Below, one piece after another: positions 1 to 64,000 of a stretch of 64,000 nt of DNA. Positions within the stretch are counted from its first letter, which is position 1. Each line of letters opens with the position of its first letter. Under the pieces are notes generated by a model. It searched no databases and was not told the origin of the DNA. It saw nothing but the letters and a program-made list of their open reading frames with translations. The stretch lies in the NCBI RefSeq assembly GCF_000585495.1, contig NZ_CP007264.1:372001-436000 (forward strand), given 5' to 3'. The stretch comes from Thermococcus nautili (GTDB taxonomy: Archaea; Methanobacteriota_B; Thermococci; Thermococcales; Thermococcaceae). The translations under genes were made by a program, and so were the position numbers.

Positions 1-321
1 GTTCGGGAGCATGGCGTACTTTTCTATTAGCTCCATTGCTTTGAAGACCGTTCTCTGAGAGGATTCGATAAATCCAAAACCCTTCAGCGCCTTGAAAACT
101 GCTCTAATCTCCGGCGGCAGTTTGTCCCTTCGTCCTTTGACGGTTCGGGGGGCGAGCTTTGAAAAATAACCGATAAGCAGGTACGTGACCTCACTGAAAA
201 TGGTCTCCGTTATGTAAAGGGCAACCTCTTCGTTCTCAAAAGACTCAAAGAGCTTAACCGCCCGTTCGTTGCCTTTGAAGTACTCCACAAGGAGAGAGCT
301 GTCAATCAGCAATTCCCTCAT
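1..321 (-). CDS. PIN-domain toxin (VapC type), truncated by the window edge
   Basis: The reading frame starts MRELLIDSSLLVEYFKGNE and stays open for 107 codons to the window edge, so the C-terminus is missing. The early Asp in LLIDSS and the later Glu residues fit the acidic Mg-binding site of a PIN ribonuclease; such toxins usually cleave tRNA, rRNA or mRNA. The ATG at 319-321 lies inside the 3' end of the upstream small gene (20-nt overlap), the usual antitoxin-toxin order. The call rests on the N-terminal motif and the operon layout. The last acidic residues of the PIN fold cannot be checked here. Confidence 0.75.
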   Translation of the reverse strand, partial: MRELLIDSSLLVEYFKGNERAVKLFESFENEEVALYITETIFSEVTYLLIGYFSKLAPRTVKGRRDKLPPEIRAVFKALKGFGFIESSQRTVFKAMELIEKYAMLPN

Positions 322-511
322 AAATCTCCCTCTTGAGCTCTTTCCAGCTCTTGTCGGTTTTCATGATTCCTTTGAGCTTTTTCATGTTCTCAAACAGTTC
401 GTCTTTGTGGGAAAGATACCAAGCCATGGCCTCGACGTCCTTTTTAAACGTCTCAGCGTACTTTTTGGGAACCTTCACGTGAATAACAACATCCACGATT
501 TCTTCGGCCAT
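302..511 (-). CDS. Small antitoxin-like protein paired with the PIN toxin
   Basis: A 69-residue protein beginning MAEEIVDVVIHVKVP, with a short beta-strand-like start followed by charged helices (KKYAETFKKDVEAMAWYL). This resembles the small antitoxins that precede PIN toxins in Thermococcales, but no family is recognised with certainty. Its end overlaps the toxin start. A GGGGG-type ribosome site sits about 6 nt upstream, and a TATA-like TTTATAAGG at about 545-553 gives a short leader. Expected role: binding and neutralising the PIN toxin, possibly with autorepression. The function is inferred from size and position. Confidence 0.65.
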   Translation of the reverse strand: MAEEIVDVVIHVKVPKKYAETFKKDVEAMAWYLSHKDELFENMKKLKGIMKTDKSWKELKREIYEGIAD

Positions 512-565
512 GCTAACCCCCGATGAGTTCTATCTTCGACCCCTTATAAAAAATTTGAGAAGAGC

Positions 566-1852
566 TCAGAGCTTCGCTACATGGACAGAACAGGAGATGC
601 ATGGGTCGTAAGCCCTTACCACCATCTCGGTGAGGAACTTAATCCTCTCTGGGTCGTCGTTGTAGTGCTTCTCGGCCATCATCCTGACGTGCTCCTCCAT
701 CATGGCGAGGTTGAAGGCAGTGGGCGTTATGATGTCCGCGTAGGCGACCTTTCCGTCCTTCACTTCGAGCGCGTAGACGAGGATTCCGCGCGGTGCCTCG
801 GTCGTGCTGACGCCGAAGCCGTCTTTCACAGTTACCTCGTCCCTCGGCCTTATCGGCCACTTCGCGAGGGCCTCGTCGAGCAAATCGATTCCGCGCTCGA
901 TGAAGTAGACGAGCTCAAGGGCCTGAGCCAGGTTGTTGGCGAAGGGATTCGTTGGACGGAGAAGCTCCTTATGAGCATCGTAGAGTTCCTTCGCCCTGCC
1001 GTAGAGGAGCTTCCAGTTGTTGACGACGCGCGAGATGGCACCGACCATGAAGGGCTTTCCGTGGTAGTGGGAGTGCTTGGCGAAGCTGTGCTCGACTACG
1101 AACTCCTTTATGTGCTCCTTATAACTCTCGCTCGGGAACTCGTTTCCGTCGCTGGCCTTTATGTAGTCCCCGTAGATTCCGTAGACGTCGTTCCTCGGCT
1201 TCACGGCGAGGTGCGTTATCGGCCCCTCAACCTCCTCGTACTGCTCCAGCTTGGTGAACAGCTCGAAGGTGTATTCAGCCTTCGGAAGGGCTTCTTTAAG
1301 CCTCTCCTTCATCCTCTCGAGAGTTTCCCTGCTTGGGAGCTTTCCAAAGCCCCCGAGGACGACGTTCTCTTGGTGTATAGCCCTCGCGCCAAGCTCGTCC
1401 ATCATCCAGCTTCCGAGGTTCTTGAGGTCGAGCGCTATGCCTATCTCCTTCTTGTACTTATCGACCATGTGGAGCGGTCCGGAGTAGCCGAGGTAGTCTG
1501 GTAGAACGAGAAGGTAGAGGTGGAGTGCGTGGCTCTCAATCATGTCGCCGATGTAGAGGACCTCCCTCAGGGCCTGAATCTCCTCGCGCGGGGTGAAGCC
1601 TATCGCCTTCTCGGCCGCCTCCACGGCGGTGAGCTTGTGCGCCGCTGAACAGAAGGAGCATATCCTCGGGTAAACCGCGAGGGCCTCGTCGAGCTTCTTG
1701 CCGATGGTTATGGCCTCGAAGAACCTCGGCCCCTCTATGATGTTGAGCTTGACCTCCCTGACACCATCGTCGCCGATGACTATCTCGACGCCACCCTTGC
1801 CCTCTACCCTTGCTATGTGGTCAACGGTGATTGGCAGGTAAACGTTCTTCAT
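566..1852 (-). CDS. hydA: Sulfhydrogenase I alpha subunit, [NiFe] catalytic large subunit
   Basis: 428 residues, the same length as the Pyrococcus furiosus SHI alpha subunit and recognisably its orthologue. The four nickel-iron ligands are present: RICSFC (Cys65, Cys68) near the N-terminus and DPCISC (Cys418, Cys421) near the C-terminus. The protein houses the NiFe(CN)2CO centre of a soluble heterotetramer that exchanges electrons between H2 and NADPH and can reduce polysulfide. It is the last gene of hydB-hydG-hydD-hydA and overlaps hydD by 4 nt (ATGA). After the C-terminal Cys motif it ends in HVAKL. Group 3b enzymes normally undergo C-terminal processing, but little sequence is left here to remove. 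Confidence 0.96.
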
Positions 1853-2643
1853 TGGCTCTCCCCTCCAAAGATTTTCTCAACCATCTCCTCAAGCTTCTCG
1901 TTGTGGGCGTTGAAAATCTTCATCCTCTCAAGGATTTCCTCCTTGGTCAGGCCCTTCTCCTTGAAGACCCTCGCGAGGGAGTCGAACCAGGCAACGTCGT
2001 AGCCTATCGCGCCCCTGCAACCGATGCACGCTATTCCAAAGCTTGGACACCTCGCGTCACAGCCGGCCCTCGTTATCGGACCGAGGCAGGGCTCGCCCCT
2101 CTCGAGGAGTACGCACGGGTTGCCCTTCAGCCTGCACTCAAGGCAGACCGGGTAGTCTATGTCCTCCGGCCACGAGCCGACGAGGAACGTTCCGAGGGCG
2201 TAGAGGAAGTCCTTCTTCTCCGGCGGACAGCCGTAGATGTTGTAGTCTACCTTGATGTACTTCGAGACGGGCTCGGCCATCTTGGGCTGGAACTTGACCT
2301 TTCCGTCGCCGTAAACGGTCTTCCAGAGCTCCTCAAGGGGCTTGTCCTTCTCCCAGCTCTGGACCCCGCCCTGGACAGCACAGGAACCTACAGCCACCAC
2401 AATTTTCGCGTTCTCGCGGATTTTCTTGACGAGCTCAACCTCTTCCTCAGTCGAGACGCTACCCTCGATGAACGCGATATCGACGGGCTCGTCCTCGACG
2501 CTGTTCCTGTCGAGCATGTACCAGCAGACTATCTCGGCCCTGGGAAGGAGCTTGAGCAGTTCGTCCATCATCGCCAGCTGGAGCTGACAGCCGTAACAGC
2601 TCGTTAGAGCGTAAAACCCAATCCTGACTTTCTTCTCCTCCAT
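1849..2643 (-). CDS. hydD: Sulfhydrogenase I delta subunit, [NiFe] small electron-transfer subunit
   Basis: 264 residues from ATG 2643, preferred over an in-frame GTG at 2652 because GGTGGT precedes the ATG. The proximal cluster motif SCYGCQLQ lies near residue 15 and GSCAVQGG near the middle. A Cys-rich C-terminal third ([26 protein letters not shown]) ligates further 4Fe-4S clusters. The subunit carries electrons from the NiFe site of HydA toward HydG and HydB. It lies between hydG and hydA in the operon. The sequence is that of the SHI delta subunit and nothing is missing. Confidence 0.95.
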
Positions 2644-2653
2644 CGCCACCACC

Positions 2654-3538
2654 TCAGTCCAGCAGGCCGGGCGTTGATATTATGTCGAAGTAGCCGAAGA
2701 CCGGGCCATCTTTGCAGATGTACTTCCAGCTCGTGCTCGTTCCGGCGACGCAGTGGCCACACTTTCCTATTCCGCACTTCATCTTCCTCTCGAGCGTCAC
2801 GTAGATGTTCTCAGGGCGGTAGCCATAGTTGATGAGGGCCTCGAAGACCGACTTGTACATCCTCGGCGGACCGCAGATAGCCACTGCCGTCTTCTTCGGG
2901 TTGGTGTTGGCCTCGACTATGAACTTTTGGGGCCTTCCGTGCCTTCCGGGCCAGTCGGGGTCTCTGGTTACGCTCTGGATTATCTTGACGTTCTCGGCCT
3001 CTGCCAGGTCCTTCATAGCTTCGAGCTCCTTGTAGAAGAGCAGGTCCTTGCCGTAGCGGGCAGTGTTGATGAAGGTTATGTTGCCGTACTTCCAGCGGTT
3101 GTCCATCGCGTAGAGGAAGACGCTCCTCAGCGGGGCCGTTCCGAGACCCGCCGCTATAAGAAGTAAGTCCATACCCTCCCAGTCGTCAACGGGGAAGCCG
3201 TTGCCATAGGGACCGCGGACGAGAACCGTATCGCCGGGCTGGAGCCTGTGGACGACGGTGGTGACCCTTCCGGCCTTCCTGATGCACAGCTCGAAGAAGC
3301 CCTTCCTCATAGGTGAGGAGCAGATGCTTATCGGGACCTCTCCAACTCCCGGAATCGTGAGCTGGACGAACTGGCCGGGCTTGAACGTCCAGGTCTCGGC
3401 TATCTCGGGGTCCTCGAAGCGGAAGAGGAAGAGCTTCTCCGTATCGGTGAGCTTGTAAACCCTGAGGACTTTGGCCCTGTGGAGGGCGTAGGGGTTATCA
3501 TCGGGCATCATAATCTCCTTGGGAACTACCTCGCTCAT
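2654..3538 (-). CDS. hydG: Sulfhydrogenase I gamma subunit, FAD/NADP(H)-binding oxidoreductase
   Basis: 294 residues of the ferredoxin-NADP reductase-like family. An FAD-binding barrel comes first ([21 protein letters not shown], with CSSP in the usual RxYS region). The nucleotide-binding half follows with [14 protein letters not shown]. The C-terminal CGIGKCGHC plus a later Cys forms a 2Fe-2S site. It transfers electrons between NADP(H) and the iron-sulfur chain of the soluble hydrogenase. The end lies 10 nt before the hydD start, and the start overlaps the hydB stop by 4 nt, so the operon is translationally coupled. Confidence 0.94.
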
Positions 3539-4638
3539 ACGTCCTCACCCCTTATGTTTTCGGCGTAGGCGAAGCCCTTCTTCGGTATCTCCTCGGCTAT
3601 CTTCGCCGGGCAGGAGCGCTCCTCAAGGCCGAGGATGACGCGCAGGTTGCGAACGAAGCTTATGCCTGCCGGGCAGAAGGCGGTACAGCGACCGCAACCG
3701 ACGCAGAAGCTTAACCCGAGCTTCTCGTTGTAGGAGTTCTTACAGAGGTAGCGGTTCATGAAGCGGTCCTTTTTGGTGGGTCTGAAGTTGTGGCCTCCGG
3801 CAACGAGGCCGTGGCTCCTGAACTGGCAGGAATCCCAGCGCCTCTCGCGGTAGCCGGTTACGCCGTCAAGGTTTACTATGTCCTGCACCTCGTAGCAACG
3901 GCAGGTCGGGCAGGTCGTGTTGCAGATTCCGCAGGCGAGGCACTTTTCGCTTTCTTCCTCCCACATCGGGTGCTCCATCTCAAGTTCGAGCAGGTAGCGC
4001 AGGTCTCCCCAGTCCTCGTGGTACTTGAAGGCCTCGCTCCTCTTCCTCTCGAACTCCCTGAAGGCGCAGATGTCCTCTGTGGTGACCTCCTCGAAGAGCT
4101 TGATGTTCTTGTCAACTATCCTGTGTCCCTTGGGCGAGCCAACGCGGACGAGCCAGCCGTCGGGGAGCTCATGGAAGAACAGGTCGAAGCCGTCATCGGC
4201 GAAGTCCGTCTCGCGGAGGTTGCAGAAGCAGTACTCGTCGGGCATACAGCTGATTCCTATTATGATTCCCTTCTCCCTGCGAACCTTGTAGTACTTGTCG
4301 GGGAGCTCGTCGAGGTAAACAGTGTCGAGTATCTTGAGGCCGAAGATGTCGCAGGCGTGAACTCCAAAGAGCACGAAGGGCTCGACGTCCTCAATGGTCT
4401 CCCTGTACTCCGGCTTGCTGAGGTCGAACTCGAAGAGCTTCTCCCTGGGCTTGAAGAAGAACTTCTTCGGGGGCATTATCGTCCTGTTGTAGTGGAACTC
4501 CACCTTCCTGACGTCATCAACTTCGCGGAAGTCGTAGAACTTCTCCGATATCTTGACCGGGGCGTAGAGCTTGCCCCACTCCTTGAGCCTTTCGAGGAAC
4601 TCATAGGTGTTTTCCCTTGGCAGTTTAACGTATCTCAA
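3535..4638 (-). CDS. hydB: Sulfhydrogenase I beta subunit, 4Fe-4S electron-transfer protein
   Basis: The product is an iron-sulfur protein with two ferredoxin-like clusters, [16 protein letters not shown] and [17 protein letters not shown], near the C-terminus. It passes electrons in the heterotetramer and is linked to sulfur/polysulfide reduction. The start chosen is TTG at 4636-4638, giving [10 protein letters not shown] and 367 residues, the length I recall for the P. furiosus protein. A strong GGAGGTG lies at 4645-4651 with a 6-nt spacer. The longer frame upstream (to 4692) would run through this SD and the leader. First gene of the hydBGDA operon. Confidence 0.93.
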
Positions 4639-4720
4639 CCCCACCACCTCCGATGAACATAAACATACATACGACCATTTTTGTTCCCTCAATAGGGACT
4701 TATCCGGAGCCTAAAAAAGC

Positions 4721-4775
4721 GTTTTTAAACCCGAGAATTCTAAACCAAAGGTTTACATCGTTTGTTTAGCCTAAC
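4721..4775 (-). promoter_or_regulatory. hydBGDA promoter with SurR-like site
   Basis: Read on the minus strand, a TATA-like TTTAAAAA lies at 4722-4729, with transcription expected near 4700 and a leader of about 60 nt. Just upstream, 4737-4753 reads (plus strand) ATTCTAAACCAAAGGTT. This matches the extended SurR pattern GTTn3AACn5GTT with one mismatch. SurR is the sulfur-responsive redox regulator of Thermococcales and activates hydrogenase genes in the absence of sulfur; a site just upstream of TATA suits activation. A further half-palindrome TTTAGCCTAAC is at 4765-4775. SurR assignment is inference from the motif. Confidence 0.6.
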
Positions 4776-4816
4776 GAGAGAAGAAAACAAAAGTGCTTTA
4801 ACAAAGGACGGGTGTG

Positions 4817-4830
4817 TTAGGCTTTCCTAA
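4817..4830. promoter_or_regulatory. TTAGG-N4-CCTAA palindrome (DtxR/IdeR-like box)
   Basis: The plus strand reads TTAGGCTTTCCTAA, extended by one base to GTTAGG...CCTAAC. It resembles iron/manganese regulator boxes of the DtxR/IdeR family (TTAGGTTAGCCTAA). It lies upstream of the hydBGDA promoter and overlaps the stop codon of the 54-codon gene. The same pattern recurs at 16558 and 44431. It could also form a weak hairpin at the 3' end of the small gene, but no U-tract follows on the minus strand. Confidence 0.5.
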
Positions 4831-4991
4831 CGTCCCTTGCTGAAGCGCAGGACGAAGAACAGGATTACCATGAAGACGGTTATGTACTCGCTCCAGACGA
4901 AGGGGACAATGCCAATAACGCCGAGCGTGAAGATTATCGCAAGGATTATCACGATGACGAGCAGAACCCGGTAGACCGTTTTTCTCTCCAT
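4827..4991 (-). CDS. 54-residue two-helix membrane protein, unknown function
   Basis: An ATG at 4989-4991, preceded by GGTGAT, opens a 54-codon frame: MERKTVYRVLLVIVIILAII, a first hydrophobic helix; then a short GIVPFVWSEY turn; then a second helix ending in FFVLRFSKGR. Positive residues at both ends suggest that both termini are cytoplasmic. It lies 38 nt downstream of the binding-lipoprotein gene on the same strand and may be cotranscribed with it. I do not recognise the family. The SD, the hydrophobic pattern and the clean stop support a real gene that is easily missed because of its size. Confidence 0.7.
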   Translation of the reverse strand: MERKTVYRVLLVIVIILAIIFTLGVIGIVPFVWSEYITVFMVILFFVLRFSKGR

Positions 4992-5029
4992 GCCATCACC
5001 GGAAAAGAAAAGGGAATGGGACTTAAAAA

Positions 5030-6910
5030 TCAGCCGGTCGCGTTGGCCGTCGTGTTGGTGGAGCAGACGAGGGGCTGTGGCTGGTACTTGAAGAGCTCTG
5101 GGTGAAGCAGTTCTGCCATCTCTTTGATTGCCAGCACAATCCTCGGGCTGGGCCTCTGGAAGACGTTGGGGTCGCTCACGGTGTAGACCCTTCCGTCCTT
5201 TGCCGCCTTTATCGTCGAGAGCGGGCCTGAGCAGAATATCTTCGGGTCAACGTAGGCCGAGGCTATAATCACCACGTCGGGGTTCCTCGCCACCACCTCT
5301 TCCTCGCTCACGGCCTTCCAGCCGGTAACGTCCTCGAAGGCGTTCTTACCGCCGGCAATCCGGATTATGCTGTCGGCGAAGGTGTCCTTTCCGGCTATCC
5401 AGTAGCCGTTGTAGGTGCTAACGAGGTACATCACGCTCGGCCTGCTCGCGTTGGCGACGAGGCCCTCGATGTAGCTTATCTGGGCCTTCATCTCCGCCAC
5501 GACGAGGGAAGCCTGCTCCTCCCTGTCGAGGACCTTCCCAAGGAGTTCAACCTGCTGGTAAATTCCGTCGATGCTCTTCGGGTCGACGATTACCACCGGT
5601 GCAATCTTCTCAAGGCTCTCCAGGAAGCCCTGCTTGTAGAAGACCGCGTTGTCGGCTATAATCAGGTCGGGCTTGAGCTTTGCAATCTCTTCAAGGTTCG
5701 CGTAGGCTCCGTAGCCACCGACCTTGGTGATGTTCTTAACGGCTGGAGGCCAGTCTGCGTACTTCGTGACACCGACGAGCCTGTCACCGGCTCCGAGGTA
5801 GAATATCGTCTCGGTGATGCTCGGGGCGAGTGAGACAATCCTCTGGGGCTCCTTCGGGATTATAACGGTCCTGTTGGCCATGTCCTTAATCGTGAGCGGA
5901 TAACTTGTCTTGAATGCATCGGGGTGGAGGATTCTTGCCATGGTCTCGATTCCGCGGATTAGCCTCGGGCTCGGGTGAATGAGGTCGTTCTCGTTCTCAA
6001 TCATGTAAACGTGGCCGTTCTTCACCGCGTTGGTTCCGGCGAAGAGCTTGTAGGCTTCTTCCACTGTCATACCGCAGTGGGGGGTGAGTATTATGACGTC
6101 CGGGTTCCTTGCGAGAACCTCCTCAAGGCTGACCTGAGGCCAGTTCTTGGTGTCGTTGAAGATGTTCACACCACCGGCGATGCTGATGACGTCGCTTATG
6201 AAGGTGTTTCCGCCGGCGGTCATGAGGGGCTTGTTCCAGATGACGTAGAAGACCTTGACCTTCGGCTGGTCCTTCATGAGCTCCTTCATTGCATCGACCT
6301 TGGCGTTGAACTCGTCGATGACCTCTTTGGCCTTATCTTCCCTGTTGAAGACCTTGCCGAGGAGCTCTATCGCCCTGGGTATCTCGTCGAGGCTCTTTGG
6401 GGCCACGATTATAACCGGCGCAATCTTTTCAAGGCTCTCAAGGTAGCCCTGTTTGTAGAGAACAGCGTTGTCCGCTATAATCAGGTCGGGCTTGAGGCTC
6501 GCTATCTTCTCGAGGCTTGCGTAGGCCCCGTAGCCACCGACGGAAGTTATGTTCTTGACTTCTGGGGGCCAATCCTCGTAACCGGTGTCTCCGACGACCC
6601 TATCGAGAAGGCCGAGGTAGTAGAGGTCTTCGGTTACGGCAGGTGCAAGGGAAACGACGCGTTTGGGCTCCTCTTTGATTGTGACCGTCCTGTTCGCGAA
6701 GTCCTTGACCGTTATCGGGTAGTAGCTCTTCTCCATCTGGGTCGTGCTGGAACTCGTGGTTGAGCTCGTCGTTGAGGTCGTTGAGCTGGTTGGTGTAGCT
6801 GTGGCCGAGGGAGATGAGGTCGAGCTCGTGCTCTCATTTGAGGCGATACAGCCCGTCGCTACAACGGCTCCCAGCAGGAGCAGGACGACGAGGAGTGCGG
6901 TTCTCTTCAT
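5030..6910 (-). CDS. Lipoprotein with two tandem iron/cobalamin-type periplasmic binding domains
   Basis: 626 residues from ATG 6908-6910 with GGTGAT 4 nt upstream. The N-terminus MKRTALLVVLLLLGAVVATG followed by Cys is a lipoprotein signal, then a Ser/Thr-rich linker. Two Peripla_BP_2-like domains follow, at about residues 65-325 and 330-610. They are close copies: both carry YPxTxKDxANRTV, RxVSLAPxxTE, VGGYGAYAxLE and KPDLIIADNAV. The family binds siderophores, haem or cobalamin for ABC import. No permease or ATPase is adjacent. The tandem duplication in one chain is unusual and suggests two lobes or ligands per lipid anchor. Confidence 0.88.
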   Translation of the reverse strand: MKRTALLVVLLLLGAVVATGCIASNESTSSTSSPSATATPTSSTTSTTSSTTSSSTTQMEKSYYPITVKDFANRTVTIKEEPKRVVSLAPAVTEDLYYLGLLDRVVGDTGYEDWPPEVKNITSVGGYGAYASLEKIASLKPDLIIADNAVLYKQGYLESLEKIAPVIIVAPKSLDEIPRAIELLGKVFNREDKAKEVIDEFNAKVDAMKELMKDQPKVKVFYVIWNKPLMTAGGNTFISDVISIAGGVNIFNDTKNWPQVSLEEVLARNPDVIILTPHCGMTVEEAYKLFAGTNAVKNGHVYMIENENDLIHPSPRLIRGIETMARILHPDAFKTSYPLTIKDMANRTVIIPKEPQRIVSLAPSITETIFYLGAGDRLVGVTKYADWPPAVKNITKVGGYGAYANLEEIAKLKPDLIIADNAVFYKQGFLESLEKIAPVVIVDPKSIDGIYQQVELLGKVLDREEQASLVVAEMKAQISYIEGLVANASRPSVMYLVSTYNGYWIAGKDTFADSIIRIAGGKNAFEDVTGWKAVSEEEVVARNPDVVIIASAYVDPKIFCSGPLSTIKAAKDGRVYTVSDPNVFQRPSPRIVLAIKEMAELLHPELFKYQPQPLVCSTNTTANATG

Positions 6911-6918
6911 GGTTATCA

Positions 6919-6977
6919 CCTGGACGTTTTGTCCGGATTAAATGTCCAGGGGTGTTGAGAGGGAAGGGTTTTTAAAG
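6919..6977 (-). promoter_or_regulatory. Promoter and leader inverted repeat of the binding-lipoprotein gene
   Basis: The TATA-like element is GTTTTTAAAG (plus strand 6968-6977), placing transcription near 6947. The arms CCTGGAC (6919-6925) and GTCCAGG (6944-6950) form a perfect 7-bp inverted repeat filling nearly the whole leader. One arm includes the GG of the GGTGAT ribosome site (6915-6920). It could be a repressor operator at the start site or an RNA hairpin that partly hides the SD. Confidence 0.5.
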
Positions 6978-6997
6978 TTGTGGTCGGGGGAGAAAAG

Positions 6998-7564
6998 TCA
7001 GGTTTTGCCGACCCTGAAAAGGTCAACCCGCGTTATGATTCCGACTATCTTGCCCTCCCTGTTCTGGACGAGAACCGCCGGATGGTCCTCCAGGAGGTAC
7101 TTAACGACCTCCAAATCCTCGTCCTCGTTGACTATCGGGAATGGCTCCTCCATCACCTCCATGACCTTGCGGTCGTAGATGTCCTCGTATTCGAGGCTCT
7201 GTCTGACAAGTGTCCGCTCCGTCACCGAGCCAACGACCTTGTTTCCAGAAACGACGGGAATCTGGGAGATGTTGTGCTCGTTCATCAGCTTGATGACCTT
7301 CTCAACCTTCTCATAGGGCTTGACGAAGATTACCGGCGAGGACATAACGTCCCTCGCTCGGGGCTGGGCCTTCTTGCACTCGAGAAGGGCCTGGAGGATT
7401 CGATTCAGCGTTGAGAGCCTCGGGTCAACTTTGCCGGCCTCAAGCTTCGCTATGTAAGCCTGCGTTACGCCGGCTTTTCTGGCGAGCTCCTCTTGAGTTA
7501 TGCCGAGCTCCTTTCGAATTCGCTTGATTTCCCTGGGGTCAATCGGCCGGGGGATGACCACCAT
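6998..7564 (-). CDS. XRE-family HTH regulator with a CBS-domain pair
   Basis: 188 residues. An XRE helix-turn-helix occupies about residues 10-65 (RKELGITQEELARKAGVTQAYIAKLEAG). Two CBS motifs follow at about 72-185 (ARDVMSSPVIFVKPYEKVEKV and KVMEVMEEPFPIVNEDEDLE). CBS pairs usually bind adenosyl ligands such as AMP, ATP or SAM, so this is probably a nucleotide-sensing transcription factor. The leader is short (TATA at 7597-7606), and a palindrome covers the predicted start site, suggesting autoregulation. It follows the H/ACA RNA on the same strand. Its targets are unknown. Confidence 0.9.
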   Translation of the reverse strand: MVVIPRPIDPREIKRIRKELGITQEELARKAGVTQAYIAKLEAGKVDPRLSTLNRILQALLECKKAQPRARDVMSSPVIFVKPYEKVEKVIKLMNEHNISQIPVVSGNKVVGSVTERTLVRQSLEYEDIYDRKVMEVMEEPFPIVNEDEDLEVVKYLLEDHPAVLVQNREGKIVGIITRVDLFRVGKT

Positions 7565-7565
7565 A

Positions 7566-7606
7566 AATAACCACCGGTTATTAAACGCGCCCAGGGGTTA
7601 TAAGCC
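7566..7606 (-). promoter_or_regulatory. Palindromic operator and TATA box of the XRE-CBS gene
   Basis: AATAACC-ACC-GGTTATT at 7566-7582 is a perfect 7-bp inverted repeat immediately upstream of the ATG. The TATA box (minus-strand GCTTATAACC, 7597-7606) predicts transcription near 7577, inside the palindrome. That geometry suits repression of the gene by its own product; the protein-site pairing is inference. Confidence 0.6.
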
Positions 7607-7627
7607 TTCCTCAGAAGGGCGTCGAAT

Positions 7628-7760
7628 TGTGGGCCGGGCACAGAGGCCCGCGCTCATTCGCTCACGCGGGTGGATGCTCCCGGCCCTGTGGGCTCGGCGT
7701 GAGCACGCTCCGCTCATCGAACCCGACTACCTCGCGGAGGCGGGAAAACCGAGCCCGTGC
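7628..7760 (-). ncRNA. Two-hairpin H/ACA box guide RNA (rRNA pseudouridylation)
   Basis: On the minus strand two 8-bp stems are each followed directly by ACA. In the first, GGGCTCGG (7756-7749) pairs with CCGAGCCC (7697-7690), then ACA at 7689-7687. In the second, GGGCCGGG (7686-7679) pairs with CCCGGCCC (7638-7631), then ACA at 7630-7628. Inside the second, CCCGCG pairs with CGCGGG around a loop UGAGCGAAUGAG, a typical L7Ae k-loop. The first has CUCCGC/GCGGAG closed by GA...UGA. The upper stems end about 16 nt before ACA, as the family rule requires. Candidate guides are AGCAUCCA with CCUCUGUG (second) and UUUUCC with UGCUCACG (first). A TATA-like CTTTTAAG at 7812-7819 could drive it. Confidence 0.78.
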
Positions 7761-7821
7761 GAGGAGACGAGTTGTCCCCTCGCTGTCGGCGGTTAAGAAT
7801 AGAACGGGGGACTTAAAAGCT

Positions 7822-8688
7822 TTAGCCGATGGATATGAGAATCACGCCGAGGACCGCTAAGATGAGTCCCTCGAATATCCTCGCGTTCGGCTTCTCCTTC
7901 AGCAGGAGAACCGCGAGCAGGGACGCTATTATCGGGTTTATCGCCGAGACGGGAGCGGCTATCGGCGAGCCGACGAGGGAGACCGAGTAGACGAAGAGAT
8001 ACTGGCCGAGGATTAGGCCGAGAACCGCCGCACCGACGAGAACTAGGGCTTCCCTTTTGCTTATATTCCTCACTTCCTCCCCGTATCTCGGGAGGAAGAC
8101 CGAGACCCCGAGGGCCGCGAAGACCATTCTAACTCCTGCCAGCTGAAGCGATGGTATGCTCTTCGTCAGGTAGTCCATTATCGTTATGGCGACGCTCCAC
8201 GAGATTGGTGCTATGAACGCGAAGATGAAGCCGAGTCTGTCGGCGTGCTCCTCTTCCTCGGCCCTCTTGACGATTATTATCGCCAGAACGACGAGAACCG
8301 CTCCGATGATTACGTGGGGCTTAACAGTTCTGCCGAGGAAGAGTATCGCCCACAGGATTGCCCACAGCGGATATGTTGAGGTTATGGGCACGGTTCTTGA
8401 CACGCCCATTCTCTTCAGGGCGTTGAAGTAGAAGTAGTCGCCGATAACGAAGCCGAACTGGGCGGATATGAAGGCCAAGATGAGCAACCTCGCGGGGAGC
8501 TTAAAGACGCTCAGGTTTCCGGTGAGCGCGAAGATGAGCAGGAAGAGAGTTGAGGCAACGTAGAGTCTGAATATGTTGGCGCCGATGGGGGAGAGTCTTC
8601 TAAGCCCTACCCTGACGAGTATGGTTGATGAAGCCCATGAGAAGGCCGATGCGAGTGCCAGTGCAACTCCGAGGATTAGCGTTTGCAT
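7822..8688 (-). CDS. EamA/DMT-family permease
   Basis: 288 residues with about ten hydrophobic helices in two halves, each starting like an EamA repeat (ALASAFSWASSTILVRVGLR; the second half includes FIFAFIAPISWSVAITIMDY). A charged EEEEHAD loop separates the halves. The family exports or imports small metabolites such as amino acids or nucleotide precursors. The substrate cannot be read from sequence. It stands alone, with the guide RNA downstream and a C/D RNA on the opposite strand upstream. Confidence 0.9.
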   Translation of the reverse strand: MQTLILGVALALASAFSWASSTILVRVGLRRLSPIGANIFRLYVASTLFLLIFALTGNLSVFKLPARLLILAFISAQFGFVIGDYFYFNALKRMGVSRTVPITSTYPLWAILWAILFLGRTVKPHVIIGAVLVVLAIIIVKRAEEEEHADRLGFIFAFIAPISWSVAITIMDYLTKSIPSLQLAGVRMVFAALGVSVFLPRYGEEVRNISKREALVLVGAAVLGLILGQYLFVYSVSLVGSPIAAPVSAINPIIASLLAVLLLKEKPNARIFEGLILAVLGVILISIG

Positions 8689-8780
8689 GGTTCCCGCTCC
8701 GGGTGAAGCCTTAAAAAATTAGCGCTTTAACGTTTAGATGAAAGTATGAAAAAGGCCTTAATAATCACGCGCCAACTATC

Positions 8781-8840
8781 GGCGATGATGACCTCGGCAG
8801 GGCTGACGTCAGGATGATGACGATCTTGAGTGCTGAAAAT
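8781..8840 (+). ncRNA. C/D box guide RNA (2'-O-methylation), first of four
   Basis: In order: C box ATGATGA (8785-8791), an 11-nt guide CCTCGGCAGGG, D' CTGA (8803-8806), a 7-nt spacer, C' ATGATGA (8814-8820), a 12-nt guide CGATCTTGAGTG, and D CTGA (8833-8836). The four boxes match the archaeal consensus and the guide lengths match archaeal box C/D RNAs. Predicted complementary targets are CCCTGCCGAGG and CACTCAAGATCG, with methylation opposite the fifth guide base upstream of D' or D. It lies between divergently placed coding regions with no ORF of its own. Confidence 0.85.
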
Positions 8841-8847
8841 GGAAAGG

Positions 8848-10548
8848 TCAGCGGAGGATTACGTTTATCTTCTTTGGCCTTATTGCAACGCTGTACTCGC
8901 TTGAGACGTCGCGGATGATTCTGTTTATCGTTTCCGTGATATCCCTCTTTATCCTCTCGTCCGAAACACCCGAGTACGCACCGAAGAGACCGCCAACGCT
9001 CTCCTTGACGAAAGAGGCTTCGATATCAACGTAAACCGTCGAGCCCTGAATCTCGTGGTTGAGCTTGAGCCACTTGAAGGTAACCCTCGGTATAAGCTTG
9101 AGCTCGGCGTGGATTCTGTTCTTGAGGGTTTCTATTGCCGGCTCGATTCTGCTCCTCAGCAGGGTCTCCTCGGCTTCTTTCTTCTTTTCCTCGGTGAGCG
9201 GGGCGAGCTCCTCTATTCCCGCTTCCTTCAGAAGCCTCTCGACTTCCTTCTCAAGCAGTTCCTTCTTGGCAAGTATCTCCGCCGCTTTTCCGCTCGTTAC
9301 CGTCTTCTTCGCCGGCGCTGGTCTCTTGAGGGACCTCTCCACGAGCTCAACTTCAACGTTGTGGACGGTTATGTAGCGGTTTATTGAGCTTGAGAGCTCC
9401 TTGGCGTGCCTGCTGAGAATCGTTCTGATGGTTTTCTCCGTAGTCGCCTTGTCAAAGGGACCCTCGACGGCAATGGAAAGGTTTATCTCGAGCTCCCTCC
9501 TGCCCTTTATGTCAAAGTACGCCTTTGTGACCTTCATTCCGGCCGTTTCAAGCTCTTTGACGACGGTTCTCGCGAAGTTGCTGAAGTACGGCCAGACGTC
9601 TTCGAGAACCGAAAGCTGAATCCTTCCGTCCTTCGTTACGGCTCCGGTCTTCTTCTTGTCCTTCTCAACTATCTCCTGGGGTCTAGCCTCCTCGCCGTTG
9701 AGAACGACGCTTATGTCCCTGAGTATGGGCTTGTACTCGGCCTCCCTGAGGATTATCGGCGCGTGCTTGCTGACGATGTGGAACAGCCTCTTCTCGGCTA
9801 TCTCAAGGCTTCTCTTGTCCGTGCTCTCGGAGCTTCCGTAGACGTGAACGTTGAGGTAAACGACTCCCTCACCTACGTTTGCGTCAAACTCTATCCTGTT
9901 TATTGAAACGCCCCTTATCCTACTCGCCTCTTTGATGATGTTCTCAGCGTACTTCTTGAAGGCTTCCTCTGGGATTCTTCCTCCGGTGAAGTTAACCACT
10001 ATCTCTGGCTTTCCTCCAGCGGGTTTCGGAGCGGGTTTGGGGGCCGGTTTGGGGGTGGCGGTTGGAGCAGGTTTTTCCTCAATCGTGGGTTTCTCTTTGG
10101 GCTTTTCCTCTGGAATCTGTGTCGGTTGTGGTCTGGGAACCTCAATTTTCGGTGGCTGAACTGGCCCACCGGAGAAGAGCTCCTCCAGAGGTATCTTGGG
10201 GGTCTCAGAGTAAACGTCAAGGTTCTCAGCGATTGAAAGCTTCATTTCAATCTCGTCGAGGGAGTAAACGTCAACGACCATTGGCCTGCCGAGCAGAGAT
10301 TTGAGAAGGTTGACTGCATCCTCTCCAATCAGCGTTTGCTTATTGTCAACTATAAGGCATTCCACCGCCAAAACCTTTGAGCTATCGAAGAGCACCGTTA
10401 TGTAGTACTTCGCGTTCTTGTCCTTGGCGAATATCTTGAGGAAGGCTCCCTTGCCCTCACTGAGGGCTTTTTTGATGAGTTCATTGAGCTCGCCCGCCGA
10501 CGTTACCACGACGTTCTCGACGAGCGGTGCCTTGTCCGGTAACTGCAT
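8848..10548 (-). CDS. DUF2226-like protein of Thermococcales, unknown function
   Basis: 566 residues from ATG 10548, chosen because GGTGGT lies just upstream; an ATG at 10560 has no SD. The N-terminal 120 residues resemble a small alpha/beta domain. A Pro/Lys/Glu-rich linker follows at about 140-185 (repeated PKPAP). Three alpha/beta segments of similar plan come after it, each pairing a short strand with a charged helix (for example NIIKEASRIRGVSINRIEFD, TVVKELETAGMKVTKAYFDI). No signal peptide or membrane segment is seen, so it is probably cytoplasmic. I associate it with DUF2226 from memory. The biochemical role is unknown. Confidence 0.75.
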   Translation of the reverse strand: MQLPDKAPLVENVVVTSAGELNELIKKALSEGKGAFLKIFAKDKNAKYYITVLFDSSKVLAVECLIVDNKQTLIGEDAVNLLKSLLGRPMVVDVYSLDEIEMKLSIAENLDVYSETPKIPLEELFSGGPVQPPKIEVPRPQPTQIPEEKPKEKPTIEEKPAPTATPKPAPKPAPKPAGGKPEIVVNFTGGRIPEEAFKKYAENIIKEASRIRGVSINRIEFDANVGEGVVYLNVHVYGSSESTDKRSLEIAEKRLFHIVSKHAPIILREAEYKPILRDISVVLNGEEARPQEIVEKDKKKTGAVTKDGRIQLSVLEDVWPYFSNFARTVVKELETAGMKVTKAYFDIKGRRELEINLSIAVEGPFDKATTEKTIRTILSRHAKELSSSINRYITVHNVEVELVERSLKRPAPAKKTVTSGKAAEILAKKELLEKEVERLLKEAGIEELAPLTEEKKKEAEETLLRSRIEPAIETLKNRIHAELKLIPRVTFKWLKLNHEIQGSTVYVDIEASFVKESVGGLFGAYSGVSDERIKRDITETINRIIRDVSSEYSVAIRPKKINVILR

Positions 10549-10665
10549 CTCCACCACCATTAGCTATATATATCTCTATCCGCTTAAAGAACTCGGAAGG
10601 AATTCACGGCTTAGTATATCAAAGCCCCTATTTAAACATTGTTGTGCAGAAAACGGGTGATGCTG

Positions 10666-12129
10666 ATGAGAATCCTCATCCTCGGTGGAGGGGCCCTCGG
10701 ACGCTCGATAGCCGAGGCACTCAAGGGAGAGTTTGACATAGTCATCGTTGAGAAGGACGAAATCCGCGCGCGAGCCCTGGAAGAGAGCGGTTTCCACGTC
10801 GTCCAGGGCGATTTCTCCTACACCGCTACCCTCCTGAAAGCTGGAGTTGAGAAGTCGGAACTCGTAATAATCACAACCATGGACGTTGATACAATCAAGA
10901 AAACTGTCTACGTAATCCGGACCAACAACAAGGAGGTTCCCATTCTCACCGTTCTCCCTGATGAAATCAGCCTTGAGGAGCTCACCGAGAGCATAAAGGA
11001 GAGCTTTGAAGCCGACGTCAAAGTTGATTACGCCATCTCCCCGAGAACCGCCCTGAGGGATGCGCTCATCGGTATGGTGAAGCACATCGGCGAGCGGAAG
11101 AACGTCAACCTTCTCGTGAAGAAGCTCCGCGAGTTAAAGAACGAGAGCGATTCCCTTCTCATAGTCATGCACGACAACCCCGACCCGGATTCCCTTGCGA
11201 GCGCCGCCGCACTGAGCGTCATAGCCCAAACGCTCGGCTTCAAGACAAAGATAGTCCACGGGGGAGAGATAACCCACCACGAGAACCGGGCTTTCGTAAA
11301 TCTCCTTGGAATCGAAGTTACACGCGTCTCAAGGGGTTCCTACGAGCTGAAGCGCTATCCCTTCATAGCACTCGTTGACTGTCAGCCCAACGGAAACCTA
11401 ACAATCCTTGAAAGCTCCGACTACGGCAGGATTAAAATCGTCATAGACCACCACCAGGTTCTCCAGCATCTCTCGGACGTCATCCCCGAGGACGCGTTCC
11501 TTGACATCAGGCCGGACGTTAACTCCGCTTCGTCCATCCTGGTCGAGTACCTCAGGGGACTCAACATCTCGGTTTCGCCACCGCTCGCAACTGCCCTCTT
11601 CTACGGAATCTACATAGACACGAAGAAGTTCTCGAAGCTGAGCCCCGTTGACCTGAAGGCGATAGAGTTCCTGGCCGGTAAAGTTGACTACGAGCTCCTC
11701 GACAAGATTGAGCACCCAGACATCAGCACGGAAACTGCCGAAATCCTTGCGAGGGCCATAATGCACAGGAGGATTTACAAGAACGTCATAATAAGCAACG
11801 TGGGCTTCATAACGAACCGTGACGCCCTCGCGGAAGCCGCTGACTTCCTTCTTCGCCTTGAGGGGATAACAACGGTTCTCGTCTTCGGCATAGTGGACGA
11901 CAAGATTGAGATTTCCGCGAGGACGAGGGACGTCAGGGTAAACATCGGTGCGGTGATGAAAGAGGCCTTCGGCGAGATGGGAAGCGGTGGCGGTCACGCC
12001 AGGGCCGGCGGTGCGAGGATAAGCCTCGGAATCTTCAAGCTCGCCAAGGACAAGAACTCCCTGCTGAAGCTCGTGGAAGAGGCTGTCACAGAAAGGTTCT
12101 TGGAAGCGTTAAAGGTGAAAGAGGGTTAA
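10666..12129 (+). CDS. TrkA-N / DHH-DHHA1 fusion phosphoesterase
   Basis: 487 residues from ATG 10666, with GGGTGAT upstream. A Rossmann TrkA-N domain at about residues 1-140 (MRILILGGGALGRSIAEAL) would bind NAD(H) or another nucleotide. A DHH phosphoesterase domain follows (MHDNPDPDSLAS, IVIDHHQ), then DHHA1 with GSGGGHARAGGA near the C-terminus. DHH proteins hydrolyse phosphodiester bonds in c-di-AMP, nanoRNA or oligonucleotides. The fused nucleotide sensor suggests ligand-controlled hydrolysis. A TATA-like CTATTTAAAC at about 10627-10636 gives a short leader. It is convergent with the PRC-barrel gene and overlaps it by 4 nt. Confidence 0.88.
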   Translation: MRILILGGGALGRSIAEALKGEFDIVIVEKDEIRARALEESGFHVVQGDFSYTATLLKAGVEKSELVIITTMDVDTIKKTVYVIRTNNKEVPILTVLPDEISLEELTESIKESFEADVKVDYAISPRTALRDALIGMVKHIGERKNVNLLVKKLRELKNESDSLLIVMHDNPDPDSLASAAALSVIAQTLGFKTKIVHGGEITHHENRAFVNLLGIEVTRVSRGSYELKRYPFIALVDCQPNGNLTILESSDYGRIKIVIDHHQVLQHLSDVIPEDAFLDIRPDVNSASSILVEYLRGLNISVSPPLATALFYGIYIDTKKFSKLSPVDLKAIEFLAGKVDYELLDKIEHPDISTETAEILARAIMHRRIYKNVIISNVGFITNRDALAEAADFLLRLEGITTVLVFGIVDDKIEISARTRDVRVNIGAVMKEAFGEMGSGGGHARAGGARISLGIFKLAKDKNSLLKLVEEAVTERFLEALKVKEG

Positions 12130-12335
12130 TCCTCCTTCGCTTTCACGAGAACGATGTCGCCGATGGCCGTGACGCGGTCGTAGGGAACTCCGACCTTTTC
12201 ACCGGGCAGGACGAGCGCGAGAACCTTTCCCCTTCCCTGGTCAATATCGATTAGAACCTCATCAACGTAACCAACGTAGTAGCCCTTTGTGTTGTAAATC
12301 TGCTTGCCGTAAAGCTTTGAGAGCCTCATCACCAT
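12126..12335 (-). CDS. PRC-barrel domain protein
   Basis: About 69 residues. The core MRLSKLYGKQIYNTKGYYVG, followed by VDEVLIDIDQGRGKVLALVL, is a PRC-barrel, a small beta-barrel found in ribosome maturation factors and photosynthetic reaction centres. Archaeal stand-alone copies are common and poorly understood. ATG 12335 has GGTGATT upstream, while ATG 12329 would begin exactly at MRLSK; either is possible. The stop overlaps the convergent DHH gene. Confidence 0.85.
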   Translation of the reverse strand: MVMRLSKLYGKQIYNTKGYYVGYVDEVLIDIDQGRGKVLALVLPGEKVGVPYDRVTAIGDIVLVKAKED

Positions 12336-12379
12336 TTCAATCACCGCCTTAGGTTATCAATGAGCATATTTAAGCGTTG

Positions 12380-12916
12380 CTACTTGCCTTTCTTGCCGAA
12401 GTTCCTGAACTTCTCGAAGCCCCACCTGCCGAGCGCTCCAAAGAAGGTGAGCGCCATCGCACTGCCGGTGACGATGAGTATCGCGGTAACTCCGTGCTCC
12501 ACCGACTGCAGGGGGCCGTAGTCTTTCAGGAGGAGCAACACCGCAGACGCCCCTCCAAGGTACGTCGCGGGGCTTAAAAGGGCGTCCGTGAAGTTCGTGG
12601 GCTTGATGAAGAGGCTCGTTCCGAGGACGATTCCAAGCATTACGTTGGCGAAGGTCGCGTTTATTCCCCTGTTCGCCCACCAGAGGGCGAGGGCGAGCGT
12701 CACAACCGCGCCGAGGACGAAAGAAACGGCCGAAGTCCTGAATTCCCATTCTTCGTCGGCCCTCAGGCCGAGAACGGCTCCAATGATGAGACCCACGTAA
12801 ATTCCGTATGCGAAGAGCTGGTTTTCGTAGGGCCCGTAGGCGAAGACCGCCAGGAGAAAACCGAAGAACGCACCAACCCCTGCAAACGTTAGAGTTGCCC
12901 CTACGTTGACCTTCAT
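12380..12916 (-). CDS. Polytopic membrane protein, unknown function
   Basis: 178 residues with about five to six hydrophobic segments (for example [54 protein letters not shown]) and a basic C-terminus [16 protein letters not shown]. No family is recognised. The start overlaps the ribK stop by 4 nt, so it is translationally coupled to the riboflavin kinase/regulator and probably shares its transcript. A flavin-related role would be pure inference from position. Confidence 0.75.
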
Positions 12917-13548
12917 TCTACCACCTCAATCCTAATCCTGTCGCCGTCGTTGAGGCCGAGCTTTTTCCTCAGGTTTACCGGTGCCACTATCTCGGCAATC
13001 TTTGGGGGATGAACCGTTCTCGAGGGTACCACAATCGCCCCCTCAACGCCGTCAATCCTCACGCGGTAAGCCTTGACGTCGCCGAAGGTCCTTCCCTCCT
13101 TGGTAAAACCGGGGATTATAACGGGCCTCGCGTTGCAGAGGGCATCGAAGACCGTCTTCGGAAAGAGAACTCGGACGTTCAGCGTTCCGGGATAGGGCTC
13201 AAATCCAAGGTACTCCCTAATCAGAGGCGCGTACTGCCTGACGTAGTAGGCACCCTCCCCGAGGCCTGAAACAACCTCCCCGACAATTACGCCGGTCGAA
13301 AGGGCCTTTGAAATCTCGTCGCAGAGCCTCTGAAGGAAGCTTGCCCCCTCCGGTGTTACCTCTATGAGTGTCTTTTTACCCTCCACGTTTCTCTCGATTA
13401 ATCCCTCTTCCTCCATCTCCCTGAGGAGCCTCAAAACGGTTTGAGGTGAGACCTCAAGCTCGTCCGCGAGCTCCCTTACAGTAACCCTTGTCATCTTTCC
13501 TACCGCTCCCCTTCTCGCGAGGGAAACGAGGAGTTTTATGTTCTTCAT
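12913..13548 (-). CDS. ribK: CTP-dependent riboflavin kinase with N-terminal winged-helix regulator domain
   Basis: 211 residues. The N-terminal 80 form a winged helix ([32 protein letters not shown]). The C-terminal DUF120 domain is the archaeal RibK fold, with [20 protein letters not shown] and FGDVKAYRV. The kinase makes FMN from riboflavin and CTP. The fused HTH form (RbkR) also regulates riboflavin genes in archaea. The flavin gene ribD begins at the right edge of this window with a repeat in its promoter. The start overlaps the endonuclease V stop, and the gene is coupled to the membrane protein downstream. Confidence 0.92.
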
Positions 13549-14126
13549 CTTCTCACCTTCGAGAGCTTATCGGCAATCCTGAGCGGTTTTGGATAGCCTT
13601 CACCAAGTGCCTTCACGACTTCAACCGCCGACCTCAAATCGACCAGATGTCCGACGCTTACATAAGCTTTTCCTACCCTTTCGTAGAGGTTCTCCGGCAC
13701 ACCGCGGAGCGGTCTCTTCGCCACGCCAATGACGGGCCTTCTGAGGATTAGTCCGATGTGGGAGGCCAGCCCGTAGCCCCTCGGGTGCGCCCTCCCGTGG
13801 CCCTCAACAAGAAGAACGTCGAAGTCCGCGTTTTTGACGACCCTCAAAACGGGCATCGTCTCCCTGAGGAAGAAATAAGTGGGGATGTAAGGAAAAGCTA
13901 CCCTGACCCTAACCGTTCTCGTCTCGATTGGCTCGCACTCTGGAAAGGTGCATATTACGAGGGCCGAGACCGCATCATCTTCCCTGTAGGAGACGTCAAC
14001 CGCCCCGACGGTCTTCACCCTGCTGAGGTCGAGTGGTCTCTCGACTATCCTTCTTGAGAGCCTCCTCTGGAGCTCGGCTATCTTTTTGAGTTTTTCGGTA
14101 ATTAGGTAATCCTTTAATTCAGTCAT
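13545..14126 (-). CDS. nfi: Endonuclease V (deoxyinosine 3' endonuclease)
   Basis: 193 residues of the Nfi family, which nicks one base 3' of deoxyinosine and starts repair of deaminated adenine, important at high temperature. Visible motifs are [12 protein letters not shown] (catalytic Asp), the conserved [11 protein letters not shown] (Glu) and [21 protein letters not shown]. The position usually written as Asp in bacterial VDGHG is Glu here. An SKVRR tail ends the protein. It overlaps the translin gene by 8 nt upstream and ribK by 4 nt downstream. Confidence 0.93.
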
Positions 14127-14739
14127 TCTTTAGGGCCTTCTCAAGTTTCTCCTCAAGGCTCCTGTTGAGCTTGGCCCTCGTGAGGTCCTCAAGGGTTCTC
14201 TCCAGGGCGTAGCGGGCCTGGTCTTGCTTCTGTCTCACGTTAACAAGCCCCTTTGGATACTCAAGCGTTATGAGGGCGTTGTAAACCCTCTCCATCTCGC
14301 GGTAAACCGTCTCCGCGGTGTCGAGGTCTCCCTCAAGGAGCCTGTGGAGGAAGTACCTCCTGAGCTCACCTATGAAGTCCCCAACGCCGAGAACGTAGTC
14401 CGCCTCGGGAACACCGAGCTCACCTGGAGTTGGATAGGGCCTTCCGCGAACGTAGCTGAGGAGGAGGGACGCTTCAACGAACTCCTGGTGGGCGGTCTGA
14501 ACGTAGCCGGAGTAGTAGAGGTCCGGGTGGTTTTTCAGCGTCTCCCTCAGCAAGTTCACCCGCTTTCCGGCTTCGCTCAACCGTTCCTCCGCAAGGTTTA
14601 AGTCGTTCCGGTGGACGGCTTTGACGGCGTCCCCGCTGAGTCTCACTATTTCCCTCGTGACCTTGAGCGCCTCTTCCCTCAGGGAATCCTTCTCATCAAG
14701 AACCTTTCTAACTGACTCGATTATCGCCTCTATCTCCAT
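14119..14739 (-). CDS. Archaeal translin-family protein
   Basis: 206 residues, almost all helical, beginning [20 protein letters not shown]. The region [21 protein letters not shown], followed by [21 protein letters not shown], matches the translin/TRAX fold, whose octamers bind and sometimes cleave small RNAs or single-stranded DNA. It is the first gene of the run translin-nfi-ribK-membrane protein, all coupled by overlaps. The promoter lies downstream of the H/ACA-like RNA on the same strand (TTAAAAATG region near 14770). Confidence 0.88.
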
Positions 14740-14776
14740 GTTCCCACCAGAGGAAGTTGGAGAACGGACTTAAAAA

Positions 14777-14930
14777 TGTGGGCCCGACCCATCCCCCACC
14801 ATCATCGAAGGCGTCGCCAGTCTCCGGCGGTCCGGAGGAGGCGGGCCCTGTCCGCCCGGCATCGTCCACGGGACTTCATCGAAGGCTCAGCCCACTCCGT
14901 CCGGCGGGCCAACCGGGCGGGACCGTCGTA
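14777..14930 (-). ncRNA. Probable second two-hairpin H/ACA guide RNA
   Basis: On the minus strand CCGCCCGG (14920-14913) pairs with CCGGGCGG (14859-14852), followed by ACA at 14851-14849. Then GGGCCCG (14848-14842) pairs with CGGGCCC (14786-14780), followed by ACA at 14779-14777 and a T5 run. The first hairpin contains GGGCU-GAGCCUUCGAUGA-AGUCC, with the paired GA...UGA of a k-loop; the second contains a similar CUUCGAUGAUGG. The upper stems are less regular than in the 7628 RNA. A TATA-like CTTAAAATTTT at about 14951-14961 would start it near 14930. The stretch is strikingly GC-rich beside AT-rich flanks, as structured RNAs of hyperthermophiles are. Confidence 0.65.
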
Positions 14931-15009
14931 GAAAATTCTTCGGCCAAAATTTTAAGACTTTCGAAGTTAATAACTCTCAGGAATGTTAGTTTTCCTAATT
15001 CATGCCGAA

Positions 15010-15060
15010 AATTATATAAGTAGTTCACCTGACCCGGCTTTGCTAAAAGGAAAGGTGGTG
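15010..15060 (+). promoter_or_regulatory. metK promoter and ribosome binding site
   Basis: ATTATATAAG at 15011-15020 is a strong TATA box, so transcription is expected near 15042. AAAGGTGGTGA at about 15051-15060 is the SD before ATG 15067. An upstream ATG at 14983 would lie before the TATA box and cannot be the start. The remaining gap, 14931-15009, holds the promoter of the opposite-strand RNA. Confidence 0.75.
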
Positions 15061-15066
15061 ACGCTC

Positions 15067-16284
15067 ATGGCTGAGAAGGTTAGGAACATCGTCGTTGAGG
15101 AGCTCGTCAGGACTCCGGTCGAGATGCAGGAGGTCGAGCTCGTCGAGAGGAAGGGCATCGGCCACCCCGACAGCATAGCCGATGGTATAGCCGAGGCCGT
15201 CAGCAGGGCCCTCAGCAGGGAGTACATCAAGAGATACGGCATAATCCTCCACCACAACACCGACCAGGTCGAGGTCGTTGGAGGTAGGGCCTACCCGCAG
15301 TTCGGCGGCGGTGAGGTCATCAAGCCGATTTACATCCTCCTCTCCGGAAGGGCCGTCGAGATGGTTGACCGTGAGTTCTTCCCGGTTCACGAGATAGCGA
15401 TAAAGGCCGCGAAGGACTACCTCAAGAAGGCCGTCAGGCACCTCGACGTCGAGAACCACGTCATTATTGACTCCCGCATAGGACAGGGTAGCGTTGACCT
15501 CGTTGGAGTCTTCAACAAGGCCAAGGAGAACCCGATTCCGCTCGCCAACGACACCAGCTTCGGTGTCGGCTACGCCCCGCTCAGCGAGACCGAGAAGATA
15601 GTCCTCGAGACCGAGAAGGTTCTCAACAGCGACGAGTTCAAGAAGGAGTGGCCGGCCGTCGGCGAGGACATCAAGGTCATGGGCCTTAGGAAGGGCGACG
15701 AGATTGACCTCACCATAGCGGCAGCAATAGTTGACAGCGAGGTCGCGAACCCCGACGAGTACATGGCCGTTAAGGAGGCCATCTACCAGAAGGCCAAGGA
15801 GATAGTTGAGGCCCACACTGAGAGGAAGGTCAACATCTACGTCAACACCGCCGACGACCCGAAGAACGGAATCTACTACATCACCGTCACCGGAACGAGC
15901 GCCGAGGCAGGCGACGACGGTAGCGTTGGTAGAGGAAACCGCGTCAACGGCCTCATCACCCCGAACAGGCACATGAGCATGGAGGCCGCGGCCGGTAAGA
16001 ATCCCGTCAGCCACGTTGGAAAGATTTACAACCTCCTCTCGATGCTCATAGCCAACGACATCGCCGAGCAGGTCGAGGGCGTCGAGGAGGTCTACGTCAG
16101 GATTCTGAGCCAGATAGGAAAGCCCATTGACGAGCCCCTCGTCGCCAGCGTCCAGATAATCCCGAAGAAGGGCTACTCAATTGACGTTCTCCAGAAGCCG
16201 GCCTACGAGATTGCCGACGAGTGGCTCGCCAACATAACCAAGATACAGAAGATGATTCTCGACGACAAGCTGAACGTTTTCTGA
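15067..16284 (+). CDS. metK: Archaeal S-adenosylmethionine synthetase
   Basis: 405 residues of the archaeal MetK family (distinct from bacterial MetK), which makes SAM from ATP and methionine. Typical stretches include [40 protein letters not shown] and the glycine-rich [20 protein letters not shown], followed by [19 protein letters not shown]. Length and sequence are complete. The monocistronic unit has a strong TATA and SD, in keeping with high expression. SAM is also a classic ligand of CBS-domain proteins, but no link to the XRE-CBS gene is shown. Confidence 0.97.
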
Positions 16285-16328
16285 ATTCCTCTTTTCTTCT
16301 ACTGTTCTGGAGTCCAAAAGTTTAGAAG

Positions 16329-16541
16329 TCAGTAGGGAGCGCTCTGCTTCAGGGCTCTGAGAAGTCTGGCTTCCTCTTCCATTATGGCGAGCTTCTCGCT
16401 CTTAACTTTCGCGAGCTTAACGGCAACGTTCTTCTTCTGTTTGGCCATCCTGACGAGCCTTGCCTCCTCAAGGACGAGGAGCTCCTTCCTCTTCTTAACG
16501 ACCTCAAGCCTCCTCTGGAGGATTGACTTAACCCTCTCCAT
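16329..16541 (-). CDS. 70-residue coiled-coil protein, unknown function
   Basis: A highly charged, fully helical small protein (MERVKSILQRRLEVVKKRKE, then EEARLVRMAKQKKNVAVKLA) with heptad-like hydrophobic spacing. It is probably a coiled coil or a nucleic-acid-binding helix bundle. GGTGAT lies 4 nt before the ATG. The promoter carries a perfect CCTTATAAGG TATA and a TTAGG-N4-CCTAA box between TATA and the expected start, the position of a repressor. It is convergent with metK. The family is not recognised. Confidence 0.7.
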   Translation of the reverse strand: MERVKSILQRRLEVVKKRKELLVLEEARLVRMAKQKKNVAVKLAKVKSEKLAIMEEEARLLRALKQSAPY

Positions 16542-16557
16542 GGTATCACCTACTCCA

Positions 16558-16582
16558 TTAGGGGGCCCTAAACCTTATAAGG
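16558..16582 (-). promoter_or_regulatory. TATA box with TTAGG-N4-CCTAA box
   Basis: TTAGGGGGCCCTAA occupies 16558-16571 and CCTTATAAGG (TATA) 16573-16582. Transcription on the minus strand should begin near 16553, so a protein at the box would block initiation. This is the second of three such boxes in the window. Confidence 0.5.
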
Positions 16583-16669
16583 TTTTCGGTGAACGCCAAA
16601 GTTCATTTCGTCAATCAGCGAAGTAAAGCTTAAGCGCATTCAGTCTTCCCGGTTACGGGGGTGAAGGGG

Positions 16670-17317
16670 ATGAGGCTCGTCGCGATAACAGACCTTCACG
16701 GCAATGTGAAGATGAGCCGAAAGCTCGCCGAGCTAATTGCAGAGGAGAAGCCGGATATCCTCCTAGTAGCGGGCGACATAACTCACTTTTCGGGAGCCGA
16801 AACTGCCAGGAAGGTTCTCCAGCCCCTCCTTGAGACGGGCGTTCCGATACTCTCGGTTCACGGCAACTGCGACGGCAGGGACGTTCCGGAGTTGCTCGAC
16901 GAACTCGGAATCTGGGTTCACGACAGGAGGAGAGAGCTCAACGGAGTTGGCTTCGTCGGAGTTGGGGGTTCAAACATAACGCCCTTCAACACAATCTGGG
17001 AGCTCACTGAGGATGAAATTCGAGAAATCCTGCTGAGGAACTACCGCCCCGGCGATATAATTCTCTCCCACGTTCCGCCGAGGGACACGAAGGCTGACCT
17101 CGTCCATTCCGGCCTTCACGTCGGAAGCAGGGCCCTCAGAGAGTTCATCGAGGAGAACCAGCCGCCGCTTGTCATCACGGGCCACATCCACGAGGCGAGG
17201 AGCGTTGACCATGTTGGGAAAACGGTAATCGTGAACCCAGGCCCGCTCTTCAGAGGGTACTATGCAGAAATAATCTTGGCCGATAATGTCATTAACGTTG
17301 AACTGAAGTCCCTCTGA
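16670..17317 (+). CDS. Calcineurin-like metallophosphoesterase
   Basis: 215 residues from ATG 16670, with GGGGGTGA upstream; GTG 16661 is less likely. The two-metal motifs are in order: TDLHGN (DxH), LLVAGDITH (GDxxH-like), HGNCDG (GNHD-like with Cys in place of His), ILSHVPP and TGHIHEA (GHxH). The family includes phosphodiesterases of the YfcE/Icc type; the natural substrate is unknown. Position between unrelated genes gives no pathway hint. Confidence 0.88.
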   Translation: MRLVAITDLHGNVKMSRKLAELIAEEKPDILLVAGDITHFSGAETARKVLQPLLETGVPILSVHGNCDGRDVPELLDELGIWVHDRRRELNGVGFVGVGGSNITPFNTIWELTEDEIREILLRNYRPGDIILSHVPPRDTKADLVHSGLHVGSRALREFIEENQPPLVITGHIHEARSVDHVGKTVIVNPGPLFRGYYAEIILADNVINVELKSL

Positions 17318-17356
17318 AGTGTTCGTCATTCTTCCCATTTACTTTGGGTCCTGTTT

Positions 17357-17380
17357 AGTGGTAATTTGGAAACTACCACT
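17357..17380. repeat. Short perfect inverted repeat in an intergenic gap
   Basis: AGTGGTA (17357-17363) and TACCACT (17374-17380) form a 7-bp inverted repeat with a 10-nt spacer, 40 nt after the phosphoesterase stop and about 75 nt before the next gene's TATA-like GGTTATAAC (17428-17436). It may be a hairpin at the end of the upstream transcript or an operator. No T-tract follows. Confidence 0.4.
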
Positions 17381-17457
17381 TGATAATCATAAAGTCTGTC
17401 GCCCGTTCAACACCTACATAAAGAAAGGTTATAACAAATTACCTCAACCCCCACGCG

Positions 17458-17931
17458 GTGGTAGTTGTGGAAGCGATGAGGGTGAAGCTGCCCGAGGAGA
17501 CGGTTAAGCGCCTCAGGGCTGATTTGAGAGAGCTAAGAAGGGACATTCAGCGCCTGATGGTGGTTGATAACTATCCTCTCCTTCAAAGGCTTGAAAAAGG
17601 CCCCAGTCCCGCCGATTGGGCAACATTCAGTGCCTACCTGCGGATGATTCACCTCAGTGATGATGTAATTCCCCGTGAGGTCAGGGAGCGGATTTCGAGG
17701 CACAGAAAGAAGTTTTTAGATGAAATAAACAAACGTCTTGCTAAGACCGGTGGGGGCTACTGGGTGACGATTGAGAACGGTGATACCTTGCTCAACTATT
17801 ACGATGAGGGGGGCGGTCTCCAGAAGGTCAAGCTTGGCTACGTTGACGTCATGAACATACTCGGTGCGAGAAACGTTGACAGAGTCGTTGAGATAATAAT
17901 AAAGAGAAGCAGGGGGATTTTTGGAGATTAA
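17458..17931 (+). CDS. Conserved-looking helical protein, unknown function
   Basis: About 151-157 residues. The core starts MRVKLPEETVKRLRADLREL and is strongly helical; its C-terminal part includes KTGGGYWVTIENGDTLLNYY and VMNILGARNVDRVVEIIIKR. No family is recognised and there is no membrane segment. The start is uncertain. GTG 17458 lies 25 nt after a TATA-like GGTTATAAC (leaderless), whereas ATG 17476 begins at the core but has only a weak SD. The 3' end overlaps the convergent aminotransferase by 4 nt. Confidence 0.65.
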   Translation: MVVVEAMRVKLPEETVKRLRADLRELRRDIQRLMVVDNYPLLQRLEKGPSPADWATFSAYLRMIHLSDDVIPREVRERISRHRKKFLDEINKRLAKTGGGYWVTIENGDTLLNYYDEGGGLQKVKLGYVDVMNILGARNVDRVVEIIIKRSRGIFGD

Positions 17932-19097
17932 ACGAGCTTTTTCTCCCTCAAAACCTTCTCCATCCTGTCCATCGCTTCCTCAAGCTGCTCGTAAGCTGTT
18001 GCGTAGCTTATCCTTATGTACCCCTCACCGGCCTTTCCGAAGGCCGAGCCCGGAACGACCGCGACCCTGGCTTCCTTCAGCATCAGCTCGCTGAACTCCT
18101 TGTCAGTTAAGCCCGTGTCCCTAATCCTCGGGAATATGTAGAACGCTCCCTTGGGCTTAACCGTCGGAAGGCCCATCTCGTTGAGGCGCTTCCAGACGAG
18201 GTTCCTCCTCCTGTCGTACTCCTTCCTCATCTCTTCGACCGCCTTCCAGCTCCTCTCGTCCTCGAGGGCCTTCGCGGCGGCGTACTGGACGAAGGTAACC
18301 GGACAGGTGGCGTTGTACATCTGGAAGCGGGTCATCTTCTCGATTATCCAAGCCGGGGCCGCGACGAAGCCGAGGCGCCAGCCGGTCATGGCGAAGGTCT
18401 TGGAGAATCCGTTTATGGTTATCGTGCGCTCGAACATGCCGTCGAGAGATGCTATGCTGTGGTTCTTGACGCCGTCGTAGACGAAGTGCTCGTAAACTTC
18501 ATCGCTGAAGACGATGAGGTCGTGCTCAACCGCGAAGTCTGCAATCTCCTCAACGTCCTTCTTGGTCAGAACCGCGCCGGTCGGGTTGTTGGGGGTGTTT
18601 ATGATGAGCGCCCTGGTTTTGTCGCTCACGTGCTTCTCAAGGTCGTCAACGGAAAGGCGGAACTCGTTCTCCTCGTAGGTCGGGACCTCAACCGGTTTTC
18701 CTCCGGCGAGAATAACGGCCGGAGCGTAGCTGACGAACATGGGACTCGGGATGAGGACTTCTTCCCCGTCCTTGAGGAACGTTGCAAGGCCCATAATAAA
18801 AGCCTGGTTCGCCCCAACGAGCACCATTATCTCGCTCTTCGGGTCGGCCTCGATGCCGTTCTGCTCCTTGAGCTTCCTCGCTATAGCCTCGCGGAGCATC
18901 GGCAGGCCTGCGTTCGGGCCGTAGTGCGTCATGCCCTTGTCAAGGGCCTCCTTGGCGTACTCCTTTATATGCTCCGGCGTGTCAAAGTCCGGTTCGCCGA
19001 TTCCAAGTGATATGAGACCCTCAACGCCCTGGGCAAGGTCGAAGAGCTTTCTAATCTCAGAAGGGTTGACGAGTTCGAGTCTGTCGCTCAGCGCCAT
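17928..19097 (-). CDS. Aromatic aminotransferase, PLP-dependent class I
   Basis: 389 residues from ATG 19097 (MALSDRLELV), with GGTGAGG upstream. It is recognisable as the orthologue of the structurally known Pyrococcus horikoshii aromatic aminotransferase. Motifs: INTPNNPTGAV (substrate/PLP Asn), VFSDEVYEHFVYD (Asp-Tyr), GFSKTFAMTGWRLGF (PLP Lys in SKT) and the C-terminal Arg in GYIRISYA. It transfers amino groups between Phe, Tyr or Trp and 2-oxoglutarate, in peptide fermentation and in aromatic synthesis. Monocistronic. Confidence 0.93.
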   Translation of the reverse strand: MALSDRLELVNPSEIRKLFDLAQGVEGLISLGIGEPDFDTPEHIKEYAKEALDKGMTHYGPNAGLPMLREAIARKLKEQNGIEADPKSEIMVLVGANQAFIMGLATFLKDGEEVLIPSPMFVSYAPAVILAGGKPVEVPTYEENEFRLSVDDLEKHVSDKTRALIINTPNNPTGAVLTKKDVEEIADFAVEHDLIVFSDEVYEHFVYDGVKNHSIASLDGMFERTITINGFSKTFAMTGWRLGFVAAPAWIIEKMTRFQMYNATCPVTFVQYAAAKALEDERSWKAVEEMRKEYDRRRNLVWKRLNEMGLPTVKPKGAFYIFPRIRDTGLTDKEFSELMLKEARVAVVPGSAFGKAGEGYIRISYATAYEQLEEAMDRMEKVLREKKLV

Positions 19098-19190
19098 GAA
19101 CCTCACCGCTCTTCCTTCTCGCCAATGTTTATAACCTTACCTGGACGAAAAGATGAACATCGAAGTGCTGATATGGACGTTGAGGTATAT

Positions 19191-20339
19191 CTAGGGGGTT
19201 GGAGTTTTCTCCTCGCTGGGAAACTTCCAGTTCTTGGTAATCTTCGCGACGTTTCTAACGATTGCTCTCTCCTCGCGGTTTCTCTCGACGAGCTTCTCGA
19301 GGAATGAAATTAGGTCGTCGTAGGTTCCCCTCTCGACCGGGAACGGAACGCGGTCCTTTCCGCCAACGGCGTAGGTGAACTTGAAGGGGTCCGGCGGGTG
19401 CGTCACCCTGTCCTTCCAGCTCGGGGGCGTCTCGTAGACCAGCTCGACCACGAGCGAAAGTGCCCTCAGCGTGCTCGGCCCGAGCCCCTTGAGGAGAAGA
19501 AGTTCCTCGTAGTTCCCGACGCCCAGCTCCCTCGCGAATTCAAGGGCTCTCGCGTTGAGCTCCAGCTTCCCAAGGCTCTCGTAGCGCTTTAAAATGACCC
19601 TCTCATCGACGTCCCTCGGGCGGTAGTACACCAGCGGGCGGTAGCCCTTTGCGATGGCCTTTATCGTCTCAACCTCGCGCGCCACCTTCTCCGGCCCCTC
19701 GCTCACGAGGTCGAGGAGCGTCTTCTGAAACTCCCTGGAGTCATTTGAAACCGTGTTGAGGGCCAACTCGGCGCGGATTCCCGCTATCGCCTTGTGGGGG
19801 TCGAGGGTGAATGTTTCGGCGTCAAACCAGTGGTAGCGCCTCGCGAGTTTGGCTTTCTCGTTCATTCCCTGCTGTACCACCGCCCAGTTGCCCTCTTCAT
19901 CGAGAAAGAAGGCGTGGTGGTAGAGCTGATAACCTGCCTGAAAGGCAACGGTGTCAACCTTCGCGACGAGCCGGGACGTTCGGATGTAGGGTTCCGGGTC
20001 GAGTTCGTAGCGCTCCGCTATGGTTTTCAGCTCCTCCGGCGTTCTTCTGCTTGCTTTCCCTTTGCCACCTGCCACCTTAACGCCAAGCTCCTCCCGCGAG
20101 AGGGCCTCCTTTATCATGCCCACCGTCACCGTCGTCGAGCCCGAGGAGTCCCAGTCCATGCCGATGAGGTTGTTGAAGGCCTGGAACCAGACCGGGTCGG
20201 AGAGCCTCTCGAGGAGGCCTTTCGTGCCGTACTCGTCAACGGCGAGTATTAGAACTAGTCTCGTCAGCTTCCTCATCCTCTGAGCGAGCCACGCGGGAAC
20301 ATGGCCGCCGTGGAGGGGCAGTTCGGCAACGTTCCGCAT
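19191..20339 (-). CDS. DUF763 family protein
   Basis: 382 residues. The N-terminal ELPLHGGHVPAWLAQRMRKL is the DUF763 signature, followed by GTKGLLERLSDPVWFQAFNNLIGMDWDSSG in the same region. A helix-hairpin-helix-like segment (LLLLKGLGPSTLRALSLVVE, about residue 285) suggests nucleic-acid binding. The function is unknown. A TATA-like GTTAAAACC about 25 bp upstream of the ATG implies a leaderless message. The 84-bp gap downstream holds no recognisable gene. Confidence 0.85.
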   Translation of the reverse strand: MRNVAELPLHGGHVPAWLAQRMRKLTRLVLILAVDEYGTKGLLERLSDPVWFQAFNNLIGMDWDSSGSTTVTVGMIKEALSREELGVKVAGGKGKASRRTPEELKTIAERYELDPEPYIRTSRLVAKVDTVAFQAGYQLYHHAFFLDEEGNWAVVQQGMNEKAKLARRYHWFDAETFTLDPHKAIAGIRAELALNTVSNDSREFQKTLLDLVSEGPEKVAREVETIKAIAKGYRPLVYYRPRDVDERVILKRYESLGKLELNARALEFARELGVGNYEELLLLKGLGPSTLRALSLVVELVYETPPSWKDRVTHPPDPFKFTYAVGGKDRVPFPVERGTYDDLISFLEKLVERNREERAIVRNVAKITKNWKFPSEEKTPTP

Positions 20340-20502
20340 TGAAGTTGAATAAGCCTTCGGGGTTTTAACCCTTATCCCGATAGATTTTTCGAGTTTTTCG
20401 GATGAGTCCTACGAATCTCCATAAAAGTGTTGGAGTTTTCAACGGAAAGCCTTTTTATTGAGCGGTTCGATTCTCATCTGCATAGTCATGGGGGGTTTGA
20501 GA

Positions 20503-21231
20503 ATGGGAGTTGAAAAGGTTCCGAAGTACGACATCCCGACGGTCAAGGTGGACTACGTTTTTATCGAGCTTGACAAGATGAAGCCCCACGAGCAGCTCGT
20601 CCAGAAGGAGCTTGAGGCCTTCATCGAGAGCGTCACGGGAAGTGGCCTCTTCTGGAAGCCGATGCTCCTCGCGAAGATTCCGGGAACGGACGAGTACCTT
20701 ATCGTTGACGGCCACCACCGCTGGGCCGGCCTTCAGAAGCTCGGCGCGAAGAGGGCTCCTTCAGTCATACTCGACTACTTCAGCGACGACGTTAAAGTCT
20801 ACACCTGGTACCCGGCCTTCAAGGGCGACCTCAATGAGGTCATCGAGAGGCTCAAGAGGGAGGGCCTTGAGGTCGTTGAGGACCCCGAGGCCGAGGAAAA
20901 GGCCGAGCGCGGTGAGATTGCCTTCGCCATCGTCGGCGAGAAGGTTTTCGCGATTCCCGGAGGTCTTGAAGAGCAGAAGAAGGTCAGCAAGGTCCTCGAT
21001 GAGATGAGCGTTGAGGGCAAAATTGAGCTCATCTACTACGGCCTCAAGGAGGACGCAAGGGAAGACATGGCCAAGGGCGAGATTGACTACGTCTTCATCA
21101 GGAAGGCCCCGACGAAAGAGGACGTCATGGAGCTCGTCAAACGCGGTGAGGTCTTCTCGCCGAAGACGACCAGGCACGTTCTGCCGTTCAACCCGGACAA
21201 GATTGACGTCAAGCTCGAGGAGCTCTTCTGA
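20503..21231 (+). CDS. serK: ADP-dependent serine kinase SerK
   Basis: 242 residues from ATG 20503 with a GGGGGGT SD. It is closely similar to the Thermococcus kodakarensis SerK, a ParB-like-fold enzyme that phosphorylates free serine to O-phosphoserine using ADP, feeding cysteine synthesis and serine assimilation. The residues described as essential there are visible: Glu30 (MKPHE) and Asp69 in LIVDGHHRWAG. The frame upstream to 20458 contains the likely TATA (CTTTTTATTG) and is untranslated. Monocistronic. Confidence 0.93.
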   Translation: MGVEKVPKYDIPTVKVDYVFIELDKMKPHEQLVQKELEAFIESVTGSGLFWKPMLLAKIPGTDEYLIVDGHHRWAGLQKLGAKRAPSVILDYFSDDVKVYTWYPAFKGDLNEVIERLKREGLEVVEDPEAEEKAERGEIAFAIVGEKVFAIPGGLEEQKKVSKVLDEMSVEGKIELIYYGLKEDAREDMAKGEIDYVFIRKAPTKEDVMELVKRGEVFSPKTTRHVLPFNPDKIDVKLEELF

Positions 21232-21273
21232 GTTCCAACAGGTTTTTAAATTTTGCATCTTTTATTCATTAGC

Positions 21274-21330
21274 TCCGATGACGATGGATTAACCGGCTGA
21301 CGCGTGATGACATCGGCCTTGACTGAGGGC
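21274..21330 (+). ncRNA. C/D box guide RNA, second of four
   Basis: C box ATGACGA (21278-21284, one change from RTGATGA), 12-nt guide TGGATTAACCGG, D' CTGA (21297-21300), 3-nt spacer, C' GTGATGA (21304-21310), 12-nt guide CATCGGCCTTGA, D CTGA (21323-21326). A TATA-like TTTTTAAATTTT at 21243-21254 lies at the right distance for its own promoter. Predicted target complements are CCGGTTAATCCA and TCAAGGCCGATG. Nothing else is seen in the 165-bp gap. Confidence 0.85.
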
Positions 21331-21396
21331 GCACCTACATAACCACTTACAAAAAAGGGATATAAACTCCAGCTCCCAAAACTGGACGGTGGGAAA

Positions 21397-21828
21397 ATGC
21401 TGAAGGCGCTCGCTCCCCTTCTCGCGGGGGCCCTCGTGGACAGGCCCGGAATCGGCCATTTTAAAATAGTCCGCTCCATCAAAGAAGTTCCAGAGGAGAG
21501 GGCCGTCGTCGTTGGCAGGGCTGGCTCAAGGGTTCCTCGGGGATGGGAGCTCGTGACCGTGAGCGCCGCGAGGGGCTTCTTTGGCCCAAGGGAGCTCCAC
21601 AGAATCCTTGAGGGCATCGTGGCAAGCCTTAAAGGTGACCCCGATAAGGCAATTGTCATAGCCTGTCCCGAGTACCTAGCGCTCCACAACGGTTTCAACG
21701 CGCTGATAAAGTTCCTAAACGACGTTCGCGACTACGCGATTCTCATGGGGGGCAGGGTTTACCTCGTCACCGACGAGCTCGCCTGGGACCCGAGGGAGTT
21801 TGCCCTTCTAAAGAGGCTCGAGGATTAG
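21397..21828 (+). CDS. DUF835 domain protein
   Basis: 143 residues. The C-terminal half LALHNGFNALIKFLNDVRDY, followed by AILMGGRVYLVTDELAWDPREFALLKRL, matches the DUF835 pattern common in Thermococcales. These proteins are thought to be signalling or structural partners, but the function is not established. GGTGG precedes the ATG. It lies 40 nt before the HAD gene and may be cotranscribed with it. Confidence 0.82.
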   Translation: MLKALAPLLAGALVDRPGIGHFKIVRSIKEVPEERAVVVGRAGSRVPRGWELVTVSAARGFFGPRELHRILEGIVASLKGDPDKAIVIACPEYLALHNGFNALIKFLNDVRDYAILMGGRVYLVTDELAWDPREFALLKRLED

Positions 21829-21867
21829 GCCTTTAAACCCTCTCTTCCAACTTCTCTGGGGGTCGTG

Positions 21868-22542
21868 ATGCTTCGAGGTCTAATCTTTGATGTTGACGAG
21901 ACTCTCGTCTACTATGAGGGTTACAACCTGAGACGTTGGTATGAGGAGGTCGGAAGACCTGCGATGGAAAAACTCGGCGTGGTTCTCGACTGGGAGACAT
22001 TCAGGCGGATTGTTAAGGGCGAACTCTCGCGAACCTACGTTGAGCGCTTTGGAATAGGCCACGTCGAGTTCTGGAAGGCCATGGACAGAGCCAACAGGGC
22101 TTACCGTGAGAGGCTCCTTCGTGAGGGGAAAATCAAGCCGTTTCCGGACGTTGGGGCCCTTGAGGAGCTGAGAAAACTCGGACTGAAGATGGGGGCGGTC
22201 AGCAACGCCTCCCAGGACAACACTGAGCTCGTTCTGAAAGCTTTTGGCCTCGATAAGTATTTCGACGTAATCTTTGGAAAGGATTACCGCTATCTCGACG
22301 GCGTTAAGCCCAACCCGTACCTAATCAAAAAGGCCCTCAATGCCCTTGGCCTGAAGCCGGAGGAGGTTCTAATCGTTGGCGACAGCTCCAACGACGTTTT
22401 GGCTGGAAAAAACGCGGGTATAAAGACGGTGAACGTCGTCCGCTTTGAAAAAGTCCCGGGAGCGGACTACTACGTAAAAGACCTGTGGGAGCTCGTTGAA
22501 ATGGTGAAAAATTGGAGCTCACATGCCCCCGCTGACCGCTAG
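21868..22542 (+). CDS. HAD-superfamily hydrolase
   Basis: 224 residues. Motif I is LIFDVDETLVYY (the nucleophile and general-acid Asp pair), motif II GAVSNAS, motif III Lys in DGVKPNPYLIKKAL, and motif IV IVGDSSNDVLAGKNAGI. A helical cap lies between motifs I and II (subfamily IA-like). It is a phosphatase of unknown substrate, perhaps phosphoglycolate-like. ATG 21868 follows GGGGGTC. The 3' end overlaps the convergent sufB by 24 nt. Confidence 0.9.
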   Translation: MLRGLIFDVDETLVYYEGYNLRRWYEEVGRPAMEKLGVVLDWETFRRIVKGELSRTYVERFGIGHVEFWKAMDRANRAYRERLLREGKIKPFPDVGALEELRKLGLKMGAVSNASQDNTELVLKAFGLDKYFDVIFGKDYRYLDGVKPNPYLIKKALNALGLKPEEVLIVGDSSNDVLAGKNAGIKTVNVVRFEKVPGADYYVKDLWELVEMVKNWSSHAPADR

Positions 22543-23859
22543 CTCTATTATCTTCCTTATCTCGACGAGGAACTCCATCGGGATGTCCTTGAGCATCGGT
22601 TCGAGGAAGCCCTTGACTATGAGCTGTGTCGCCTTCTCCTCGTCGAGTCCCCTGCTCATGAGGTAGAACAGCTCCTCCTCGCGTATCTTGCCTATCGCTG
22701 CCTCGTGGCTCAGCTCGGCGTCGTCAACCTTGCTGACCAGCCCGGGATAGGTCTCCATCGTGGCCTTGTCGCTGAGGAGCAGGGCATCACAGCTTATGTG
22801 GCCCTTCGTCTTTGGTGCTTCTGCCCTTATAATTCCGCGCGTTATCACCGTGCTCTCGTCCATTATGACGGCCTTGCTCGCGTTTATTCCCCCGGCGCCT
22901 TTGCCCTGGAGGTACATCTCGCCCCCAAGGTCCACGAACCAGTCCTTCTGGCCGAGCAAGATACCGTTCAGCTCGACGTAGCCGTTCTCCTCCACCCAGT
23001 ACTTCGGATTTGCGACGTTGCTCTTGCCGGTTCCGAGGCCGACGGTGGTGTTTATGAAGCGCGCCCCCTTTCCTATCTTTGCCCTCGTCATGGGCCTCGT
23101 GTGGACGTACTCCGGCCAGTTCTGCAGAACGGTCAGCTGGCCCTTCGCTCCCTCGTGGAAGTACGCCTCCGTCATGTCGAGGTGGAGCGAGTGCTTGACG
23201 AGAATTGGAGCGGTACAGCCCTCTATGAGGTGGAACTCCGTGTTCTTCTCGGCGATTATGATTATGTGCGGTGCCTGGGCCAGTGCGCTCTCCTGAATCA
23301 GGAAGAACAGGTGGAGCGGAAACGGAACCTTGAGGCCCTCCTTGACGTAGAGGAAGATTCCACCGTTCCACACGGCAGTGTGATAGGCCGTAAGCTTGCT
23401 CTCGTCAACGCGGAAGAGCTTGAGGAAGTGCTCCTTGACGAGGTCGGGATACTTTCTCACCGCCTCCTCGGTCGGAAGGACTATCAAGCCCTTCTTGGCC
23501 CACTCCTGGAGGAACTGGTTGTAGATGACCCCGGTGTCGGTCTGAACCGCTAAGCCGGCTATGTACTTCTGCTCGACCTCGCTGATTCCAAGCCTGTCGA
23601 GGAGAGCCTTCATCTCCGGTGGTAGGTCGTCGAGGCTCTCGATGTTCTCTGACAGGCCCTCGACTTCCGGTTTTGCTATGAACTGGAGCAGTTCCTCCTC
23701 GCTTATGACCGGGTCGTTCAGCGGGGCCCTCTCGAACGCTTCTAACGCCTTGTACCTTATCCTCGTCATCCACTCCGGTTCCCTGTTCCTCTTCGCGAGC
23801 TCCTCAATCTGGTTCTCGATTATAGCCTTGGCATCGCTCATGGTTATCGTTTCCGTCAT
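22519..23859 (-). CDS. sufB: SufB-type Fe-S cluster assembly scaffold protein
   Basis: 446 residues of the SufB/SufD family, with a C-terminal beta-helix and conserved segments PKTKGHISCDALLLSDKA, AELSHEAAIGKIREEELFYL and SRGLDEEKATQLIVKGFLEP. Together with SufC it builds Fe-S clusters. It is shorter than many SufB proteins, and only one SufB/D gene is present here, so a homodimeric scaffold with SufC is possible. GGAGGTGGGAGC precedes the ATG. The start overlaps the sufC stop by 4 nt. The Cys in HISCDAL may be a functional residue. Confidence 0.92.
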   Translation of the reverse strand: MTETITMSDAKAIIENQIEELAKRNREPEWMTRIRYKALEAFERAPLNDPVISEEELLQFIAKPEVEGLSENIESLDDLPPEMKALLDRLGISEVEQKYIAGLAVQTDTGVIYNQFLQEWAKKGLIVLPTEEAVRKYPDLVKEHFLKLFRVDESKLTAYHTAVWNGGIFLYVKEGLKVPFPLHLFFLIQESALAQAPHIIIIAEKNTEFHLIEGCTAPILVKHSLHLDMTEAYFHEGAKGQLTVLQNWPEYVHTRPMTRAKIGKGARFINTTVGLGTGKSNVANPKYWVEENGYVELNGILLGQKDWFVDLGGEMYLQGKGAGGINASKAVIMDESTVITRGIIRAEAPKTKGHISCDALLLSDKATMETYPGLVSKVDDAELSHEAAIGKIREEELFYLMSRGLDEEKATQLIVKGFLEPMLKDIPMEFLVEIRKIIELAVSGGM

Positions 23860-24596
23860 GCTCCCACCTCCTCGAAGATTCCGGCGAAGCCTTCTCTGTC
23901 TATCCTGTCAACGAGCTCTCCCCCGCCGGTCCTCACAATCCTGCCGTCCTTCATGACGTGGGCGGTGATTCTGTTTTTGTCGATGTGCTCGAGGATTCTG
24001 CCGTAGTGGGTAATCAGGAGTATCGCGGTTCCCCTCTCGTGGAGCTCCTCAATCTTCCTGCTGATTACGCTGAGCGAGTCAACGTCAACACCGCTGTCGG
24101 GCTCGTCCAGAATCAGGAGCTTCGGCTCAATGAGAACCGCCTGGAGGAGCTCAAGCCTCTTCCTCTCGCCGCCGGAGAAGCCGACGTTCACGTAGCGGTG
24201 CAAATCCTCCTCTTTGAACCACAGCTCCTTCGCCTTCTCAACTATAAGGTCGTAGGCCTCCACCGGGTCGAGTCCCTTGAGCTCAACCAGAACCTGCTGG
24301 AGGAAGTCAATTATCCTAACGCCCTCGACCTCGGGCGGAACCTGAAAGGCCAGCAGAATCCCGCGCTTGGCCCTCTCGTCCGGGCCGAGTTCGGTTATGT
24401 CCTCGCCCTCGAAGAGAATCCTTCCGTTCCTGACCTCGTACTTTGGGTGACCCGATATCGTCAGGGCGAGAGTTGATTTACCGCTCCCGTTGGGCCCCAT
24501 TATGACGTGGAATTCGCCGGGTTTGACCTCGAGGTTGACCCCCTTGAGTATCTCCTTGTCCTCAACGTTCACGTGAAGGTTCTCAACTTTGAGCAT
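23856..24596 (-). CDS. sufC: SufC, Fe-S assembly ABC ATPase
   Basis: 246 residues from ATG 24596 (MLKVENLHVNVEDKEILKGV), with GGTGA upstream; a longer frame to 24641 crosses the promoter. Walker A is GPNGSGKST, the signature is VGFSGGERKR, Walker B is LLILDEPDSGVD, and the switch His is in LLITHYGRIL. SufC ATPase activity drives cluster assembly on SufB. The operon order sufC-sufB is the minimal archaeal SUF system. The TATA-like CTTAAAAAAC lies about 35 bp upstream of the start. Confidence 0.94.
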   Translation of the reverse strand: MLKVENLHVNVEDKEILKGVNLEVKPGEFHVIMGPNGSGKSTLALTISGHPKYEVRNGRILFEGEDITELGPDERAKRGILLAFQVPPEVEGVRIIDFLQQVLVELKGLDPVEAYDLIVEKAKELWFKEEDLHRYVNVGFSGGERKRLELLQAVLIEPKLLILDEPDSGVDVDSLSVISRKIEELHERGTAILLITHYGRILEHIDKNRITAHVMKDGRIVRTGGGELVDRIDREGFAGIFEEVGA

Positions 24597-24698
24597 TAGC
24601 TCACCCCCGTGGGTAACGTAGATGGGACGTTTTTTAAGCATTACTGGACACGGATGTGAATTCCAAGAGGGGGAGAAACGAAAAGTAGAAAAGACCGC

Positions 24699-27600
24699 TC
24701 AGTGGGCGAGTGGAAGGGTCTCGCGAATCTTTCTGAGGAGCTCGTCCTTGGCCGGCGAGTCCTCGAGGGCTATCTCAAGCACCTCGTCAATCCGCTCGAC
24801 CGGGTAAATCTCTATTTTCTCGGCCTTGTCCGGGCTCAGGAAGACGTCCTTCTCGTTGGCCTTGGGGATTATGACCTTCTTTATGCCGGCCTCTATGGCA
24901 GCTTCAATCTTCGGCGTCGCACCGCCTATCGGCAGGACCTCACCGCGAACGCTGAGCGAGCCCGTCATTGCAACGTCCTGCCTTATCGGAATGTTCTCAA
25001 GGGCCGAGATGACGGCGGTGGCAACGCTTATGCTCGCCGAATCACCTTCGACGCCCTCGTAGGTCTGGAGGAACTGGACGTGAATATCGTACCTGCTGAT
25101 GTCCTCGCCCTTGTAGCGCTTGATTATGGCCGAGACGTTCTGAACGGCCTCCTTCGCTATCTCTCCGAGCTTTCCTGTGACGATTATCTTTCCTTCTTCC
25201 TTGCTCGCGGCGGGAGCAACAACCGCTTCAATCGGCAGGACGATACCGCTCTCCTCGCCGATAACTGCCAAGCCGTTGACGCGACCGATTTCGCTCCCCT
25301 CGCTCTTTATGACCTGGTACTCCTTCTTCCTCTCGATGTACCAGTCCGCGAGTTGCTTTTCAAGGGGCTTGGCGAGCTTGAGGGCCTCAAGAACGTCTTC
25401 CCGCTCGACAATCTTCTTGCCCTTCTTTATCGCGATGTCTCCGGCGGCCCTCACTATACCGCCGAGGTCGCGGAGGCGTAGCGTTAGGTGGCCCTTCCTG
25501 CCGGCCCTCTTCTGAGCTTCGCGAACGATTTCCTCAACGGCCTCGCGGGTGAAGTGCGGAATCTTGCCGTCGCGCTTTACCTCCTGGGCAACGAACTGGA
25601 CGAGCTTTCTCCTGTTCTCTATCGTGTCCGGCATCGTGGTTCTCATGTAAACCTCGTAACCGTAGCCCCTAATCCTCGAGCGGAGCGCGGGGTGCATCTT
25701 CTCTATCGTGTCGAGGTTTCCGGCGGCAACCAGTATGAAGTCACAGGGAACCGGCTCGGTCCTCACCATGGCACCGCTTGAGAGCTCGCTCTGACCAGTA
25801 ATCGGGAACTTCTTCTCCTGCATCGCGGTGAGAAGGCTCTGCTGCATCTTGAGGGTCAGCGTGGCTATCTCATCTATGAACAGGACGCCCTTGTGGGCGC
25901 GGTGTATCATTCCCGGCTCAACGCGCTCGTGGGCCGGGGTTCCAAGGCCTCCGGAGTTCTTGACGAAGAGGCCGTTGGCTATTAGGTTGCCCTTCTCCGT
26001 CGTCAGGTTGTAAGTTACCTCAACTTCCTCCCACGTCTCGATGAAGGCCCTCCTCTCGCCCTTCTTCACGCGCTCGAACCATTTCCTGAGCTCGTCGAGC
26101 CTGTCGGCGTGTCTCGAATCGCCCGCTTCGTTCAGGTACTTTTCAACTTCGGCGATGAACTTCTCCCTCTTCGCTGGGGAGAGGCTTATCGGAACAAACT
26201 CAAGGAACGTGAGAACGTTGTCTATGGACTGCGACAGGATGAGCCTGACCTTGTGCTTGCCCCTTGCTTCATCAACCCTGACCTTGGCGTCTATTCCAAG
26301 GAGGCCGAGGTGCCACGCGAGCTCCTCGAAGAACGGCAGCTTGTTGTCGAGCTCCTCCGTAAGCTGTGCCACTTCAAGCGTTCCGTTGAACTTTATGCCG
26401 TCCTTGTAGCGGGCGAACCTCGGAACGCTGCCGTCGCCACTGTAAAAGCCGTCGAAGAAGGCCAAAAACAGCGATGGCCTGAGCTTGACCCACCACGGGA
26501 GTTCAAGCCTGACCCTTGTCTTGTTGCCGACTGGAGCACCGAGGGCCACGAAGAACCGTATAATCCTTCTGTCCCAAGTCCTGAAGAGAACGCTACTGCC
26601 CTTTGCCTCCCTGTTCTCCTTGATTTCGTAGTCGAATTCGCCAAAGAGCTCCTTGAGTGCCCCAACAAACCTCTCAACGGCCTCTTTCTCGCTTGAGATG
26701 AAGCTCAACGTATTGAGGTTCCTGTCGATGTTGCCGTCGCTGAAGAGCGCCCCCATCAGGAGGGCGACCTTCTCAAGCCTCTCGTCGTCGCTTCTTAGGG
26801 GTAGGAGGCCGAGCCCCTTGAGCTCCTCCGCCATCTTGAGGGATTTTGGCTTTGCCCCCTTCTCCCACCAGCGGAGGGTGCTCGCCTTTATTCCGAGCTC
26901 CTTCGAGGCCCTCTTGTAGCCGTGGCCTGTCCTCTCGCGGTGCTCCATCCAGCGGAAGTAGTCCCTCAGCTTGTCCTCCTCACCGTAGGTTCTGGCTATC
27001 CCGAACTCGTCGAGCACCACAACAGGAACACTGATGAGCTCGTCCCTTTCTGTGAGCTCCCCGACTTCTTTGAGCCCGCTGGGGGTGTAGACCCTGTGGT
27101 CGGGGGTTAGGGCGAGCCAGTAGTCCTTCTCAAGGTTGACTATCCTCCTCAGCCTCTGCTTTCCAACCCTCTTGTTGGCGTAGAGGAGCTTTGTGAAGCC
27201 TTCTCTGGTGAGGACTTCAACGTTCTCATCCCTGAAGTCGTGGTAGATTACCCTGACGTCTCCGTCCATTCCTTCACCCGACGGGTTTTTCAGGGCATTC
27301 TCGACGAAGTTCCTGAGCTTTACGGCCCTGACCTTGCCGTTTTCCCTGATAACAACGCTCTCATTTCCGCTAAAGCACTGGAACGGGTCATGTCTTACGT
27401 CTCCAAGCAGTGCACCTGCGTGCGCTCCCGTTGCGTCTATGAACGGGGCCTTGGTTCTTCCGCAGTTGTCAACGAGGAGCTTGGGAACGAGGACGGTGTT
27501 CCTGAAGCGCATGTTCGAGAGCGCCATCATGGTGAGGATTATGACGAAGATTCCCATGAGGAGCGTCGTTGCCGTGAACTGCAGGAAGAGGGCGAACATG

Positions 27601-28025
27601 ACGGTGAACATGACGAAGAGCAGTATGTAGGACTTCATGCTCTCCTGGCTCTTTGCCTTCTCGCGGTACTTCTCGACTATCCTCCTACCCTGGCACGCCG
27701 GAACAGTTTTGATTTTGGGCATGTTCTCGTCTTCTGGATTCGGGAAAACGAGAATGTCTTCGAGGTTCTCTGTTGGAAGGAGCTCCGCCATCGCCTGGCC
27801 GAGCATGGACTTGCCCGTTCCCGGTTCGCCGATTAGGAGGACATGCCTCCTCTGGGTTGCGGCGGTTTTTATGACCTCAACCGCGTGGTCCTGCCCGATG
27901 ACCTGGTCTATGAGCTTCTCGGGAACCTTGATTTCCTCGGTCGTCTCAAACTCGACGCCAAGGTCCAGTTTTTCCCCGTACTCGCGCGGGAGGGGTTTTT
28001 CCTTAACCATCTCCTCCTCGCCCAT
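24699..28025 (-). CDS. lon: LonB membrane AAA+ protease precursor containing an intein
   Basis: 1108 codons from ATG 28025. Removing the 474-residue intein leaves about 634 residues, the size of archaeal LonB. Extein features: Walker [13 protein letters not shown], two adjacent membrane helices ([18 protein letters not shown] and [14 protein letters not shown]), Walker [11 protein letters not shown]. The protease domain has the catalytic Ser in [13 protein letters not shown] and Lys in [14 protein letters not shown]. It degrades unfolded membrane and cytosolic proteins in an ATP-dependent way. ATG 28043 is an alternative start. TATA (GTTATAAAT region, 28069-28076) gives a leader of about 20 nt. 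The earlier frame to 28262 is divergent promoter and neighbour sequence. Confidence 0.95.
25956..27377 (-). mobile_element. Intein with LAGLIDADG endonuclease inside lon
   Basis: 474 codons. The N-terminal splice block is [10 protein letters not shown], directly after ...DVRHDPFQ. Block B is [12 protein letters not shown]. Two LAGLIDADG motifs are [12 protein letters not shown] and [14 protein letters not shown]. Block F is [21 protein letters not shown]-type, ending in Asn, and the next extein residue is Ser ([10 protein letters not shown]). The penultimate residue is Lys rather than the usual His. A helix-turn-helix-like insert ([20 protein letters not shown]) lies before the endonuclease motifs. 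The insertion is between the two halves of the AAA+ module, just after Walker A and the membrane helices. Pyrococcus Lon proteins are known to carry inteins here. Confidence 0.93.
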
Positions 28026-28137
28026 CTCCTTTCCCTCTCTCATCTCTAAGACCCAATGAACCGGGCGATTTATAACCTTTTTCGACGGCGGTGGAAAAAG
28101 ATAAAAGCCTGGACGAGAACTCAACTCAGGTGAGAGT

Positions 28138-28929
28138 ATGAAGGTTGAGGAGCACGTTGCGTTCACGGCCAAACACGGGGACTGGAGCGTCGCCAAAAAG
28201 CTGACCGACATGGAGAACGAGGGGATAGCGCACTTTTTGGCCGGAGTTTCAAACACGGTCAACGCGAGGATTGGCGGCTACCTGAGCGATGCAGTAGACG
28301 TTGAAGGCATAAGGAAGCTCGCCGAGGAGCTCAGGAAGAGCTCACTGGCCGATACCGTCGTTGCCCTCAAGTCCCCCGGAACCGCGAGGAAGCTCGGCAA
28401 CCTTGTGAACGAGACCGACAAGAAGCTCAGGAAGCTCCTCGTGGATGTTGCCAAGGCCTACCTCGTCAGGGAAACGCTCAGGCCCCTTGTCCCCATTGAT
28501 TACCCTGAAGGAATCCTCGAAGGCGTTGACGTGGAGTTCCCCTTCGAGGATGAGCACGTCAACTTTACAGCCAAGCACGGACGCTGGATAGTCGTCAAGA
28601 GGCTCATCATAGACGAGAAGACCCCGATGCTCGACGTGGCGAGACTGCTCGCGAGCATAAACGAAACCGTTACCCTCAAGCTCCCCGTTTACGCGGACAT
28701 AGACGTAGGGGGAATCGAGGAGGAGTTCTCGGCCTTCAAGAAGGTCAAGAAATCGGACATTCCAAAGGTCATAGAGGTTTACGAGGCGTTCGAGCCTTCA
28801 CTCTACGCGGACGAGCCCTTCGAGGAGCACGCGAGGGTTTACGCCCTCAGGGTGGCGCTCGATAAAATCGGCCTCAACCTTGACGTTCCCGCCAAATCCC
28901 TCGAAAAGTACCTCGAAAAGAAAGGATGA
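28138..28929 (+). CDS. DUF2666 family protein with two internal repeats
   Basis: 263 residues built from two similar halves: [19 protein letters not shown] at the start and [19 protein letters not shown] at about residue 140, each followed by a helical region. I associate this with DUF2666, archaeal proteins of unknown function. No membrane segment or catalytic motif is obvious. The stop codon TGA (28927-28929) is part of the C box of a guide RNA that follows, so the two transcripts must overlap. Confidence 0.8.
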
Positions 28930-28983
28930 TGAGGCCGAGGACACCCGAGGAAACGATGAGGAATCTTCGCTTCGCTGACGGAG
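28922..28983 (+). ncRNA. C/D box guide RNA overlapping a stop codon, third of four
   Basis: C box ATGATGA (28926-28932, containing the upstream gene's stop), 12-nt guide GGCCGAGGACAC, D' CCGA (28945-28948, variant), 7-nt spacer, C' ATGAGGA (28956-28962, variant), 12-nt guide ATCTTCGCTTCG, D CTGA (28975-28978). The D box is one base before the SD GGAGGTGAT of the RidA gene. Predicted target complements are GTGTCCTCGGCC and CGAAGCGAAGAT. It probably derives from a DUF2666-ridA transcript or from a promoter inside the upstream gene. Confidence 0.78.
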
Positions 28984-28992
28984 GTGATTGAG

Positions 28993-29379
28993 ATGGAGAA
29001 GAGGGTTGTCTACACGGAGAAGGCCCCCAAGCCGATAGGGCCCTACAGCCAGGCGATACTGGTCGAGGGCGGAAAGTTCCTGTTCGTTTCCGGCCAGATA
29101 CCGATTGACCCAGAGACCGGAGAGATAGTCGGCGAAACCATCGAGGAGCAGGCCGAGAGGGCCATAAGGAACATGCTGGCGATAGTTGAAGAAGCAGGGG
29201 GAAACGCTGAGAACGTGGTCAAGGTTACCGCCTTCCTCAGCGACATCAACGACTATCCAAAGTTCAATGAGGTCTACGAGAGGTTCTTCTCAAAGGCGAA
29301 GCCCGCCAGGGCTGTCGTTGAAGTGGCCAACCTGCCCAAGGGCGTTAAGGTCGAGATTGAGTGCATCGCCGTCCTCTGA
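28993..29379 (+). CDS. ridA: RidA family enamine/imine deaminase
   Basis: 128 residues from ATG 28993 after GGAGGTGAT (28980-28988). Family motifs: PIGPYSQAILVEGGKFLFVS, GQIPIDPETGEI, and the C-terminal KPARAVVEVANLPKGVKVEIE with the conserved Arg and Glu. It removes reactive enamine intermediates formed by PLP enzymes such as threonine dehydratase. It sits 25 nt before the JAMM peptidase gene, and the two are likely cotranscribed. Confidence 0.94.
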   Translation: MEKRVVYTEKAPKPIGPYSQAILVEGGKFLFVSGQIPIDPETGEIVGETIEEQAERAIRNMLAIVEEAGGNAENVVKVTAFLSDINDYPKFNEVYERFFSKAKPARAVVEVANLPKGVKVEIECIAVL

Positions 29380-29403
29380 TTCTTTCCCTTTTGAGGTGGA
29401 AGC

Positions 29404-29772
29404 ATGAAGGTAAGGATTAGACGCGAGCTCCTCGAGTACCTTCTCCAGCTCGCGAGAAACGCCTACCCAAACGAGTTCGCGGGTTTCCTGAGGGAGAAGG
29501 ATGGAATCTTCGAGGAGGTCTTGATAGCCCCGAACCCGCATGCTGGGCCGAGGAGCATATTCTTCGACACGTGGATGCTCCCCTACGACGAGAGCATTAA
29601 AGGAACGGTTCACTCGCACCCGAGCCCGGCTCCTTGGCCGTCCGAGGGCGATTTGGAATTCTTCTCGAAGTTCGGCGGGGTTCATCTCATAATAGCCTGG
29701 CCCTTCACGGAAGATAGTGTAAGGGCCTACTCGAGCGACGGCGTTGAGTTGCCCATTGAGGTTGTGGATTAA
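29404..29772 (+). CDS. JAMM/MPN+ metallopeptidase
   Basis: 122 residues. The JAMM zinc site is visible as HSHPSPAPWPSEGDLEFF (HxH, Ser, Asp), with the upstream Glu in NEFAGFL. Small archaeal JAMM proteins act as desampylases that remove SAMP/ubiquitin-like modifiers, or process sulfur carriers. The Pro-rich insert between the His pair and SEGD is typical of the archaeal branch. It follows ridA and precedes the ArsR regulator. No substrate is shown by context. Confidence 0.88.
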   Translation: MKVRIRRELLEYLLQLARNAYPNEFAGFLREKDGIFEEVLIAPNPHAGPRSIFFDTWMLPYDESIKGTVHSHPSPAPWPSEGDLEFFSKFGGVHLIIAWPFTEDSVRAYSSDGVELPIEVVD

Positions 29773-29773
29773 G

Positions 29774-29800
29774 TTTCATATGAAAAGTTTTATTAATCCC
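29774..29800 (+). promoter_or_regulatory. Palindrome and TATA upstream of ArsR-type regulator
   Basis: TTTCATATGAAA at 29774-29785 is a perfect 12-bp palindrome, starting two bases after the JAMM stop. A TATA-like GTTTTATTAA follows at 29787-29796, predicting transcription near 29818. The palindrome abuts the TATA box and could be the regulator's own operator. Confidence 0.5.
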
Positions 29801-29829
29801 CCTGGCGTTATTCTTTCTCGGTGATGCAC

Positions 29830-30213
29830 GTGAAGGTCAGGGAGCTCTTTGAGAGGCTCGACGAAAGGCAGAAGAAGACCGTTATGCGGTGCGTCGAGAG
29901 GTGTGGAATCCCGGAACTGGAGGCTGAGATAGAGCCAAAAGTTAACGAGGATGCCGTTAAGTTCCTCAAGGTTCTATCGAACCCGCTCAGGCTTGCGATT
30001 CTGAAGCTCCTTCGCGACCAGTGGCTCTGCGTCTGCCTCATCTCCGAGGCGCTTCAGCAGGACCAGACCCTCATAAGCCACCACCTGAGGACGCTCAAGT
30101 CCCTCGGACTCGTTGAGGAGCGGAAAGAGGGAAGGATGCGCTTCTACAGGGCGAAGCGTGACGTTATCGAGGAGTACCTTGCCAAGGTCAGGGGGGAGCT
30201 CTTGGGTGAATGA
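29830..30213 (+). CDS. ArsR-family winged-helix regulator with Cys-rich metal-site motif
   Basis: 127 residues from GTG 29830 (MKVRELFERLDERQKK), with GGTGAT 4 nt upstream; ATG 29824 is possible. A winged helix occupies about residues 40-105 (VLSNPLRLAILKLLRDQWLC, then SEALQQDQTLISHHLRTLKS). WLCVCLI sits where ArsR-family metal sensors carry ELCVCDL, and an N-terminal RCVERCG adds a second Cys pair, so a thiol-bound metal, metalloid or redox signal is plausible. The stop overlaps the mazG-like start. Confidence 0.88.
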   Translation: MKVRELFERLDERQKKTVMRCVERCGIPELEAEIEPKVNEDAVKFLKVLSNPLRLAILKLLRDQWLCVCLISEALQQDQTLISHHLRTLKSLGLVEERKEGRMRFYRAKRDVIEEYLAKVRGELLGE

Positions 30214-30508
30214 ATGGCAGAAGCTCGTGGATGAGCTAATCCAGGAGCTCGGCGGATACTGGGGTCCCTTTGAGATGCTCGCGGCCCTAATGGAGGAGCT
30301 GGGAGAGCTGGCAGACGCAATGCTTGGCTACGAGGGAATCAAGGGAAAGGCTGACGAGGAAAAACTCCGCGAGGAGCTCGGCGATGTTCTGTTCGCCATC
30401 CTCTGCATAGCCAACCACTACGGGATAGACGCGGGGGAAGCCCTCAAGCTGAGCGTTAAGAAATACCGGTTCAGAGATTCCAAATCAGTAGGTTCGAAAA
30501 CTCGGTAA
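30206..30508 (+). CDS. mazG: MazG-like nucleotide pyrophosphohydrolase
   Basis: 100 residues from GTG 30206, within the end of the ArsR gene. EExxE...EExxD metal-binding helices are clear: LMEELGELADAML and LREELGDVLFAILCIANHYG. The family hydrolyses (d)NTPs to monophosphates, clearing aberrant nucleotides. Translational coupling to an ArsR regulator is unusual and suggests a stress-linked role, which is inference. The longer frame back to 30113 lies inside the regulator and is not used. Confidence 0.87.
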   Translation: MNEWQKLVDELIQELGGYWGPFEMLAALMEELGELADAMLGYEGIKGKADEEKLREELGDVLFAILCIANHYGIDAGEALKLSVKKYRFRDSKSVGSKTR

Positions 30509-30679
30509 TTACCAGGGAGTAAACGCCCTTCATTTTAACATCCTGTTCTACATTTTTCCTCAGGATTACCCCAGCTTTGGCGCTTTAGAATAACCGAATG
30601 ACCCGAAAAAGTTTTTGAGAACGAAATATTTTTATAGGTGTTGGCAAACTTTCCCAGTAACTAAAACGGAGGTGAGCGG

Positions 30680-31129
30680 ATGAGCGATAAAATAACCGCT
30701 GTTGACCTTCGGATTTTGAAGTTGCTCGCCAAGAACGCCCGTCTCACTTACAAGGAGCTTGCCGAGCTTCTCGGCACGACCAGGCAGAGGATTTCGAGGA
30801 GGATGAACAGGCTTGAGCAGAACGGGGTTATACTCAAGTACACCGTCATACCGAACTACGATGCCCTCGGTTACATTCATGTTATCCTTGGTGTTACCGT
30901 TAGACCTGACGTGGACGTCGGTGAGCTCATCGCGACCCTCAAGGAGGACGAGAACGTCAAGATAATCCAGCGCGCCCTCGGTTCCCACAACTTGGTTCTG
31001 CACATAATCGGCCCGAAGGACATGAGGGAGCTTGAGAAGATTATCGCCGAGGTCACCAAGAAGATACCGGGCATAGAGCACCTCGACATAACCTTTGTCA
31101 CTGAGACCGTCAAGTTTGAAGCCCTCTGA
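30680..31129 (+). CDS. Lrp/AsnC family transcription regulator
   Basis: 149 residues. The N-terminal HTH (VDLRILKLLAKNARLTYKEL followed by LGTTRQRISRRMNRLEQNGV) and a C-terminal RAM-like alpha/beta domain (HVILGVTVRPDVDVGELIAT, ending in LDITFVTETVKFEAL) make it a typical Lrp. Its effector is probably an amino acid or related metabolite. GGAGGTGA precedes the ATG. A TATA-like TATTTTTATA at 30627-30636 is well placed. The 170-bp gap upstream contains only this promoter. Confidence 0.92.
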   Translation: MSDKITAVDLRILKLLAKNARLTYKELAELLGTTRQRISRRMNRLEQNGVILKYTVIPNYDALGYIHVILGVTVRPDVDVGELIATLKEDENVKIIQRALGSHNLVLHIIGPKDMRELEKIIAEVTKKIPGIEHLDITFVTETVKFEAL

Positions 31130-31196
31130 TTTTTCTTCCACTTCGTAAGGGGAAAGCGTAATAAACCCCATCCATAATTCAGCCCAGGTGTCAGGG

Positions 31197-31910
31197 ATGC
31201 TCGAAAGGCTCATCACCGACGTTGCAGTCGTTGCAGTGCTCGGCGTTGGTTCCTACAAACTCGGCGCCCTCGACGGAAAGGGTGCCCTTTCAGCTGCACT
31301 TCTCGGACTGGCTGTCATTGAACTCGGTGGCATCTACCCGTTCCTCGCGCTCCTGACGTTCGTCGTCCTCGGTGTTTTGGCGACCAAATACCGCTACGAT
31401 GAAAAGCGGAAGAAGGGCGTTGCCCAGTCCAACGGCGGGGTGAGGAGCTGGGGCAACGTGATTGGCAACGGTCTCGCGGTGGTTCTCTTCCTCGTCCTTG
31501 AGAAGCTCTCAATGATGGACACATTCTGGGCAGCGACCTTCTCGGCGATAGCGACCGTTAACGGCGACACACTCGCGAGCGAGCTAGGAAAGGTCTTTGG
31601 AAAAAGGCCGAGGCTGATAACTAACCTCAGGCCGGCGAAGCCGGGAACCAACGGCGCAATCTCGCTCGCCGGCGAGCTCTTCGCCCTCCTCGGTTGCCTG
31701 GTGATAGTGCTCTTCGCCCTTCCCTTAACCCAGCACAAACTTCAGATGTTCGTGGCGGTTCTTATAGGGGGCTTCATAGGGGTCAACCTCGACAGCCTTA
31801 TCGGGGCGACGCTTGAGAACCGGGGAATCACCGACAACAACTCGACGAACTTCCTCGCGAGCCTGCTCGGTGGCCTCGCCGGAGCGGGGATATTCTACAT
31901 CCTTTCGTGA
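31197..31910 (+). CDS. DUF92 integral membrane protein
   Basis: 237 residues from ATG 31197 (GTG 31188 possible). About six membrane helices, with the family motifs GVRSWGNVIGNGLAVVLF, FSAIATVNGDTLASELGKVF and LRPAKPGTNGAISLAGELFA. DUF92 includes plant phytyl-phosphate kinase VTE6, so a polyprenyl-phosphate kinase role in lipid salvage is possible in archaea. The GDTLASELG and PGTNGAIS loops carry the polar conserved residues. Confidence 0.88.
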   Translation: MLERLITDVAVVAVLGVGSYKLGALDGKGALSAALLGLAVIELGGIYPFLALLTFVVLGVLATKYRYDEKRKKGVAQSNGGVRSWGNVIGNGLAVVLFLVLEKLSMMDTFWAATFSAIATVNGDTLASELGKVFGKRPRLITNLRPAKPGTNGAISLAGELFALLGCLVIVLFALPLTQHKLQMFVAVLIGGFIGVNLDSLIGATLENRGITDNNSTNFLASLLGGLAGAGIFYILS

Positions 31911-31941
31911 GTTTTAAGAACTTCTTCTCTGAACCCTAGAC

Positions 31942-32000
31942 GGCGGATGATGACTACGGCGGATTCCCGAGCGGTGAGGACGACCTTAGGGTCTGACGCC
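31942..32000 (+). ncRNA. C/D box guide RNA, fourth of four
   Basis: Terminal stem GGCG (31942-31945)/CGCC (31997-32000); C box ATGATGA (31947-31953); 13-nt guide CTACGGCGGATTC; D' CCGA (31967-31970, variant); 3-nt spacer; C' GTGAGGA (31974-31980, variant); 12-nt guide CGACCTTAGGGT; D CTGA (31993-31996). The main C, D and stem are canonical. Predicted target complements are GAATCCGCCGTAG and ACCCTAAGGTCG. It fills the gap between two convergent genes. Confidence 0.83.
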
Positions 32001-32017
32001 AGAAAAAAGGAAAGGGG

Positions 32018-33070
32018 TCACTCCCCCTTCTCGTTCTCCCTCAGAAACTCTTCGTAAACCTCCCAGAGGGAAACGAGCGTCGCCGGAATGCCGTGCTCGG
32101 TGGCAAAGGTCATGTACGGGGCCAAGTCGACGACGTAGTCAGCGAACCGGAACAGACCGCGCGGGATTCCCTCACGCGAGCCGATGAAGACAACCACCTC
32201 CCTCGCGTGGTGCATGTCCCTGGCGAGCTTATCTTTGACCTCAGCCAGGGTCGGCCCCTTCGGGTCTGTGATTATAAGCAGTCTCTTGTTCCTCCTCTTG
32301 TCGCGAATCACCTGGTAGATGTCCCAGAGCGAGACGGGAACCTTCTCAACCTTCCAGGGGTACGCCTCGCGCTGTATCTTGTAGCGGCTCTCCTGGCCGG
32401 CCTTGACGCCCCTCAGGAACTCCATCAGCTCAAAGGCGTCCATCTTCTCCTTGGGTGCTATTATGAGCTCCTTGACCTCGAAGGCCTGTGCCGCTCTGCC
32501 AATCTTCTCTCCGAACTTCCTGCAGGCCTTGTAGTCGCCCCAGTAGGGCATCTGGACTATCGTCAGCTTCCTGAAGAGCTTCCTCGCGTCAATCTTATCG
32601 GGAGTGTACTTCCTGTACTCCTCTCCCGGAAGGACGGAGATGTAGGCTTTGTCGCCAATTATCTCGACCTGAACGACCTTGTCGGGCCAGCTGAGGTTCA
32701 CGTCGGCGTTGGTGAGCTCCTTGATTTTGGCCCCGAGAACCCGGTTCACGTCTATGCTTGAGAAGTCGTGCTTCCCGCGCCTCTTGGTTTTGACGGCATA
32801 AGTTTCATTCTCGCCGATGAGGTGTGCAATCTTCTCGGCGCTCTCGGCTATCCTATCGAGGTCGGCCTCGGTCTCGACCAGAACCGGGATTACCCTCTCG
32901 ACCTCGGGAATCTCAAGAAGCTTTTCAAGGGCATTTTCATCAGCCTCGACCAGAACCAATCCCGTGTAGCCCATCGGTGCAATCCAGACCTCTGCCTCTG
33001 GGATTGCCTCCCTGATGTAGTTGCCGGCAACGGCCTCCATGTCGCGCTGGGTCTTGACGAGGAACTTCAT
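32018..33070 (-). CDS. THUMP-SPOUT family RNA methylase-like protein
   Basis: 350 residues from ATG 33070 with GGGGGTGA upstream; a longer frame to 33145 crosses the promoter. The N-terminal FLVKTQRDMEAVAGNYIREA and THUMP-like region (to about 165) would bind tRNA. The C-terminal domain (LIIAPKEKMDAFELMEFLRG, VVVFIGSREGIPRGLFRFAD, and an ATEHGIPATLVSLWEVY knot-like end) looks SPOUT-like, giving a SAM-dependent RNA methylase. The modified residue is unknown. Confidence 0.82.
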   Translation of the reverse strand: MKFLVKTQRDMEAVAGNYIREAIPEAEVWIAPMGYTGLVLVEADENALEKLLEIPEVERVIPVLVETEADLDRIAESAEKIAHLIGENETYAVKTKRRGKHDFSSIDVNRVLGAKIKELTNADVNLSWPDKVVQVEIIGDKAYISVLPGEEYRKYTPDKIDARKLFRKLTIVQMPYWGDYKACRKFGEKIGRAAQAFEVKELIIAPKEKMDAFELMEFLRGVKAGQESRYKIQREAYPWKVEKVPVSLWDIYQVIRDKRRNKRLLIITDPKGPTLAEVKDKLARDMHHAREVVVFIGSREGIPRGLFRFADYVVDLAPYMTFATEHGIPATLVSLWEVYEEFLRENEKGE

Positions 33071-33119
33071 TCTCTCACCCCCTCTGGAGTTGGAAGGGCT
33101 TTTAAAAAGGTTCTCGATT

Positions 33120-34202
33120 TCAAAGCTCCCTGAAAACCCTCTCAAGAACCGGGTCTGGGATTCTATACCCTCCCCCCGTCTTCTCGACGTAGCCGGACTT
33201 GACGAGGTTCTCTAGGAGCGCCGAGAAGTTGGAGTCATTTATGTAGCCGAGCTTCATCGTCACGTAGTCCTTGATGTCCCTCCAGCGGGAATAGCCGAGT
33301 GCCACCGCCTTCAGAATCACCCGATAGCGCGGGCTGTACGAGAACAGCCTTGAGAGCTCCCTGCCGACTACCGCCTTAGCTTCCTTCAGAACCTCCGCGA
33401 TGGCATCGTCATGGCCAAGGTTGCGGGTTGTTCTGATGTAGCCGTAGAGGGCAAGCCAGCCGGGTATGCCGTCGAGTTCCCCCACGGCCATTCTGAGCTC
33501 GTCGTCTCCCACGGGGACACCTGCTTCCTCAAAGCCCTTTCTGAGGAATTCCTCACTCAGCTCGGGCGAGAACCTCTTGAGCTCGATGTCGTGGTGGTAC
33601 CTGCCGAAGAGAGGTGCCTCAGGGTCGTGAAACTTCAGAAAGTCGAAGAGCAGACCGACCTCTGAACCGGTAAGTACGAAGGTCAGGTTCTCAAGGTTGT
33701 CCACGGCGTAGGCTATTATACCATCGTATCTCGTCGCACCGCCGAACCTGAGGTACTGAGCCTCGTCGAAGGCTATAATCACCCGGCCTTTTCTCTCCCC
33801 ATACTCGTTAAGGGCCTCGAGCAGTTCCGTGAGCGAGAAACCTTTGGGGGAAACCTCAATCCTCAAGCCCGAAACGGCTATACCGCGAATTCTTGAGAGA
33901 AAATCCTTGAGCTCCTCCAGAAGCCGACGTCTGCCTTCCAAAGACGAGACAATCGCCCTTCCTATCGCGTACCTGCTCACGGAAGAATATTCGGAGTACG
34001 TCTTCCTCACATCAACCTTCACCGAAGGATAAGGAAGCTCGTTGAGCGCGACGTTAAGGAGCGAGCTCTTGCCAAGCCTCCTGATGCCCAACAGCAGTAT
34101 AAGCCTTTCCCCGCGCTCAACGGCGTGTTTAATCTCTCTCAACTCTTCATCTCTGTCAAAGAGCTCCTCCCGTTTGGTCTTGGGGTAGGGTGAGAACAGC
34201 AC
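33120..34202 (-). CDS. Archaeal AAA ATPase (PF01637-like) with C-terminal winged helix
   Basis: 360 residues from GTG 34202 (MLFSPYPKTKREELFDRDEE), with GGGGGTG 6 nt upstream; GTG 34211 is possible. Walker A is LLGIRRLGKSSLLN, Walker B VIIAFDEAQYLRFG, sensor FVLTGSEVGLLFDFL. The C-terminal 80 residues resemble a winged helix (VILKAVALGYSRWRDIKDYV, then LLENLVKSGYVEKTGGGYRI). STAND-like ATPases of this archaeal family are often linked to mobile or stress functions; the role is unknown. The promoter is filled by a striking repeat. Confidence 0.88.
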   Translation of the reverse strand: MLFSPYPKTKREELFDRDEELREIKHAVERGERLILLLGIRRLGKSSLLNVALNELPYPSVKVDVRKTYSEYSSVSRYAIGRAIVSSLEGRRRLLEELKDFLSRIRGIAVSGLRIEVSPKGFSLTELLEALNEYGERKGRVIIAFDEAQYLRFGGATRYDGIIAYAVDNLENLTFVLTGSEVGLLFDFLKFHDPEAPLFGRYHHDIELKRFSPELSEEFLRKGFEEAGVPVGDDELRMAVGELDGIPGWLALYGYIRTTRNLGHDDAIAEVLKEAKAVVGRELSRLFSYSPRYRVILKAVALGYSRWRDIKDYVTMKLGYINDSNFSALLENLVKSGYVEKTGGGYRIPDPVLERVFREL

Positions 34203-34203
34203 A

Positions 34204-34250
34204 ACTTGCACCCCCGCAAGTTACTTGTAGGGGTGCAAGTTAATAAGCCT
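34204..34250 (-). promoter_or_regulatory. Four-half-site inverted repeat at AAA ATPase promoter
   Basis: ACTTGCACCCC (34204-34214) and GGGGTGCAAGT (34230-34240) form a perfect 11-bp inverted repeat. Between them GCAAGT-TACTTG adds a second, inner palindrome, so four ACTTG/CAAGT half-sites alternate. A TATA-like TTATTAA at about 34241-34247 directs transcription to near 34219, inside the repeat. It covers the SD as well, allowing either an operator or an RNA hairpin. Confidence 0.65.
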
Positions 34251-34310
34251 TTTGGAACGCGTGGGTAATTTGCCAGAGTGGGACCAGAAAAGAGATTTTT
34301 CAGGAGGCCA

Positions 34311-34913
34311 TCAGGCCTCCGGCTCGGCGAGGACTTTAATCTTCCTAATCTCGGCGCGCTTAATCGGGTATATCTTCCTCGCTTCCTTGGCAATCTCCTG
34401 GGCAATCTGACCGTTGACGGACTGGAGAACGAAGTCGGCGAAGTTGAGCTCCTCGGCCTTCTTGTAGATGATGTCCTGCATTATCTTCCTTATGGCCCTC
34501 TCCTGGCTGGTCTGTATGCGCCTGTAGGCTATGACCATGCCCATAACACGGAGCTTGTAGCCGTCCTTGGTGGTGATGTTGAAGATTCCGTCAACGCGAG
34601 TGGTTCTCCTCCTGACGAGACTCCTTATGTAGCTCCTCGCGAGGGTGTGGCCCTTGAACTTGGTGTACGCGTTCTGACCCTTAACGTCGTAAACCTGGAA
34701 GTAGAGCTTGACGTGGCTCTTGGTGAAGTCGCCGGTGAGGTCCCTAAGGGTGGTCTCGATAACCCTTCCGACGACCTTTTCCGGCTCGTCTGCCGGGGTG
34801 AGGCCAATCTCCTTGCTTCCGAAGAACTCCGGAGCGTAAATCACGAACCACTCTTTCATCTTCCACTTATCCTTGGTAGCGGCTGCCCTACGCCTTGGGT
34901 TACCCCTTGCCAT
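34311..34913 (-). CDS. rps3ae: 30S ribosomal protein S3Ae (eS1)
   Basis: 200 residues, complete. [20 protein letters not shown] is the basic N-terminus of archaeal S3Ae. Conserved [20 protein letters not shown] and [20 protein letters not shown] follow. It binds near the mRNA exit side of the small subunit. It is the last gene of rps15-gan-pcc1-rps3ae, an arrangement I recall from T. kodakarensis. Confidence 0.96.
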
Positions 34914-34928
34914 CTTAACACCTCCAAT

Positions 34929-35189
34929 TCACACCTTTTCGGTCATTTCCTCGGCGACCTTGACCGAAAACACCAAATCATCGAGCGCTTTGATGAGTGT
35001 CTCAATCTCACCCGAGTATTTAACCTTTGTTATGACGTCTCCATCAACCCATCGGGTTCGCACATTTAAACTTTTCTTTAGCTCCGCCGGCATGGCCTCG
35101 TTGTCGACCTCTATCGCCTCCGCTACTGCCCTTGCCCTGAGCTCATCGCCGTAGTGCCACCGTATCTCAACGTTCGCCTCAATCTTCAT
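34929..35189 (-). CDS. pcc1: KEOPS complex subunit Pcc1
   Basis: 86 residues: [60 protein letters not shown]. This is the archaeal Pcc1 pattern. Pcc1 dimerises and supports Kae1 in making t6A37 in ANN-decoding tRNAs. The start lies within the 3' end of the GAN gene (11-nt overlap), so it is translationally coupled. Confidence 0.9.
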
Positions 35190-36594
35190 TGCTCTTCACC
35201 TGCTTCGCCAGAGCTTCATTGAACAGCTTTATGAACTCGTCTATCCTGCCCTTTGGGAATCTAATGCCCGCGGCAATGGCGTGGCCGCCTCCCTCGCCTC
35301 CAAGCTTCTCGGCGACCTCCTTCAGGGCCTCACCGAGGTGGTAGCCCTTTTTGAGCGCTTTCTCGGTTGTCCTTGCTGAGGCCTTAACGAGGTTCTCGTC
35401 CTCCTCGCTGTCAGCTATGACGACGACGGGCTTCTCGGGGTTGGCCAGGCCAGCGTTGATGGCCATGTTTGCCACTATGCCCACGAGCGTGTCGCGGATG
35501 TTCTTGCCGGCGTAGAAGACGTAGGCGTGCTCGCCTTCCTCGGCCATGCTCCAGTTCTGAATCAGGAACTTTCTCGCCTCTATCTGCTCCCTCTTGTAGT
35601 CCTCGAGCATCTTCCTGGCCTTCTTGTAGGCGTCTTCATCGCCGAGGCATATTGCCACTCCAAGCGTTCCCGCGTTCAAGCGACCGGTCGCGTTGAGGAG
35701 CGTCGCGAATTCCCTCGCCTCGTGCCTGACGTCGCCCTCGGGATAGAGCGGGCTGACGACGACGTCACCGATGAGCCTGTCGATGGCCTCTTTCGGCGCG
35801 GAGTGCTTTATCATGTGGACGAGAAGGGCCTCGTGGAGCTTCCGTTTTTCCTCCTCGCGGAGCTGCCAGTAGTGGACTTCCGGGTCGAAGCCCCTCGCGC
35901 GGAGCCATTCGATTGCCTTCCTCTCGTCGCCGGTAATCTCCGGTATTTCGGGATTGGTCGCGTAGGCGAGCATCTGGTAGAGTGGTCTGCTCTCCCTGCC
36001 GAAGAGCCTTAACTCCTTCCTGACCTCAAGGATGCCGAGCTTCTTGCCGTCCTCGAGGATTTCGAGGTTGAGGCCGTGGAAGGTGCCGTCTATCTCCTGC
36101 ATGTCGCCGACCGCGCCAACGGTCGCTATGTAGGCCAAATCCCTGTTCTTCTCGTTCATCTCCCTTGCGACGAAGTAGGCGACGCCGGAACCGCTCAAAT
36201 CGCGGACGCTGTTGGCCCCGAAGGGAACCGGGTTTACGAGGACCTTGGACTCGCTCGAAAAGTCGCCCTCCGGCGGGTGATGGTCGGCAACGACAACCGT
36301 TCCGTCGAGCTTCTTCTCAATGAGCTCTATGGAACCGCTTCCGAGGTCGCTGAAGACGTATATCTCCCTGTTCTCCCGCGCGAGCTCGTCGATGAGCTCT
36401 TCACTGACCTGCTTGACGATGCTGAGCTGAAAACTTCCGCCTTCCCTCGCCACCGCTTTGGCCAGAATAGCGCCGGCGGTAATCCCGTCCGCGTCGCGGT
36501 GCGAGATTAGCCTTATGGTGTGACCTAACTCGATGTGCATCTTAATAAGCTCGGCTCCCTCGCGAACCCTCTCCAGAAAGGCTTCCCTGTCCAC
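35179..36594 (-). CDS. GINS-associated nuclease GAN (RecJ/Cdc45-like DHH exonuclease)
   Basis: 471 residues. DHH motifs are [37 protein letters not shown] and the DHHA1 motif [13 protein letters not shown]. All metal ligands appear intact, as in the active T. kodakarensis GAN, a 5'-3' single-strand exonuclease that binds GINS in the replicative CMG-like complex. Its position next to rps15 and pcc1 matches that species. A role in Okazaki-fragment or fork processing is known for the family. The second DHH protein of this window (10666) has a different, TrkA-fused architecture. Confidence 0.93.
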
Positions 36595-36625
36595 GGGGCA
36601 TCACCAAGGAAGAAGAAGGAGAGGG

Positions 36626-37081
36626 TCAGCGAACGAGGAGCTTTGCCTGCTCCGGGTCGTAGCGCCACTTCGCCGGAAGTTTTCCGGTTCTCCTGTAGTA
36701 CTTGACGAGGCGCCTAATCTTGCTCTCGATGAGCTGGAGACCGCGCCTTGAGTGCTTGTCCTTCGGGTGCTGTTCGAGGTGCTTCCTGAGGTTGACCGCG
36801 CGCCTGATGAGGAACATCAAGTCCTCGGGAATCTCGGGCGCGAGGCCGTTCTCCTCGAGAATCTTGGTTATCTTCTTGCCGGTGACGAGCTTGACGCTCG
36901 GTATGCCGTACTGGTCGCGGAGAATCGTTCCTATCATGGCGGTGCTGTAGCCCTCTTTCCTGAGCTTGACAACGAGAGCCTCAACCTCCTCGGCGGTGTA
37001 CTCCACCCAGGTCGGCGGAGCGGTCCTCGGAGGCCTCTTTGAGCCTGACTTACCCCTCTTTCTCGCGTGCATCCTTGCCAT
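36626..37081 (-). CDS. rps15: 30S ribosomal protein S15 (uS15)
   Basis: 151 residues from ATG 37081, preceded by GGGAGGTGG; the frame to 37213 includes the leader. [20 protein letters not shown] is the archaeal N-terminal extension. The S15 core follows ([40 protein letters not shown]), ending in [14 protein letters not shown]. It binds 16S rRNA helix 22. First gene of the operon. A TATA-like GATTTAAAAAC at about 37145-37155 fits the promoter. Confidence 0.97.
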
Positions 37082-37229
37082 ACAACCACCTCCCGGTGAC
37101 GGCCAGCTCCCGCCAGCCGCCCCTTCGCGTTGGGAATTGAGGAGGGATTTAAAAACCTTTGCCCGTAAAAGCTCTGTCCGAATCATTCTGAAGAACAATT
37201 GAGAGGAGTTCAAAAATTAAAAAGAACCT

Positions 37230-37727
37230 CTAAAAAATCCAAATCCTCGCCTCGCGGTACTCCCTGAAGGGCAGGGCCTGGAGCGTGGGCTTTATCTTCT
37301 CAAACGTCTCCGTGGGGACGTAGAACTTCACCGAGCCGTTGGGGGCTTTAAGCTCGACCGGGGTCTGACCGTTGGCCTCGTTGCCAAGGAAGCCCTTTCC
37401 GCGCTTTACGGAGGTCTCTTCAATCCTCGCCACGAAGCTTTTCTCGCTCTCCCTCGCGTAGTCATCGGCGCGCTCTATGAAGTCCGGCGGAAGCTCAAGG
37501 GAGGAGAGGTACCTCTCAACGGCCTCCTGGTACTCCTGACCCGCCTGGAAGGCGACGTACATTGAGAGGTTCGCCCCTCCGTACATGAGTCCCCTGTTCA
37601 GGGCGTCGCCCCATGTTCCCTCCTTCATTCTGATGTAGTAGACCTTATCCCCCACAACGGCCCATATTCCAAACTTGGGCCTTCCCCTCGCTATCTCCTG
37701 AACGGGAACTATCAGCTGTGGCTCCAT
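37230..37727 (-). CDS. Soluble protein of unknown function, last gene of the surface operon
   Basis: 165 residues from ATG 37727 (MEPQLIVPVQEIARGRPKFG) with GGGTGAGA upstream. An N-terminal beta-rich part (IWAVVGDKVYYIRMKEGTWG) is followed by a helical segment, then a Lys/Arg-rich loop and a C-terminal strand-helix pair. No signal peptide or membrane helix is seen, so it is expected in the cytoplasm although its neighbours are exported. It lies 52 nt after the 881-residue gene and is probably cotranscribed. The family is not recognised. Confidence 0.7.
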   Translation of the reverse strand: MEPQLIVPVQEIARGRPKFGIWAVVGDKVYYIRMKEGTWGDALNRGLMYGGANLSMYVAFQAGQEYQEAVERYLSSLELPPDFIERADDYARESEKSFVARIEETSVKRGKGFLGNEANGQTPVELKAPNGSVKFYVPTETFEKIKPTLQALPFREYREARIWIF

Positions 37728-37779
37728 GGGTCTCACCCTTCACCTCTGTTTGAACGGCGTAAAAAAAGAAAGGACCGCG

Positions 37780-40425
37780 TCAGTCAACGTCGTAGGCGTA
37801 GCCCCTGACGGAGAAGCTGTAAACCCTACAGCCGAAGTCGTTGCAGGCTCTAACAGTCACGTGGTAGGTCGTTTCGTGCCTTCTGGCCTCGAGCTCGCTC
37901 TCATCCGCGTATTGCACGGCCTTCTCGGTGACGTAGTCGAAGGTTGCATCGACGAGCTTCTCCTTGACCCAGTCAAGCAGGCCCTCCTTGAAGGCCTTCT
38001 TCGAGAACTTCTTGGAGTCGCGCGCGTCGATACCCTCTTCCGCCGGCGCGTCCTCGTCCTCGGGAATGAAGGCCTCAACACCTCCAACGATTGTTTTTAC
38101 CCCCTTGGCCGTTGCGACCATGCCGTAGACTATCTTCGAGCCTATGCTCCTCGCCTCGACCATCTTCGCCGTCAGGACGCCGATGTCCTTCCCGGTCTTC
38201 ATTACCTCCACGCTGTCCTCATATTTCGTGTAAACGGTTCCAACGTCGCCCTCACCGGGGACGGTGTAGCGGTGGGGCACTATCCTCGCGTAGAAGAACC
38301 GCAGGCTTCCCGTGGTTCCGAAATTGATTGTCCTCTTCTCCTGTCCGTTGACGAGGGCCCCGGGGACGGTTATCGTCACGTTCTTGCAGAACCGGCACTC
38401 GAACCGTAGCTTTCCGACGTCGAGGTTTTCGTCCCACGTCGCGTTGAGGAGCTTTACCACGGGCTCTGTCCGGTACTTCGCCTCGATGTTGAAGGTGTAG
38501 AAATATCTTTTCCAGTCGCCGTAGTTCAGCTCAACACGGAAGGAAACGAAGGAGAAGCCTATTTCGGTCAGGTTCGTGAAGGTTATCGTGTACGTGCCGT
38601 TGGCTCCCTTAACGCGGTCATCGTCGTTGCCGTAAATGCCTATGTAGCTGAGATTGTACCGCTCTTCCCGCCCTTCCGGGTAGATGACCGTAACCGGGGG
38701 AGCTTCAATCCGGAACTCCGCCGTGTCGCCGTCAAGAACCACAGTTATGAACTCATTGGGCTCTATCTCTTTTCCGTTCAGCAAGAACTTCACTTCACGC
38801 TTCACCCTGGGCTTAGGGGGCTCAGTTAGCTTTTCTTGGACTTCTCCGTACTTCGGCACCTCTATCGCGGGCGGGGCCTTCGGGTGGGACAGCGGGTTGG
38901 TCGGGTCCGTTCCTTCCTTCCACTCCACGAAGTCCGAGAACCCGTCTCCGTCGGTGTCTGGTTTCGTTGGGTCCGTTCTTATCGAAATCTCCTCGAAGTC
39001 GGTTAATCCATCGCCGTCGGTGTCGGGCTTTCTCATGTCGGTGTGCCACCACGTAACTTCGGCGTTATCGCTTATCCCGTCCCCGTCGCAGTCCTGGAAG
39101 TAGGCGCAGGAGTCGCCCTCTATTATGCCGTCGGAGTCAAGGTCCTGCGCGCTCGATGAACCTGTGGAGGACCTGTAAACCTCGGTAACTCCCTCCGGGA
39201 CTACCGGAACAACGTCAATCGAGTCCAGAAGTCCATCACCGTCCGTGTCCGGGTTTGCAGGGTTTAGATGAGTAATACGCGTCTCCGTGATGTTCGCGAA
39301 GAAATAGGCGTATTCAAAGTTCACCTCCTCGCCGTCGCTCAAGCCGTCCCCGTCGGTGTCGGGGGAGAGCGGGTTCGTTGCCGGCGGGATAAAGCAGACC
39401 TGGCCTTGGTACTCGAAGTATGAATCGTCCACGATGGGTTTGGGATAGGCTGAGAGCAGGTAGTCATAGTTCTGGGCACAGACCATGCTCCACGTCAGGC
39501 TGTAATCGAGTGTCCAGTTGTAGTAATATGCGAGTGCATCGGTTATAACGACCCAGTCTGGAGTTGCGTTGTGGTAGGCGTAATACGCGAGCTCCGGGAG
39601 GACTTCCTCAAGGTCGCTCAGTCCATCGCCGTCGGTATCACCTGCCAGCGGATTCGTGCCGAGCCTGACCTCCCAGCCGTCGTAGAGGCCGTCATCGTCG
39701 GAGTCTATCTCCACCGGGTTCGTCCCGGCTTCCAGCTCGTCCCTGTCGTTCAGCCCGTCCCCATCGCAGTCCGGGCTCGTGAAGCAGATGTAGAACTTCT
39801 GACCGTTGAGGAGGGGGCTCGGGTGAGAATCGCCGTCCCATTCATCTGCCGAATACGGGTAGACCGTTGGGTGATACGAGTCATCGTAGGGCAGAATCTC
39901 GTTGCCGTCAACTATTCCGTCGCCGTCCCAGTCGGGATTTAGGTAGAAAGGTCTCTCTTCAGCTCCGTTCCAGCTCAGGGACATTCGAACCTCGAAGTAG
40001 TCGTCTATCCCGTCGCCGTCAGTGTCCCAGGAAGTTGGGTCCGACGGGGGCAACTTGACTCCGAAATCGCCGTAGACCTCGAACTTGTCTCTCAGGTGGT
40101 CACCGTCTGTGTCCGGGCTCCTCGGGTTCGTCCCGTAGAAGGCCTCGATGGCATCACCCAGGCCATCGAAATCGGTGTCGCTCAGAAACGGACTGCTCCC
40201 GAACTTAAGCTCGAAGCCGTCTGAGAGGCCGTCGCCGTCGCTGTCGGGGCTGGCCGGGTTGAGGTGGTAAACTATACCGTAGTGGGTCTCGTTGTAGGCC
40301 AGCTCAAAGGCGTCGCTCAGGCCGTCCCCGTCGGTATCGAGGTAGGCCGAATAATCGGCGGTTGCTGGCACCGACCGGGCCAGTGAAGCCAGTAGGAGGA
40401 AGATGAGAAGGAGCGCTCTCTTCAT
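37780..40425 (-). CDS. Large secreted protein with about 15 thrombospondin type-3-like Ca-binding repeats
   Basis: 881 residues with signal peptide MKRALLLIFLLLASLARSVP. From about 25 to 510 there are some 15 motifs of the form DxDxDGxxD (DTDGDGLSDAFE, DSDGDGLSDGFE, DTDFDGLGDAIE, DCDGDGLNDRDE, DTDGDGFSDFVE and others), which bind calcium in TSP3/OmpA-like repeats. A beta-rich region follows (about 540-720), then an Ala/Gly helix-rich segment and an acidic loop (PEDEDAPAEEG), and a C-terminal strand-rich part with two Cys pairs. There is no obvious C-terminal anchor. The start overlaps the upstream lipoprotein stop by 4 nt (ATGA). Function unknown; a surface or adhesive role is likely. Confidence 0.88.
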   Translation of the reverse strand: MKRALLLIFLLLASLARSVPATADYSAYLDTDGDGLSDAFELAYNETHYGIVYHLNPASPDSDGDGLSDGFELKFGSSPFLSDTDFDGLGDAIEAFYGTNPRSPDTDGDHLRDKFEVYGDFGVKLPPSDPTSWDTDGDGIDDYFEVRMSLSWNGAEERPFYLNPDWDGDGIVDGNEILPYDDSYHPTVYPYSADEWDGDSHPSPLLNGQKFYICFTSPDCDGDGLNDRDELEAGTNPVEIDSDDDGLYDGWEVRLGTNPLAGDTDGDGLSDLEEVLPELAYYAYHNATPDWVVITDALAYYYNWTLDYSLTWSMVCAQNYDYLLSAYPKPIVDDSYFEYQGQVCFIPPATNPLSPDTDGDGLSDGEEVNFEYAYFFANITETRITHLNPANPDTDGDGLLDSIDVVPVVPEGVTEVYRSSTGSSSAQDLDSDGIIEGDSCAYFQDCDGDGISDNAEVTWWHTDMRKPDTDGDGLTDFEEISIRTDPTKPDTDGDGFSDFVEWKEGTDPTNPLSHPKAPPAIEVPKYGEVQEKLTEPPKPRVKREVKFLLNGKEIEPNEFITVVLDGDTAEFRIEAPPVTVIYPEGREERYNLSYIGIYGNDDDRVKGANGTYTITFTNLTEIGFSFVSFRVELNYGDWKRYFYTFNIEAKYRTEPVVKLLNATWDENLDVGKLRFECRFCKNVTITVPGALVNGQEKRTINFGTTGSLRFFYARIVPHRYTVPGEGDVGTVYTKYEDSVEVMKTGKDIGVLTAKMVEARSIGSKIVYGMVATAKGVKTIVGGVEAFIPEDEDAPAEEGIDARDSKKFSKKAFKEGLLDWVKEKLVDATFDYVTEKAVQYADESELEARRHETTYHVTVRACNDFGCRVYSFSVRGYAYDVD

Positions 40426-41033
40426 TTTCCTTCCTCCGTCCAGACGATTTTGCAGGAGTCACCGGCGAGGAACGTTACGTAGTCCCGCTCTATGGTCTTC
40501 TCCTGGCCGTCTTTGACGAGAACGGCGCTGTAATGGTAGGAGCAGGCCACGAGGTTCGTGCTGACGACGGAGCAGTTGGGCTCGCTTACGCTCAGCTCCC
40601 TGAAGTCAACCGCCCGGTAGAGGGCCTCGTGGAGCTCGACGAGAGACCCTTCGTCCACGACGCTCAGGTCGAAGAAACCGCTGACGTTCTTCTCGTCCTT
40701 AACCGCCGAGTAGTAGGCCTTTATCAACCCGGGTCCCTTCGAGAGGCAGTCGAAGGTTGAATCCGGGACGAGGGAGGCGTTCACGGCGAGTGTTCTGTTG
40801 AAGACCTCCGCCGTCACGACCCTGCTGGGCTTTTCCTCGACTCCGGCGGGCGTTCCCCCTGTCTGCGTCTGTCCGCCGGTCTCGGTTGAAATGGAAGAGG
40901 TGCTCGATGAGCCCGTTCCAGTCGCGCCCTGCCCCTCGCCGGGGGTTCCGGTTGTCGGGCTCTGACCAGTGCAACCGCTCGCGATGAGAACGCCGGCGAC
41001 GAGGAGCACGAGCAGAAGCCTTACCGCCCTCAC
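40422..41033 (-). CDS. Secreted lipoprotein, unknown function
   Basis: 203 residues. MRAVRLLLVLLVAGVLIASG followed by CTG is a lipobox, then a Thr/Ser/Gly-rich linker of about 50 residues, then a compact domain with three or four Cys (STFDCLSKGPG, SEPNCSVVSTNLVACSYHYS, AGDSCKIVW) that may form disulfides. The short alternating strands of the C-terminal part suggest a beta-rich fold. It overlaps the gene before and the gene after by ATGA junctions, so it is a fixed member of the operon. The family is not recognised. Confidence 0.8.
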   Translation of the reverse strand: MRAVRLLLVLLVAGVLIASGCTGQSPTTGTPGEGQGATGTGSSSTSSISTETGGQTQTGGTPAGVEEKPSRVVTAEVFNRTLAVNASLVPDSTFDCLSKGPGLIKAYYSAVKDEKNVSGFFDLSVVDEGSLVELHEALYRAVDFRELSVSEPNCSVVSTNLVACSYHYSAVLVKDGQEKTIERDYVTFLAGDSCKIVWTEEGK

Positions 41034-41455
41034 TTCAGAATCTCCCCCTCGCGCTCAAGCATCTTCTCGTAGTTGGCGAGCGTCAGCCGTATTTCCACCT
41101 TGTCGTTGGGGTCCTTGTCCATCTTCACGATGTCGCTCTCGCGCCTGTACTCAAACCAACCGCGCTCTTCCTCCTCGTCCTCGTCGTAGTAGTCCTCGTA
41201 GCGCTCGATGTACTCGATGAAGACCCTCTTCACCTTCGACCTGCGTATGAGGCCGACCTCTTTCTCCGCCACGTAGACCCTTGAAATCTCCCACCACCAG
41301 TCCTGGTTGCCAGTCCGTATCTTAATCTCCGGCCGGTACCTGCTCAGGACGTTCCACTTCTCCGCGAGCTCGCCGGCCCTGAGCTTGAACTCCTTGTGCC
41401 GTATGTTTTTCACGATTGTTGATGTTGCCTTCTTCAGGGAATCCATAAATCCCAT
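41030..41455 (-). CDS. Soluble acidic protein of unknown function in the surface operon
   Basis: 141 residues: MGFMDSLKKATSTIVKNIRH, a beta-rich middle (RPEIKIRTGNQDWWWEISRV), then an acidic stretch (YEDYYDEDEEEERGW) and a C-terminal helix. No signal peptide or membrane helix is seen. GGTGAGC precedes the ATG. It ends inside the ATGA of the lipoprotein start. A cytosolic partner in an otherwise exported gene set is odd and may be a membrane-associated regulator or an assembly factor; this is inference. Confidence 0.75.
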   Translation of the reverse strand: MGFMDSLKKATSTIVKNIRHKEFKLRAGELAEKWNVLSRYRPEIKIRTGNQDWWWEISRVYVAEKEVGLIRRSKVKRVFIEYIERYEDYYDEDEEEERGWFEYRRESDIVKMDKDPNDKVEIRLTLANYEKMLEREGEILK

Positions 41456-41497
41456 TTCAGCTCACCTTCCGAGTCTTGAAATTTGAAAAAAGAAAGC

Positions 41498-43954
41498 TCA
41501 CCATCTCCTGTGGTTCGGTCCAAGGAGGACGTAGAAGTCGTTTCCGGCCCAGGCGTAGTAGTAGTTCGCGTGAAAGCTGACGTGGCAGTAGCACTCGTCC
41601 TCGCCGTAGACGTAGTCTGGCGTGAAGGGAACGCTGAAGGACTGGTCGAGCGTCAGGTTGAGGTAGTACACCCGGTTGTCGTTCTCGTCGTAGTAGTAGC
41701 CAGTCGTTACATTGTAGAGAGCTATCCTCCCGTCGAAGCCAACCGCCAGCTGGGTGTCGTAGGTGTTGAACATTATCGAGAACGTTTTGGCCCCTGGAAC
41801 CGTGACCGTCGCCGGATAAACTCTGGCCACCGGGACGTAGATGTCGTTGGAATCGTATTTCCCAGTCAGCTCAATCCAGGTGAAGCGGTTGCCGTTGTAT
41901 ATCACCGCGTCCTCGGTGTAGTGCTGGTAGGCGAACCTTCCGGGGACGTTGGTGAGCAGAGTGTAGAGCTTTCCGGCCCCGTACTTGTAGTAGCCTGCGA
42001 CGTCGTAGAGGTAGAGGCCGGTCTCGGTTCTTATCAGCAGACCTTCCCCGTACTTCATCGGGTAGACCGCCACGATGTCCTCGGGGAGCGTTATTGACTT
42101 GGGCGTGACCGCGGGCAGGCCGTCATGGCGGGCGTTGTAGAGCTGGTCGCTCGTGTAGGTAATCACGTAGAGCGTTTTACCCTTCCAGGCCGTGTAGTAA
42201 TAGTTGCCCTTCCTCGCGAGGGCGGTCACGCCGTCGGCGTCTATGTTCCAGCTCACGTAGCCGGTGGTCTCATAATAACGGATTTTGCCCTTCGGCGTGT
42301 CCTCGCTCTTCAGTTCGTTGTCGTAAATCAGGTAGAGCTTTCCGTCGGTTCCCGCGAAGAAGGGCTCGTCGGAGTCGTAGATGTTGATGGAGATGTCCTT
42401 TGGCGTCGCGGGGAGAACGTAGACGGCACTCAGGCTGTACTTGTTGATGTCCTCACCGCTGTAATACAGGTTCTTTATCTCACCGCCCCTGACCCTGACG
42501 AGGTAATTCCCGAAGGAGAAGTAGACGTCGGGAAGCCCCGCCGCCGCGTACGAGGCCCAGCCCATCCAGTCGTGGACGTTCCGGTAGTCGGGGCTCTTCA
42601 GCAGGTGAATCCTCACGCCCTTGAGGTCTCCGAAGTTAACCTCCTCGAAGGTGAACGATTCGAGAACGCCCTCAAGGTTCAGCTCCCCAGGCGCGGAGGT
42701 AGAGGTGCCCGTCTCGCCTGCCGTCTCCGTTCCCGTGCTCTCGCTCAGCTCCTTTCCAACGCTGAAGGTGTGCTCACCTTTGAGCTCTGAAACGGGAACG
42801 ACGATGTGGGCGAAGCCCCTGCTCCACGCCACTCCGATTTCAAGCGTGTTGTCGTCGGGCTGAACGAGTTTGACGTCGAGAACGAGGTCGGGGAAGGTTA
42901 TGGTCCCAACGTAGTGATACGCGCTGTCTTCCCCAAGCTCGTAGAGGTAGAGCTTGTTCCCGTACGCGAGCGCGAGGTAGAACCAGCTGAGCGATGCCGA
43001 TGACGGCCGTTTCTCGACCTTCAGGGGTTCGCTCACGTAAACCGCGTCGTCGTCCCAGTCGTAGTAGGCTGTGACCACCGAATTGGAGTCGCTTGAGTAC
43101 AGAACCACGCTTCCAACTTCGTCGTGGTCGTTCGAGACAATCTGCCAGCTGTCATCGCCGAGGCCGGAATCGTGGACGTTGAGGTCGGGGTCAACGTAGT
43201 AGAACCCGCAGGTGGTCCCCATGTAGAAGCCCGCGATGGTTCCATCTCCAAAGGCCGGGTGCATCGAGAGGATGGTGCAGTCAAAGGTGTAATCCTCACT
43301 CTCGGCGTTGCCACCCTCAAAGGTCGTGACGGTGAGGTTGTCCTCGAAGGACGTCACTATCGCGAGCTTTCCGCCTATCACCGTGGTCGCGTAGGCCAGT
43401 ACACCCTTCTTTTCGCGGTACTTGTTGAGGGAGCGCAGGTAAACGCGAACGACCCCGTTCTCCCAGCCGATGTACTTGTCATCGTCAAGTCGTATGAAGT
43501 CGAAGAGGTCGCCAACCACCCTTCCGGCCTCAGTGTAAACCCCATTGCCCCTGAGCTCGAAGTAGTAGACGTTCTTTCCGACCTGAAAGACCACGTTGTT
43601 GGCGGAAACCTCGTCCGGCGATGCCTCCCAGTTGGCGCTCGTCTTCGCGAAGTCCGCGGGCTTGTCAATGACTATGACCTCCACCTCGGCGTTCGTGCCC
43701 GACAGCGAACCCGTGTGAAGGGAATAGCCGAGCTCTTCCGTCGGCTCAAGGTTGAGGCTCTGGTATGCCCAGGGCTCCGCCTTTACGCTTTCCTCTGGCG
43801 TGGCCGTTGAACTGGTCGTGGGGCTCTCTCCCTGGTTGCCTATCGAGCTTGAGGTAGCGGATTGGCTCTCGGTGGTTGGCGTATTGGTTCCGCCCATACA
43901 GCCGGCGGATAGAACCACAAAAACGAGAAGGATTGCAATCAAAACCCTCTTCAT
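41498..43954 (-). CDS. Large lipoprotein, likely repeat beta (propeller-like) protein
   Basis: 818 residues. MKRVLIAILLVFVVLSAG followed by CMGG is a lipobox, then a Ser/Thr-rich linker. The rest is a long run of short beta strands with repeated Tyr-rich turns (NVYYFELRGNGVYTEAGRVV, GKTLYVITYTSDQLYNARHD, RFTWIELTGKYDSNDIYVPV), which looks like beta-propeller blades. A second Thr/Ser-rich linker (TGTETAGETGTSTSAPGE) near the middle suggests two propellers. The start overlaps the stop of the upstream small gene by 4 nt. No enzyme motif is recognised. Confidence 0.82.
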   Translation of the reverse strand: MKRVLIAILLVFVVLSAGCMGGTNTPTTESQSATSSSIGNQGESPTTSSTATPEESVKAEPWAYQSLNLEPTEELGYSLHTGSLSGTNAEVEVIVIDKPADFAKTSANWEASPDEVSANNVVFQVGKNVYYFELRGNGVYTEAGRVVGDLFDFIRLDDDKYIGWENGVVRVYLRSLNKYREKKGVLAYATTVIGGKLAIVTSFEDNLTVTTFEGGNAESEDYTFDCTILSMHPAFGDGTIAGFYMGTTCGFYYVDPDLNVHDSGLGDDSWQIVSNDHDEVGSVVLYSSDSNSVVTAYYDWDDDAVYVSEPLKVEKRPSSASLSWFYLALAYGNKLYLYELGEDSAYHYVGTITFPDLVLDVKLVQPDDNTLEIGVAWSRGFAHIVVPVSELKGEHTFSVGKELSESTGTETAGETGTSTSAPGELNLEGVLESFTFEEVNFGDLKGVRIHLLKSPDYRNVHDWMGWASYAAAGLPDVYFSFGNYLVRVRGGEIKNLYYSGEDINKYSLSAVYVLPATPKDISINIYDSDEPFFAGTDGKLYLIYDNELKSEDTPKGKIRYYETTGYVSWNIDADGVTALARKGNYYYTAWKGKTLYVITYTSDQLYNARHDGLPAVTPKSITLPEDIVAVYPMKYGEGLLIRTETGLYLYDVAGYYKYGAGKLYTLLTNVPGRFAYQHYTEDAVIYNGNRFTWIELTGKYDSNDIYVPVARVYPATVTVPGAKTFSIMFNTYDTQLAVGFDGRIALYNVTTGYYYDENDNRVYYLNLTLDQSFSVPFTPDYVYGEDECYCHVSFHANYYYAWAGNDFYVLLGPNHRRW

Positions 43955-44352
43955 GACACCACCCCAAGAAAACGCGGTCCGGAGGGTAATCCCACGGGAA
44001 GGTCAGAAGTGGCGGTCTCGGATTGTTGATGTCGTTTATCCCCCGCGCATTTCAGGGAAGCTGGAGGCGATGCGGAGGTATCCGGAGTCGCAAAGACATT
44101 GAGAACCGCAGGGTGCCCGGCTGGAAAGCCGGTAACCACTTCCGCCCATCCATCGTCGGGTGGAACCTGCAACGGGTCAGAGGATGGCCTTTCAATGAAC
44201 TTCAGAAGAACGGATTCGGGGTCAGGACTATCCCCGTCGTTTCTTGGAGCCACCTCACGCCCCGGTTCCCGCGAATATCCGACGTAGACCGTCCCGGCGA
44301 CGGCCCCGAGAACAATCAAAAGGGCGACCGCCACCACGACTACCTTCCTCAT
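43951..44352 (-). CDS. Small signal-anchored protein, first gene of the surface operon
   Basis: 133 codons from ATG 44352 with GGAGGG 7 nt upstream. MRKVVVVAVALLIVLGAVAG is a signal anchor, followed by a low-complexity Pro/Ser/Asp-rich tail (about 90 residues) with no recognisable fold. The stop overlaps the next gene's ATG (ATGA). The unusual composition of the tail leaves room for a frameshift or decay, but the SD, signal and overlap argue for translation. Confidence 0.55.
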   Translation of the reverse strand: MRKVVVVAVALLIVLGAVAGTVYVGYSREPGREVAPRNDGDSPDPESVLLKFIERPSSDPLQVPPDDGWAEVVTGFPAGHPAVLNVFATPDTSASPPASLKCAGDKRHQQSETATSDLPVGLPSGPRFLGVVS

Positions 44353-44409
44353 GGGAAGCCCTCCAAAGAACTAAACGGTACCAGCGCCGGTATTAAACTA
44401 ACTTGGCCG

Positions 44410-44444
44410 AGGGGATATATTATCCTTTCCTTAGGTTGCCCTAA
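44410..44444 (-). promoter_or_regulatory. Surface-operon promoter with TTAGG-N4-CCTAA box
   Basis: TATA-like GATATATTAT (plus strand 44414-44423) puts the start near 44393 on the minus strand. TTAGGTTGCCCTAA occupies 44431-44444, seven bases upstream of TATA and overlapping the expected BRE. It differs from the DtxR/IdeR core TTAGGTTAGCCTAA at two of the central bases. An iron- or manganese-dependent control of the six genes downstream is a reasonable hypothesis. Confidence 0.55.
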
Positions 44445-44447
44445 TTC

Positions 44448-45326
44448 TCAAATCAGAAAGCGCAGGGCGATGAAAAGCCCGATGACGAGGAGCGTGAGCA
44501 CGAAGGTTACGCTTATCGCTTCCTCAGCCTTTAGCCGGTATTGAGCCAGAATCGCGTTGGCCGCTATTGCCGGGGGCATGCTCGCCTCGACGAGAACCGA
44601 GTAGAAGACTTCAGGTCTGGCCCAGCGGAGGGTGAGGAAGACGAAGGCGAAGGGAATCGCAATCCTGAAGGTTCCAACCTCCAGGAGCTTTCTGACGTCG
44701 AAGGCCCTCAGCGTTATCCTCGAGCCGAAGTAGATAAGGAGGAGAGGTATACTGAGCCAGCCGATTGTTTTTATCGGCTCAATGATTCCGGCTGGGAGCT
44801 TTATCCCTGCGATAACGAGTGCCAGAGCGATTAAATTGGCCAGCGTCGGCGGGAACTTGAGGGCCTTTAGAAAGCTCTCCCTGACGCTCGCGCCCCCGCT
44901 GGAGTAGTGTGCCGCTATGAAAGTCACAATCGGTATGACTATCATCGAGTTGGTCGTCGAGTAGAGTATCGCAGGTGTTATGTCGCTGAGGAAGAGGCTC
45001 GCTATCGGGAAGCCCAGCGCGGCGGTGTTCGGGTAGATAGAGAGCACCATCAACGCGCCGGCCCAGGGGTCGTCCTTGAGCTTGAAGCGACCGTAGAGGT
45101 ATGACGTTGACAGGCTTATGCCGATGACGAGGAAGACGTAGAGGAAAACGGTCTTTATGCTGAGGAGATAGGCCAAATCCTTGCTCGAGACGTTGCCGAA
45201 GATGAACAGGGCGAGCAGAACGTCGTTGACGAGAATCCGAAGGTAGTCGAAGGGCTTCTCCGATTTAATCAGCCTTTTGAGAACGTAGCCCAGAGCGATG
45301 AGCGCGAGCATCTCGGCGATGTTCAT
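44448..45326 (-). CDS. AEC (auxin efflux carrier) family transporter
   Basis: 292 residues, about ten membrane helices, with the AEC pattern in NPxAxxFP form as YPNTAALGFPIASLFL and the C-terminal MPPAIAANAILAQYRLKAEE. Archaeal AEC proteins export organic acids or other anions; the substrate is unknown. It ends 4 nt before the TTAGG box of the next operon. It has its own start, but its promoter region (45330-45415) shows only a weak TATA. Confidence 0.88.
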   Translation of the reverse strand: MNIAEMLALIALGYVLKRLIKSEKPFDYLRILVNDVLLALFIFGNVSSKDLAYLLSIKTVFLYVFLVIGISLSTSYLYGRFKLKDDPWAGALMVLSIYPNTAALGFPIASLFLSDITPAILYSTTNSMIVIPIVTFIAAHYSSGGASVRESFLKALKFPPTLANLIALALVIAGIKLPAGIIEPIKTIGWLSIPLLLIYFGSRITLRAFDVRKLLEVGTFRIAIPFAFVFLTLRWARPEVFYSVLVEASMPPAIAANAILAQYRLKAEEAISVTFVLTLLVIGLFIALRFLI

Positions 45327-45415
45327 GGTTAGAACTAAAGCTCAGCGTTTAAAAGGGTGTCGAAGCCGTAACTTAAAATCCTCCAAGGATTGTGCTGAGC
45401 CTGTTTCGAGATTTT

Positions 45416-45868
45416 CTACAGGGACTGGAGGTATTCAGCGGGTGTGGTTATTCTGCATTTGGGAATCTCGCCGTTTAGCCTAAGGATGTCTGAGTCCCAC
45501 GTTAAAAGAGCATCAAGTCCCATTTCAATGCAGTTGGCCAGTATTATGGCGTCTCCGGGAAGGAGACCATAACTCTCAATGAGTCCCTCCGCCTCCCACA
45601 AAGTGTGTTCGCTTATAGGGGAGTAATTGAGAACCTCAAACAGCCTGAGAGCTGGCTTTAGAGCAGGTGATGATTTAACAACAAGCTCCGGCTTCTTTTT
45701 GAGTGTGAACGGCCTTTCACCGGTCTCATTTCGAATGATTAGGTACAAAACCTCGGAATAAACGATGTCGTTGTAATACGGCTCCGTGAGGGCGAGAAGC
45801 TCTGAGATATTCCACTCACCGAAAAGATGCTTCAGTATAACGTTAGAATCTATCATCACGCGGTCCAT
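45416..45868 (-). CDS. vapC: PIN-domain toxin (VapC type)
   Basis: 150 residues. The N-terminal RVMIDSNVILKHLFGE (first Asp), a middle Glu (YSEVLYLII) and C-terminal LLPGDAIILANCIEMGLDALLTWDSDILRL give the four acidic PIN residues. It overlaps the upstream small gene by 13 nt. Probable ribonuclease toxin. Complete, unlike the one at position 1. Confidence 0.9.
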   Translation of the reverse strand: MDRVMIDSNVILKHLFGEWNISELLALTEPYYNDIVYSEVLYLIIRNETGERPFTLKKKPELVVKSSPALKPALRLFEVLNYSPISEHTLWEAEGLIESYGLLPGDAIILANCIEMGLDALLTWDSDILRLNGEIPKCRITTPAEYLQSL

Positions 45869-46029
45869 GCCTCATCGGCCTCGGCGATAAGCTCGTCGGC
45901 GTTTCTCTTCGGCTTGAGGGTCCCAAAGGTCTCGTTGGCAACCTTCAGCCTCTTTAGTGCTCGTTCTATAGCGAGCTTTGCGAGCCTTTCATCTACTCCG
46001 TCAGGTATTTTCACAACTATCTCACTCAT
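45856..46029 (-). CDS. vapB: VapB-type antitoxin
   Basis: 57 residues from ATG 46029 (MSEIVVKIPDGVDERLAKLA), a short strand-helix-helix start like AbrB/RHH or MraZ-type VapB proteins, then a basic-acidic tail that would wrap the toxin. The TATA-like GTTTATTATC about 25 bp upstream and the absence of an SD imply a leaderless message. A longer frame to 46188 lies upstream of this TATA and is not used. Confidence 0.82.
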   Translation of the reverse strand: MSEIVVKIPDGVDERLAKLAIERALKRLKVANETFGTLKPKRNADELIAEADEAWTA

Positions 46030-46148
46030 ATGTGGGAGTAATCTCCAGATGATAATAAACCTTTCGCGTGGAGTCTTGCCAAACGCCTGTTCACGAAACA
46101 AAACGAGAAACGGAATGGGCAAAACCAAAAAGAAAAGAAGTGGGGGGG

Positions 46149-49100
46149 TCACTTCTTTTCCTTTTTCTCGGCCTTGTGAAGTGGCCACCAGGCCTTCTCG
46201 CCGAAGAGGCTCATCATGGCCGGGCCGAGGAAGTACACGGCGAGCGTTGCCGTTATGAGCACTCCAGCGGCCAGCGCGAATCCTATCTCCCTCGTTCCCC
46301 AGGTCGAACTGGTCATCAGCGCCCCGTAGGTCGTCGCCAGCACCGCCGCGAGACCGATGACGACGAGGTCCATGCTTCCGGCAGCGACTATGAGGGCCTC
46401 CTTCGGCGAACGGCGCTCGAACTCATCGCGGGCTTTGACGAGGTAGAAGCTGTTGTAGTCTATGCCGACTCCCATGAGCACTACGAAGACCATCAGTGGC
46501 AGGAACCACATTATCTCCTGGCCAAAGACCTTCTGGAAGAGCCACGTGGATATCGCTATGCTGAGGAGCACTCCGGTGCCGATGGTGGCCATCGTCGAGA
46601 TGACCGCTGGAATGCCCCTGAGCGTCGGTATGAGGGACAGGAACATCAGCACGAGCGCCACTGGGAAGATTCTGTGCCAGAATATGTTGTTGATGAGGTT
46701 GCTGAGGTCGAGGTCCAAAGCGGCTCCACCGCCGACCATGCCCTTGGCTATCTTTCCGCTGGATTCGTAGCCCTTCATGAGGTCCCTAATCCCCTCGACC
46801 ATCTGGTGGGCGGGCTTCGTCGTGGCCTCGTACTTGCTGACGACCTCGATGAGCACCATGTTTCCAGTGGTCGAGATGTACTTGTCCCCGCCGATGGCCT
46901 TGAGCTCCTCAAGGCTCGCGTTGACCGGCTTTCCGAAGGGCTGGGTAACGGTGTAGACGTACTTGACACCGTCAATCTTCTCGATGTCCCTGACAATCTG
47001 GTTGATGGTCGCGAGGTCCTTATCGGTAACCGGGTGGTTGAACTTGATGAGGACGTAGGTTGCGCCCATGACATCAGCACCAAGCTTGCTCTGGCTCACC
47101 TTAAGGAAGTGGTAGGTCTCGCTGTCCTTCGGGAGGAAGAGCTTGACGTCGTGGGTTCCGTTGAAGTTGGCGAAGGCGTAAACGGCCGGCGCGAGCAGGA
47201 GCAGGAATATGAGTATGACCGCCTTGGCGTGCTTGATTGACCACTTGGCGATTCTGCTCTCCTCGTGCACGTTGGTCTCCTGAACGTGCCTGATGTGCCT
47301 CGGCCACCAGAATATCGGCTTGTCGCCTATGAGTGCCGTAATGGCGGGTATGAAGGTCAGGCTCGCGAGGAGGACGACTATGACCGCTATGGGCGCAATG
47401 ATACCCATCTGCTTGAATATCGGGAACTCCCAGGCAAGTATGAAGCTCGCGAAGGCTATGATGTCCGTTGACGCGCTCGCGAGGACTGCATCCTTAGCCC
47501 TCTTCAAAGCCTCGCTCGCGGCCCTGTCGTGGTCGTAGCCTTCAGCCAGGTACTCCTTGAAGCGGTGCAGGTAGTAGGTCGAGTAGTCTATACCGAGACC
47601 TAACGCGGTCGTCACGGTAATCATCTGGGCCCAGCTTCCGACGTTGATGATGTCCCCCTTGGCGAGCAGGTAGAGAATTCCGAGGGCTGTTAGCGTTGCC
47701 GTTGCGACGCCGGTGAACGGCAGGAGCGTTGCGAGGAGGGCAACCCCGAGGATTATGAGGAGCACTATCAGCGCACCGATGAAGCTGAACTTGGTCGTCT
47801 TGTTGTTGTCCTCCTTACCGTAGTGTATCATCTCGTAGGTCTGAACCGGCGTTCCGCTGATGTAGGCCTTTGCATCTGGGAAGTACTTCTTCATCTCCTT
47901 CAGGAGGACTTCCTTCGCCTTGAGGGTGTTCTCGTACTGGAACTTGCTCTGCTCCTCGAGATTGGTCGTGTTGAGGCTCTTCGGAACCATCGTTATCAGC
48001 ATCGTCGTGTTGTCCGGGCTCTTGAGCATGCCGATGTAGCTTTCAGCGAGGCTGTAGATGGACGGATAAATCTGCTCCTCTATCGGCTTAACGTCCTCCC
48101 TGGTTATCTTTTCTGGGTCGTCCCTGAACTGGAAGGCAATATCCACGAGCTCTTTGGCGTCTATGTTGAGCTCAACTCCGAGGTTTATCTCCTTCACGAA
48201 CTTCTCGACGAGCTTCGCCGTCTTCTCCTTGACGAGGGCCTCGATATCGGAGTCGCTCATCGGATAGTTCTTCGCGACCGCGAGCATTATCTCCTTCAGC
48301 GTCTCCTTGACGTCCTCGGGGGCCGTCACGTTGGCGAGCTTCTCGTTGACGCCCTGCTCAAAGAGCTCGTAGGCTATCGTGTAGGCGTCCTTTCCGGCAT
48401 AAATGTCGTCAACGACCTTTCCAATGTCTATCGGCGCGTTCCCGGCGAGGCTCGTGATAATCTCCTTGACGGCTTCCTTCACGCCGACTCCCCTGGCGAG
48501 CTCCTCAGGGTTCTTGACGACGGCGTTGACCATAACCGTGGCTACATTCTCGTTGCGGAGCTTCTCCGCGGTCTTCTGAATTAAGATTTCCTTCGCTATC
48601 GGCGCGACGTTTCCGTTTGAGTCGTAGACCTCGCTTATGACGCTCTCCGGAAGCTCAACGCCTTTCTCCTTCACGAGCTCGGTGAGCAGTGAAACCGTTG
48701 CCTTTTTCAGCGCCTCAGGGTTCTTCGCCAGAACGCCGGTTGCGTTGGCGTCGAAGGTAACGACCGTCTTCGCTATCGGCTTGGCTAACGGCTTCTGTTC
48801 TGCTGGAAGCTTCTCGGCCAGCGCCCCTGCGAGGAGGTTCTCCTCAAGCTCCCTGGTCGGACCGTAGATGAGGAGCGTCCTCAGTACCTCGTCGGCGTTG
48901 GGCATCTGGAGGAGCGGACTGCCGGCCATAAGAGCCTTCGCGACCTCGATTGTGGCGTCCTCAACGGCCAGAGCGCTCGGGTCCCTTCCGAGGCTTATCG
49001 AGACGTTGACGATGTAGGCGAGAGTCTTCGCGGGAACCTCACCGAAGCCCGGAACGGTGTAGCTACCACCGGCCATCTCGATGACCGCCGGTAGGTTCTT

Positions 49101-50204
49101 GAGAGCGTTGCTCGCTATCTCCTCAACGGGTTCTACCGCGTTCTCGCCAAGCTGAATGAGGGCGTAATCGCTTCCAGCCTGCTCGTCAAACGCAAGAACT
49201 CCCTGGTAGAACGCAACCGAGTAAGCCTCCGCGAGGTTCTTCTGCATCGGGTCGGCTATCTGGGTCAGAACCATAGCCTTCGTGACGTTGGCCAGGAACG
49301 CGTCGGTTATGGCCGTCGCCCCGTAAGCAGTGTAGGCAGGATAGGTCGCGTTGTAGACCGCGTAGACGAATTCAACCGGAACGCCGAGCTGAGTCGCTAT
49401 CGCCTGTGCCGTCATTTCGCTGAGTCCGCTCTGGTAAGCTCCTGCCTGGACGAGGGCCCCGTAGGTTCCGAGGATGCCGAGGTAGGTCTTGGCGTAGCCG
49501 TCGCTCAGGTTGTAGAGGCCGAGGTTGAGGCTCGCTATCGTTGCGTTCAGCGTTCTCAACTGCTCGCTTGCATTGGTGAGGTTCTGGTGAAGCTCAACGT
49601 AGGCCAAATCCGTCTGGTTAAGCGCCTCCCTGAGGGCGAGGCTCTGGTTGTAGAGGGTCGTCAGGTTGGCTTCGAGCGCGAGATAAGCCCTTGCCAAATC
49701 TGGAACGGTTTCGTTGAGAACCTTTACCTGGTTGGTCAGGTTCTCAATCTGGATTAGCGTCATTCTGTAAGCCATGCTGGCGTTGAGGGCCGAGGTGTAG
49801 AGAATACCCGTGAGATTTGCGGTTGTCTTCGTGAGGTTGAGGGCTATCTCGTAGGACTTGTTGTGGAGCAGTTCAACGGCATCGTAGTAGGAGGTAAAGT
49901 TGCTCCCGTAGGGTTTCGCTTCTGCTTTAAAGCGCTCATAGGCTTCTTTAGCCTGGGGACTGTTAACGTTGATTCCCGTGATGATTATGTACGTCATGTT
50001 GTCGTTCTGGGAGAAGCCCGGAAAGTACTCGCTCATGTTGTTCTGAACCTCAACGCTCTCCACGTGCTTGGGCATGAACTGGCTCATGCTGTAGTTGGTG
50101 ACATCGCTCAGCTTCATCGCCAGCGGCGTTGCGAGCACTATGACCACTATCCACACCGCGACGATGAGCTTTGCGTGCTTCACAATCCAGTCGTTCCACG
50201 CCAT
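46149..50204 (-). CDS. Giant RND/MMPL-family exporter
   Basis: 1351 residues. After one N-terminal helix (LIVAVWIVVIVLATPLAMKL) comes an extracytoplasmic region of about 750 residues, rich in Ala/Thr/Asn helices. Two blocks of about five membrane helices follow (FIGALIVLLIILGVALLATL, GLGIDYSTYYLHRFKEYLAE; then MVFVVLMGVGIDYNSFYLVK), with the paired Asp-Tyr motif GxGIDY of the proton relay in both. A second, smaller exterior domain lies between. The family exports lipids, drugs or cell-envelope precursors. The extracytoplasmic part is very large for an archaeal MMPL. It is divergent from a PadR regulator with shared repeats. Confidence 0.92.
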   Translation of the reverse strand: MAWNDWIVKHAKLIVAVWIVVIVLATPLAMKLSDVTNYSMSQFMPKHVESVEVQNNMSEYFPGFSQNDNMTYIIITGINVNSPQAKEAYERFKAEAKPYGSNFTSYYDAVELLHNKSYEIALNLTKTTANLTGILYTSALNASMAYRMTLIQIENLTNQVKVLNETVPDLARAYLALEANLTTLYNQSLALREALNQTDLAYVELHQNLTNASEQLRTLNATIASLNLGLYNLSDGYAKTYLGILGTYGALVQAGAYQSGLSEMTAQAIATQLGVPVEFVYAVYNATYPAYTAYGATAITDAFLANVTKAMVLTQIADPMQKNLAEAYSVAFYQGVLAFDEQAGSDYALIQLGENAVEPVEEIASNALKNLPAVIEMAGGSYTVPGFGEVPAKTLAYIVNVSISLGRDPSALAVEDATIEVAKALMAGSPLLQMPNADEVLRTLLIYGPTRELEENLLAGALAEKLPAEQKPLAKPIAKTVVTFDANATGVLAKNPEALKKATVSLLTELVKEKGVELPESVISEVYDSNGNVAPIAKEILIQKTAEKLRNENVATVMVNAVVKNPEELARGVGVKEAVKEIITSLAGNAPIDIGKVVDDIYAGKDAYTIAYELFEQGVNEKLANVTAPEDVKETLKEIMLAVAKNYPMSDSDIEALVKEKTAKLVEKFVKEINLGVELNIDAKELVDIAFQFRDDPEKITREDVKPIEEQIYPSIYSLAESYIGMLKSPDNTTMLITMVPKSLNTTNLEEQSKFQYENTLKAKEVLLKEMKKYFPDAKAYISGTPVQTYEMIHYGKEDNNKTTKFSFIGALIVLLIILGVALLATLLPFTGVATATLTALGILYLLAKGDIINVGSWAQMITVTTALGLGIDYSTYYLHRFKEYLAEGYDHDRAASEALKRAKDAVLASASTDIIAFASFILAWEFPIFKQMGIIAPIAVIVVLLASLTFIPAITALIGDKPIFWWPRHIRHVQETNVHEESRIAKWSIKHAKAVILIFLLLLAPAVYAFANFNGTHDVKLFLPKDSETYHFLKVSQSKLGADVMGATYVLIKFNHPVTDKDLATINQIVRDIEKIDGVKYVYTVTQPFGKPVNASLEELKAIGGDKYISTTGNMVLIEVVSKYEATTKPAHQMVEGIRDLMKGYESSGKIAKGMVGGGAALDLDLSNLINNIFWHRIFPVALVLMFLSLIPTLRGIPAVISTMATIGTGVLLSIAISTWLFQKVFGQEIMWFLPLMVFVVLMGVGIDYNSFYLVKARDEFERRSPKEALIVAAGSMDLVVIGLAAVLATTYGALMTSSTWGTREIGFALAAGVLITATLAVYFLGPAMMSLFGEKAWWPLHKAEKKEKK

Positions 50205-50238
50205 CGTTCATCACCTATGTTGCCCTTCAACACTTCTC

Positions 50239-50309
50239 TTTTAAACATGTCTATTTCCGACATGTCGTCACAGGGAATAGTTTATAAAGGTTTTTGGTCA
50301 TCCACATGT
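50239..50309. promoter_or_regulatory. Divergent promoter with three ACATGT sites
   Basis: ACATGT occurs at 50245-50250, 50260-50265 and 50304-50309, each followed by C; the first two are 15 bp apart. On the minus strand the exporter TATA-like GTTTAAAAG (50239-50247) overlaps the first site. On the plus strand GTTTATAAA (50280-50287) directs a leaderless start at ATG 50306, which lies inside the third site. This layout would let one PadR protein repress both genes. Confidence 0.6.
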
Positions 50310-50797
50310 CAGGGGTGGTTGCGACGGAGTTCGAGAGGAAAATCATAAAGGGCCTCTTCACGGTCCCTTTGAAGAACATAATCCTCGTCATCGTCGGATT
50401 AAAGGGAGAAACACACGGCTACGAGATACTCAAGGAGCTGGAGAAGTTCACGGTTGGAATCTGGAAACCGAGCCACAGCAACCTCTACACGCTCCTCAAC
50501 AAGATGGTGGAGGAAGGTCTCCTAGAACCGAGGGAGGAGTACCGCGGTAAGGTGAGGCGCGTAAAGTACAGGCTCACAGACAAGGGGTGGGAGTACCTGA
50601 GGACGTCGAACGACTTAGCTTTGCGCTCGCTCTACACCGCGATAAGCTACCATGAGAGGCTCAAGAAAAAGATTGAGGAAATGGGTCGCGAGAGGAAAAT
50701 TGACAAGGAAACATTGAGAGAGTACCTTGAGCTCCTCAGGCAGATTAGGGACCTTCTTGACGACGAAATTAAGGCCATAGAATCCAGGCTCGGATGA
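50306..50797 (+). CDS. PadR-family transcription regulator
   Basis: 163 residues from ATG 50306 (MSGVVATEFERKIIKGLFTV); GTG 50315 is an alternative. Winged helix IILVIVGLKGETHGYEILKE, then KPSHSNLYTLLNKMVEEGLL, then YRLTDKGWEYLRTS, followed by a C-terminal helix for dimerisation. PadR proteins sense hydrophobic or phenolic compounds and typically repress adjacent exporters; the divergent RND gene fits. Probable repressor of 46149-50204 and of itself. Confidence 0.92.
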   Translation: MSGVVATEFERKIIKGLFTVPLKNIILVIVGLKGETHGYEILKELEKFTVGIWKPSHSNLYTLLNKMVEEGLLEPREEYRGKVRRVKYRLTDKGWEYLRTSNDLALRSLYTAISYHERLKKKIEEMGRERKIDKETLREYLELLRQIRDLLDDEIKAIESRLG

Positions 50798-50892
50798 ATC
50801 CAGATATCTTTGGCTTTTTGGCCTTTTCTGACTTTGTTACTCCGTACCTCTTCAGTTTCTTCGATTCATAATTGAGCCGACAAACCGATAAA

Positions 50893-50950
50893 CTTTTATA
50901 TACCTTCAGCACCAGTTAAGTACAGAAAATTGTACTACAAAAGTCTGTAC
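50893..50950 (+). promoter_or_regulatory. Promoter and operator-like repeat of the ArsR-led operon
   Basis: TATA-like CTTTTATATA at 50893-50902 predicts transcription near 50922. AGTAC (50919-50923) and GTACT (50932-50936) form an inverted repeat with an 8-nt AT spacer over the start. A further CTGTAC is at 50945-50950, just before the SD GGTGGT (50953-50958). Confidence 0.55.
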
Positions 50951-50961
50951 CTGGTGGTAGC

Positions 50962-51372
50962 ATGGACGAGCTAAAGGCCCAGCTTGAGGAACTGAGGAGG
51001 AAGCTGGCCCTGCTTGAGGAGAGCGTTGACCCCGTTGACGAGGTCATGCTCTCCATAAAGGAGAGGCTCAGGAAGAAGCTGAGCGACGGCCAGCTCCCGG
51101 AACTCGACGAGGAGAAGGCCGCGAGGACCCTCAAAGCTCTGGCAAACCCGGACAGGATTAGAATCCTCAAAATGCTATCCAAACGGCCGATGGGCTTCAA
51201 GGAGATTAAAGAGGCCCTCGGCGTTGAAAGTCCAACCGTTTCTCACCATCTCAAGCTCCTTCTCAAGACGAGAATGGTCAGGAAGGGCGACAAGTACGAA
51301 ATCTCGCCCGACGGACGTTTGTTTTTGCGCCTGCTTGAAATCATAACCGCACTTGAGGAGGTGGAAGAATGA
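50962..51372 (+). CDS. ArsR-type winged-helix regulator with coiled-coil N-terminus
   Basis: 136 residues. The N-terminal 35 form a coiled coil (MDELKAQLEELRRKLALLEE). A winged helix follows (LKALANPDRIRILKMLSKRP, IKEALGVESPTVSHHLKLLL, then MVRKGDKYEISPDGRLFLRL). No Cys is present, so it is not a classic metal sensor. First gene of a coupled operon; it ends in ATGA with the membrane protein gene. The repeat in its promoter suggests autoregulation. Confidence 0.88.
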   Translation: MDELKAQLEELRRKLALLEESVDPVDEVMLSIKERLRKKLSDGQLPELDEEKAARTLKALANPDRIRILKMLSKRPMGFKEIKEALGVESPTVSHHLKLLLKTRMVRKGDKYEISPDGRLFLRLLEIITALEEVEE

Positions 51373-52652
51373 GCTATCCGTTTTATACTGAAGAAAGCCC
51401 GCGCTTCAAGGTCGCGGAGTACCTGAAGAAGATAACGGCCGTTCTGCTGATAGTCTGGCTCTTCAAAGGTTATCTCGGCCTTGAGCCCTACAACCGCTAC
51501 CTCGTTTACTCGATAATCGCGCTGATATTCGCCTTCGAGCTGCTGAGCGTTGGCAAATGGGTTGGGGTGACCGTTACGGGAATCGTCTTCGCGCTCGCCA
51601 AGGGCTTCCTGTGGACGAGCGTTTTTCTCTACTTCGGCGGCTGGCTCGGTATGCCGGATGACCTGCACGACTTAGCTGGAAGGGCCTTTGCCTACGCCGT
51701 CGTCCTCTCAATAGCGGGACTGCTCATCGGAAAGGGCGAAGAAAAGCGGTTCACTTGGAAGGTCGAGAAGAAGACTTACGAGTTCAGCGGTGCTGAGTTC
51801 GGGGACGTGAGGCTGAAGGGACGCGGGAAGGCATATCCCATCAAGTTCGGGAACAGGCGGGTTGGCTGGGCCATAGACGGCGAGGTGGAGGTTAAGGCCG
51901 AGACACCCCTCGGGACTATAAAAAAGGCCCTCTCAAGCCCCGTCGTGGTCTGGGGTGAGCTGACCGTCGGGAAGAAGACGAAGGCGGATGAGGGCTTTGT
52001 CGCTGAAGTGAGCAGGCTAATCAACCCGGACAGGCTCTACAAGAACAAAAAGGGCTCAACGGCCGTGGACCTCGGCATCGTCAAGGTCTACGAGGGCGAG
52101 GACTTTGAGTATGTCAAGGTTCCCTTCGTGGAGGTCATCGAGACACCCCACGGAGAAGAAGTGAAGATAGGACCCTTCAGAATCCGCGATGGGAACCCTA
52201 GAAAGCCGAAGGAAATGCTCACCATCAGGGAGCTCCGCAACGGCTTCCAGCTCACCAAGGTCGGCGACCGGCTGAAGATAGAGACGGAGGAGTTCTCGAT
52301 TGAGGTCGAAGGGGGTAGAGTCGTTTACAGGAGCGGAAACGAAACGCTCAGCCTCGGCGATGCCGTCTCGCTCCGCTCCGGAGATATCTCCGTCACCGTC
52401 GGCAAGGGGCGGGCGAAGATACGCATCGAGGACGTTGTAATCTCCGCCAGGGACGGGGTCGTCAAGATTAGGGCGGGCGGAAGGACCCACACCATAGAGA
52501 ACGAGGAAGCCTACCGCCTCGTGGTTAGGAAGGCGAAGGAAATCGTTGAGGAGCAGAGCGCGGGCCTCATCGAGGGCTTCGGCGTTGACAGGACCATGCT
52601 CACGCGGCGCGTTAAGGAGCTCCTAGACGAGCTGATGAACTACGTGGGGTGA
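51369..52652 (+). CDS. Membrane protein with large beta-rich cytosolic or surface domain, unknown function
   Basis: 427 residues. Four hydrophobic helices in the first 125 residues (ITAVLLIVWLFKGYLGLEPY, YSIIALIFAFELLSVG, VTVTGIVFALAKGFLWTSVF, FAYAVVLSIAGLLIG). A domain of about 300 residues follows with regular short strands (KIETEEFSIEVEGGRVVYRS, NETLSLGDAVSLRSGDISVT), likely a beta-solenoid similar in style to DUF4097 proteins, and a helical tail. Coupled to the ArsR gene by ATGA. The family is not recognised. Confidence 0.75.
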   Translation: MSYPFYTEESPRFKVAEYLKKITAVLLIVWLFKGYLGLEPYNRYLVYSIIALIFAFELLSVGKWVGVTVTGIVFALAKGFLWTSVFLYFGGWLGMPDDLHDLAGRAFAYAVVLSIAGLLIGKGEEKRFTWKVEKKTYEFSGAEFGDVRLKGRGKAYPIKFGNRRVGWAIDGEVEVKAETPLGTIKKALSSPVVVWGELTVGKKTKADEGFVAEVSRLINPDRLYKNKKGSTAVDLGIVKVYEGEDFEYVKVPFVEVIETPHGEEVKIGPFRIRDGNPRKPKEMLTIRELRNGFQLTKVGDRLKIETEEFSIEVEGGRVVYRSGNETLSLGDAVSLRSGDISVTVGKGRAKIRIEDVVISARDGVVKIRAGGRTHTIENEEAYRLVVRKAKEIVEEQSAGLIEGFGVDRTMLTRRVKELLDELMNYVG

Positions 52653-52656
52653 GGGT

Positions 52657-52737
52657 ATGGAGCCGGAGAAGCGTCTCAATGGTGCCGAGGAGGCCCTCTT
52701 CGACTTCCAGCCCGGGCCTCTGGAGGGATGGCTGTGA
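52657..52737 (+). CDS. 26-residue ORF coupled between two operon genes
   Basis: ATG 52657, 4 nt after the preceding stop and behind a GGTGAGGGT SD, opens a 26-codon frame (MEPEKRLNGAEEALFDFQPG...) that ends in TGA overlapping a GTG start (GTGA, 52734-52737). The acidic, Pro/Gly-rich peptide has no membrane helix. The overlap geometry, identical to that of the other junctions here, supports translation. It may be a genuine microprotein or only a coupling ORF. Confidence 0.5.
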   Translation: MEPEKRLNGAEEALFDFQPGPLEGWL

Positions 52738-53390
52738 GGTTTGAGAACGTCGAAAGGGTCTGGATGAAGCTCGTCGATGCAGATGTGGAGATACTACCTT
52801 CGCCCAACGGAGCGGTTCACATTGAAGCCGCCCCGGAATCGGCGTTTTCCCTGAAGGAACGCTCCGGGAAGCTCAGCATCCTTACATCCACGGAATGGAA
52901 GCTCAAAAATCTTCCAAGGAAAGACAAAGAGCGCGCCCGGCTAGTCATGAGGGTCCCAAAGGGCGTAGAAATAGCAGGGGGAATGAAGCGGACCTCTCTG
53001 CACGCTGAGGCGGTGAGCTTCGACTCCCTCGCGATTGGAGAAGCCACCGCGGAGCTCTCGGAATGTTCCGTCAGAGACCTCGCGGTCGGTCCTGCAAGGC
53101 TTAATGGCTCTCTCTACGTTTGGAAGAAGACGAAGATAGCTCTCTCCATGGGGAGCCTTGAGCTCAAGGTGCTTGAACTGGAGGCACCAATCGACGCCTC
53201 GGTCGTCATGGGCTCCCTCAGACTGTCCCTGCCCGAGGACTGCGATGCAACTGTGGAGGTCGCGGGAAACGCTGACGGGGTCATCCTGAATTCGGGACGG
53301 CTCCTCGGGAGTGGCGAGCACAGGATTCGGCTCTCAAGCGCGAAAGGTGTCGTTGTGGTTGATACTTGGGGTGAGTTCGATGATGTTTGA
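52734..53390 (+). CDS. DUF4097-like beta-solenoid protein
   Basis: 218 residues from GTG 52734 (MRFENVERVWMKLVDADVEI) with GGAGGG 7 nt upstream; ATG 52728 has no suitably spaced SD. Repeating short strands (VMRVPKGVEIAGGMKRTSLH, NGSLYVWKKTKIALSMGSLE, SVVMGSLRLSLPEDCDATVE) resemble the DUF4097/LiaG right-handed beta fold. No signal peptide. It overlaps the next gene. Probable partner of the two neighbouring beta-rich proteins. The function is unknown. Confidence 0.75.
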   Translation: MRFENVERVWMKLVDADVEILPSPNGAVHIEAAPESAFSLKERSGKLSILTSTEWKLKNLPRKDKERARLVMRVPKGVEIAGGMKRTSLHAEAVSFDSLAIGEATAELSECSVRDLAVGPARLNGSLYVWKKTKIALSMGSLELKVLELEAPIDASVVMGSLRLSLPEDCDATVEVAGNADGVILNSGRLLGSGEHRIRLSSAKGVVVVDTWGEFDDV

Positions 53391-54036
53391 AAACGTCCGG
53401 GAAGTTGACCTGAAGGCCACGAACGGCCGGGTTGAGATTGAGGGCTGGGAAAACGACTACGTTGAGGTTAACTACACGACACACGGCGAGGTGGAGGTGA
53501 TAATCGAGAACGAAAACGGGAAGCTCGTCATAAGGGAGGAGCCGAAGAGAAGGTTCCGGTTCGCGGGCGTCCTCAAAGCGGAGGAAGGCTGGGCCGAGAT
53601 AGAGCTTAAAGTGCCAAAGGGCGTCCCGGTGAAGGCCAAAAACGTGAACGGGGAGATTATAGCTGAAGGCGTCCGCTTCACCGGCGTGACCACGGTGAAC
53701 GGTGAGATAACGCTCAGAAACTGCGAGGCCGAGCTGATAAAGAGCGTGAACGGCGAGATAGAGGCTCACCTTCCCGTTGCCGGCCCTCTAGAGGTTTCCA
53801 CTGTGAACGGGGACATAGAGGTGACCCTCGAAGAGCTCGACGGTGACGTCTCGGTGAGCTGTGTCAACGGCGACATAACGCTCCGCCTCACCGAGTTCTG
53901 CGACGCGAGGGTTGAGGCAAGGAAAGTGAACGGGGACGTGAAGCTCATCGGAATCCAGGACAGGGTCATCGGCACCGGGGACTTCATAATCCGGGTGAAG
54001 ACCGTGAACGGCGACGTTCGGGTTGAGCTGATTTGA
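53380..54036 (+). CDS. DUF4097 family beta-solenoid protein
   Basis: 218 residues from ATG 53380 (or 53383), with GGGGTGA upstream. A regular repeat of the type VNGEIxxxxxxxxG runs through the sequence (KAKNVNGEIIAEGVRF, TTVNGEITLRNCEA, KSVNGEIEAHLPVA, STVNGDIEVTLEEL, SCVNGDITLRLTEF, RKVNGDVKLIGIQD, KTVNGDVRVELI), each unit being one turn of a solenoid. Bacterial relatives (LiaG-like) belong to envelope stress operons. No signal peptide. Last gene of the ArsR-led operon. Confidence 0.88.
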   Translation: MMFENVREVDLKATNGRVEIEGWENDYVEVNYTTHGEVEVIIENENGKLVIREEPKRRFRFAGVLKAEEGWAEIELKVPKGVPVKAKNVNGEIIAEGVRFTGVTTVNGEITLRNCEAELIKSVNGEIEAHLPVAGPLEVSTVNGDIEVTLEELDGDVSVSCVNGDITLRLTEFCDARVEARKVNGDVKLIGIQDRVIGTGDFIIRVKTVNGDVRVELI

Positions 54037-54103
54037 TTCTTTAATTCCATAATTATCTAATCCTGCAATTCAATGATTGTTGATGGCAAGGGGGTTAGCG
54101 GAC

Positions 54104-55345
54104 ATGCTCGACTCGAGAATGGGCCGGAACTTCTGGCTCTACGCGGTGGGCAGGTGGATTTCGCGGGCCGGATGGGTGGTTCAGGATGTCGCGGTCCCAC
54201 TCTACGTGCTCGATAAGACGGGAAGCGGGGCAATGATGAGCCTCTTCGTGATGGCCGAGCTGATTCCGGGTCTTGTAGTCAACCCGATTGCGGGCGTTGT
54301 GGGCGACCGCTACGACAGGAAGAAGCTCATGTACGGTCTCGATATAGCTAGGGGGATTCTGCTCTTCGCCGTTATCGCCTTCAACCTTCTCGGCATCTAT
54401 CAGCTCCTCGCGGTTCAGGTGGTCATGAGCGTCATGGGGGCCTTCTTCTCGGCGGGCATAGTGGGAATGTTCCCGGATTTGGTGGAGAGGGAGCAGCTGG
54501 CGAGAGCGAACTCGATACTGCAGAGCGGGGGACAGGTCATCAGGATACTCGGCCCGATTCTTGGAGGTCTAATCTACGCCCTCGGCGGAATTAAGCTTGC
54601 AATCCTGATAAACGCGGTCAGCTTCTTCGGCTCCGGCCTCTTCGAAGTTCTAATTGACTACCGCCGGGAGACGCGGGAGCTTTCAAGCCTGCGCGAGGTC
54701 TGGTCGGAGATGCTTGACGGCTTCCGCTTCATAAAGGGCTCAAAGAACCTGATGGTCTTCGTGAGCTTTGGCGTCCTTCTCAACACGCTCCTCAACCCTG
54801 TCCTCGTCGTGGTCATTCCCTACCTCACGAGGGTCGAGCTCGGCCTCTCCTCCGTTCAGTTCGGGAGCGTCGAGACGGTTGCAACGCTCGGCGCCCTCGC
54901 TGGGAACCTGCTCATCGCTTTGAAGCTCGGCCAGCGGTCGGAGGGTATGCTCTTCAGGGCCCTGTTTACAGAGCTCGCCTGTCTCACCGCCCTCGCCTTC
55001 GTGACGCGCTCCATACTTGGTGAACTTGCGTATCCGGCCCTCCTCGTGACTATCTGCCTCATAGGGTTCTTCAACACCCTTGTGAACGTTCCGCTGTTCA
55101 CAAAGCTCCAGAAGGCGGTCCCGGACGATTTTCGCTCCCGCTTTTTCACGGCCCTTGAGACTGTCATGATGGCGACTACGCCGCTCGGCATGGCCCTCGT
55201 CGGTCCCCTGCTCGACGCCGCGGGAGTAACGCCGGTGGTCCTCGCGCTCACGATTCCGAGCGTGCTCATAGCGTTATACTACTACCTCCGCTTCGGGAGA
55301 ATCGTTATAAGCATCGGTTCGGAAAAGCTGGAGGTGGTACCGTGA
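54104..55345 (+). CDS. MFS transporter, first of a tandem pair
   Basis: 413 residues from ATG 54104 (MLDSRMGRNFWLYAVGRWIS), chosen by alignment with its downstream paralogue and a GGGGGT SD; ATG 54083 is possible. About 12 helices. MFS loop 2-3 motif AGVVGDRYDRKKLMYGLD is present. The pair's common pattern (YVLDKTxSGxMMxLFxxAE, FPDLVxxExLxxANS, GGIKLAxLINAVSFFGSGLFE) places both in the enterobactin-exporter-like/MFS_3 branch. Substrate unknown. Confidence 0.88.
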   Translation: MLDSRMGRNFWLYAVGRWISRAGWVVQDVAVPLYVLDKTGSGAMMSLFVMAELIPGLVVNPIAGVVGDRYDRKKLMYGLDIARGILLFAVIAFNLLGIYQLLAVQVVMSVMGAFFSAGIVGMFPDLVEREQLARANSILQSGGQVIRILGPILGGLIYALGGIKLAILINAVSFFGSGLFEVLIDYRRETRELSSLREVWSEMLDGFRFIKGSKNLMVFVSFGVLLNTLLNPVLVVVIPYLTRVELGLSSVQFGSVETVATLGALAGNLLIALKLGQRSEGMLFRALFTELACLTALAFVTRSILGELAYPALLVTICLIGFFNTLVNVPLFTKLQKAVPDDFRSRFFTALETVMMATTPLGMALVGPLLDAAGVTPVVLALTIPSVLIALYYYLRFGRIVISIGSEKLEVVP

Positions 55346-56598
55346 GCCTCGGCAGGAACTTCTGGCTCTTCGCCATCGGCCGCTTTATTTCCCAGCTCGG
55401 CTGGGCAGTTCAGGACGTCGCTCTGCCGCTCTACGTGCTGGACAAAACGCACAGCGGCTCAATGATGACGCTCTTCATCTTGGCGGAGATAATCCCCTCA
55501 ATAATTGTCATGCCCTTCGCCGGCGTCGTCGGCGACAGGTATAACAGAAAGTGGCTCATGGTCGGCTTCGACCTGCTCAGGGGAGTTCTTCTCTTCGGCG
55601 TCATAGCCTTCAACTTCCTCGGAATCTACCAGCTCCTGGCGGTTCAAATCGTGATGGCAATCCTCGGTTCCTTCTTCTCCGCGGGAACCGGGGCGATGTT
55701 CCCGGATTTGGTTGATAAGGAGCTCCTTGAAAAGGCCAACTCGACGGTCGCCTCTCTGACCATAATAGCGCGCCTCCTTGGGCCGGCCCTTGGCGGTTTA
55801 ATCTATGGAATCGGCGGGATTAAGCTCGCGATGCTGATAAACGCGGTCAGTTTCTTCGGCTCGGGCCTGTTTGAGATGCTAATTCGCTATGAGTGGAAGG
55901 CGAAGCCGATTGAGGGGCTCGGCCAGGTATTGAGCGACATAAAGGAAGGCGTCCGCTTCATTTTCAGACACAGCTACCTTAAGACTCTGATGACCTTCGC
56001 GATATTCATGGGAATCTTCGGTGCGCCCTTCGGTGCCGTCTTGCTCCCCTACGCGATGAGGGAAGTGCTCAAGTTCACGAGCGTCCAGTTTGGCCTCATG
56101 GAGAGCTTCTTCATGGGCGGGGCCCTGCTCGGAAACATCCTCATAGCAGTTAAGTTCGGTAAGAACGCCGGAAGGTTCCTGTTCAGGGCGATGTTCATAA
56201 ACGGCTTCGTCATGGTGGTCTTCATTTGGCTCATATCCCCTGCTTCTGGCCTGGGAAGGAACGAAGCCTTCGCCCTTTTGATGGCCGTTTCAATCATCAT
56301 GGGAGTGGCCGAGGCCTTCATAGACATTCCGATACAGTCGAAGATTCAGCGTGCCGTCCCGAGCGAGGTTCGCGGCAGGGTCTTCTCTGCCCTCGGAATC
56401 CTCACGAGGATTGCCACGCCCCTCGGTCTCGTCCTCGTCGGTCCCCTCCTGAACATCTACCCCGCGTGGCTCGTGGCGTTTGGGATGTGGTTTGGCATGG
56501 CAGTCGTGGTGGTCTACTACTGGGTGAAATACCGGGATGTCCTTCTAAAAGACGTTGACGGGCCACCAGCGGCAGAAGTGGAGAATCCGAGGCCGTAA
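55342..56598 (+). CDS. MFS transporter, second of a tandem pair
   Basis: 418 residues from GTG 55342 (MSLGRNFWLFAIGRFISQLG), overlapping the first MFS stop (GTGA), with GGAGGTGG upstream. It is a clear paralogue of the preceding protein along its whole length, with motif AGVVGDRYNRKWLMVGFD. The tight coupling suggests the two products work together or form a heterodimer, but MFS proteins usually act as monomers. A basic-Pro C-terminus follows the last helix. Confidence 0.88.
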   Translation: MSLGRNFWLFAIGRFISQLGWAVQDVALPLYVLDKTHSGSMMTLFILAEIIPSIIVMPFAGVVGDRYNRKWLMVGFDLLRGVLLFGVIAFNFLGIYQLLAVQIVMAILGSFFSAGTGAMFPDLVDKELLEKANSTVASLTIIARLLGPALGGLIYGIGGIKLAMLINAVSFFGSGLFEMLIRYEWKAKPIEGLGQVLSDIKEGVRFIFRHSYLKTLMTFAIFMGIFGAPFGAVLLPYAMREVLKFTSVQFGLMESFFMGGALLGNILIAVKFGKNAGRFLFRAMFINGFVMVVFIWLISPASGLGRNEAFALLMAVSIIMGVAEAFIDIPIQSKIQRAVPSEVRGRVFSALGILTRIATPLGLVLVGPLLNIYPAWLVAFGMWFGMAVVVVYYWVKYRDVLLKDVDGPPAAEVENPRP

Positions 56599-56651
56599 AA
56601 CTTTTAAATACTTTTTGTAACTTTTGTTGACGAGCTCGTGGGGGTGGTAAA

Positions 56652-57020
56652 ATGAGCGCGGTGGACCTCGTGATGGGTAAAATACTCACGGACATGCTGG
56701 AAATAGACGGGGTCATAGGGACGATAGTGGTCGACAAGGACGGCCTCGTCATCGAGTCGGCGATGAAGAAGAACCTCGACCGCGAGGCCATCGCCGGGGT
56801 CCTCCACGAGCTCGTTTCTGCCATAAAGCTGATGGGCGACCAGTTCGGGGCAGGAGAACTCAAGGAGGCCATTCTTGAGTTCAAGAACGCCAGGATGTTC
56901 ACCAACCCGATAGGAAGCGACTACTACCTGATAGTCATCGGCGACGCCGACCTCAACCTCGGCAGGATGAAGCTTGAGCTCAGGAAGGTCCTCCCGAAGC
57001 TCGAGGAGATGCTCTACTGA
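56652..57020 (+). CDS. Roadblock/LC7 domain protein
   Basis: 122 residues: LTDMLEIDGVIGTIVVDKDG, VIESAMKKNLDREAIAGVLH, and the C-terminal YYLIVIGDADLNLGRMKLEL fit the Roadblock/LC7 fold, which forms dimers that regulate small GTPases or ATPases. GGGGGTGG precedes the ATG, and a TATA-like TTTTAAATAC lies at about 56601-56610. Paired with the next small gene. Confidence 0.9.
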   Translation: MSAVDLVMGKILTDMLEIDGVIGTIVVDKDGLVIESAMKKNLDREAIAGVLHELVSAIKLMGDQFGAGELKEAILEFKNARMFTNPIGSDYYLIVIGDADLNLGRMKLELRKVLPKLEEMLY

Positions 57021-57030
57021 GGTGGTCGCC

Positions 57031-57390
57031 ATGCCCATCCGTCTCCTTTCCTTTTTGTGGAGGGAGAAACCGGAAATCTACGAGATGGTCATCACCCAGG
57101 ACGGCCTCAGCCTTGAGGGCAACGAGAGGCTCGGGGCGCACATAGAGGACGTTCTCCACTACATCGAGAAGAAGGCTGGAGAGCTGGGCCTTGAGGGGAG
57201 CGTAGAGGTCTTCATCCGCAACGGGAAGAAGGTGATAGCGATAAAGCGAATCGGCGGGCTCGGAGTTGCCGTCGTCAGCCCGAGCCTTGAAGAGGCCGAG
57301 AAGGCATTGAAAGACGTGGAAAGCAGGGCAAACGAACTCCTCAGCGACCGCTACGAGGAGGCAATGGAGGAGTACCGGCGCTCTATTTGA
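57031..57390 (+). CDS. Unknown protein paired with roadblock protein
   Basis: 119 residues from ATG 57031 (MPIRLLSFLWREKPEIYEMV) with GAGGTGGT upstream; the longer frame to 56974 overlaps the roadblock gene. A mixed alpha/beta pattern (ITQDGLSLEGNERLGAHIED, VEVFIRNGKKVIAIKRIGGL) could itself be a roadblock-like fold. 10 nt after the roadblock stop, so probably a partner. The 3' end overlaps the convergent ATR gene by 8 nt. Confidence 0.75.
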   Translation: MPIRLLSFLWREKPEIYEMVITQDGLSLEGNERLGAHIEDVLHYIEKKAGELGLEGSVEVFIRNGKKVIAIKRIGGLGVAVVSPSLEEAEKALKDVESRANELLSDRYEEAMEEYRRSI

Positions 57391-57898
57391 CCTCCTTCAG
57401 CTTCCCCTCGCGCTTTTCTATGAGCCTCGCCATCACGAAGAGCAGGTCACTGAGCCTGTTGAGGTAGACGAGTGCCTTCTCCCCTATGCCGACCTCAAGG
57501 TAGAGCTTCGCGACCTTCCGCTCTGCCCTTCGCGCTATAGTCCTGCAGACGTCGAGCTTCGCACTTGCAATCGTTGAGCCCGGCAGGACGAAGGCCCTGA
57601 GCTGGAGCTCGTCCTCGTACTTCCTCGTTAGCTCCTCAAGCCAGCGAATCTCATTATCCCCGACCTTCACGTACTTTCCCTTGCTCGCGAGTTCTGCCAT
57701 CAGGTCGTAGAGCTGGACTTGAACCCTCTCAAGAATTCCGGCCATTTCGTCCGGCACGTAGTGCTTTGCCTCGCCGATGAAGCTGTCGAGTTCGTCAATC
57801 GTTCCGTTGGCTTCCATTATCGGGGAGTTTTTGGCGACTCTTTCGCCCGTGAAGAGGCCGGTTAAACCTTTATCGCCAGTCTTGGTGGTTATCGGCAT
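57383..57898 (-). CDS. PduO-type cob(I)alamin adenosyltransferase
   Basis: 171 residues from ATG 57898 (MPITTKTGDKGLTGLFTGER), with GGTGAT 4-5 nt upstream; the longer frame adds a TATA-like region. PduO motifs: ITTKTGDKG, GTIDELDSFIGEA, and the C-terminal VCRTIARRAERKVAKLYLEV followed by LVYLNRLSDLLFVMAR. It adds the adenosyl group of ATP to reduced cobalamin, making coenzyme B12. It is the only obvious B12 enzyme here; the B12/iron-type binding protein at 5030 could supply cobalamin, but no direct link is seen. Confidence 0.93.
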   Translation of the reverse strand: MPITTKTGDKGLTGLFTGERVAKNSPIMEANGTIDELDSFIGEAKHYVPDEMAGILERVQVQLYDLMAELASKGKYVKVGDNEIRWLEELTRKYEDELQLRAFVLPGSTIASAKLDVCRTIARRAERKVAKLYLEVGIGEKALVYLNRLSDLLFVMARLIEKREGKLKEVK

Positions 57899-57987
57899 TC
57901 GCATCACCAGCGTTTTTAACATCTCCATGTTTATTAGGCTTCCGGAAAGCTTTTTAGGGTGACCGTGAAAGAACTGCGGGTGATGCT

Positions 57988-60087
57988 ATGAAGCGCCTGG
58001 CGGTTGCAATCGTATTACTATTCTTGGTAGGGCTGATTCCGACGTCGTTTTCTGTCGGGGCAAGCACTACCCACGTTACAAAGACCGTTTCAATAGAACC
58101 GACCGATGATACGTGGATAGCGGAAAGCGGTTACGTGGACTACAAAACTTACAGACTCGCCGTCGGTACCTATTATGGCAAGGAGGAGAGAGCCTACCTT
58201 AAGTTCAACCTCAACGGGGTCATCCCCAAGGGCGCCGTTATAGTCAGCGCAACCCTCTGGTTGCACGCTTATAACCACTACGGTTACCGCACCCATAACA
58301 TCTCTGTCTACGGCGTCCTCGATGACAACTGGAGCGAGGATACCCTTAGGTGGTACAATCAGCCCACCGATGCCGTCGGTCCCCTCGACTGGAGAGTCAT
58401 CTCGCTTCCGGACGGCAACGTCAACGCCGATTTCACCTGGAACGTTACCGAGTTCGTCAGGGAGCAGTTTGAGACCGATGGCGTCGTCAGCTTCTACCTC
58501 CACTCGAACCTCAGCCACGTGGACGTCAAGGACTACATATACTTCACCTCCAAGGACAGCAAGTACATTGACGAGCACCCCAAGCTTATAATCGAGTACT
58601 ACGTTCCCGTCGCCGTTAAGTCCCTCGAAATAAACGAGCCCCTCTACTCTGGAATCCCGGGCAAGGTTTATGTCAGCATTACCAACAGCGGAGACGCGGA
58701 GACCAACGTCACCTTCTACCTCAAGATAAACGGCGTTCCGCTCTACACCGAGAACATAACCCTCGGACCCAAGAGCACCGAGACCCTTGAGAAGACCTGG
58801 ATTCCGATGGCCAAAGGAGAATACAACGTCACCGCAGAGGTCGTCGGCGATGGAATCAACGACTTCATCACCAAGCAGGTTCAGGTTTACGTTAACCCCT
58901 ACAGGCTGTTCTACGGCCTCACATACCTCTACGAGAACGGCTACAACAGGATTGCACCCCAGCTCGATGAGCTCTACGAGAACCTGACCGCCACCGTTCA
59001 GGAGCTCCAGAAGTGCGGTGTGAACCTCGGCGACCTCTCCGACGACGTCAAGTGGATTGAGACCAACTACAACCTCACCAAGGCCGAGTACGCTAAGTTC
59101 CTTGAGATGAAGAACAGAACGGCGCTCTTCCTTTCGGGGAACAGGCTTTACACGTACTCCGTCATGGTTCACATAAGGAAGGCCCGCTTCCTTGCGCAGG
59201 ACGTTGTTGAGAGAATCGAAAAGGTTCTCCCAATACTCCAAGAGACGCTCGTCAAGGTCGAGCCCCTCTGCCACCCGCCGGTGAACGAGACCAACCAGAC
59301 CCAGACGAACCAGACGGCCGGAAACGTGACCGCGCCCTCGAACGGAACCGTGACAAACCAGACGATGGCCAACTACACGATTCACATCACCAAGGCCCTC
59401 ATAGACCTCTCGCACGGCCAGTACTACTTCACCAAATACGGCTTCACCGGCCTCCAGGAGAACATCGAGAACCTCGGCTGGGAGGTTAACGTCACTTACG
59501 CCCCGCTCACCTACGACGAGCTGAAGAAGTACGACGTCGTCATACTCACCAACCCCAAGACGAAGCTGAGCGACGAGGAGATAAGCGCCCTCAGAAAGTA
59601 CGTTGAGGAGGGAGGAGCACTCTTCGTGGCCGGTGACTGGTACAAGTACCTCAGCGAGGGCCTCAACGTACTCCTCGAAGGCACCGGCGTCCAGTTCGAG
59701 AAGACCGAACTCATGGACGATGACAGGAACAGTGGAAAGCCCTACTATCCGTTCATCGGAATCTACAACAGGAACTGCGCCATCACCAAGTACATCCCCG
59801 AGAACTGGACGATGTACTACAACGGCGACACCCTCAAGATTACCGGCGACGCGAAGTGGGTAATTAGGGGCTACGAGAGCGCCTACGCAGTTGACGCCGA
59901 GGGCAACACCGTCTACGAGAAGGGAAGCGAGCCCGTCGTTGCCGCGGCGGTAACCTTCGGAAAGGGCAGGATAGTCGTCTACGGCTCAAGCAAGGCCCTG
60001 AGTGACGCCTACTACAGCAAGTACATCAAGAGCAACTGGCCCTTCATCAAGGGCGCTCTCCTCTGGCTCGTCGGTGAGGAGAGCTGA
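57988..60087 (+). CDS. Large secreted protein with DNRLRE, CARDB-like and DUF4350-like domains
   Basis: 699 residues, signal peptide MKRLAVAIVLLFLVGLIPTS. Domains: about 30-200 DNRLRE-like (DDTWIAESG, YLKFNLNGVIPKGAVIVSAT, WSEDTLRWYNQPTD); about 205-300 CARDB-like Ig fold; 305-430 helical; an Asn/Thr-rich linker of about 30 residues with many N-glycosylation sites; 465-697 a DUF4350/GATase-like domain (YDVVILTNPKTKLSDEEISA, EEGGALFVAGDWYKYL). No C-terminal anchor is evident. GGGTGAT precedes the ATG. Function unknown, perhaps polysaccharide binding. Confidence 0.85.
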   Translation: MKRLAVAIVLLFLVGLIPTSFSVGASTTHVTKTVSIEPTDDTWIAESGYVDYKTYRLAVGTYYGKEERAYLKFNLNGVIPKGAVIVSATLWLHAYNHYGYRTHNISVYGVLDDNWSEDTLRWYNQPTDAVGPLDWRVISLPDGNVNADFTWNVTEFVREQFETDGVVSFYLHSNLSHVDVKDYIYFTSKDSKYIDEHPKLIIEYYVPVAVKSLEINEPLYSGIPGKVYVSITNSGDAETNVTFYLKINGVPLYTENITLGPKSTETLEKTWIPMAKGEYNVTAEVVGDGINDFITKQVQVYVNPYRLFYGLTYLYENGYNRIAPQLDELYENLTATVQELQKCGVNLGDLSDDVKWIETNYNLTKAEYAKFLEMKNRTALFLSGNRLYTYSVMVHIRKARFLAQDVVERIEKVLPILQETLVKVEPLCHPPVNETNQTQTNQTAGNVTAPSNGTVTNQTMANYTIHITKALIDLSHGQYYFTKYGFTGLQENIENLGWEVNVTYAPLTYDELKKYDVVILTNPKTKLSDEEISALRKYVEEGGALFVAGDWYKYLSEGLNVLLEGTGVQFEKTELMDDDRNSGKPYYPFIGIYNRNCAITKYIPENWTMYYNGDTLKITGDAKWVIRGYESAYAVDAEGNTVYEKGSEPVVAAAVTFGKGRIVVYGSSKALSDAYYSKYIKSNWPFIKGALLWLVGEES

Positions 60088-60101
60088 TTTCCTTCCTTTT
60101 C

Positions 60102-60929
60102 TTAAATTTCCCTCGGCGGGACGAGAATCCCGAGTTCCGTTATTATGCCCCGGATGTATTTCCAGGGCGTGATGTCGAAGAGGAAGTTCCTCACGCGGTA
60201 GCCCTGCCTTGCGTAAGGTCTCTCGAGTATTTCAACCTCGTCGCTCTTGAGTTCTGGGTGGAGCTTGAAGCTCTCGGTTGCAACGTAGAAGGGAACGCCG
60301 TTGTCGTGGCACGCAAGAGCGAGGAGGTAGGTGCCGGCTTTGTTCACAACCGCCCCATCGCGCGTTACGTTGTCCGCTCCCACAAGGGCTATCGTGGCGT
60401 TCCGGGCGAAGAGGCCGAGCTGAGCATCGGTTATGACCTCGAAGCGGATTCCTTCCCGTTCGAGGGCGCTCGCCAGCGCTATTCCCTCATAGTCCGGGGC
60501 GCTCTCGGTGAGGATTACCTTGAAGTTCGCCCCCTTGGCCTTTGCTGTCCTGAGTATCTCAAAGACCGCCGACGAGAAGGAGTGTGTTATAACCGTGTCG
60601 CCGTCCTCTATGAGCTCGCTTCCGATGTTGCCGATTGTCTTCTTCGCCTCGTCAATCAGACGGAGGAACTCTTCCGCCCGGGACTTGACGAGAAGGGGGT
60701 TGTCCGTTACGGGAATGAAGCGCGAGAGGTTGTAGAGCGAAGCCATCGTTGGGTTTATCCTTGGAAGCTCGTGCCTGAGCTCGATGAGGGCCTTCCTCAG
60801 CTCGTCGCCCTCAAGAAGGTCTGCCAGAATCAGGTAAGCTTCCGCTCCCCGTCTGGCCATCCAGCTTGCACCGCGTATCCTCTCGGCGCGGAGTTCTTCA
60901 AGAACGGATTTGACCTCGGGGGGAAGCAT
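60102..60929 (-). CDS. IF-2B alpha-like / ribose-1,5-bisphosphate isomerase-like protein
   Basis: 275 residues of the IF-2B-related isomerase family. GDTVITHSFSSAVFEILRTA, LTESAPDYEGIALASALERE and LVGADNVTRDGAVVNKAGTY carry the expected active-site loops, and the C-terminal FDITPWKYIRGIITELGILV is typical. It differs from the longer AMP-pathway R15P isomerase; its substrate is unproven, and annotation as a translation factor is probably historical. It ends 15 nt before the divergent secreted-protein stop (convergent) and lies 10 nt downstream of the KaiC-like gene. Confidence 0.82.
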   Translation of the reverse strand: MLPPEVKSVLEELRAERIRGASWMARRGAEAYLILADLLEGDELRKALIELRHELPRINPTMASLYNLSRFIPVTDNPLLVKSRAEEFLRLIDEAKKTIGNIGSELIEDGDTVITHSFSSAVFEILRTAKAKGANFKVILTESAPDYEGIALASALEREGIRFEVITDAQLGLFARNATIALVGADNVTRDGAVVNKAGTYLLALACHDNGVPFYVATESFKLHPELKSDEVEILERPYARQGYRVRNFLFDITPWKYIRGIITELGILVPPREI

Positions 60930-60938
60930 TTCGAACCC

Positions 60939-61637
60939 TCACGGCACGGTTCTGTCGGGGTGAACCACCATGCCGGTCTCGGTTATCTCGTAGGGTCTTA
61001 TGACGTTGTCGAAGCCGCTTCCGCGGAACTTGGTGACCTTGATGGCCCTCATCAGCTTTCCATCGCGCTCGAGGAGTTTCATCTCGATGACACCGCTCAC
61101 AAGGTACTCCTCGATGTCGGTCCTCTCGAGTTCAGACGTTATGAGAACCGTTACCTTGAGACGCATCATGCTCTTGACGAACGTCAGAAACGCCCTGCGG
61201 TAGTCAATCTCGTCCTTTGTGGCCAGCTTGAGCATCGTTATCGGGTCAACGACCACCCTCGAGTAGCGCCTGACCCTGAACTGCTCCTTTATTGATTCGG
61301 TGAGCTTGTTGAGGTTCTTGGCGAAGGTCTCGAAGAAGTCTTCAACCAAAACGTAGTGCTCGGTTGTTGGGGTAGCGTCAATTAGGGTGAAATCCTCGTG
61401 GTAAACGTCGAAGCCCATCCTCCCGAAGTCCTCTCTTATGTTCTCGGCGGGCTCTTCAAGGGTTATATACAGTACACTCTCCCCGTTTGCAACCCCCGCC
61501 ATCGCAAAGTGCATGGCCAGGGTCGTCTTTCCGGTTCCGGGCGAACCCTTGACGAGGTAAACCCTTCCGGGAATCAATCCACCGTGAAGCATTACGTCAA
61601 GCCCAGGGACCCCGGTTGAAATCCTTCCTGCGACCAT
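60939..61637 (-). CDS. KaiC-like RecA-superfamily ATPase
   Basis: 232 residues, single KaiC domain: STGVPGLDVMLHGGLIPGRV, Walker A VKGSPGTGKTTLAMHF, catalytic Glu pair LYITLEEPAENI, Walker B YSRVVVDPITML. Pyrococcus has a structurally known orthologue. The function is unknown; such proteins may be signalling or recombination ATPases. GAGAGGCG precedes the ATG. The downstream IF-2B-like gene is probably cotranscribed. Confidence 0.9.
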   Translation of the reverse strand: MVAGRISTGVPGLDVMLHGGLIPGRVYLVKGSPGTGKTTLAMHFAMAGVANGESVLYITLEEPAENIREDFGRMGFDVYHEDFTLIDATPTTEHYVLVEDFFETFAKNLNKLTESIKEQFRVRRYSRVVVDPITMLKLATKDEIDYRRAFLTFVKSMMRLKVTVLITSELERTDIEEYLVSGVIEMKLLERDGKLMRAIKVTKFRGSGFDNVIRPYEITETGMVVHPDRTVP

Positions 61638-61767
61638 CGCCTCTCAGCCATAACTTTTAACGACGTTCCCAATATAAGCTTATCTCTTCCCGTGGACACC
61701 GAATACCCTTCGAAAGAACTTTGAAAAAGGGAAGGGACGGGAAAGTCCCAACTAACCTCGGTGGGAA

Positions 61768-63615
61768 TCACGAAAGCGCCTTTAGGACGAAGGCGAGCAA
61801 ATCGGCAAGCTCCCTCGCCCTCGTCTCAGGTGAAGCACCCATGTGCCCGCTCTTTGTCTCGACGCGGAGATAAACCGGTGCTCCTACCTCTTTCAGCTTC
61901 AGGAAGAACTTTATTGCATGGGCCGGGTGCACGCGGTCGTCGTGGAGGCCAGTGTAGATGAGCGTCGGCGGGTATTCTGCCGGCCTGACGTTGTGGTATG
62001 GAGAGTATCTCAGCAGGAACTCCCTGTCCCTCGGGTCGTCGGGGTTGCCGTACTCCGGAATCCAGACGCTACCGATGTAGAGTTTGTGGAAGCGCATCAT
62101 GTCTATGACGGGGTAGCCTATCAGCGCCGAGTCCATTACGTCCGGCCTCTGGACGAGGGTTGCCGAGACCAGAAGACCGCCGTTGCTCCTGCCCCACGCC
62201 GCTACCCTGTATCCTTCGCCCTTCAGCTTCTCAAGGACGGCTATGAAGTCGTCGAAGACGTTCTGCTTATTTTCTCTCATCCCAGCCCTGTGCCACTCCT
62301 CGCCGTACTCGCTTCCGCCGCGCAGGTTGGCCATTCCGAAGGTTCCCCCGCGCTTTATGAAGGGAATCGCCTGCGGGAAAAAGCGTGGCGTCAGCGAGAT
62401 GTTGAAGCCACCGTATCCGAAGACCCAGGCTTTCTTCTCGTCCCTCTCGCCCTTAACAAGGAAGTAGTGAACCCTCGTCCCATCCTTCGAGACCGCGAAG
62501 TCCTCTTCGACCCTGAAGTTCCCCTCGATTTCTTGTCCCTCGACGAGCTTGAGCTCTCCGTCGAACTCGTAGAGCCTGTAGGGAACGGTGAAGCTCTCGT
62601 AGCGGAGCAAAACCTTCTTTCCGTCGGCGTCGAGCGGGTAAACGCTCCCAGGGAGGTCGAAGGTCATCTCGTCGAGCTTTTCTCCGTCGAGCGAGTAAAC
62701 CTCAAGCCTGTGGCTCGCGTGCACGAGCCTGCCCGCGAGGATTTTGTCCCCAACTAAGACGGCCCACTCAAGGGGGAACTCGCCCTCGGGAATTACCTCC
62801 TCGACTTTTCCGTCCTTGACCGCGATGAGCTTTCCCAATCCTTTCCCTTCCCTCGTCAGGAGGTAGAGCTTTCCGTTGATTACGTCAATCGGTTCAACCG
62901 GAACGTCCGCCGAGTAAACCTTCTCCCACTTCTCGGGCTCGTCTATCGGGCCGGCGTAGATTTCCGCACTGTTCCAGCCGAAGGTAACGGTAACCATCGC
63001 CCACTTTCCGTCGGTGCTCTTCCTCAGCGAAATGAAGTAGCCGGAGCCGAGGCCCTCTCCAAAGACCATCTTCTCCCCGTTTGCATCCTTTCGGAAGAAC
63101 CTCTCGGCCGGCGCTTTAACTCCGTCAGGCGTTTCCCCGTGCCTGTAGAAGCGGGCGAAGTAGTAGCCGTCTTCAAGGAAGGTGACGTTCCACACCGACG
63201 GCCTGAACTCCTCGATTAGCTCGCCGGTTTCGAGGTCGACGATTCTCGTTATTCCCTCGTCGGCACCGCCTATCGAGAAGCTGTAGGCCAGAAACCTGCC
63301 CTTTCCGTCCGCAGTGAATCCCTGAAGGAGAACCTCATCGTTAAGCTCCTTTTCAAGCTCCTTCGAGTCAACTATATCCTCTCCGCCGAGCCACCTGATA
63401 ATTTGCCTGTCCCTCTCGCGGTACATCGCTATAACGCCCTTCTCCGTCAGCTTCGCACCTGTTAAGACTGGAATCGAGTAGTACTCCCAGACCTCGGGAA
63501 AGAGTTCGTCGCTCAGCTCTCCTATGAACTCTCTAAACCTCCTGTTCTCCTCCTCGACGAGCTTTAGAACGCGCTCGTCCTTCAGGTTCTCGGCCCAGAT
63601 GTAGGGGTCTTCCAT
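61768..63615 (-). CDS. Prolyl oligopeptidase (S9 family)
   Basis: 615 residues from ATG 63615 with GGTGAT upstream, close in length and sequence to the well-studied P. furiosus prolyl endopeptidase. An N-terminal beta-propeller is followed by an alpha/beta hydrolase domain: nucleophile in AAWGRSNGGLL, Asp in HDDRVHPAHA, His in SGHMGAS. It cleaves peptides under about 30 residues after proline. A longer frame to 63711 covers the promoter. Divergent from ribD. Confidence 0.94.
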   Translation of the reverse strand: MEDPYIWAENLKDERVLKLVEEENRRFREFIGELSDELFPEVWEYYSIPVLTGAKLTEKGVIAMYRERDRQIIRWLGGEDIVDSKELEKELNDEVLLQGFTADGKGRFLAYSFSIGGADEGITRIVDLETGELIEEFRPSVWNVTFLEDGYYFARFYRHGETPDGVKAPAERFFRKDANGEKMVFGEGLGSGYFISLRKSTDGKWAMVTVTFGWNSAEIYAGPIDEPEKWEKVYSADVPVEPIDVINGKLYLLTREGKGLGKLIAVKDGKVEEVIPEGEFPLEWAVLVGDKILAGRLVHASHRLEVYSLDGEKLDEMTFDLPGSVYPLDADGKKVLLRYESFTVPYRLYEFDGELKLVEGQEIEGNFRVEEDFAVSKDGTRVHYFLVKGERDEKKAWVFGYGGFNISLTPRFFPQAIPFIKRGGTFGMANLRGGSEYGEEWHRAGMRENKQNVFDDFIAVLEKLKGEGYRVAAWGRSNGGLLVSATLVQRPDVMDSALIGYPVIDMMRFHKLYIGSVWIPEYGNPDDPRDREFLLRYSPYHNVRPAEYPPTLIYTGLHDDRVHPAHAIKFFLKLKEVGAPVYLRVETKSGHMGASPETRARELADLLAFVLKALS

Positions 63616-63663
63616 GAAAATCACCGTCTTAACGTTCGGCCCGGGCCATAAAAATCTTTCGTT

Positions 63664-63713
63664 GTTCCAAGTAAGGAACAAAAAATTTAAAATTTTGGAA
63701 CAAATGTCCAACC
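63664..63713 (+). promoter_or_regulatory. ribD promoter with inverted repeat
   Basis: GTTCC-AAGTAA-GGAAC (63665-63679, with the outer T at 63664) is a perfect 5-bp inverted repeat, and GGAAC recurs at 63697-63701. ATTTAAAA at 63685-63692 is the TATA box; 26 bp downstream lies ATG 63714 without an SD, so the message is leaderless. The repeat sits at or just before the TATA region. RibK/RbkR encoded at 12913-13548 is a natural candidate ligand, but the motif was not verified. Confidence 0.5.
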
Positions 63714-64000
63714 ATGAGCAGTGAAGATGAGAGATTCATGCGCTTGGCACTCGAGCTGGCGAAGCACGGTGAGGGCTGGGTCAATCCAAACCCAATGGTA
63801 GGGGCAGTTATCGTCAAGGACGGGAAGATAATAGGCGTCGGCTGGCACCGGCGCTTCGGCGAGAAGCACGCGGAGATCAATGCCATAGAGGACGCGAAGA
63901 GCAAGGGGCACGACGTGCGGGACGCAACTATGTACGTGACCCTCGAGCCCTGCTCCCACTGGGGGAAGCAGCCGCCTTGCGCCGACAGGATAATCAGGGA
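63714..64000 (+). CDS. ribD: Riboflavin-biosynthesis deaminase (RibD N-terminal part), truncated
   Basis: 95 codons visible before the window ends. Residues 1-95 show the cytidine-deaminase-type zinc motif: HAEINAI and EPCSHWGKQPPC, plus NPNPMVGAVIVKDGK. It deaminates the diaminopyrimidine intermediate in riboflavin synthesis; a reductase domain may follow beyond the edge. Leaderless start with TATA about 26 bp upstream. Confidence 0.93.
   Translation, partial: MSSEDERFMRLALELAKHGEGWVNPNPMVGAVIVKDGKIIGVGWHRRFGEKHAEINAIEDAKSKGHDVRDATMYVTLEPCSHWGKQPPCADRIIR

Follow-up and report, generated by a model that had tools for sequence, protein, structure and literature searches.

We identified a conserved operon led by an ArsR-family regulator in Thermococcus nautili, within a window of 64,000 nucleotides (positions 372,001 to 436,000 of contig NZ_CP007264.1, renumbered here from 1). 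The genes encode, in order, the regulator, a four-helix membrane protein (TMsol), a 26-codon ORF (mini), two Toastrack (DUF4097-like) proteins (TR1 and TR2) and MFS exporters. With mini and TR1 as variable members, this arrangement is syntenic in most Thermococcales. The locus is real and conserved, and we conclude that it probably serves in stress response and efflux, with a membrane protein as the sensor.

Gene order and conservation

The following features were identified:

50884-50902, + strand: promoter elements of the operon, BRE and TATA box (ACCGATAAAC TTTTATATA), aligned and conserved upstream in relatives
50920-50950, + strand: 31-bp putative ArsR operator (GTACAGAAAATTGTACTACAAAAGTCTGTAC), recognised by conservation and spanning the expected transcription start
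50962-51372, + strand: ArsR-family winged-helix regulator with an N-terminal helical extension and no cysteine (Pfam HTH_5, 5e-13; NF033788 over cut-off)
51369-52652, + strand: TMsol, a four-TM membrane protein with a beta-rich cytosolic (predicted) region and two C-terminal helices, no Pfam model
52657-52737, + strand: mini, a 26-codon ORF with a conserved C-terminal LFDF...EGWL
52734-53390, + strand: TR1, a divergent Toastrack (DUF4097-like) protein (paralogy to TR2, predicted fold)
53380-54036, + strand: TR2, a DUF4097/Toastrack protein with VNG repeats (Pfam over cut-off)
54035-54078, + strand: 8-bp-phased AATT repeat array (AATTNNNN, four to five copies) between TR2 and MFS1
54104-55345, + strand: MFS1, an MFS exporter of TC 2.A.1.21 type (PF07690, 7e-33; TIGR00900, 4e-94; synteny)
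55342-56598, + strand: MFS2, a second exporter (PF07690, 1e-37; synteny)

The five ORFs at 50962-54036 were confirmed at their original coordinates and are tightly coupled. The initial annotation described them as linked by ATGA/GTGA overlaps. The tight common layout stands, as does the ATGA overlap of ArsR and TMsol, but TMsol and mini are separated here by a 4-nt gap (the GTGA overlap at this junction occurs only in relatives) and the TR1 and TR2 ORFs share 11 nt. The likely start of TR1 is GTG 52734 (GGAGGG-N6-GTG), which is overlapped by the mini stop; ATG 52728 is an alternative start. That outline was also incomplete, as it overlooked the ArsR operator and the exporters. The gene set reaches past 54036 to one or two MFS exporters, which belong to it. 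The MFS1 ORF is open from 54077, with its start placed by GGGGG-N9-ATG, leaving a spacer of 67 nt after TR2, and MFS2 is joined to MFS1 by a GTGA overlap. A scan against PHROGs returned weak matches only.

Directly upstream, a gene for an MMPL-family transporter (46149-50204, - strand) lies divergent from one for a PadR regulator (50294-50797, + strand). Because synteny of this pair is limited to part of the genus, it is probably a neighbouring but separate module. We considered PadR as an operon member but rejected it, because many loci lack PadR and a separate promoter serves ArsR.

TMsol was found in 70 of the 94 family genomes searched, with one copy in each. A synteny survey, in which 20 Thermococcales loci were examined in detail, found a shared strand and the common order ArsR-TMsol-(TR1)-TR2-MFS. 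The Toastracks are lost and the exporter is kept in one genome (G002). Both mini and TR1 are missing from many genomes, and thus neither is essential to the operon core. Other families of the class (G094-G114) have distant relatives of TMsol (about 515-560 aa). On the contigs that we read, these relatives are preceded by an ArsR gene, either immediately or with a small zinc-ribbon gene in between, and neither Toastracks nor exporters were seen adjoining the pair in these families. Given this recurrent neighbourhood, the ArsR-TMsol pair looks older than the Thermococcales operon. The zinc-ribbon-like gene between the two was seen in two other families (L104:3510-3887 and L107:8027-8371, the latter on the - strand).

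Regulator, membrane protein and Toastracks

An ArsR-type regulator was expected from the initial annotation, and the HTH_5 score of 49.1 bits (cut-off 22) bears this out. The putative operator sits between the TATA box and the ArsR start. Among genomes having the upstream region, it lies within 5 mismatches of the consensus in 67/67 and within 2 mismatches in 55. Its 5' 23 bp, allowing up to 3 mismatches, form a single site in this genome, so that no further copies indicative of a wider regulon were identified genome-wide with that pattern. A near-invariant and genome-unique site upstream of ArsR suggests autoregulation, with ArsR as a candidate dedicated autorepressor of the operon.

Direct ligand sensing is common among ArsR proteins. 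ArsR itself could therefore be the sensor, of a metal or a hydrophobic ligand bound at an unfamiliar site, with TMsol and the Toastracks as downstream membrane-stabilising effectors only. The match to the metalloregulator subfamily NF033788, which is just above cut-off, is in keeping with this, as is induction of the exporter by Cd, Zn and Ni (see below). However, a cysteine metal site is lacking in all 67 of 67 ArsR orthologues (no Cys), the window protein has no His in its C-terminal helix, and the ArsR-TMsol pairing is conserved where adjoining Toastracks and exporters were not seen. We consider ArsR as the sole sensor unlikely, and favour TMsol for this role.

The structure model of TMsol has TM helices at residues 11-31, 39-59, 69-92 and 103-126, as anticipated for a four-helix membrane protein. 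Next come a beta domain at 130-195, a segment of low model confidence at 221-281, and twelve short strands with a period of about 8 residues (283-376, pLDDT about 90) that precede two C-terminal helices. Confidence in the model is moderate (pTM 0.57). Mean K+R counts are 4.0 before TM1 and 5.7 after TM4, versus 2.0 and 0.6 in the predicted outside loops. Because the positive charges flank the TM1 and TM4 sides, the soluble part is predicted to face the cytosol by positive-inside topology, which agrees with the earlier suggestion of cytosolic solenoids. A sensor role for this membrane protein, also proposed then, is plausible.

The initial annotation named two DUF4097-like proteins, and this identity holds for TR1 and TR2. 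TMsol, also described there as having a solenoid, forms a family of its own. Pfam gave no match to it (including the LiaI-LiaF models up to E = 1), its fold has no PDB match at E <= 0.001, and comparison with the DUF4097 profile gave no similarity (hhalign 0.75%). TMsol as a third DUF4097 protein was rejected on these grounds. A BFVD fold search gave nothing usable. TMsol is the most novel component of the operon. Two small proteins (L109:6090-6578 and L114:1-381, both on the - strand) share a PFxKVxExxxGxYVxVGPIxV motif with TMsol relatives and precede a weak match to LiaI-LiaF-TM, which may connect TMsol with membrane proteins of the Lia type.

TR2 matches DUF4097 (PF13349) at 1.1e-12, with 48.3 bits against a cut-off of 22.9, and is the only match to this model in the genome. 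TR1 scores below the cut-off (0.006, 16.5 bits) and is counted as a Toastrack homologue because it is paralogous to TR2 (tblastn 1e-7 to 1e-17; hhalign 1.2e-16). Its structure model (pLDDT 90.5) has 4QRK as the best PDB match (2e-7), followed by 3LYC, 3PET, 4YGU and 4OPW, with TM-scores of 0.3-0.56. TR1 thus models as a beta-helix Toastrack fold like that of 4QRK and 4OPW, which have been named as reference Toastrack structures (PMC11237479). No hydrophobic segment was identified in ArsR, TR1, TR2 or mini, and the Toastracks lack signal peptides, as originally stated. TR1 of genome G032 (L007/L035) is interrupted early, by a stop near codon 40.

For bacteria, Toastracks have been proposed to form a sub-membrane signalling platform, and the same publication lists sporadic occurrences in Euryarchaeota (PMC11237479). 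Thus, the idea of a scaffold is not itself new, though such a structure below the membrane is plausible here. The arrangement had been described as unfamiliar from archaea, and this applies to the ArsR-led version: neither ArsR nor Thermococc- is mentioned in the main text of PMC11237479 or PMC9239133. What is new is the archaeal ArsR/TMsol/mini version of a Toastrack operon. Published PspA-free Toastrack operons carry several regulator types (PadR/HAAS, GntR and LytTR) and combine Toastracks lacking signal peptides with a membrane protein and a one-component regulator, as in T. nautili; one published context includes transport genes, comparable to the exporters here (PMC11237479). The operon in T. 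nautili differs in being archaeal, in its use of ArsR, in a membrane family without a Pfam model, and in encoding MFS exporters and mini.

The LiaIHGFSR system of Firmicutes (including LiaF-LiaG) also has a four-TM protein, a beta-rich soluble part and a DUF4097 neighbour, which is LiaG in that case. The T. nautili operon could thus belong to the Psp/LiaFSR family itself, as a divergent archaeal form, given its four-TM protein with a beta-rich C-terminal part beside Toastracks and the related motif that adjoins a LiaI-LiaF-TM match in a distant relative. We consider this very improbable. No match to PF04012 or PF04024 (PspA and PspC) was identified genome-wide, Pfam searches of the operon genes found no LiaS/LiaR-like kinase and response regulator pair, there is no PspA-type LiaH, and TMsol is neither matched by the LiaF/LiaI models nor homologous to DUF4097 by profile comparison. 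Because PspA and PspC are absent from the genome, we file the operon with Toastrack envelope-stress systems rather than with Psp or Lia.

The 26-codon ORF

The 26-codon ORF of the initial annotation proved to be real. Intact forms (26-48 codons) with the same C-terminal motif, [GHERP]LFDF...(L)EGWL/EGLI, were identified in 29 genomes. Four others (G001, G038, G043 and G046) have degraded or fused forms. In G043 (L004, 2792 onward), mini and TR1 make up a single in-frame fusion that has lost LFDF. Across 31 LFDF-type motifs, codon positions 1 and 2 are almost fixed and position 3 is variable. The pN/pS ratio of LFDF is 0.03; it rises to 0.21 when taken over GHERPLFDF and to 0.72 in the N-terminal part. 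The mini block gives 0.22 in frame, against 1.1 and 1.5 when read in either of the remaining forward frames. Judged from these substitution patterns, mini is a real ORF under strong, frame-specific selection at the peptide level. It provides a tight case of an archaeal ORF of fewer than 50 residues that is selected in this way.

Mini or a remnant of it was found in 16 of the 17 TR1 loci. It also occurs in 17 loci with TR2 only, and is therefore more than an accessory of TR1.

The mini stop overlaps the start of TR1, whose Shine-Dalgarno sequence lies within the last codons of mini. This raises the alternative that mini is a leader or coupling device only, with an inert peptide: its translation could open the ribosome site of the TR gene, or a GC hairpin and U-run could tune transcription. 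A hairpin is indeed predicted in the mini mRNA of many species. In the window it is not strong, and against synonymous randomisation it is weak (mean z -0.7). Together with the pN/pS values by frame, this disfavours an RNA hairpin as the main cause of conservation in this region. The next gene's Shine-Dalgarno sequence may account for the conservation of the EG residues, which would leave LFDF, retained with differing synonymous codons, unexplained. We therefore doubt that mini acts as a leader alone, and prefer a role for the peptide itself.

Exporters and proposed mechanism

MFS1 scores 316.1 bits against TIGR00900, versus a cut-off of 319.6; its T. gammatolerans orthologue scores 340 bits and is over the cut-off. 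The operon exporter of that genome (1276961-1278052) is its only MFS protein over the TIGR00900 cut-off. Taking tg1302 as the single glutaredoxin-like gene, at 1227.7 kb, a crude ORF count from there numbers the exporter about tg1353-1356. The gene tg1358 is annotated as a drug antiporter and likened to tet(V) of M. smegmatis. From the uniqueness of the match and the approximate gene count, the operon exporter is very probably tg1358. Expression of tg1358 increased 41x under Cd, 32x under Zn and 9x under Ni (qRT-PCR, Table 4 of PMC3407056), and did not respond to heat or γ-rays (PMC3407056).

These features recall ArsR/SmtB metal-responsive efflux operons, which also have an ArsR autoregulator (putative here) and an exporter as output, metal-induced in the case of the T. 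gammatolerans orthologue. Unlike in those operons, the ArsR protein is without cysteine, genes for Toastracks and for a membrane sensor-like protein stand between regulator and exporter, and the exporter is of drug:H+ antiporter type.

The 67-nt spacer between TR2 and MFS1 contains the AATT array, which is conserved within 3 mismatches in 43 of 64 relatives versus about 0.1 expected after shuffling. Similar arrays occur at about eight places in this genome, including 14092-14127 in the window. There may thus be two adjacent modules, an ArsR-TMsol-TR unit and MFS exporters with a promoter or regulator of their own in the AATT spacer, in which case metal induction would be uninformative about ArsR. 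The constant gene order and strand in the Thermococcales loci examined, and the retention of the exporter in G002 without Toastracks, point the other way, and we regard the division into two modules as unlikely. Under the single-operon reading that we prefer, metal induction may still bypass ArsR if the spacer holds a separate promoter.

We propose an autoregulated stress operon, free of PspA and kinases, and give this explanation an even chance of being correct. The cysteine-less ArsR would repress the operon by binding the conserved 31-bp operator, which spans the expected transcription start. TMsol, anchored by its four TM helices, would sense a membrane or efflux-relevant disturbance and then release or sequester ArsR, as the ArsR-TMsol pairing in other families of the class suggests. 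TR2, with TR1 where present, may assemble in the cytosol just below the membrane, on TMsol or close to it, as published Toastrack biology and the gene coupling lead us to infer. The output would include the MFS exporter or exporters, and the LFDF of the mini peptide would probably dock to a partner in the complex.

A broader reading, which we offer tentatively, is that this is a new class of archaeal transmembrane signalling. TMsol would control a partner ArsR across the class Thermococci and relatives, and Thermococcales would have recruited Toastracks, an exporter and an LFDF peptide that tunes the complex. With a near order-wide operon, a unique and near-invariant operator, an orphan membrane family, published metal induction of the exporter and genetically tractable members in the group, this system makes it directly testable how archaea without PspA, PspC and Lia-type kinases monitor their membranes.

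Two further observations were made by eye elsewhere in the window. A Lon-type protease ORF of 1187 aa (24699-28262, - strand) appears to contain an intein with a homing-endonuclease-like stretch, and the gene at 5030-6919 (- strand) appears to encode a periplasmic binding domain duplicated in tandem, with two similar halves.
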